Below, in pieces: positions 1 through 32,187 of a stretch of DNA of 32,187 nucleotides (position 1 is its first letter; every line of letters begins with the position of its first letter). The notes under the pieces are model-generated. The model was given only the letters and a program-made list of their open reading frames with translations, was not told the DNA's origin and ran no database searches. Source of the DNA: Chromatiales bacterium (GTDB lineage Bacteria > Pseudomonadota > Gammaproteobacteria > Chromatiales > Chromatiaceae); NCBI GenBank assembly GCA_024712425.1, contig JAKRWE010000013.1, positions 17,516 through 49,702 on the forward strand, read 5' to 3'. The position numbers and the translations under genes are program-made.

Positions 1-212
1 TCCTCCTCATCATCACTGGCCTCACCCAGGGAATCGAAGCCCTCGCGCACGATCACATGGCAGGTGGTACAGGCGCAGGACTTCTCGCAGGCGTGCTCGA
101 TCTCGATGTCGTTGGCCAGCGCCGCGTCGCAGATCGTGGTGCCCGGTTCCGCGTCGATGACCGCCCCTTCCGGACACACTTCCTCGTGGGGCAAAAAGAT
201 TATCTTGGGCAT
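1..212 (-). CDS. fdx: 2Fe-2S ferredoxin of the ISC system (partial, C-terminus beyond window edge)
   Basis: Minus-strand translation MPKIIFLPHEEVCPEGAVIDAEPGTTICDAALANDIEIEHACEKSCACTTCHVIVREGFDSLGEASDDEE; adrenodoxin-type cysteine pattern; follows hscA. Confidence 0.93.
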   Translation of the reverse strand, partial: MPKIIFLPHEEVCPEGAVIDAEPGTTICDAALANDIEIEHACEKSCACTTCHVIVREGFDSLGEASDDEE

Positions 213-254
213 GGTTTGTATCCCCTTCCGGTCCGCGCATACGCGGCACCGCGG

Positions 255-2129
255 TTACTCGAATTCATCCACCTTGTGGCCGGCCATGGCCTTGCGGATA
301 TTGCTGTTCATACGTCTTTCGACATAGAACTCGCAGGTCTTCTCCAGGGCGCCGATGCTGCGCTTGATCGCCTCGGCGTCCGTGGCGCTCTCCGCCACCC
401 GACGCAGTTCATCCAGGGCGGCCTCGACGCGTTCGCGCTCGTTACCATCGAGCAGTTCATCCCCGTCCGCCGCCAGGGCGGATTGCAGGGCCTCGACCAC
501 ACGCGCCGCTTCGACCTTCTGCTCGGCCAGGCGCCGCGCTTCCAGATCCTCCCCGGCGTGCTCGATCGAGGACTTGAGCATGTCCGCGATTTCCTCGTCG
601 GTCAGGCCGTAGGACGGTTTGACCTCGATATCGGCCTTCACGCCCTGGCTGAGCTCCTCGGCCTCGACATGCAGCAGACCGTCGGCGTCCACCGAGAAGG
701 TCACGCGTATGCGCGCGGCACCGGCCACCATGGGCGGAATGCCGCGCAACTCGAAGCGCGCCAGGGTGCGGCAGTCGGAGACCAGCTCCCGCTCGCCCTG
801 CAGCACATGGATAGCCATCGCGGTCTGGCCGTCCTTGAGGGTGGTGAACTCCTGCGCCCGCGCCACCGGGATGGTGGTGTTGCGCGGGATAATCTTCTCC
901 ACCAGGCCGCCCATGGTTTCGATGCCCAGCGACAGCGGAATCACGTCCAGCAGCAGCATCTCGTCCTCGGGCTTGTTGCCCGCCAGCACATCCGCCTGCA
1001 GGGCCGCGCCGATGGCCACCACCCGGTCCGGGTCGATATCCACCAGCGGTTCGGTGCCGAAGAACTCGCCGACCTTCTCGCGCACCCGCAGGGCGCGGGT
1101 CGAACCGCCGACCATGACCACGTCCTTGACCTCCTCCGGGGTGACGCCGGCATCGCGCAGGGCGCGCCGGCAGGCGCTGATGGTCTTGCGGATCAGCGGG
1201 TCGACCAGGGTGTTGAAGGTCTCCCGGTCGAGCTGACCCTCCCACTTTCCGCCATCGGGCAGGTCGACGGCGACCGGCACGGAGGCCCGCCCGGCGAGCG
1301 CCTCCTTGGCGGCGCGGGCCTTGTCCATCAGGGCACGCAGCAGGCCCGGTGCGGCATCGCCGCCGATACCCGCCTGCTGCATGATCCACCCGGCCACCGC
1401 GCGGTCGAAATCATCGCCACCCAACGCCGAATCGCCGCCAGTTGCCATGACCTCGAACACACCCCGGTTGAGTCGCAGCACCGAGATGTCGAAGGTGCCG
1501 CCCCCGAGATCGTAAATGGCATGCACGCCGTCCGCCTCGCGGTCCAGGCCGTAGGCCACGGCCGCGGCGGTCGGCTCGTTGAGCAGACGGAACACCTTCA
1601 GACCGGCCAGTTTTGCCGCATCCTTGGTCGCCTGGCGCTGCGCGTCGTCGAAATAGGCCGGCACCGTGATAACCACCCCGGTCAGCTCGCCGCCCAGGGT
1701 CTTCTCCGCACGCTGCGCCAGCACCCGGAGGATCTCGGCCGACACCTCGACTGCACTCACCGGGCCCGCCACCGTCTGGATGCGCGGCACCGCACTGCCG
1801 GAGTCCACGAACCGGTAGGGCAGCGCGTCGCCAAGGGTCTTGAGATCGTCCACTCCGCGGCCGATGAGACGCTTCACCGAGGCAATGGTGTTGTGCGGAT
1901 CCTCCACCCCTGCATCGCGCGCGGCCGCGCCCACGATGACACCGTCCGGGGTATAGCGGACCACCGATGGCAACAGGTGCTCGCCATCCTCGTCCGGCAG
2001 CGTCTCGGCCACGCCGCTGCGCACCGTTGCCACCAGGGAATTGGTCGTGCCCAGGTCGATACCTGCTGCCAGGCGATGCTGATGCGGGGCATCCGACTGG
2101 CCGGGTTCGGCTATCTGCAAAAACGCCAT
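255..2129 (-). CDS. hscA: Fe-S cluster assembly Hsp70 chaperone HscA
   Basis: 624 aa; [33 protein letters not shown]; between hscB and fdx. Confidence 0.97.
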
Positions 2130-2677
2130 CAGATCAACTCTTCCAGTTCGGCCTCGACTGCCTCGGCCTCGTTGTACAACTTGTTGAGAAACTGCATCCG
2201 GTCCACCGACTCGCGCGCGGCCTCGAGCTGCTCGGGCGTGGCGGTCTCCAGCTGCACCGCCAGGCGTGCCACCTCGGCCTCGATCATGCCCCGGATGTCC
2301 CGCATGAGCTCATCGAGGCGCTGCGCCGGATCGTCCTGCCCACGCACATCGGCCAGGGCCTCGCGCAGCTCCATCTGCTGCATGAGAAACGCCGGATCCC
2401 GAGTGATCGCGGTCTCCTGGTCGGTATCGATGCCCTGCAGCTGCAGCATGTAGAGCGCGCGCTTGAGCGGGTCGCGCAGGGTCTGGTAGGCCTCGTTGGC
2501 CAAGGTCGCCTGCTGCAGCGCCAGGCGTTGATCCTGGTCCGACGCACTGGCGTAGCGGTCGGGGTGGACCACCCGCTGCAACTCACGATAGCGATCCGAC
2601 AGCGCACCTGTATCCAGGACATAGGCTACGGGCAGTCCGAACAGGTCGAAGTAGTTGTTTTTGGTCAGATCGATCAT
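2129..2677 (-). CDS. hscB: Fe-S cluster assembly J-domain co-chaperone HscB
   Basis: [46 protein letters not shown] with HPD motif; overlaps hscA start. Confidence 0.95.
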
Positions 2678-2694
2678 GGTCTCTCTCAAGCAAC

Positions 2695-2780
2695 GACGCC
2701 CGCTCAAGGGAAGCTCCGATTAATTCGTAACACGGCATCTTGCGGCGCCAGAATCAATCAGAGCTTCCCAAGCGGGCGTC
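2695..2780. repeat. Palindrome GACGCCCGCT/AGCGGGCGTC split by a short MITE
   Basis: Left arm 2695-2704 and right arm ending 2780 are reverse complements; removing 2709-2768 plus one CAAG restores GACGCCCGCTCAAGCGGGCGTC. Confidence 0.75.
2709..2768. mobile_element. Short MITE (60 bp), 18-bp terminal inverted repeats, CAAG target duplication (2705-2708, 2769-2772)
   Basis: TIR-L GGAAGCTCCGATTAATTC, TIR-R complement GGAAGCTCTGATTGATTC; ends match those of the 198-bp element at 11694-11891. Confidence 0.8.
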
Positions 2781-2804
2781 CGGAAAGCAGGCACTCTACG
2801 ACCC

Positions 2805-3128
2805 TCAGACAGTAAAACTTTCTCCGCAGCCGCATTCGTCCTTTACGTTGGGATTCTTGAACAGGAAGCCCTCATTCAGCCCCTCCTTGCCGTAATCGAG
2901 CTCGGTGCCGTCGAGATAGACAAGACTCTTCTTGTCCACGATGACTTTCACCCCGTGATCCTCGAAGACCTCATCGTCATCGTTCAGCTCGTCGACGAAC
3001 TCGAGCACATAGGCCATACCGGAGCAGCCCGAGGTCTTGACCCCCAGTCGCACACCGACCCCGGCACCCCGGTTCTCGAGAAAACGCTTGACCCGCTCGG
3101 CCGCCGCTTCGCTCAGGGTAATCGCCAT
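2805..3128 (-). CDS. iscA: Iron-sulfur cluster assembly protein IscA
   Basis: 107 aa [21 protein letters not shown]...[13 protein letters not shown]...[12 protein letters not shown]-type carrier cysteines. Confidence 0.95.
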
Positions 3129-3139
3129 GACAGCCCCCT

Positions 3140-3523
3140 TCAGCCTTCCTGCTTTTGCTGCAGGTCGTCGATGGCCGCCTTGATGGCATCCTCTGCCAGC
3201 ACCGAACAATGCACCTTGACCGGCGGCAGAGCCAGTTCCTCGGCGATCTCGGTGTTCTTGATCTCGCGCGCCTCGTCCAGGGTCTTGCCCTTGACCCACT
3301 CGGTCAGCAGCGAACTGGAGGCGATCGCAGAACCGCAACCGTAGGTCTTGAACTTGGCGTCCTCGATGACCCCATCGTCGTTGACCTGGATCTGCAGACG
3401 CATGACATCACCGCAGGCGGGCGCACCGACCATACCGGTACCGACGTTCCTGGCTTCCTTGTCCAGGGTCCCGACATTGCGTGGATTTTCGTAATGATCT
3501 ATGACCTTCTCGCTGTACGCCAT
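3140..3523 (-). CDS. iscU: Iron-sulfur cluster scaffold IscU
   Basis: 127 aa [21 protein letters not shown]...[14 protein letters not shown]...[20 protein letters not shown]. Confidence 0.97.
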
Positions 3524-3650
3524 GAACCTCTACCTCATCATTCAGGCCAAAACACAACCGTTCGGAAGACATGCCAAAGACGTTCGGTCTTTGGGATACC
3601 ATCCGGCATCGAAACCGGGATTCCCCAGCAACCCCTTCGCTGAGGGTGAT

Positions 3651-3678
3651 GACCCCCCATCCGCCAGGATGAGGGGTC
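3651..3678 (-). other. 12-bp stem hairpin in the iscU leader
   Basis: GACCCCCCATCC-GCCA-GGATGAGGGGTC, one wobble/mismatch position. Confidence 0.6.
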
Positions 3679-3694
3679 ACGCAAAACCGTTCAC

Positions 3695-3725
3695 GGCGGG
3701 GCACCGGCACGACCGGCGCCCCGCC
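3695..3725 (-). terminator. Strong GC hairpin just after the RRM gene, with a TTTT tract a few nt beyond (possible terminator, attenuator or 3'-stabilising hairpin)
   Basis: GGCGGGGCACCGG-CACGA-CCGGCGCCCCGCC, 13-nt arms with one mismatch, on minus strand followed by GTGAACGGTTTTGC. Confidence 0.55.
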
Positions 3726-3733
3726 CGGGCAGC

Positions 3734-3997
3734 TTAGCGGCGAGGACGATCGTCGCGCGGACGTGCTTCGTTGACGCGAACGTTACGGCCGTTGATCGGC
3801 TGCTCGTTCAGGCCATTGATCGCAGCGTCAGCTTCGCCATCGTCCGGCATCTCCACGAAACCGAAGCCCTTGGAACGGCCGGTATCGCGGTCCATGATCA
3901 CCTTTGCCCTGGCCACCTCGCCGAAGGCCGCGAAGGCCTCCTGCAGGTCGTCGTCAGAAACGCTATAAGCCAGGTTACCCACATAAATATTCTTCAT
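3734..3997 (-). CDS. RNA-binding protein with a single RNA recognition motif (RRM)
   Basis: 87 aa MKNIYVGNLAYSVSDDDLQEAFAAFGEVARAKVIMDRDTGRSKGFGFVEMPDD...; RNP2 (IYVGNL) and RNP1 (KGFGFVEM). Confidence 0.95.
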   Translation of the reverse strand: MKNIYVGNLAYSVSDDDLQEAFAAFGEVARAKVIMDRDTGRSKGFGFVEMPDDGEADAAINGLNEQPINGRNVRVNEARPRDDRPRR

Positions 3998-4261
3998 CGA
4001 ACAAATCTCAACATAAACATGTGTCTTGTCATTTTCGAACTCCCCGCGCCAGACCAAGTCACCCATCTGGCCGGGGATCACCATGCCCATGCTGGCATGC
4101 GTGATTCTGCTATCGCGAAACGACAAGTATGTTGCAATTCCACCGGACCGCCTGGCCGGCGATGAAGAATCCACCTGTGATCACGCCAGGCCCGCCACCC
4201 TCGCGGCAGGCCGATAATTCGCTGCTATACCAAGCATGATACAGCAAGCGGCGCCCGCGCG

Positions 4262-5476
4262 TCAGTGCGCGGCCCACTGTACCGAATTCAGATCGATACC
4301 CTCTTTGTACATATCCCACAACGGACTCAGCTCACGCAGGCGCTCGACCTGCTCCCGCACCTGCCTGATCACGCAGTCCACCTCTTCTTCGGTGGTGAAA
4401 CGTCCCAGGGTAAAGCGGATGGAGCTGTGCGCCAGTTCGTCCGAACGCCCCAGCGCGCGCAGCACATAGCTAGGCTCCAGGCTGGCGGAGGTACAGGCGC
4501 TGCCCGAAGATACCGCCATGTCCTTGAGCGCCATCATCAGGGACTCGCCCTCGACGAAATTGAAGCTCACGTTCAGGTTGCCGGGGATTCGCTGCTGCAG
4601 ATCACCGTTCACATAGACCTCTTCCATGTCCTTGAAGCCATCCCACAGACGATTGCGCAGCGCGAGCAGGCGCTCGTTCTCCGCCGCCATCTCCTCCTTC
4701 GCGATACGAAAGGCCTCGCCCATACCGACCACCTGGTGGGTCGCCAGGGTGCCGGAGCGCATGCCGCGCTCGTGCCCGCCACCGTGCATCTGGGCCTCGA
4801 TACGCACCCGCGGCTTACGCCGCACATACAGCGCGCCCACGCCTTTGGGACCGTAGATCTTGTGCGCCGAGAAACTCATGAGATCGACCGGCATGCGTTC
4901 CAGGTCGATCTCGACCTTGCCCGCGCTCTGCGCCGCATCCACATGGAAGATGACCTTGTTCTCGCGGCAGATCGCGCCGATGGCGTCGATGTCCTGGATC
5001 ACCCCGGTCTCATTGTTGACGTGCATCACCGAGGCCAGGATGGTGTCCTCGCGGATTGCGTCGCGAAAGGCGTCCAGGTCCAGCAGGCCATTCTCCAGTA
5101 CATCCATATAGGTGACCTCGAAGCCTTCGCGCTCGAGCTGGCGACAGGTGTCCAGCACCGCCTTGTGCTCGGTCTTGACCGTGATGATGTGCTTGCCCTT
5201 CTTCTGGTAGAAGTGGGCCGCGCCCTTGAGCGCCAGGTTGTCCGACTCGGTGGCGCCGGAGGTCCAGACGATCTCCTTGGGGTTGGCGTTCACCAGCGCC
5301 GCCACATGGCCGCGCGCCTCGTCGACCAGCTTCTCCGCCCCCCAGCCGAAGGGGTGGGAACGCGAAGCCGGGTTGCCAAAGACACCGTCCGGGGTCAGGC
5401 AGGCGCACAGCTTCTCCGCCACGCGGGGATCCACGGGCGTGGTTGCAGAGTAATCAAGATAGATAGGGAGTTTCAT
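4262..5476 (-). CDS. iscS: Cysteine desulfurase IscS
   Basis: 404 aa [23 protein letters not shown]...[18 protein letters not shown]...[21 protein letters not shown]. Confidence 0.97.
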
Positions 5477-5500
5477 TACATCTAACCTCTAAATACGGAC

Positions 5501-5968
5501 CTAGCTGATGGCGGTGGGCGACAACGAAGGTGCATCGTCTTCCTGGCGCTTCGCCACCTCCTGCACACAGCGCCGGTGCATCAGGTCATCGAGACTGATG
5601 CGGTTGAGATATTCATAGATCCGCTTGCTGAGATCCTGCCACAGATCATGGGTCAGGCACTGCTGGTTGTCCTGGCAGTTGTGTGCCCCGCCGCAACGGC
5701 GCGTGTCCACGCTCTCGTCGACCGCCGAGATCACCTCTGCGACAAAGATCGAATCCGCGTCGCGCCCCAGGGTATAGCCCCCGCCCGGCCCCCGCACACT
5801 GCTCACCAGGTGCTGCTTGCGCAGGCGCGAGAACAGCTGCTCGAGGTAGGACAGCGAAATGCCCTGGCGCTGCGCGATATCCGCCAGGGTAATGGGGCCC
5901 TCCCCGTGGTGCATGGCCAGATCCAGCATGGCGGTGACCGCGTAGCGGCCCTTGGTCGTCAATCTCAC
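5501..5968 (-). CDS. iscR: Rrf2-family Fe-S regulator IscR (GTG start)
   Basis: [51 protein letters not shown]; 3 conserved cysteines ([13 protein letters not shown]). Confidence 0.96.
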
Positions 5969-6000
5969 AGCACCAGACTCCGGTGGTTCAACTGCGCGGA

Positions 6001-6028
6001 ACTATACATTACCGACTAAATTAGTCAA
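6001..6028 (-). promoter_or_regulatory. iscR promoter with a type 1-like IscR box overlapping -35/-10
   Basis: Minus strand TTGACTAATTTAGTCGGTAATGTATAGT: -35 TTGACT, 16-nt spacer, -10 TATAGT; box TTGACTAATTTAGTCGGTAAT resembles the recalled consensus YYGACTRWWWYAGTCRRSTAT. Confidence 0.75.
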
Positions 6029-6054
6029 GAATTCCAAGCGTGTTGAAAACCGGG

Positions 6055-6882
6055 TTATTGTGACGAATCTGCCCCCTCTTCCGACACCACCTCGTCCTCG
6101 TCCAGATGCATGCGATCGAGCTCCTCGGCGGTGGAGACGATCTCACACGAAGGCAGGTCCGGCATCTCGCCCGAATCCACGGTCTCCACCCCCATGTGGT
6201 GCATCGCCTCGCACATCTGCTTCATGCGCGTCTCCATCAGGTGCAGGTGGTCCAGCATGCAGTTGACCGCATGCGCCACCGGGTCCGGCGCATCGCGCGT
6301 GACGCCATAGGCATCGAAGCCCATCTTGCTGGCCATCTGCTCCCGGTGCGCCGTGTCCTTCGGTTCCTTTCTCGCCTCGATCAGGCGACCGGGGACGCCC
6401 ACCACGGTGCTGTTCGGCGGAACCGACTTGACCACCACCGCGTTGGATCCGATGCGCGCGCCCTCGCCGATCTCGATCGGCCCCAGCACCTTGGCCCCGG
6501 CACCCACGACCACGCCATCGCGCAGGGTCGGATGCCGCTTACCCTTCTGCCAGCTGGTCCCGCCCAGCGTGACGCCGTGATAGAGCGTGCAATCGTCCCC
6601 GATCACCGCGGTCTCACCGATCACCACGCCCATGCCGTGGTCGATGAAGAAACGGCGCCCGATCTGCGCCGCGGGGTGGATCTCGATACCGGTCAGCCAG
6701 CGCGCCAGGTGCGCGATGATCCGGGCCAACCACTTGGCCCCCAGGTTCCACGTGGCATGCGCAAGCCGGTGAAAGACCAGGGCATGCACGCCGGGATAGG
6801 CGGTGAGAATCTCGAAGGTATTGCGCGCGGCCGGGTCCCGATCGAACACCACGCGCAGGTCTTCACGAAAATTCTCGAACAT
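6055..6882 (-). CDS. cysE: Serine O-acetyltransferase
   Basis: 275 aa; left-handed beta-helix hexapeptides ([50 protein letters not shown]). Confidence 0.93.
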
Positions 6883-6901
6883 CGGTTACGCCTCGGAACA
6901 G

Positions 6902-7672
6902 TCAGGATTCTTCTTGGCTGGAGCGCTGGCGCATGGATTTTCCGCCCTGCGCCGAGCTCAGTATCCCACGCAGTATATTCACTTCTCGCTCGTCCGGCGC
7001 GGCGCGGTGAAACAGGCGCCGCAGACGGTGCATGATCCGGCCCTCCCTGCCCGGCTGCAGAAAGCCGAAATCGTGCAGCGCCTGTTCGAGGTGCCCGAAG
7101 AAGCCCTCCATCTGCGCCACCGAGGCAGGCACCGCCATGTCGCCGCGACTTGGCGCACCAGCTTCCTGCAACGACTGCATGCGCAGCTCGTAACCGAGCA
7201 CCTGCACCGCCATCGCGATGTTGAGCGAAGAATAATCCGGATTGGCCGGGATGTGCACCAGGTGCGTGCAACGGTCCAGCTCCTGCGCACTGAGGCCCGA
7301 GCTCTCACGTCCGAACACCAGGGCCACCGGACCCTGTGCGGCCCGGCCCAGCGCCAGTTCCATGGCCTCGCGCGGTCCCAGCGCCGTCCAGGATTCCGAA
7401 CGCTTGCGCGCACTCACCCCGATCACCACCGGACAGTCACCCACCGCTTCCTCCAGTGACGATACCACCCGTGCCTGGTGCAGCACATCCCGCGCCCCCG
7501 AGGCCCGTGCATCCGCCTCCGGCGAAGGGAAATGACGCGGGCTGACCAGCACCAGCTGTTGCAGGCACATGTTCTTCATCGCCCGCGCCACCGCACCGAT
7601 ATTGCCGGGGTGGGAGGTCTCGATCAGAACCACGCGGATCGCATCCCGCATCCTGTTATGGGACGATTTCAT
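6902..7672 (-). CDS. trmJ: tRNA (cytidine/uridine-2'-O-)-methyltransferase TrmJ
   Basis: IRVVLIETSHPGNIGAVARAMKNM...LVFGRESSGLSAQEL; SPOUT family; alternative start at 7651. Confidence 0.92.
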   Translation of the reverse strand: MKSSHNRMRDAIRVVLIETSHPGNIGAVARAMKNMCLQQLVLVSPRHFPSPEADARASGARDVLHQARVVSSLEEAVGDCPVVIGVSARKRSESWTALGPREAMELALGRAAQGPVALVFGRESSGLSAQELDRCTHLVHIPANPDYSSLNIAMAVQVLGYELRMQSLQEAGAPSRGDMAVPASVAQMEGFFGHLEQALHDFGFLQPGREGRIMHRLRRLFHRAAPDEREVNILRGILSSAQGGKSMRQRSSQEES

Positions 7673-8697
7673 CCGGCCTGTCCTGTCAGTTGGCGAAGAA
7701 CCCCCGCGCCCCTGTCCGTGAGGCGGTACTGCTGCAGACGACTGCGTGGCCGGTCAGGGATGGTCATCTCGATCAGGCCTTCGTCGAGCGCCGGCTTCAG
7801 GTAGCGTTCACGGAAGGATTTACGGTCGGACAGTCCGAGAGCCGCCTGCAGGGCCTCACGTGTCATCTCGTGCTCCATCACCGCCAGCAGCGCTCTGACT
7901 TGGGGGCTTACTTGGGGGTTCACTTGGGGGGCGCCGAGCACCAGAGCCTCCGCGATCATCTGCAGCATAAAAGTGATGAAGGGTGCCGCATCGGTTTCCT
8001 CGGTACTCCGGGCGATCGCCTCGTAATACCCCGCCTGATGCTCGAAGACCAGGCTCTCCACCGGGATATCGGCGAACAGCGGCTTCCATTGCGCCAGAAT
8101 GAGGGTCTGCCACAGGCGGCCGATACGGCCATTGCCATCGGCAAAGGGATGAATGAATTCGAACTCGTAATGAAATACCGAGCTGGCGATCAAGGGATGA
8201 TCCCCGGTGGACCCCAGCCAGTCCAACAAACCACTCATCAATGCCGGCACCCGGCCGGCAGGCGGCGCCATGTGCAGCACCGTCTGACCGGCCATGACCC
8301 CGACGCCGCTGCGGCGGTAAACGCCCGCCTCTTCGATGAGGCCGCTCATCAGGATCCTGTGGGCCTCCAGCAAATCGCTTTCGGCCTCGGGCCGCCATCC
8401 GGACAGCCGATCATAGGCCGCCAGGGCGTTTCTTACTTCCTGGATATCGCGCGCCGGCGCCATCACGCGTCGCCCCTCGAGCACCGCGGTGATCTGTGCC
8501 TCGCTCAGGGTGTTTCCCTCGATTGCAAGCGAGCCGAGAACCGTCCGGATGCGGTTGGCCCGCCGCAGACGCAGCGCCCTTCCCGCTGTGGCCAGACGCC
8601 CAACCGCCTCGCTGATCTCTGCAACCCGGTTCAGGATCTCCGGGGTGATCGTGTATGGCGGCGTATCGTTCGAGCGTCGCATCGGCCCTGAGCACAC
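7669..8697 (-). CDS. Fic/DOC-family protein with N-terminal inhibitory motif and C-terminal winged-helix-like region
   Basis: FIHPFADGNGRIGRLWQ (Fic motif); SLAIEGN matches the (S/T)xxxE(G/N) inhibitory motif; ATGA overlap with trmJ ORF. Confidence 0.93.
   Translation of the reverse strand: MCSGPMRRSNDTPPYTITPEILNRVAEISEAVGRLATAGRALRLRRANRIRTVLGSLAIEGNTLSEAQITAVLEGRRVMAPARDIQEVRNALAAYDRLSGWRPEAESDLLEAHRILMSGLIEEAGVYRRSGVGVMAGQTVLHMAPPAGRVPALMSGLLDWLGSTGDHPLIASSVFHYEFEFIHPFADGNGRIGRLWQTLILAQWKPLFADIPVESLVFEHQAGYYEAIARSTEETDAAPFITFMLQMIAEALVLGAPQVNPQVSPQVRALLAVMEHEMTREALQAALGLSDRKSFRERYLKPALDEGLIEMTIPDRPRSRLQQYRLTDRGAGVLRQLTGQAG
7898..7933. repeat. 12-nt tandem repeat x3 inside fic encoding PQV-N/S-PQV
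   Basis: acttgggggctt / acttgggggttc / acttggggggcg; protein APQVNPQVSPQV. Confidence 0.8.
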
Positions 8698-8769
8698 GGC
8701 TATACCGCGATCCCCGCCAGCAACTGCGTGATGCCTGAACCAATCATGCTCAAACCGGACCCGTCCTGT

Positions 8770-9567
8770 TCAAAAGCGCATCGCCTCCGGCACATGCGGC
8801 GCCAGGCGTTGCACCATCTCCCGGTGCACGCGCACGTTGCCTGCGATCACATTGCCGCTCTCCAGCTGGCGGCTGCCGCCACGGATGTCGCTGACCGCGC
8901 CACCGGCCTCGCGCACGATCAGGCTGCCGGCGGCGAAGTCCCAGGCCGACAGGCCCAGCTCCCAGAAACCGTCCATGCGCCCGGCGGCCAGCCAACAGAA
9001 ATCCAGCGCCGCCGAGCCCGGACGACGGATACCGGCGGTGTCCTTCACCATGGCCTTGAGCATGCCCAGGTACTCGTCGAGGTAGCGCTGATCACGAAAT
9101 GGAATACCGGTGCCGATCAGCGCACCCTTGAGTATCTTCTGATCGCTGACCCGCAGACGCCGGTCGTTGAGCAGTGCACCGTTGCCACGGCTGGCGGTGA
9201 ACATCTCGTCCCGCACCGGATCGTAGACCGCGGCACTGATCAGCTCGTCGCGATGCTGCAGTGCGATCGAAATCGAGAACTGCGGCAGGCCGTGCAGGTA
9301 GTTGGTGGTGCCATCCAGCGGATCGATGATCCACTGGTACTCGTTGCCATCGTGGGCGCCGCTCTCCTCGGCCAGAATGGCGTGGTGCGGGTAGGCGCGC
9401 CGGATGGTGTCGATGATCGCGTCCTCGGCGGCCCGGTCCACCTCCGACACGTAGTCATTGGTCTGTTTCTCGGTAATGGCCAGGGTCTCGATGCGGTTGA
9501 AATAACGCATCACGACACGCCCGGCCTCGCGCGCGGCGCGTACTGCAATATTGGTTGTGGGATTCAT
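8770..9567 (-). CDS. suhB: Inositol-1-monophosphatase family protein SuhB
   Basis: 265 aa; WIIDPLDGTTNYLHGLPQFSISIAL, LSAWDFAAGSLIVREAGG. Confidence 0.94.
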   Translation of the reverse strand: MNPTTNIAVRAAREAGRVVMRYFNRIETLAITEKQTNDYVSEVDRAAEDAIIDTIRRAYPHHAILAEESGAHDGNEYQWIIDPLDGTTNYLHGLPQFSISIALQHRDELISAAVYDPVRDEMFTASRGNGALLNDRRLRVSDQKILKGALIGTGIPFRDQRYLDEYLGMLKAMVKDTAGIRRPGSAALDFCWLAAGRMDGFWELGLSAWDFAAGSLIVREAGGAVSDIRGGSRQLESGNVIAGNVRVHREMVQRLAPHVPEAMRF

Positions 9568-9611
9568 GGCGCGCGAGGATACGGCAAAAGCCGCTGCTCG
9601 GCCAGCGCCCG

Positions 9612-11459
9612 TCAGGCCCCCACCCTCAGTTCGTCCATGCCGCGCTCACACGCGATACTGGCATCGAAACGGACCGCCGCATCCTGCGGGAAGGTCTGGG
9701 CAACGATCCAGACCTGGCTGATATCGGCGCCCAGATCGGCCAGCGCAACCAGCGCATTGCGGGTCCGCTCCTCGTCGAAGAAGGCAAACTGCCGCCCCTT
9801 GATCTTGCGGCTGAGCAGTTTCTGCGACAGGGCCAGGCGCAGGGCCAGCATGATCTGGCGCTGGGTGCCGCTGGAGACCTCCTCCAGTCCCATGAAATCA
9901 CGCTTCTCCGATGAGAAGATGCGCACCTTGAGGTCCTGGTCGATCTGCAGATGCTCGTAGCGGCCATCAGTGAAACGCGGCAGCATCCGCGCCACCAGGT
10001 CTTTGATGTCACGATTGAAGTTGTTCGACAGGTGCGAAATGGCGCCGTTGAGCAGCTCCAGCGCCTTGTTGCGCAGGTCGATGCGGGCCAACACATCGTC
10101 GCGCTTCTCACGGATACCGGCCTGGATGTCCAGCAGGTTGCGGTGCTCGCCGACGCGCTCCTCCTCCTCGGCAATCGCGGCATCCAGCAGTTCGAGCTGC
10201 TCGCCCAGCATTTGCTGCACATAGCCCAGCCATTTGAGCTCCGGCTCCACGTATTCACGCACCTGGCGCACTACCGCCTCGCCACTGGCGATACGCTCCG
10301 CCAGCCCTTCGAGCTCCACCGCATCCGGCCGCACCGGTGCCGGCTCGACCTCTGCCTCGTCATCCTCGGCATCGGACTGTGCAAGCACCAGCTCCGCGGT
10401 CTCCTGCTCGATCTCGATATCCAGCGCCCTGGCCTGCAGTAGGCTGTCCGCCAGCTCGCCCGCCTCGGCACGCAGGCGCGCCCTGCGTCCGGCCACCCGC
10501 ATCCACATCAGCAGGAACAGCACGCCAGAACCGATCGCCGCCCACGACAGCCACTGCTGCGGCACCTGCTGCAACAGCTGCAGATAGCGTTCCAGGAGCC
10601 CGTTCAGCTCGTCCGGCAGGGTAAAGGATCCGGCCCCGGGGCCACGCAGCCACCAGGTCGCCCCGGCGAGCGCGGCCAGCACGAAAAAGACGAAGCGGAA
10701 GAAAGCGGCCCGGCCGCGGGCGGACTGGACCTTGTAGCCCTCGCGGGTGTTGTCGGTATAGGTCTGGAGCCGGGCAGCGATCTCTTGCGACAGCCCGCTG
10801 ATGCGATCGACCTGGTCCTGGGTCTCGAAGCGCTCGTCCTGCAACTGCTTCAGATACCCCGGCTGGAAGTCCAGTTCGTCGAGCTCCTCGCGCAGCGCGT
10901 CACACTCGGCCTGGACCTCCTCCAGCAGATCCTCGCGTTCCCCGATCTCGTCCCGGATCTCGTCCGCGACCCGCTCCAGGGGGGCGATGCCGGCCATGAT
11001 CTTGACCGCCTGGCTGTGCGGGTGCGGCGTGGTGATCTCCCGTTGCGCCAGGTAGAAGGACTCGACGAACTGCTCGTATTCGAAACCCAGTAGCTCGCTC
11101 AGCGCCTCGTCCACCTGTCCGATGCCGCGCGCGACAGGTTCCTCTTTACCCGCGCGCATGAGCTTGGCGCTGTAGTTGCCGTCACGGTCGAGAAAACTCG
11201 ACAGCACGTAGGCCTGCGCACCGACCTTGAATTCCAGAGTGACCGAACAATGGTTCTCGCCCCAACGCACCACCTTGTGCAGGTCGTCCGGGCCAATGGA
11301 AAAGGTCCTGCCGAACAGGGCGAAACAGACCGCCTCGCCGATACTGCTCTTGCCGGATTCGTTCTGCCCGCTGATCGCGATCAGCCCCTCCTCCGGGAGC
11401 GCCATCGACAGCTGCTTGTACTTCAGGACATTGGTGGCCTCGATGCGCGTGATGATCAT
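9612..11459 (-). CDS. SMC/Rad50/YhaN-like AAA ATPase with two central transmembrane segments
   Basis: Walker A SGQNESGKSSIGEAV; ABC-type signature VSSGTQRQIMLALRLALSQ; Walker B FAFFDEE/R; hydrophobic FFRFVFFVLAALAGATWWL and WLSWAAIGSGVLFLLMWMRV. Confidence 0.85.
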   Translation of the reverse strand: MIITRIEATNVLKYKQLSMALPEEGLIAISGQNESGKSSIGEAVCFALFGRTFSIGPDDLHKVVRWGENHCSVTLEFKVGAQAYVLSSFLDRDGNYSAKLMRAGKEEPVARGIGQVDEALSELLGFEYEQFVESFYLAQREITTPHPHSQAVKIMAGIAPLERVADEIRDEIGEREDLLEEVQAECDALREELDELDFQPGYLKQLQDERFETQDQVDRISGLSQEIAARLQTYTDNTREGYKVQSARGRAAFFRFVFFVLAALAGATWWLRGPGAGSFTLPDELNGLLERYLQLLQQVPQQWLSWAAIGSGVLFLLMWMRVAGRRARLRAEAGELADSLLQARALDIEIEQETAELVLAQSDAEDDEAEVEPAPVRPDAVELEGLAERIASGEAVVRQVREYVEPELKWLGYVQQMLGEQLELLDAAIAEEEERVGEHRNLLDIQAGIREKRDDVLARIDLRNKALELLNGAISHLSNNFNRDIKDLVARMLPRFTDGRYEHLQIDQDLKVRIFSSEKRDFMGLEEVSSGTQRQIMLALRLALSQKLLSRKIKGRQFAFFDEERTRNALVALADLGADISQVWIVAQTFPQDAAVRFDASIACERGMDELRVGA

Positions 11460-11674
11460 GCCCGACCCCCGTCTTCCTCGTGTTGCAGCTTGTCCATGAG
11501 CAGCTTCATGGCCTGGCGATAGCGCGACTCGTCGAAATCGACACCAGAGTTGAGGCGACGCTCGAATTCGGCATCGCAGTAGGCCGCAAACTCCTCGGAA
11601 GGCGTCTTGCTCGCGGCGGGATCGTGTTCTTGTTTGAGTTCCGGCTCGGATATGCGTTTACTCCTGACCTGCAT
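11456..11674 (-). CDS. Small hypothetical protein, ATGA overlap with the ATPase gene
   Basis: 72 aa MQVRSKRISEPELKQEHDPAASKTPSEEFAAYCDAEFERRLNSGVDFDESRYRQAMKLLMDKLQHEEDGGRA; 4-nt overlap. Confidence 0.65.
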   Translation of the reverse strand: MQVRSKRISEPELKQEHDPAASKTPSEEFAAYCDAEFERRLNSGVDFDESRYRQAMKLLMDKLQHEEDGGRA

Positions 11675-11693
11675 TTCTCACCAGGGTCATTAA

Positions 11694-11891
11694 GGAAGCC
11701 CTGATTAATTCTGGCGCGAACAGATTGCGGCGAAAAATCCTCCAGTTCAAGGCGCGGATCGCACGTAACCCCCAGGGGGCTCTCTCTCGCTTCGCGATTC
11801 ACCTTGTAGCAGGCTATTGCGAAGATTCGCAACGCAGAAATGGGCGATTTTGCGCTGCAAGATGTCGTGTTACGAATTGATCAGGGTTTCC
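11694..11891. mobile_element. Long MITE (198 bp), 18-bp imperfect TIRs, TTAA target duplication
   Basis: TIR-L GGAAGCCCTGATTAATTC; TIR-R GAATTGATCAGGGTTTCC; TTAA at 11690-11693 and 11892-11895; no transposase ORF. Confidence 0.85.
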
Positions 11892-11960
11892 TTAAGTATA
11901 TCGGTTTTGCGATTACAGGATGTAACCCGGTGGGGTTCCCGAGGCCATCGACGGGTTCTT

Positions 11961-11991
11961 CCTGGATTCCACTTCGTTCCATCCAGGCTAC
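11961..11991 (-). repeat. GTAG-type REP-like element
   Basis: Minus strand GTAGCCTGGATGGAACGAAGTGGAATCCAGG. Confidence 0.7.
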
Positions 11992-12046
11992 ACCAGGAGG
12001 ATAGGTATCACCCGGGTGCGCCATAACCAAACCCGGAACACAACGA

Positions 12047-12077
12047 GTAGCCCGGGTGCAGCGCAGCGAAACCCGGG
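12047..12077 (+). repeat. GTAG-type REP-like element
   Basis: GTAGCCCGGGTGCAGCGCAGCGAAACCCGGG. Confidence 0.7.
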
Positions 12078-12083
12078 ATCGGA

Positions 12084-13895
12084 CTAAAGCACCCTGAACC
12101 AGGCGTCCTGGGTGGTCAGATCGACCTCCCGGACCTTCAGCATCACCGGCTCGTCCAGCGCGAACCGGTCGTGCAGCCGCACCTTGACCTCCATCGCCAG
12201 TTCGGGGATAACCAGCACCGCCTTGCGCTCCTCCAGGGCCGCCACGACGGCCTCACCCTGCCACTCGGGGTTGCGCTGCAGATGAACCAGCTTCCAGTGC
12301 AGATTGGACTGACGCTCGGCGCGCCGGATACGCCCGCTGTTGGCGTCGATGCCGGCAATGCGTTCCGCCATGACCTCGCGCGACATGGGTGCCGCACCGC
12401 TGACGAAGGCATGCAGCTGCTGGTGCGCCAGCAGGTCGGCATAGCGCCGCAACGGGCTGGTGGCGCGTGCGTAACGCGCCAGGCCCAGGCCGAAATGCGG
12501 CTCGGGGTGCAACACCGTGTTGCTGGGCTTGAACAGGCGCCGGTAGGCGTACATCTCGGACAGGGTCTGCGGATGACAAATCTCCTCCGGTTCCGGCTGC
12601 ATCGCGTAGGGGATGGCGATGCCGTTCGACTCCGCGAACAGGGCGACCGCCTCACCCGCCATCAGCATCGCATCGGTCACCATGTCGCGGCTCGCGGTCT
12701 TGGGCAGCGGCCGGATCACCACCTCACCATCGACCACGCGTACCGATGCCTCTGGCAGATCCAGGCGCGCAGCGTTGCGCGCCAGCCGCCGCGCGCGGTA
12801 GGCGTCCGTGACCGCGGCAATCGCGGCAAAGGGCACCGCCTGCATGCGCCCTTTCACCTCGTCATAGGTGGTCCGGCTGACGCGCACCCGGGTCCGCTCC
12901 ACCCGGATATCACGCAATTCGCCATCCACCAGGCGCATACCGATCGACAGCGCGGGCGATTCCTGCGCCAGCCCCAGCCCCAGTTGCTCGGTCACCGCGT
13001 CCGGCAGCATGGGATGGATGCCTTCGGGCAGATACAGGTTGGCGGCACGCTCGCGGGCCGCCTGGTCCAGGTGACCGTCCGGCCGCACCAGGGCCGAGAC
13101 ATCCGCCACGTGCACCCACAGATAATCACCGTCCAGGCTGATCGCATCGTCCGGATCCTGGTTGCCCACGTCGTCGATCGCCCAGGCCTCCAGCCCGGTC
13201 AGGTCCAGGCGCGGTTCCTCCGCGAGCGCCGGCACCCCGATATCCAGCGGCCCCATCGCCACCCCGGCGCGCCGCGGCCAGGGGTTCTCCTCGGGCGGCC
13301 AGTACCCGCAACGTATCAGGAAACGGTGCGCGGCCACCGGGTCGGCATCGACCTTGAAAGCGGCCAGTATGCGGCTGTGTTCGGCCCGCCCCAGCGCCAC
13401 CCGCTCGACCTCGGCCAGGCGCTTGCGGTCCTCGTCCAGGAGTTCGCCCTTTTCCACCCGCGCCAGGAAATCCTCCCAAGCCCGGGCCTCGCGCGCCTTG
13501 CTGTCACGTTGCTCACGCAGGGCGGCCAGCTCGTCCGGCGTGCGCACCTCGATGGTCGACAGATCGCCGGCGAAATACAGCCCATCCTGCAGCAGCTCCC
13601 AGGTCGCCCAGGCCGCCGCCGGCGTGAATTCGCCAAACACCAGCTCCGCCAGCTCCGAGAATGCCGGCTGCTCGCCTTGCAACAACTCCCAGGCCTCCTC
13701 GATATTGGCCGCAGGCGGCTGCAGCGCGCCCAGCGACTGCAGGGGCCCCGGATGCAGCAGGCGCACGTCCTTGGGCCGCACCTTGCGATCCTTGCCGTTG
13801 GCCACACGGATGTCGATCTTTTCACCTATCGAGACAATCAGGGCCGGGTGGCTCTTATAGAGCACCAGGGCGCCGGCACGCAAAGAGGAAGACAC
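12084..13895 (-). CDS. RNB-domain exoribonuclease (RNase II/R family)
   Basis: AIDDVGNQDPDDAISLDGDYLWVHVADVSALV, TSPLRRYADLLAHQQL. Confidence 0.92.
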   Translation of the reverse strand: MSSSLRAGALVLYKSHPALIVSIGEKIDIRVANGKDRKVRPKDVRLLHPGPLQSLGALQPPAANIEEAWELLQGEQPAFSELAELVFGEFTPAAAWATWELLQDGLYFAGDLSTIEVRTPDELAALREQRDSKAREARAWEDFLARVEKGELLDEDRKRLAEVERVALGRAEHSRILAAFKVDADPVAAHRFLIRCGYWPPEENPWPRRAGVAMGPLDIGVPALAEEPRLDLTGLEAWAIDDVGNQDPDDAISLDGDYLWVHVADVSALVRPDGHLDQAARERAANLYLPEGIHPMLPDAVTEQLGLGLAQESPALSIGMRLVDGELRDIRVERTRVRVSRTTYDEVKGRMQAVPFAAIAAVTDAYRARRLARNAARLDLPEASVRVVDGEVVIRPLPKTASRDMVTDAMLMAGEAVALFAESNGIAIPYAMQPEPEEICHPQTLSEMYAYRRLFKPSNTVLHPEPHFGLGLARYARATSPLRRYADLLAHQQLHAFVSGAAPMSREVMAERIAGIDANSGRIRRAERQSNLHWKLVHLQRNPEWQGEAVVAALEERKAVLVIPELAMEVKVRLHDRFALDEPVMLKVREVDLTTQDAWFRVL

Positions 13896-13983
13896 GGATA
13901 ATTTCCTTCGGATTACTGCAATTATGGCGGGAGGGTTTCGGCTATGATAACCCGCACGAGCACACTATTGACGGAGAACATCG

Positions 13984-14964
13984 GTGCAGGACTGGCAGGA
14001 TTTCTTGAACGCCCAAACGCTGGACGACGGCGCGATCGGTGAATGTGCGCTGTGCGACCTTTCCCACCTCGGCCTGATCCGGGTCCGTGGCGAAGACGCC
14101 GCCTCCTTCCTGCAGGGACAGCTCACCAATGACATCGACAAGGTCACCCCGGGGCTGAGTCAGCTCAGCAGCTACTGCAGCCCCAAGGGGCGCATGCTCG
14201 CCAGTTTCCGCATCGTCCGACGCGGCGACGACCTGCTCCTGATGCTGCCGATGGAGCGACTCGGCCCCATCCTCAAGCGCCTGCAGATGTTCGTCCTGAT
14301 GTCCAAGGTCGAACTCGCCGATGCCAGCAGCGAGCTGGCGCGGATCGAGATCAGTAGCGATTGCGCAGCGGACCTGCTGCCGATCGAGCCGCCGGCCGAA
14401 GACAACGGCGTGCGCACCCTGGATGGCTTCACGGTGATCCGCGTTCCCGGCGACCGGCCGCGTTTCCAGGTGCTCGGCACGCCGGCCGCCATGCAGGCCC
14501 TGTGGGAAGAGGCCGCGCAGGCCGCCACACCGTTCAGCCGGCGCGCCGGCGCCCTGCTGGACATACGTGCCGGCATCCCCATGGTCGTGGATGCCACGGC
14601 CGAGACCTTCGTGCCACAGATGGCCAACCTGCACGTGGTCAAGGGCGTCAGCTTCACCAAGGGCTGTTACACGGGGCAGGAGATCGTCGCCCGCATGCAG
14701 TACCTCGGCAAACTCAAGCGCCGCATGTACCGGGTGCGGATCGACGCGCAAGACCAGCCCCAGGCGGGCGACGAGGTATTCTCGGAACACAGCGCCTCCG
14801 GCCGGGGGACAGGCAAGGTGGTCAGCGCCGCCCCTTCACCGGAAGGCGGCTACGAGGCACTGGTGGTGATCGAGATCAGCGCAGCAGAGGCTGGCGATAT
14901 CCACCTCGGGGATCGGTCAGGGCCCCGCCTGGAGCTCCTGGACCTGCCCTACGAAGTCATGTAG
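13984..14964 (+). CDS. ygfZ: Folate-binding Fe-S cluster repair/assembly protein YgfZ (GcvT-like), GTG start
   Basis: KGCYTGQEIVARMQYLGKLKRRMYRV (KGCYxGQE motif); SSYCSPKGRMLASFRI. Confidence 0.93.
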   Translation: MQDWQDFLNAQTLDDGAIGECALCDLSHLGLIRVRGEDAASFLQGQLTNDIDKVTPGLSQLSSYCSPKGRMLASFRIVRRGDDLLLMLPMERLGPILKRLQMFVLMSKVELADASSELARIEISSDCAADLLPIEPPAEDNGVRTLDGFTVIRVPGDRPRFQVLGTPAAMQALWEEAAQAATPFSRRAGALLDIRAGIPMVVDATAETFVPQMANLHVVKGVSFTKGCYTGQEIVARMQYLGKLKRRMYRVRIDAQDQPQAGDEVFSEHSASGRGTGKVVSAAPSPEGGYEALVVIEISAAEAGDIHLGDRSGPRLELLDLPYEVM

Positions 14965-14982
14965 GTCGGGTTTCAACCCGAC
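14961..14982 (+). repeat. Short GTAG hairpin whose TAG is the ygfZ stop codon
   Basis: GTAG GTCGGGTT-TC-AACCCGAC. Confidence 0.65.
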
Positions 14983-14988
14983 ACACCG

Positions 14989-15623
14989 CTACGCCCGTGG
15001 CGGCAGGATCTCGATCTCCACGCGACGGTTCAGCGCGCGCCCGCGTGCGGTCCGGTTGTCCGCAATCGGGCGATCTTCACCATAACCGACGATGAACATC
15101 CGGCCCGGCGCCACGCCCCGTCGCTGCAGGTAACTGGCCACGGACTGGGCGCGTCGCTGCGAGAGCTGCTGGTTGTATTCCCGGCTGCCGGTGCTGTCGG
15201 TATGCCCGGCGACCCGGATGTCCGACTTGTCGAACTTCTGCAGCACCAGCCCGACCGAGTCCAGCACGTCATAGAAGCTGGCCTTGATGGCCGCCTGGTC
15301 GGTATCGAAGGTGATATTGCCGGGCATGTTCAACACGATGCGGCACCAACCCGGGTCACGCTGACGCCCGAACCCTCCAGGATGCGGCGCAACTGGGTCT
15401 CCTGCTGATCCATGTAATAACCGATGCCACCGCCCACGCCGGCGCCCAGCGCGGCACCGATCACCGCCCCCTTGCCCCGGTCGTCCTTGTTGATCAGCGC
15501 ACCGATGCCCGCACCCTTGGCGGTATTGGAGGTCTTGGTCTCCCGCGTGTAGGGGTCGATGGTCTGGCAACCACCAAGCAATGAAACGAGTACCGTGGCA
15601 ACGATCAGACTTCTACCATTCAC
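14989..15623 (-). pseudogene. OmpA-family lipoprotein (glycine-zipper + OmpA C-terminal domain) split by an apparent -1 nt frameshift near 15337-15351
   Basis: N-part MNGRSLIVATVLVSLLGGCQTIDPYTRETKTSN...LEGSGVSVTRVG; C-part in another frame IVLNMPGNITFDTDQAAIKASFYDVLDSV...VAGHTDSTGSREYNQQLSQRRAQSV. Confidence 0.8.
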
Positions 15624-15809
15624 TATGCATCCCCTTTCCTCATAACGGACAGATCTGTTCATTTTAGTCCCTGTCAGCCGGTTTTACTTGCGACCCGTGC
15701 ATCGCTTTTGACCCGGGTCACACCCGCCGTGCACGAACCTGACAATGGCTCAAGAAACCCGCGCGGAGACCGATAGTGTAGCTATCACTGTCCAACCGGA
15801 ATCCAAACC

Positions 15810-16667
15810 ATGCCTGTTGCTGAAACCATCGCCCCCAATTTCGCCGAACAACTGCGCGAGGATATCGCCGCCAACCGCATCCAGCTGCCCACCCTCCCGG
15901 AAGTGGCGTTGCGCGTGCGCGATGCGGTGGAGAGCGAAAACACCAGCGCCGCCGAGGTCGCCGAGATCGTGACCCAGGATCCGGTGCTGACCGCGCGCCT
16001 GCTGCAGGTGGCCAACAGCCCCCTGTACCGCGCCCGCGACCCCATAGACAACGTACAGATGGCCATCACCCGCATGGGGGTCAAGCTGGTCAAGAACCTG
16101 GTCATCAGCCTGGCCATGAAACAGATCTTCCAGGCCACCTCGCAAGACCTGGATACCGCCTTCAGGGACCTGTGGAACGAAAGCCTGGAGGTGGCCGCCA
16201 TCGCGCGCGTACTCTCCTACAACGTGGATGGACTGGAACCCGAGCAGGCCATGCTCGCCGGCCTGGTGCACAACATCGGCGCCCTGCCGATACTCACCAA
16301 GCTCGATCACGACTTTGGCTTCGATACCGAACCAGCGCTGATCGAACAGCTCCTGACCGGCCTGGCGCCGGCGCTGGGTGGCGAGATGCTGCGCGAATGG
16401 CAGTTTGCCGAGGCCCTGAAGAACGTGCCTGAAGAATGCCTGAAACTCGAACGTTCACCGGATCGGCCCGACTACGCCGACCTGGTCCTGGTCGCCCGTC
16501 TGCAACACAGGGTCACGGTCGGCACCGCCGACGAGCACGAGGACATGCCGGCCTGGGAAAACTATTCGGCCTTCGACCGCATCGGCCTGCAGACCGAGAT
16601 CACCGTGATGGAGATGGAAGAGCCCGGCGGCCAGATCGCAGCCGTCCGGGAGATGCTCAGCGCGTAG
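15810..16667 (+). CDS. HDOD-domain signal transduction protein
   Basis: 285 aa; LPTLPEVALRVRDAVESENTSAAEVAEIVTQDPVLTARLLQVANSPLY. Confidence 0.92.
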   Translation: MPVAETIAPNFAEQLREDIAANRIQLPTLPEVALRVRDAVESENTSAAEVAEIVTQDPVLTARLLQVANSPLYRARDPIDNVQMAITRMGVKLVKNLVISLAMKQIFQATSQDLDTAFRDLWNESLEVAAIARVLSYNVDGLEPEQAMLAGLVHNIGALPILTKLDHDFGFDTEPALIEQLLTGLAPALGGEMLREWQFAEALKNVPEECLKLERSPDRPDYADLVLVARLQHRVTVGTADEHEDMPAWENYSAFDRIGLQTEITVMEMEEPGGQIAAVREMLSA

Positions 16668-16754
16668 CCCGGATGCGGCGCAGCGTAATCCGGGAAAAAC
16701 AACCGGAGATCACCCCCTCCCCGGATTCCGGCCTTCGGCCTCCATCCGGGCCAC
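16664..16754. repeat. REPIN copy A (two inverted GTAG-type REPs)
   Basis: GTAGCCCGGATGCGGCGCAGCGTAATCCGGG ... CCCCGGATTCCGGCCTTCGGCCTCCATCCGGGCCAC; close to copy B at 20138-20228. Confidence 0.8.
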
Positions 16755-16802
16755 GGCAATCGTCAATGGCCGATTGCTTGCGTAACCGTACTGCGTAGGT
16801 GC

Positions 16803-16833
16803 GTAGCCCGGATGCAGCGAAGCGTAATCCGGG
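16803..16833 (+). repeat. GTAG-type REP-like element
   Basis: GTAGCCCGGATGCAGCGAAGCGTAATCCGGG. Confidence 0.75.
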
Positions 16834-16842
16834 GACCGGGCC

Positions 16843-18324
16843 TTACCCCTCCGGGCGCATGTGCGGGAACAGCAGCACATCGCGGATCGACGGCGCATTG
16901 GTGAACAGCATCACCAGGCGGTCGATGCCGATGCCCTCACCTGCGGTTGGCGGCAGACCGTGTTCCAGGGCACGGATATAGTCGGCATCGAAATGCATGG
17001 CCTCGTCGTCGCCGGCCTCCTTCTCTTCCACCTGCTTGCGGAAGCGCTCGGCCTGGTCCTCCGGATCGTTCAGTTCCGAGAAACCGTTGGCGATCTCGCG
17101 CCCGCCGACGAAGAACTCGAAGCGGTCGGTGACGAACGGATCCTCGTCGTTGCGCCGCGCCAGCGGTGACACCTCGGTCGGATAGGCGGTGATGAAGGTC
17201 GGATCCATCAGGCGGTGCTCGACCGTCTTCTCGAAGATCTCGATCTGGATCTTGCCCAGCCCATAGCTCGGCTTCACCTCGACGCCCAGGCGCTCGGCAT
17301 GCGCCGCGGCCCTGCCCATGTCGTCCAGATCGGTCGCCTCGATGTCCGGATTGAAATGGAGGATGGATTCCTTGACCGTCATGCGGGCAAAGGGCTTGCC
17401 GAAATCGTAGCGCTCGCCCTGGTATTCCACCTGCTCCTGGCCCACCACGTCGCGCGCGATACCGCGCAGTAACGCTTCGGTTCGGTCCATCAGGTGATGG
17501 TAGTCCACGTAGGCCTCGTAGAACTCGATCATGGTGAACTCGGGGTTGTGCCGGGTCGACAGCCCCTCGTTGCGGAAGTTGCGGTTGATCTCGAACACCT
17601 TCTCGAAACCGCCGACCACCAGGCGCTTGAGATACAACTCCGGCGCGATACGCAGGAACAGCTCCATGTCCAGGGCGTTGTGGTGGGTGACGAAGGGACG
17701 CGCGGTGGCGCCACCGGGGATCACCTGCATCATGGGCGTCTCGACCTCGAGGAAGCCGCTGTCCACGAAGTAGTTGCGGATGTAGTTGATGATCCGCGAG
17801 CGCAGCATGAAGGTGCGCCGCGCCTCCTCGTTGACGATCAGATCGACATAACGCTGACGATAGCGCTGCTCCTGGTCGGCCAGGCCGTGCCACTTCTCTG
17901 GCAGCGGCCGCAGCGCCTTGGTCAGCAGCTGCGCCTGGTCGAGGTAGATATACAGATCGCCCTTGCCCGACTTGTGGATCGGCCCCTCGCCACCGACGAT
18001 ATCGCCGATGTCCCAGGTCTTGATCTGCGCCATCAGTTCCTGCGGGAGCTTCTTCTTGTCCACGTAGAACTGGATACGCCCCGACATGTCCTGGATCACC
18101 ACGAAGGGACCGCGCTTGGCCATGATGCGTCCCGCCACGCTGGCGCGCTGATTCAGTTCCTCCAGCGTCTGCTTGTCCTTGTCACCGAAGCGCGCCTGCA
18201 GTTCCGCCGCCAGTGCATCGCGCCGAAAATGGTTGGGAAAGGCCTGGCCCTGCGCGCGCAGCGCGGCGAGCTTCTCACGCCGCTGGGCGATGAGTTTGTT
18301 TTCGTCTGATTGCTGTTCAGTCAT
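16843..18324 (-). CDS. lysS: Lysyl-tRNA synthetase (class II)
   Basis: [31 protein letters not shown]...[29 protein letters not shown]. Confidence 0.97.
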
Positions 18325-18334
18325 GGATTCAATA

Positions 18335-18436
18335 ACCACAAAGAGCACAAAGAACACAAAGGATAAAGGGTCAGTCGCACAGTCGTCATCGGGTGCCGGC
18401 TCTCAACCCCTTCGTGCCCTTTGTGTTCTTTGTGGT
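18335..18436. repeat. Inverted pair of 9-nt tandem repeats (CACAAAGNN) between prfB and lysS
   Basis: Left ACCACAAAGAGCACAAAGAACACAAAGG 18335-18362; right CCTTCGTGCCCTTTGTGTTCTTTGTGGT 18409-18436; about 24/28 complementary. Confidence 0.75.
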
Positions 18437-18443
18437 GAAAAAT

Positions 18444-19542
18444 TCAAAGACCGCTTTTCAGGCTGGCCTCGATGAATTGATCCAGGCCGCCGTCGAGCAC
18501 GGCCTGGGTGTTGCCCGTCTCGACATTGGTGCGCAGGTCCTTGATCCGCGACTGGTCGAGCACGTAGGAACGGATCTGGCTGCTCCAGCCGATATCGGAC
18601 TTGGTGTCCTCCAGCGCCTGGGCGCTCTCGTTACGCTTCTGCACCTCCAGTTCGTACAGCTTGGCCTTGAGCTGCTTCCAGGCCTGATCGCGGTTCTTGT
18701 GCTGCGAACGGTCGTTCTGGCACTGCGCCACGATACCGGTCGGGATGTGGGTCAGGCGCACCGCCGAGTCGGTCTTGTTGACGTGCTGACCACCCGCACC
18801 CGAGGCCCGGTAGGTGTCGGTACGCACATCGGCGGGGTTGATGTCGATCTCGATCGAGTCGTCGATCTCCGGCGAGACGAACACCGCGGCAAAGGAGGTA
18901 TGGCGGCGGTTGCCGGAATCGAACGGCGATTTGCGCACCAGGCGGTGCACACCCGTCTCGGTGCGCAGCCAGCCAAAGGCATAAGGCCCTTCGAAACGGA
19001 TGGTGGCCGACTTGACGCCCGCCACCTCGCCCGGCGAGACCTCCATCAGCTCGGTCTTGAGGCCGTGCGCCTCGCCCCAGCGCAGGTACATGCGCAACAG
19101 CATCTCGGCCCAGTCCTGCGCCTCGGTGCCACCGGACCCCGCCTGGATATCCAGGAAGGCATTGTTGGCATCCATGTCGCCGGCAAACATGCGCCGAAAT
19201 TCGAGCTCGGCGACCCGTTTCTCATAGCCTTCGACGTCCGACGCGACCGCAGCCACGGTCTCGTCGTCGCCCTCCTCGACGGCCATCTCCAGCAGGTCGG
19301 CCGCATCATCGAAACCCGAGCTCAGCTCGTCGATATTGTTGACCACGCCCTCGAGCAGGGAGCGCTCCTTGCCCAGTGCCTGGGCGCGTTCCGGATCGTT
19401 CCAGACCTCCGGGTCCTCCAGCTCGCCCAGCACTTCCTCGAGGCGCTCTTTCTTTACCTCGTAGTCAAAGATACCCCCTCAGGGCCTGCAAGCGCCCTCG
19501 GAGGTCGGAAATGGCATTTTTGATCGGGTTGATACCCTGCAT
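18444..19542 (-). CDS. prfB: Peptide chain release factor 2, programmed +1 frameshift
   Basis: Zero frame [25 protein letters not shown] then UGA; +1 frame [25 protein letters not shown]...; [21 protein letters not shown]. Confidence 0.97.
19464..19470 (-). promoter_or_regulatory. prfB programmed +1 frameshift site
   Basis: Minus strand AGGGGGTATCTTTGAC: internal SD-like AGGGGG upstream of CTT TGA C. Confidence 0.95.
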
Positions 19543-19581
19543 GCGGCACCTCGAAAAACAAGCGGCGGATTCTACCCTAAT

Positions 19582-20082
19582 TCAGGGTCTGCCCGCATGC
19601 CGCCCGATCCAGTTCGAGAGCAGCATGGTCAGTATTACGCTGGCGGCAAAGAAATAGATCCCCTCACGGGTGTGCGCCTCGGCCACGGTGCCCAGCTTGA
19701 CCGAGACCACCACCAGGGCCACCACGAACACGTCCAGCATCGACCACTTGCTGTATTCGGCGAGCCATTTCATGTGGCGCCGATGGGTTGCGCTGGCGGC
19801 GGCCTCGAAATTCCAGACCAGGGCCAACAGCAGCAGCTTGATGATGGGGAAGACCACGCTGAACAGACCGATCAGCGCGAACAGGCCCCATTCACGTTCC
19901 GCATACAGCTGTACGAGTGCCGAGTACAGGCTCACGGTATTGCTGAAGAACCAGAATTTCTCCAGGGTCAGCAACGGCAGGCGCAGGCCGGCGATCAGCA
20001 GCCCCAGCGCCAGGATCAGCAGCAAATTGACCAGGACGCCCTGGACGGGGTGGCGTCGGGCGTAGCTGTTTCGGAAACCCAT
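19582..20082 (-). CDS. Paraquat-inducible protein A (PqiA)-family membrane protein, single domain
   Basis: 166 aa, four hydrophobic segments; LRLPLLTLEKFWFFSNTVSLYSALVQLY, SKWSMLDVFVVALVVVSVKLG. Confidence 0.85.
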   Translation of the reverse strand: MGFRNSYARRHPVQGVLVNLLLILALGLLIAGLRLPLLTLEKFWFFSNTVSLYSALVQLYAEREWGLFALIGLFSVVFPIIKLLLLALVWNFEAAASATHRRHMKWLAEYSKWSMLDVFVVALVVVSVKLGTVAEAHTREGIYFFAASVILTMLLSNWIGRHAGRP

Positions 20083-20137
20083 GGGTCGATCGCTCCATTG
20101 ACCAGCACAAGGCGTGCGAGTGTAACCCGAACAAGAC

Positions 20138-20228
20138 GTAGTCCGGATGCAGCGCAGCGCAATCCGGGGAAACAACCCGAGGTCAACCCCCTCCCCGGAT
20201 TCCGGCCTTCGGCCTCCATCCGGGCTAC
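20138..20228. repeat. REPIN copy B (two inverted GTAG-type REPs)
   Basis: GTAGTCCGGATGCAGCGCAGCGCAATCCGGG ... CCCCGGATTCCGGCCTTCGGCCTCCATCCGGGCTAC. Confidence 0.8.
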
Positions 20229-20293
20229 AGCGGTCGTCAATGGCCGATCGCTCGTGCAGCCGCGCAGCGTAACCCGGAAAAACAACCGCCAGC

Positions 20294-21610
20294 TTATCCG
20301 GGGCGCCATATCGGCCGGAGGTTGTCGCCGGCTGTTGCAACGGGCCCTTCGCACAGACCCAGGCCCGCGATCGAGGCGAGCTGGTCGTCGACGAAGATCA
20401 GCGGCAGATAGGGTCGCTGCCACGGTGGCACGCCCCATTCCTGGCAGAGCTTTTTCAGACCGCGGGCGCCCGCTCTCCCCTGCAGGCGGCAGCGCACCGG
20501 GTTCTCGCCCCAACGAACCTGCACCCGCCCCCCGGTCCAGGCATGGCGTGGAATGCCGAGCTCGGCCGCCTCCAGTCGCAACTCACCGCATCCGGGCGGA
20601 AGCGGCAAGGTGACGGGCTCCTGCCAGGGTATTTCAGCGGAAGGCACCGGCGGCAGCGGGTCCGGCGTGAGATACAGGTGGTTCCGGTAACGACGCAGAC
20701 TCACCCCATCCCAGCTGACGCATGGCGAACGATCCTCTGCGGCAGACAGCACCTGTCCGATAATGGTCTGCAGGCGGCGCTGGTCCGGCACCGGGTGACC
20801 GCTGTCACGGATCCAGGTTCGAAGCAGCATGGCGCGACGGACGCCGGACAGCGCGGCCACGCAGTCCAGGCGCAACTCGCTGCCGTCCCGGCAGGCCGCC
20901 AGATCCGTCTGCGCCACCTCCCGCAGCACCGTCAGGCTGTCGGCTAAGTGCCCCGCGCTGCGCGCCAGGGTGCGAGCGGCTCCCGGCCAGCGCGCGCGCA
21001 GTACCGGCATCACCGCGTGCCGCAGGTAGTTGCGATCGAAGCGACGATCCTCGTTGCTGGAATCCTCCACCCACGCCAGGCCCTGTTCCTGCGCCCATCG
21101 ATGCAAATCGGCGCGCGGATAGTCCAGTAACGGACGGGCCTGCCAGCCGTTGTGCCAGGGACGGCAGCGCGGCATCCCGGCCAGCCCCTCGATGCCGGCC
21201 CCGCGCAGGGCCTGCAGCAGCAAGGTCTCGGCCTGGTCGTCCCGGTGCTGGGCGGTCAGCAGCATCTCGCTCTGGCCCAGCCGTTCGGCCAGGGCCTGGT
21301 AGCGGGCCTCGCGCGCCACCGCCTCCAGGCTCTCGCCGGGCGGCACCTGCAGATCGAGGCGCACGGTCTCCAGCGGCAGGCCCAGGGCATCGCAGGTCTC
21401 GCGGCAGTATTCGCTCCAGGCGTCGGCATGCGGCAGCAGGCCATGATGGACATGCACCGCGCGTACAGGCTGCCCCAGTCGTGGCTGCAGCCGCGCCAGT
21501 GCCTCCAGCAGCACGCGCGAGTCCAGGCCGCCGCTATAGGCAATCAGCCAGCCGGTGGGTTGCGGAAGGCTTGCAAGGATTTTCAGCAGGCCGGCTTCAT
21601 CGAAGCCCAT
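20294..21610 (-). CDS. tilS: tRNA(Ile)-lysidine synthetase TilS
   Basis: IAYSGGLDSRVLLEALARL (PP-loop); EDSSNEDRRFDRNYLRHAVMPVL. Confidence 0.95.
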   Translation of the reverse strand: MGFDEAGLLKILASLPQPTGWLIAYSGGLDSRVLLEALARLQPRLGQPVRAVHVHHGLLPHADAWSEYCRETCDALGLPLETVRLDLQVPPGESLEAVAREARYQALAERLGQSEMLLTAQHRDDQAETLLLQALRGAGIEGLAGMPRCRPWHNGWQARPLLDYPRADLHRWAQEQGLAWVEDSSNEDRRFDRNYLRHAVMPVLRARWPGAARTLARSAGHLADSLTVLREVAQTDLAACRDGSELRLDCVAALSGVRRAMLLRTWIRDSGHPVPDQRRLQTIIGQVLSAAEDRSPCVSWDGVSLRRYRNHLYLTPDPLPPVPSAEIPWQEPVTLPLPPGCGELRLEAAELGIPRHAWTGGRVQVRWGENPVRCRLQGRAGARGLKKLCQEWGVPPWQRPYLPLIFVDDQLASIAGLGLCEGPVATAGDNLRPIWRPG

Positions 21611-21618
21611 GGGTAAAG

Positions 21619-22578
21619 TCAGGCCTCGTTGAACACGCCGTAGGACATCAGGCGTTCGTAACGGTGCTCGAGCAGGCGGTCGAGTGGTTCCGCCTTGAGG
21701 TTTTCCAGCGACTCGACCAGGGCATTGCGCAGGTTGCGCGCCATGCTGCCCATGTCACGGTGCGCACCGCCCAGCGGCTCGGGGATGATCTCGTCGATCA
21801 GGCCATGCCCCTTCAGGTCCTGGGAGGTGATCGCCATGGCATCCGCGGCCAGCGAGGCCTTTTCGGCGTCCTTCCACAGGATGGAGGCGCAGCCTTCGGG
21901 CGAGATCACCGAGTAGGTGCTGTACTGCAGCATCATCAGCTTGTCGGCCACGCCGATCGCCAGCGCCCCGCCGGAGCCGCCCTCGCCGATCACGGTGGCT
22001 ATGATGGGGGTGCGCAGACCGGACATCTCCCACAGGTTGCGCGCGATGGCCTCGGACTGGCCACGCTCCTCGGCGCCGATACCGGGATAGGCCCCCGGGG
22101 TGTCGATGAAGGTCACCACCGGGATACGGAAACGCTCAGCGGTCTTCATCAGGCGCAGCGCCTTGCGGTAGCCCTCGGGACGCGGCATGCCGAAGTTGCG
22201 ATGGATCTTTTCCTTGGTATCGCGCCCCTTCTGGTGGCCGATCACCATGACCGGATGCCCCTCGATCCGGCCCAGGCCGCTGACGATGGCGTGATCGTCG
22301 GCAAAGGCCCGGTCGCCATGCAGTTCCTCGAAGTCGTCGACGATGCGCTCGATGTAGTCCAGGGTGTAGGGGCGCAGTGGATGCCGCGCCAGCTGCGAGA
22401 TCTGCCATGGCGTGAGCTTGGCGAAGATCGACTCGGTCAGCGAGCGGCTCTTGCCCTCGAGTTTCTCGATCTCCTCCTGGATATTGATCTCGTTGTCACT
22501 GCCGACCAGTCGAAGTTCTTCGATCTTGGCCTGAAGTTCGGCAATCGGTTGTTCAAAGTCGAGAAAGTCGAGGTTCAT
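21619..22578 (-). CDS. accA: Acetyl-CoA carboxylase carboxyltransferase subunit alpha
   Basis: [22 protein letters not shown]...[26 protein letters not shown]. Confidence 0.97.
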
Positions 22579-22659
22579 GTGTTCTGCTTTTCGTCACTCG
22601 GGCGGAGATGGCTATGATACCTGACCGGGTGCGAAAAGCATCCCCGGGGCCGGACATGG

Positions 22660-26235
<3,576 letters not shown>

Positions 26236-26501
26236 CAGGGCGTAGTACCGACAGAATCAGAGGCGACTGGAAGGGGGACAGAATAACCCCTGCGGGGGGT
26301 GTCGCCAATCGGAAAACCTGTATTCCCTTATCTGCCCAGACACCGTGGCAAGCCGGGCAACACCTGGAGGCTCGATTGCCGCATCCTTGCGACCGACGGG
26401 CACATGCAGACACGCTACCCCGCTGCATTCGAGTAAATGTGACAAAGTAGAATTAAACAGGTCTACTATTCGCCTCGGCCGATAAGCGTACTTGACTTCA
26501 T

Positions 26502-26515
26502 ATATGCTACCATAT
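26502..26515. promoter_or_regulatory. Candidate operator palindrome upstream of the PIN-RHH operon
   Basis: ATATG-CTAC-CATAT, 5 nt before the toxin start codon in AT-rich DNA. Confidence 0.45.
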
Positions 26516-26520
26516 CCCAC

Positions 26521-26946
26521 ATGGTACCCCGAATTGTTGTCGATACGAGCGTGTTCACTGCTGCCTTGATTGGGACAGCCGGGCCAAACCGCGAAATACT
26601 GCGACGCTGCCTCAAAGGGCAATACCAATCACTGCTGGGAAATGCCCTTTTCTCCGAGTACGAGGCTGTTTCAGCCAGACCGCATATTTTGGATAAATGC
26701 CCCGTTTCCGCTGATGACATCCAAATCTTGCTGGAGGCCTTTTGCTCTGTTTCTGAATGGATATCGATCTACTACTTGTGGCGACCAAACCTGGCTGACG
26801 AGGCAGACAACCACCTTCTCGAGCTCGCCGCAGCTGGCAACGCGCAGTGGATCGTGACAAACAATGTTCGGGACTTCAGGCAGGCCGAACTGAATTTTCC
26901 CGGGATTCAGATTCTGACCCCGGAACAGATTCTGGAGGTACGTTGA
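26521..26946 (+). CDS. PIN-domain RNase toxin (VapC-like / PIN family)
   Basis: 141 aa MVPRIVVDTSVFTAALIG...DEADNHLLELAAAGNAQWIVTNNVRDF; acidic PIN residues. Confidence 0.87.
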   Translation: MVPRIVVDTSVFTAALIGTAGPNREILRRCLKGQYQSLLGNALFSEYEAVSARPHILDKCPVSADDIQILLEAFCSVSEWISIYYLWRPNLADEADNHLLELAAAGNAQWIVTNNVRDFRQAELNFPGIQILTPEQILEVR

Positions 26947-26947
26947 T

Positions 26948-27163
26948 ATGGCGACGCTGACCGTGCGATTACCCGATGACAAGCATATGCGCTTGAAGGC
27001 ATTGGCAAAACGCAGACACATTAGCATCAACAAGCTCATGGAAGAGCTCTCGACGCAAGCCATCGCAGAGTTCGATGCTGAAACCCGATTTCGTGCGATG
27101 GCAGCGAAGGGTAATGTAGAAAAAGGTCTTACCATTCTGGAGAAGCTCGACATGTCGAGCTGA
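26948..27163 (+). CDS. Ribbon-helix-helix (CopG/Arc-like) antitoxin
   Basis: 71 aa MATLTVRLPDDKHMRLKALAKRRHISINKLMEELSTQAIAEFDAE; directly follows the PIN gene. Confidence 0.85.
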   Translation: MATLTVRLPDDKHMRLKALAKRRHISINKLMEELSTQAIAEFDAETRFRAMAAKGNVEKGLTILEKLDMSS

Positions 27164-27189
27164 GGCCCGACCTGCAGATGTCCCCGAAA

Positions 27190-27215
27190 CCCGGGCCGCG
27201 CGCCCGGGATCTTTT
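27190..27215. terminator. Intrinsic terminator, between convergent TA and radical SAM genes
   Basis: CCCGGGC-CGCGC-GCCCGGG followed by ATCTTTTC on plus strand. Confidence 0.65.
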
Positions 27216-28942
27216 CAGCCGGCCGCCCCGATCAGGCGCCGGGTCATGTGCAGGCGCACGCCCGCATCCTCGGTGAGCATGTGGTACAGGTGGTGCGGCC
27301 CGGTGGCCTTTTCCAGCAGCGACGGCAGGTCGGACCGCAGCTCGGCATACAGATCCGGCAAACGGCGGTCGAAACGGTACAGGGCCTGGCTGAGAGGGTC
27401 CTTGCGCTGGCGCGCCAGTATCCTGTCCACCCCGTCGGCATACACATCCCCCAGGCACATGTGGACCGCGTTGAACAGGGTCACCCAGCCGTTGAACCAG
27501 AACATCAGGTCGATATCGAAGGCCTCACCGGGCGGCGGCCCCTGGGTGAGCACCTGCTGCAGCAGCTCCCGCTCCTTGACCGTCTCGCCCTCCTCCATCA
27601 ACTCGGCGCGCCCGTAACCATCGATGGTGGAGCTGGTCATCAGGACAGGCGCGTCGGGATAGCGGGCGAGTACGAAACTGGCGTCCTTGAGGATCTTCCC
27701 CCGCTCGCCGGTGGCCGGGTTGGTCTTGAGCCGCGCGGAAGGTCCTGTCGAGAGTATCCGCACCTGGTAACCGCGATCCCCCAGCTCGTTGACCAGGTGC
27801 GCGAACACCCCCTTTTGCAACACATCCATCGAGAAGTTCAGACCGGTCTGCTTGTGCAGCAGCGCCAGCTGGATCTGTTTCGCATGGCGCGGGGCCGTCT
27901 CGACGATGTTGGCGATCTTGGCCACCGGAATGCGTTCTTTCAGCCGCCCCTGTTTGTCGACGATCACCTCCTGATGGAACTCGTCGAAACTGATCTGCAG
28001 CAACACCCGCGCCCTGGGCCAGTGCGAGGGGCGGCCATCGATGGCCGCCGCCATGCGGCCGATGACCTCTTCCGTGGTCTGCGGATCGTCGGCGAAGTCG
28101 CCGTTGAGCAGGATCGCAAAGGTGGTCACGTGGCGCATGGCGCGAATGCCGTCGTAGAAGGCGTCCATGTGCCGTGTCAGGTCGCCGCCGGTGAACAGCA
28201 CGTTGTCGGTCAGGCCGTCGACGATGCGGTAGATCTTGTCGGGATCGGGGTCGGTGGGCTTGAGGGGGCGCCAGATGAACATGCAATGGCGGCAGGCCTG
28301 CGGGCAGCCCATGGCCGGGATGATGCCCAGCTTGGCGAAGCCCTTGTTTTTGCCCACCCCCGGATCGGGCAAGGCATCCACCAGCGCCAGGCGTTCCCGG
28401 TCGGCCTCGCCCAGCATGTCGCCATAACGGTCCTTCTCCTGCTTGGCCAGTCCGGCGTAGGCCACCTTGTAGCTCTGCTCGAACAGGCCGAAGGATCGCC
28501 ACACATCCAGCACATGCCGCACTGCCTTCGACAGTTCACCTTCGGCGGCGTCCACCAGGCGCAGTGCCTGCGCCTGCTGCACCGGCCCACCAGGCGGGTG
28601 CGCCTGCCAGTGCCGGAGATAGCCCTCGACAAAGGTATCGGCAGTATCCGTCTCGATCAACAGTCGCATCAGGAACAGGCGCTGCGGGTTCCTGAATGTC
28701 GCCAGCATGCCTTCGCGATAGGCCGCCGGGACGTTGTGCCGCAGCCAGTGCCAGGCGTACAGGTAGGTGAGCAGGAAGGCGAGATCGCCCGCATCGGGCC
28801 GCCCGCCCAGCAGCGCGGCCATGCCACCGCCGGTCAGGCGGCTGACCTCGGCCTTGAAGCGCTGGCGCATGGCCGGCAGGTAGATGCCCAGCAGACGTTG
28901 CTGCTCGACAGCATCAGCGACGGATTCGGGTTGGGCAGACAT
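27215..28942 (-). CDS. Radical SAM protein of unassigned function
   Basis: 575 aa from MSAQPESVADAVEQQ; IIPAMGCPQACRHCMFIWRPLKP (CX3CX2C), VLFTGGDLTRHMDAFYDGIRAM. Confidence 0.85.
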   Translation of the reverse strand: MSAQPESVADAVEQQRLLGIYLPAMRQRFKAEVSRLTGGGMAALLGGRPDAGDLAFLLTYLYAWHWLRHNVPAAYREGMLATFRNPQRLFLMRLLIETDTADTFVEGYLRHWQAHPPGGPVQQAQALRLVDAAEGELSKAVRHVLDVWRSFGLFEQSYKVAYAGLAKQEKDRYGDMLGEADRERLALVDALPDPGVGKNKGFAKLGIIPAMGCPQACRHCMFIWRPLKPTDPDPDKIYRIVDGLTDNVLFTGGDLTRHMDAFYDGIRAMRHVTTFAILLNGDFADDPQTTEEVIGRMAAAIDGRPSHWPRARVLLQISFDEFHQEVIVDKQGRLKERIPVAKIANIVETAPRHAKQIQLALLHKQTGLNFSMDVLQKGVFAHLVNELGDRGYQVRILSTGPSARLKTNPATGERGKILKDASFVLARYPDAPVLMTSSTIDGYGRAELMEEGETVKERELLQQVLTQGPPPGEAFDIDLMFWFNGWVTLFNAVHMCLGDVYADGVDRILARQRKDPLSQALYRFDRRLPDLYAELRSDLPSLLEKATGPHHLYHMLTEDAGVRLHMTRRLIGAAG

Positions 28943-28958
28943 GATGGGGCGCGGGCCT

Positions 28959-30323
28959 CTACTCGTAGAACATGTCCTGGAACAGGCCCTCGGCCCAGGC
29001 CAGGCTGGCCTGGCCGCCGGTGACATCCCAGTTGTCGACCGAGTGGATACGGTCGAAGGCGAAGTCCTTGCTGGCCTCGTCGTAGCGATAGTAGGTGATG
29101 TGGCTCATCGCGCGCAGCGGATCGATGTCCATGGTTGAGAAACACATGGTCTGCGGGCTGCGCCAGACCACCTCCCGGCCCAGGGCATGCCCGGCGATCA
29201 CCTCGGCCACGTACTGGGCCTCGGAGTTCGCGGTATGCCCTCCTTTCGAGAACGGCTGGGAGCGGGAATCACCGGTGATATAGACGTGCTCGTCCCCGAC
29301 CAGGTTATAGCGGAAGGGATCCGTATCCGCCGTCTTCTGCGGACTGCTCGGGTTCACGATACCGGCCTCCTCCAGCAGCCGGGAGGCCCGGATCGGCGGA
29401 TAGATGATGGCATCGTCGAAACTGTATTCGTCGAATTCCGTCTCGACGCTCCGGCCCGCCACGTCGACATTGGAGATCATCGAGCTCGGCAGGTAGTCGA
29501 TGATGTCGGCGTACAGGTCATGGAAGGCCCTGGAGAAGGCGTCCTTCATGATCGTGATGTCGCTGTTCATGTCCAGCAGCAGGATCTTGGCCCGCACATT
29601 GTGCTTCTTGAACATCGCCGCCATGACGCAGGCCCGCTCGTACGGTGCCGCGCTGCAGCGGTAATCGCCGTTCGGCACGTTCAGCAGAAAGGTGCCGCGC
29701 TTGAACTCGTGGATCTTGCGCTTGATGGTGAGCAGTTCCGAGCTGCTGTAGAAGCCGCCGGGATAACGGTGGTACAGCGTCTGCTGCTCGACCGGGTCCT
29801 CGACGCCGATGCGCGCGTAGTCGTACTCGATACCGGGCGCCAGCACCAGGTAGTCGTAGTCCAGTATCCCGGCGTCGCTGTAGACCTTGCGCGCCTCGCG
29901 GTCGAAGCCCAGCACCGTGGCCTGCAGAAAACGGTAGTCGTGATGCCGTGCCGCCTCGAAGAAGCTGTGGCTGAGAAATTCCAGGTCGACCTGATCAGCC
30001 AGCCAGGCATTGCTCAGGGGGAAGGACAGAAAGGCCGGCTGGCGATCGATGAGCACAACATCGAAGGCCGGATTCTGCAGTTTGAGGTATTTGGCCATGC
30101 TCAGGCCGGACCAGCCGCCACCGACGATCACGACGCGCGGGCCCTTGGGCGCCGGGAGATCCGCCTTACGCAGAAGCCTGGCCAGGGACGGCGGGGTCTG
30201 TGCTGTTGATTCGTCGGGGGCCGGTTCGTGTTGCGCCACGGCGAGGGCCGGCACACCGGCCACGAGCGTTGAGCCTGCGGCCTGCAGAAAACGGCGACGG
30301 CTGAGCTTGGATTTGTCTGTCAC
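28959..30323 (-). CDS. TAT-exported FAD-dependent oxidoreductase, flavocytochrome c sulfide dehydrogenase (FccB/SoxF)-like
   Basis: SRRRFLQAAGSTLVAGVPALAVAQ; VVIVGGGWSGLSMAKYLKL; YRCSAAPYERA; C-terminal NWDVTGGQASLAWAEGLFQDMF. Confidence 0.85.
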   Translation of the reverse strand: MTDKSKLSRRRFLQAAGSTLVAGVPALAVAQHEPAPDESTAQTPPSLARLLRKADLPAPKGPRVVIVGGGWSGLSMAKYLKLQNPAFDVVLIDRQPAFLSFPLSNAWLADQVDLEFLSHSFFEAARHHDYRFLQATVLGFDREARKVYSDAGILDYDYLVLAPGIEYDYARIGVEDPVEQQTLYHRYPGGFYSSSELLTIKRKIHEFKRGTFLLNVPNGDYRCSAAPYERACVMAAMFKKHNVRAKILLLDMNSDITIMKDAFSRAFHDLYADIIDYLPSSMISNVDVAGRSVETEFDEYSFDDAIIYPPIRASRLLEEAGIVNPSSPQKTADTDPFRYNLVGDEHVYITGDSRSQPFSKGGHTANSEAQYVAEVIAGHALGREVVWRSPQTMCFSTMDIDPLRAMSHITYYRYDEASKDFAFDRIHSVDNWDVTGGQASLAWAEGLFQDMFYE

Positions 30324-30332
30324 GCGGTCATC

Positions 30333-31034
30333 TCACTTGAAATCGGGGTTGCGCCAGCCCGGGTTGGGGGCCAGGTCCTTCTTGGGCACCGGTATGCGGG
30401 AGACATAGTTGAGCGCGAACTTGAGCTCCTCCTCGCTCAGGCGGTTGACCACCGCCAGCATGCCCAGGTTGACCTTGCGCAAGCCGCGCTTTGCGGCAAT
30501 GGCCTGGCGGTAGGTGTAGCTGTAATGCTGGCCCTGGAGCCGTGGATAGGACTTTTCGTTGTTGCCCTCGCCGGAGGCCCCGTGGCAACCCGAACAGTTG
30601 TCCAGGTAGAGGGTCTTGCCCTTTGCATACTCCGGTGTCGCCTCCGGCCAGGGGCCACGATTGTGTGCGGGATCCATCGGCAGATCGGTGATGTAGGACA
30701 CCACGTCGACCAGGTTCTGGTAGCCACCCACGGTGCGCTCCTGCACGAACGGCCGCATGCTGGGGTTGCGTCGTTTGCCGGTGCGGATGTCCAGCAACTG
30801 CTTCAGCAGCACGTTGACATGTTGCCCGGCCAGCTGTGGATAAGTGCCGTCATGATTCCCCCAAGCCTCGGGCAGGTGGCAGCGGGCGCAGGTCGCATAC
30901 ACCTGCCGGCCGTTGTCGCGGTCCGGCTGGAACTCCAGCACCATCCTGACAGGGTCTGCTGCGTACAGCCGTGGACACAGCACAAGGGCAAAGAGGCCGG
31001 CAAGGAATCTGAACCTGCGTGGATGGCGAAACAT
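30333..31034 (-). CDS. Exported di-haem c-type cytochrome (cytochrome c4 / FccA-like)
   Basis: Signal peptide MFRHPRRFRFLAGLFALVLCPRLYAA; two CXXCH motifs (CARCH, CSGCH). Confidence 0.9.
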   Translation of the reverse strand: MFRHPRRFRFLAGLFALVLCPRLYAADPVRMVLEFQPDRDNGRQVYATCARCHLPEAWGNHDGTYPQLAGQHVNVLLKQLLDIRTGKRRNPSMRPFVQERTVGGYQNLVDVVSYITDLPMDPAHNRGPWPEATPEYAKGKTLYLDNCSGCHGASGEGNNEKSYPRLQGQHYSYTYRQAIAAKRGLRKVNLGMLAVVNRLSEEELKFALNYVSRIPVPKKDLAPNPGWRNPDFK

Positions 31035-31103
31035 CTGCCTCGACCTCCCAGGGAAATCCATCGTAAACCCGATTGTAATCCGATATCTGCGCCGGATGCA
31101 GGA

Positions 31104-31685
31104 TTATGCGTTCTCGGCCAGCAACCTGCGCACCGGACCGAAGCTGCGCCGGTGGATCTCGGTCACCCCCAGTTCATGCAGGGCCTGTATATGTGCCCGG
31201 GTCGGATAACCCTTGTGACCGGCAAGTCCATAACCGGGATAGCGCGCATCGAGCTCGATCATCTCCCGGTCACGTGCCACCTTGGCAATAATGGAGGCCG
31301 CCGCGATGGCCGGTTCGCTGCCGTCCCCGCCGACGATCGCCTGCGCGCTGCACGGCAGGCCCGCTGGAATCCTGTTGCCATCAATCAGGGCGTGATGCGG
31401 TGCAATAGACAAGCTCTCTACGGCACGCCGCATCGCCAGCAAACTGGCCTGCAGGATATTGATCCGGTCGATCTCCTCGACCTCGGCCCGCCCCAGCGAC
31501 CAGGCCAGGGCCTTGTCCTGTATTTCGGGAAACAGGCGTTCGCGTTTCTTTTCGCTCAGCTTCTTGGAATCGGCCAAGCCGTCGATCGGCCGTACCGGAT
31601 CGAGTATGACCGCCGCCGCGACCACGGCCCCTGCCAGGGGACCGCACCCAACCTCGTCCACCCCGCAGACAAGAGACTCAGGCAC
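31104..31685 (-). CDS. rnhB: Ribonuclease HII (probable GTG start; ORF is open to 31826)
   Basis: [25 protein letters not shown]...[16 protein letters not shown]...[17 protein letters not shown]. Confidence 0.93.
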
Positions 31686-31920
31686 TTGGCCCTCGCATTG
31701 CCAGGAGATCCTGACACCGGGGAATAGAGGTCGTCCGGCTACCGTTTTTGCATGGAAACATGACAGATTGGCACAACAGAAAATGAGACAGGGATTATCC
31801 CCAAAACCCGGGAAATCGCCAAACACTGCTTGATCATGGTGGTAGGCCCAAACCGTCCCGATGACCTACAGGTTCACAGGGAGGCGCAACCGGCACGCAC
31901 AAAAACCGCAACGATAAGGA

Positions 31921-32061
31921 ATGAAAACATGGCCGATCATCATGCCCACCTCCAACGCCATCAAGGCCATGTACGAGACCATGAAAGGCGACCGCCAGAG
32001 AGGCCGCATGACCTTCTATTACCTGTGCGCCAAGGAACTGGGCAAGCTCGGGGAGCTGTGA
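31921..32061 (+). CDS. Possible small protein, 46 aa (alternative start at 31942)
   Basis: MKTWPIIMPTSNAIKAMYETMKGDRQRGRMTFYYLCAKELGKLGEL; not in the ORF track because of length; composition looks coding. Confidence 0.4.
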   Translation: MKTWPIIMPTSNAIKAMYETMKGDRQRGRMTFYYLCAKELGKLGEL

Positions 32062-32066
32062 TTTCA

Positions 32067-32187
32067 GGCTCTTCACCAAATCAGGTGGGTAACATTCACC
32101 GGCAGATACCCTCCGGGTATAGATCGAGTCCACCAAGGTGGAAGTAGATGGCATTGGCAAAGCGCCCCTTGTTGCGGAAACCATGGC
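32067..32187 (-). mobile_element. Right-edge insertion sequence end with transposase C-terminus (32096-32187, partial), ISL3-like
   Basis: Minus strand HGFRNKGRFANAIYFHLGGLDLYPEGICR*; candidate IS end GGCTCTTCACCAAATCA at 32067. Confidence 0.6.

Follow-up and report, generated by a model that had tools for sequence, protein, structure and literature searches.

Probably two independent units rather than one pathway: a divergent flavocytochrome c gene pair adjoining a radical SAM gene in a Chromatiales bacterium

Our findings make it likely that two independent units lie side by side in the DNA studied here, which comes from a sulfur-oxidising bacterium: a divergent periplasmic flavocytochrome c, encoded by a cytochrome gene and a flavoprotein gene, and a cytoplasmic radical SAM enzyme that would not be needed for the flavocytochrome. 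This reading draws on what can be taken from the sequences themselves: which domains the products contain, their redox cysteines, their TAT and haem motifs, and the fact that each unit is distributed independently of the other. Because the pair sits before a separately inherited radical SAM gene in this genus only, the three genes are probably not one pathway, and we judge the radical SAM enzyme in the window (the whole stretch of 32,187 nucleotides that was analysed) to be independent of the flavocytochrome. The genes in question are:

30333-31034, minus strand: gene 1 of the conserved pair, for an exported c4/FccA-like di-haem cytochrome c (two CXXCH motifs, Cytochrom_C, c4 match)
28959-30323, minus strand: gene 2 of the conserved pair, for a flavoprotein of FCSD-like (FccB/SoxF-like) type exported via TAT (PF21706, 5n1t, 1fcd)
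27215-28942, minus strand: radical SAM enzyme of an unnamed family (PF04055, CX3CX2C)
31104-31826, minus strand: rnhB, the upstream flank, which marks the insertion site (homologues in loci L050, L052 and L054)
22660-26235, minus strand: dnaE, the downstream flank (order kept in L050-L054)

Elsewhere in the window, a PIN-domain (PIN_3) gene, possibly a toxin, lies on the plus strand between dnaE and the radical SAM gene (26521-26946) and a Fic/DOC family gene (PF02661) on the minus strand (7669-8697). The long open frame at 3-2453 (plus strand) has a match to Pfam PF10712 (NAD-GH) and is probably an antisense artefact over a 624-aa ORF on the minus strand (255-2129), which we presume may be dnaK.

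A preliminary description had seen three minus-strand genes with gaps of about 9 and 16 bp, and reading the coordinates directly gives 9 bp (30324-30332) between cytochrome and flavoprotein genes and 16 bp (28943-28958) between flavoprotein and radical SAM genes. Its further claim of one operon, held to be almost certain, is plausible for the window and for L051, where the second gap is 6 bp, but this gap measures 113 bp in L050 and 193 bp in L052, where it holds TCGGGTTTTAACCCGA then CAAGGTTTTTG, a terminator-like hairpin (1 found versus 0.2 expected in shuffles). Since folding the entire L052 gap region shows no unusual stability (z -0.4), we take the hairpin as supporting rather than decisive. 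Co-transcription in the window would, on our preferred reading of two independent units, presumably carry no functional meaning.

By sequence, the cytochrome and flavoprotein genes are a conserved two-gene unit related to FccAB. Orthologues of the flavoprotein (P0002; at least 56% identity) occur in 12 genomes from four genera of the order (210 order genomes searched), and in every one of these with a long enough contig and cleanly called genes the cytochrome gene precedes the flavoprotein gene. Cytochrome orthologues (51-61%) were found directly upstream of it in G013, G460, G478, G602, G603 and G610; an exported di-haem cytochrome c next to the flavoprotein gene, as befits an FccA, is an arrangement kept in four genera. 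In the window, the cytochrome product has a signal peptide and two CXXCH motifs (CARCH, CSGCH), matches Pfam Cytochrom_C (E 4e-17) and finds its nearest solved structure in cytochrome c4 (8uf3, E 4.8e-20). The flavoprotein matches the FCSD_central domain PF21706 (84.5 bits, cut-off 27, E 7.5e-24) and carries a twin-arginine signal (SRRRFLQ; TIGR01409 17.8 bits, cut-off 16.7); its closest solved relatives are the FCSD flavoprotein subunits 5n1t (E 3e-39) and 1fcd (E 1.5e-34). What had been proposed for the two products - an exported di-haem cytochrome c, a TAT-exported FCSD-like flavoprotein and, taken together, a resemblance to FccAB - is thus borne out.

In the Allochromatium vinosum FCSD, Cys161 and Cys337 are redox-active and Cys42 binds FAD covalently (PMC3504083). 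Alignment with FCSDs places equivalents of Cys161 and Cys337 (YRC, MCFS) in the flavoprotein and all of its orthologues. The residue equivalent to Cys42 (8-alpha-S-cysteinyl FAD) is Phe in the window and Phe or Leu in 4/4 genomes that hold all three genes, and it is Cys in the relatives from G013 and G155; FAD in the window flavoprotein is probably bound non-covalently. As periplasmic substrate of the pair we infer sulfide or sulfane sulfur: using its Cys-Cys redox centre together with the FAD, the flavoprotein would oxidise sulfide or another reduced sulfur compound (sulfane/persulfide), and the electrons would pass singly to the di-haem cytochrome as acceptor and from there to the respiratory chain.

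Compatible with two independent units, and a sizeable though lesser possibility, is that the pair represents a related periplasmic dehydrogenase with another substrate, for example SoxY-bound sulfane sulfur, polysulfide or an organic thiol. The flavoprotein falls into a separate clade of 10 rows (support 100/100, midpoint root) apart from 1fcd and 5n1t, its active-site loop reads RCSAAPYE instead of the RCPPGPYE of FCSD, Cys42 is missing and PF09242, the FCSD flavin-binding C-terminal domain, gives no match up to E 0.1, whereas an FCSD from L210 matches it at 3.5e-27. Moreover, the clade includes sox-linked FCSD-like proteins from Paracoccus alcaliphilus (WP_090616537) and Allomeiothermus (WP_013159549), both with 33-34% identity to the window protein, and its members adjoin soxYZ (L210; P. 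alcaliphilus) or soxC (Allomeiothermus), the flavoprotein homologue preceding soxY in P. alcaliphilus and G134 and soxC in Allomeiothermus. Speaking for an FCSD-type role instead, the flavoprotein retains its two redox cysteines and its di-haem partner, there are no sox genes adjacent to the pair in the window, and the flavoprotein is the sole FCSD-type protein of its own genome. The dsrA gene, which that genome also holds, and the sox neighbours of related flavoproteins place the pair in a sulfur setting. In another class of the phylum (G155; L208:7637-11474), we observed two tandem P0002-type flavoproteins with a protein of 240-300 aa and without Pfam family encoded between them.

Whether the radical SAM gene belongs to the pair was addressed by searching 55 relatives, 399 genomes from the phylum and 210 from the order for its product, and by fetching 79 named loci from the GTDB collection. 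All three genes together were found in four genomes of one genus only (G000, G003, G004 and G006, represented by the window, L052, L051 and L050, respectively), and it is solely in these loci that homologues of P0002 and P0003 adjoin the radical SAM gene. Among 37 FCSD loci in 36 radical-SAM-positive genomes, such adjacency was again confined to these four, all from the genus of the window, and in almost all of about 100 radical SAM loci the gene comes without the pair. Four of the 12 genomes with the pair have no match to the radical SAM protein (G013, G460, G603, G610), G610 being a single-contig genome, and in G478 pair and radical SAM gene lie on separate contigs, the pair at a good distance from the ends of its own.

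Within the genus, the order of radical SAM gene and dnaE is constant in L050-L054 with the pair present or absent, so the neighbour that the radical SAM gene keeps there is dnaE: the congeners L053 (G001) and L054 (G002) have the radical SAM gene upstream of dnaE and no pair. Upstream of these genes lie homologues of rnhB, in L050 and L052 before the pair and in L054 before the radical SAM gene, which stands there by itself. We envisage either that the radical SAM gene was in the genus before the pair arrived beside it or that it stayed in place in those members that lost the pair; the weakly resolved radical SAM tree does not discriminate between gain and loss of the pair. The trio had been put forward as an undescribed system, with conservation across genomes in a neighbourhood comparison set beforehand as the check. 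With the trio restricted to close relatives of one genus, and with pair and radical SAM gene each conserved in the absence of the other, this proposal is not supported.

A competing view, which we regard as unlikely, sees the trio as one functional operon in which the flavocytochrome relies on the radical SAM enzyme for a cofactor or is modified by it, the partners being encoded apart elsewhere. The short gaps of the window (16 bp) and L051 (6 bp), which look co-transcribed, would agree with it, as would a concentration of both gene families in sulfur oxidisers. A locus of a different lineage, L062 (1662-5167), has a radical SAM homologue and, 117 bp further on, genes for a monohaem FccA and for an FccB that belongs to a different FCSD subfamily, an independent radical SAM - fccA - fccB order for which about 0.04 cases were expected by chance among the loci examined (assuming 3200 genes per genome) and which we regard as suggestive only. 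The radical SAM gene is also found in 8/12 genomes with a P0002-type flavoprotein versus 28/198 others (Fisher p 1e-4, kinship uncorrected), an excess that becomes p 0.05 when counted by genus. It is because of the L062 adjacency and this co-occurrence excess that we keep a small chance of a real functional link. Weighing against one operon, apart from the four genomes above with the pair alone, are those with the radical SAM gene and no FCSD match (G002, G005, G450, G482, G483, G520, G582, G614; some of these genomes are incomplete drafts, while G002 and G005 each consist of one contig), the different destinations of flavoprotein and cytochrome (exported via TAT or signal peptide) and a radical SAM protein without export signal, and the lack of a conserved substrate-like peptide beside its gene. 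The earlier remark that a radical SAM enzyme is not known from any standard FCSD locus agrees with our literature search, in which none of the papers covered combined both terms.

About as unlikely is a further option, namely that the radical SAM family is tied to sulfur-compound oxidation, for instance through a small molecule or through partner modification for the flavocytochrome, and that the two independent adjacencies, in the window's genus and in L062, reflect such a link.

The gene occurs for the most part in Gammaproteobacteria that oxidise sulfur (Sedimenticola, Thiolapillus, tubeworm endosymbionts and their kin) and in Magnetococcales. Around the gene in some 65 further gammaproteobacterial loci, neighbours vary freely with none conserved and, except for L062, no FCSD nearby, and c-type cytochromes are not in excess (3/205 near genes versus 4/285 far genes). 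In Magnetococcia, the radical SAM gene usually abuts, and often overlaps, a gene immediately upstream for a TIGR04283-like family 2 glycosyltransferase, whose long form beside the radical SAM gene is found in Magnetococcia loci only (L021-L029, L033, L034, L036, L042, L044-L049 and L124-L127). This adjacency suggests a carbohydrate or small-molecule role of the radical SAM enzyme there. Several of these loci have a secreted thioredoxin-fold gene divergently upstream. An arsenosugar link via the glycosyltransferase was considered and rejected as the TIGR04283-like family occurs in most relatives regardless of the radical SAM gene; a literature search for such a link found nothing.

As for the radical SAM protein itself, the description of a cytoplasmic-looking CX3CX2C enzyme proved correct: PF04055 scores 30.2 bits (cut-off 29.5), the motif reads C-PQA-C-RH-C, no signal peptide was seen and no named family matched. 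Across 39 aligned sequences the only invariant cysteines are C213, C217 and C220, next to many invariant polar residues, for instance in the SFDEFHQE, LLHKQTxLNFS and FDxDLM regions. In the AlphaFold2 model (pLDDT 92), a helical domain occupies roughly residues 1-190 at the N-terminus; the radical SAM core follows, and then a SPASM-like C-terminal region in which no cysteine is conserved. Modelled alone (pLDDT 86), the N-terminal domain found no fold match in the PDB (best E 2.5), and a single-sequence search for PDB relatives of the protein found none. EpeE requires a second [4Fe-4S] cluster and a catalytic Cys (PMC8326336), which have no counterpart in the radical SAM protein because only its three SAM-cluster cysteines are invariant. 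So although EpeE (8ai4) is by far the nearest fold (E 7e-10, TM 0.72 over EpeE) and a profile search gave a weak match to YydG and nothing else, a peptide-modifying (RiPP) enzyme like the epimerase EpeE/YydG is highly improbable to our minds, given these cysteines, a TIGR04078 (EpeE/YydG family) score of 13.9 bits, far under the cut-off of 300, and the surroundings of about 100 radical SAM loci, where a search for conserved small ORFs brought up no credible peptide.

With two independent units as the favoured explanation, the candidate new pathway is removed and two separate leads take the place of the trio. One is a divergent FCSD/SoxF-like clade without the covalent-FAD cysteine, whose member in the window has no other FCSD-type protein beside it in its genome; the other is a radical SAM family that is still uncharacterised and whose main holders are Magnetococcia and Gammaproteobacteria that oxidise sulfur, tubeworm symbionts among them. 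Were a link to the flavocytochrome true after all, it would to our knowledge be the first radical SAM step in sulfide oxidation.

Among known systems, EpeE/YydG shares with the radical SAM protein the CX3CX2C core and a C-terminal region of similar fold, yet the latter lacks the second-cluster and catalytic cysteines and has the extra N-terminal helical domain of about 190 residues that is without PDB fold match. The fccAB genes associated with TcDH in Thioalkalivibrio likewise form a pair beside another gene system, but their cytochrome is monohaem, and thiocyanate dehydrogenase takes the place of a radical SAM enzyme as partner (PMC5744179). SoxEF and sox-linked FCSD-like flavoproteins share one well-supported clade with the window protein, albeit at 33-34% identity and from inside sox clusters, whereas the window has no adjacent sox gene. 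FccAB from A. vinosum (1fcd) differs from the window clade in having Cys42, a PPGPYE rather than SAAPYE loop, a PF09242 domain and a separate place in the tree; what both have in common is a di-haem cytochrome c beside a TAT-exported FAD flavoprotein with the FCSD central domain and the redox pair Cys161 and Cys337.
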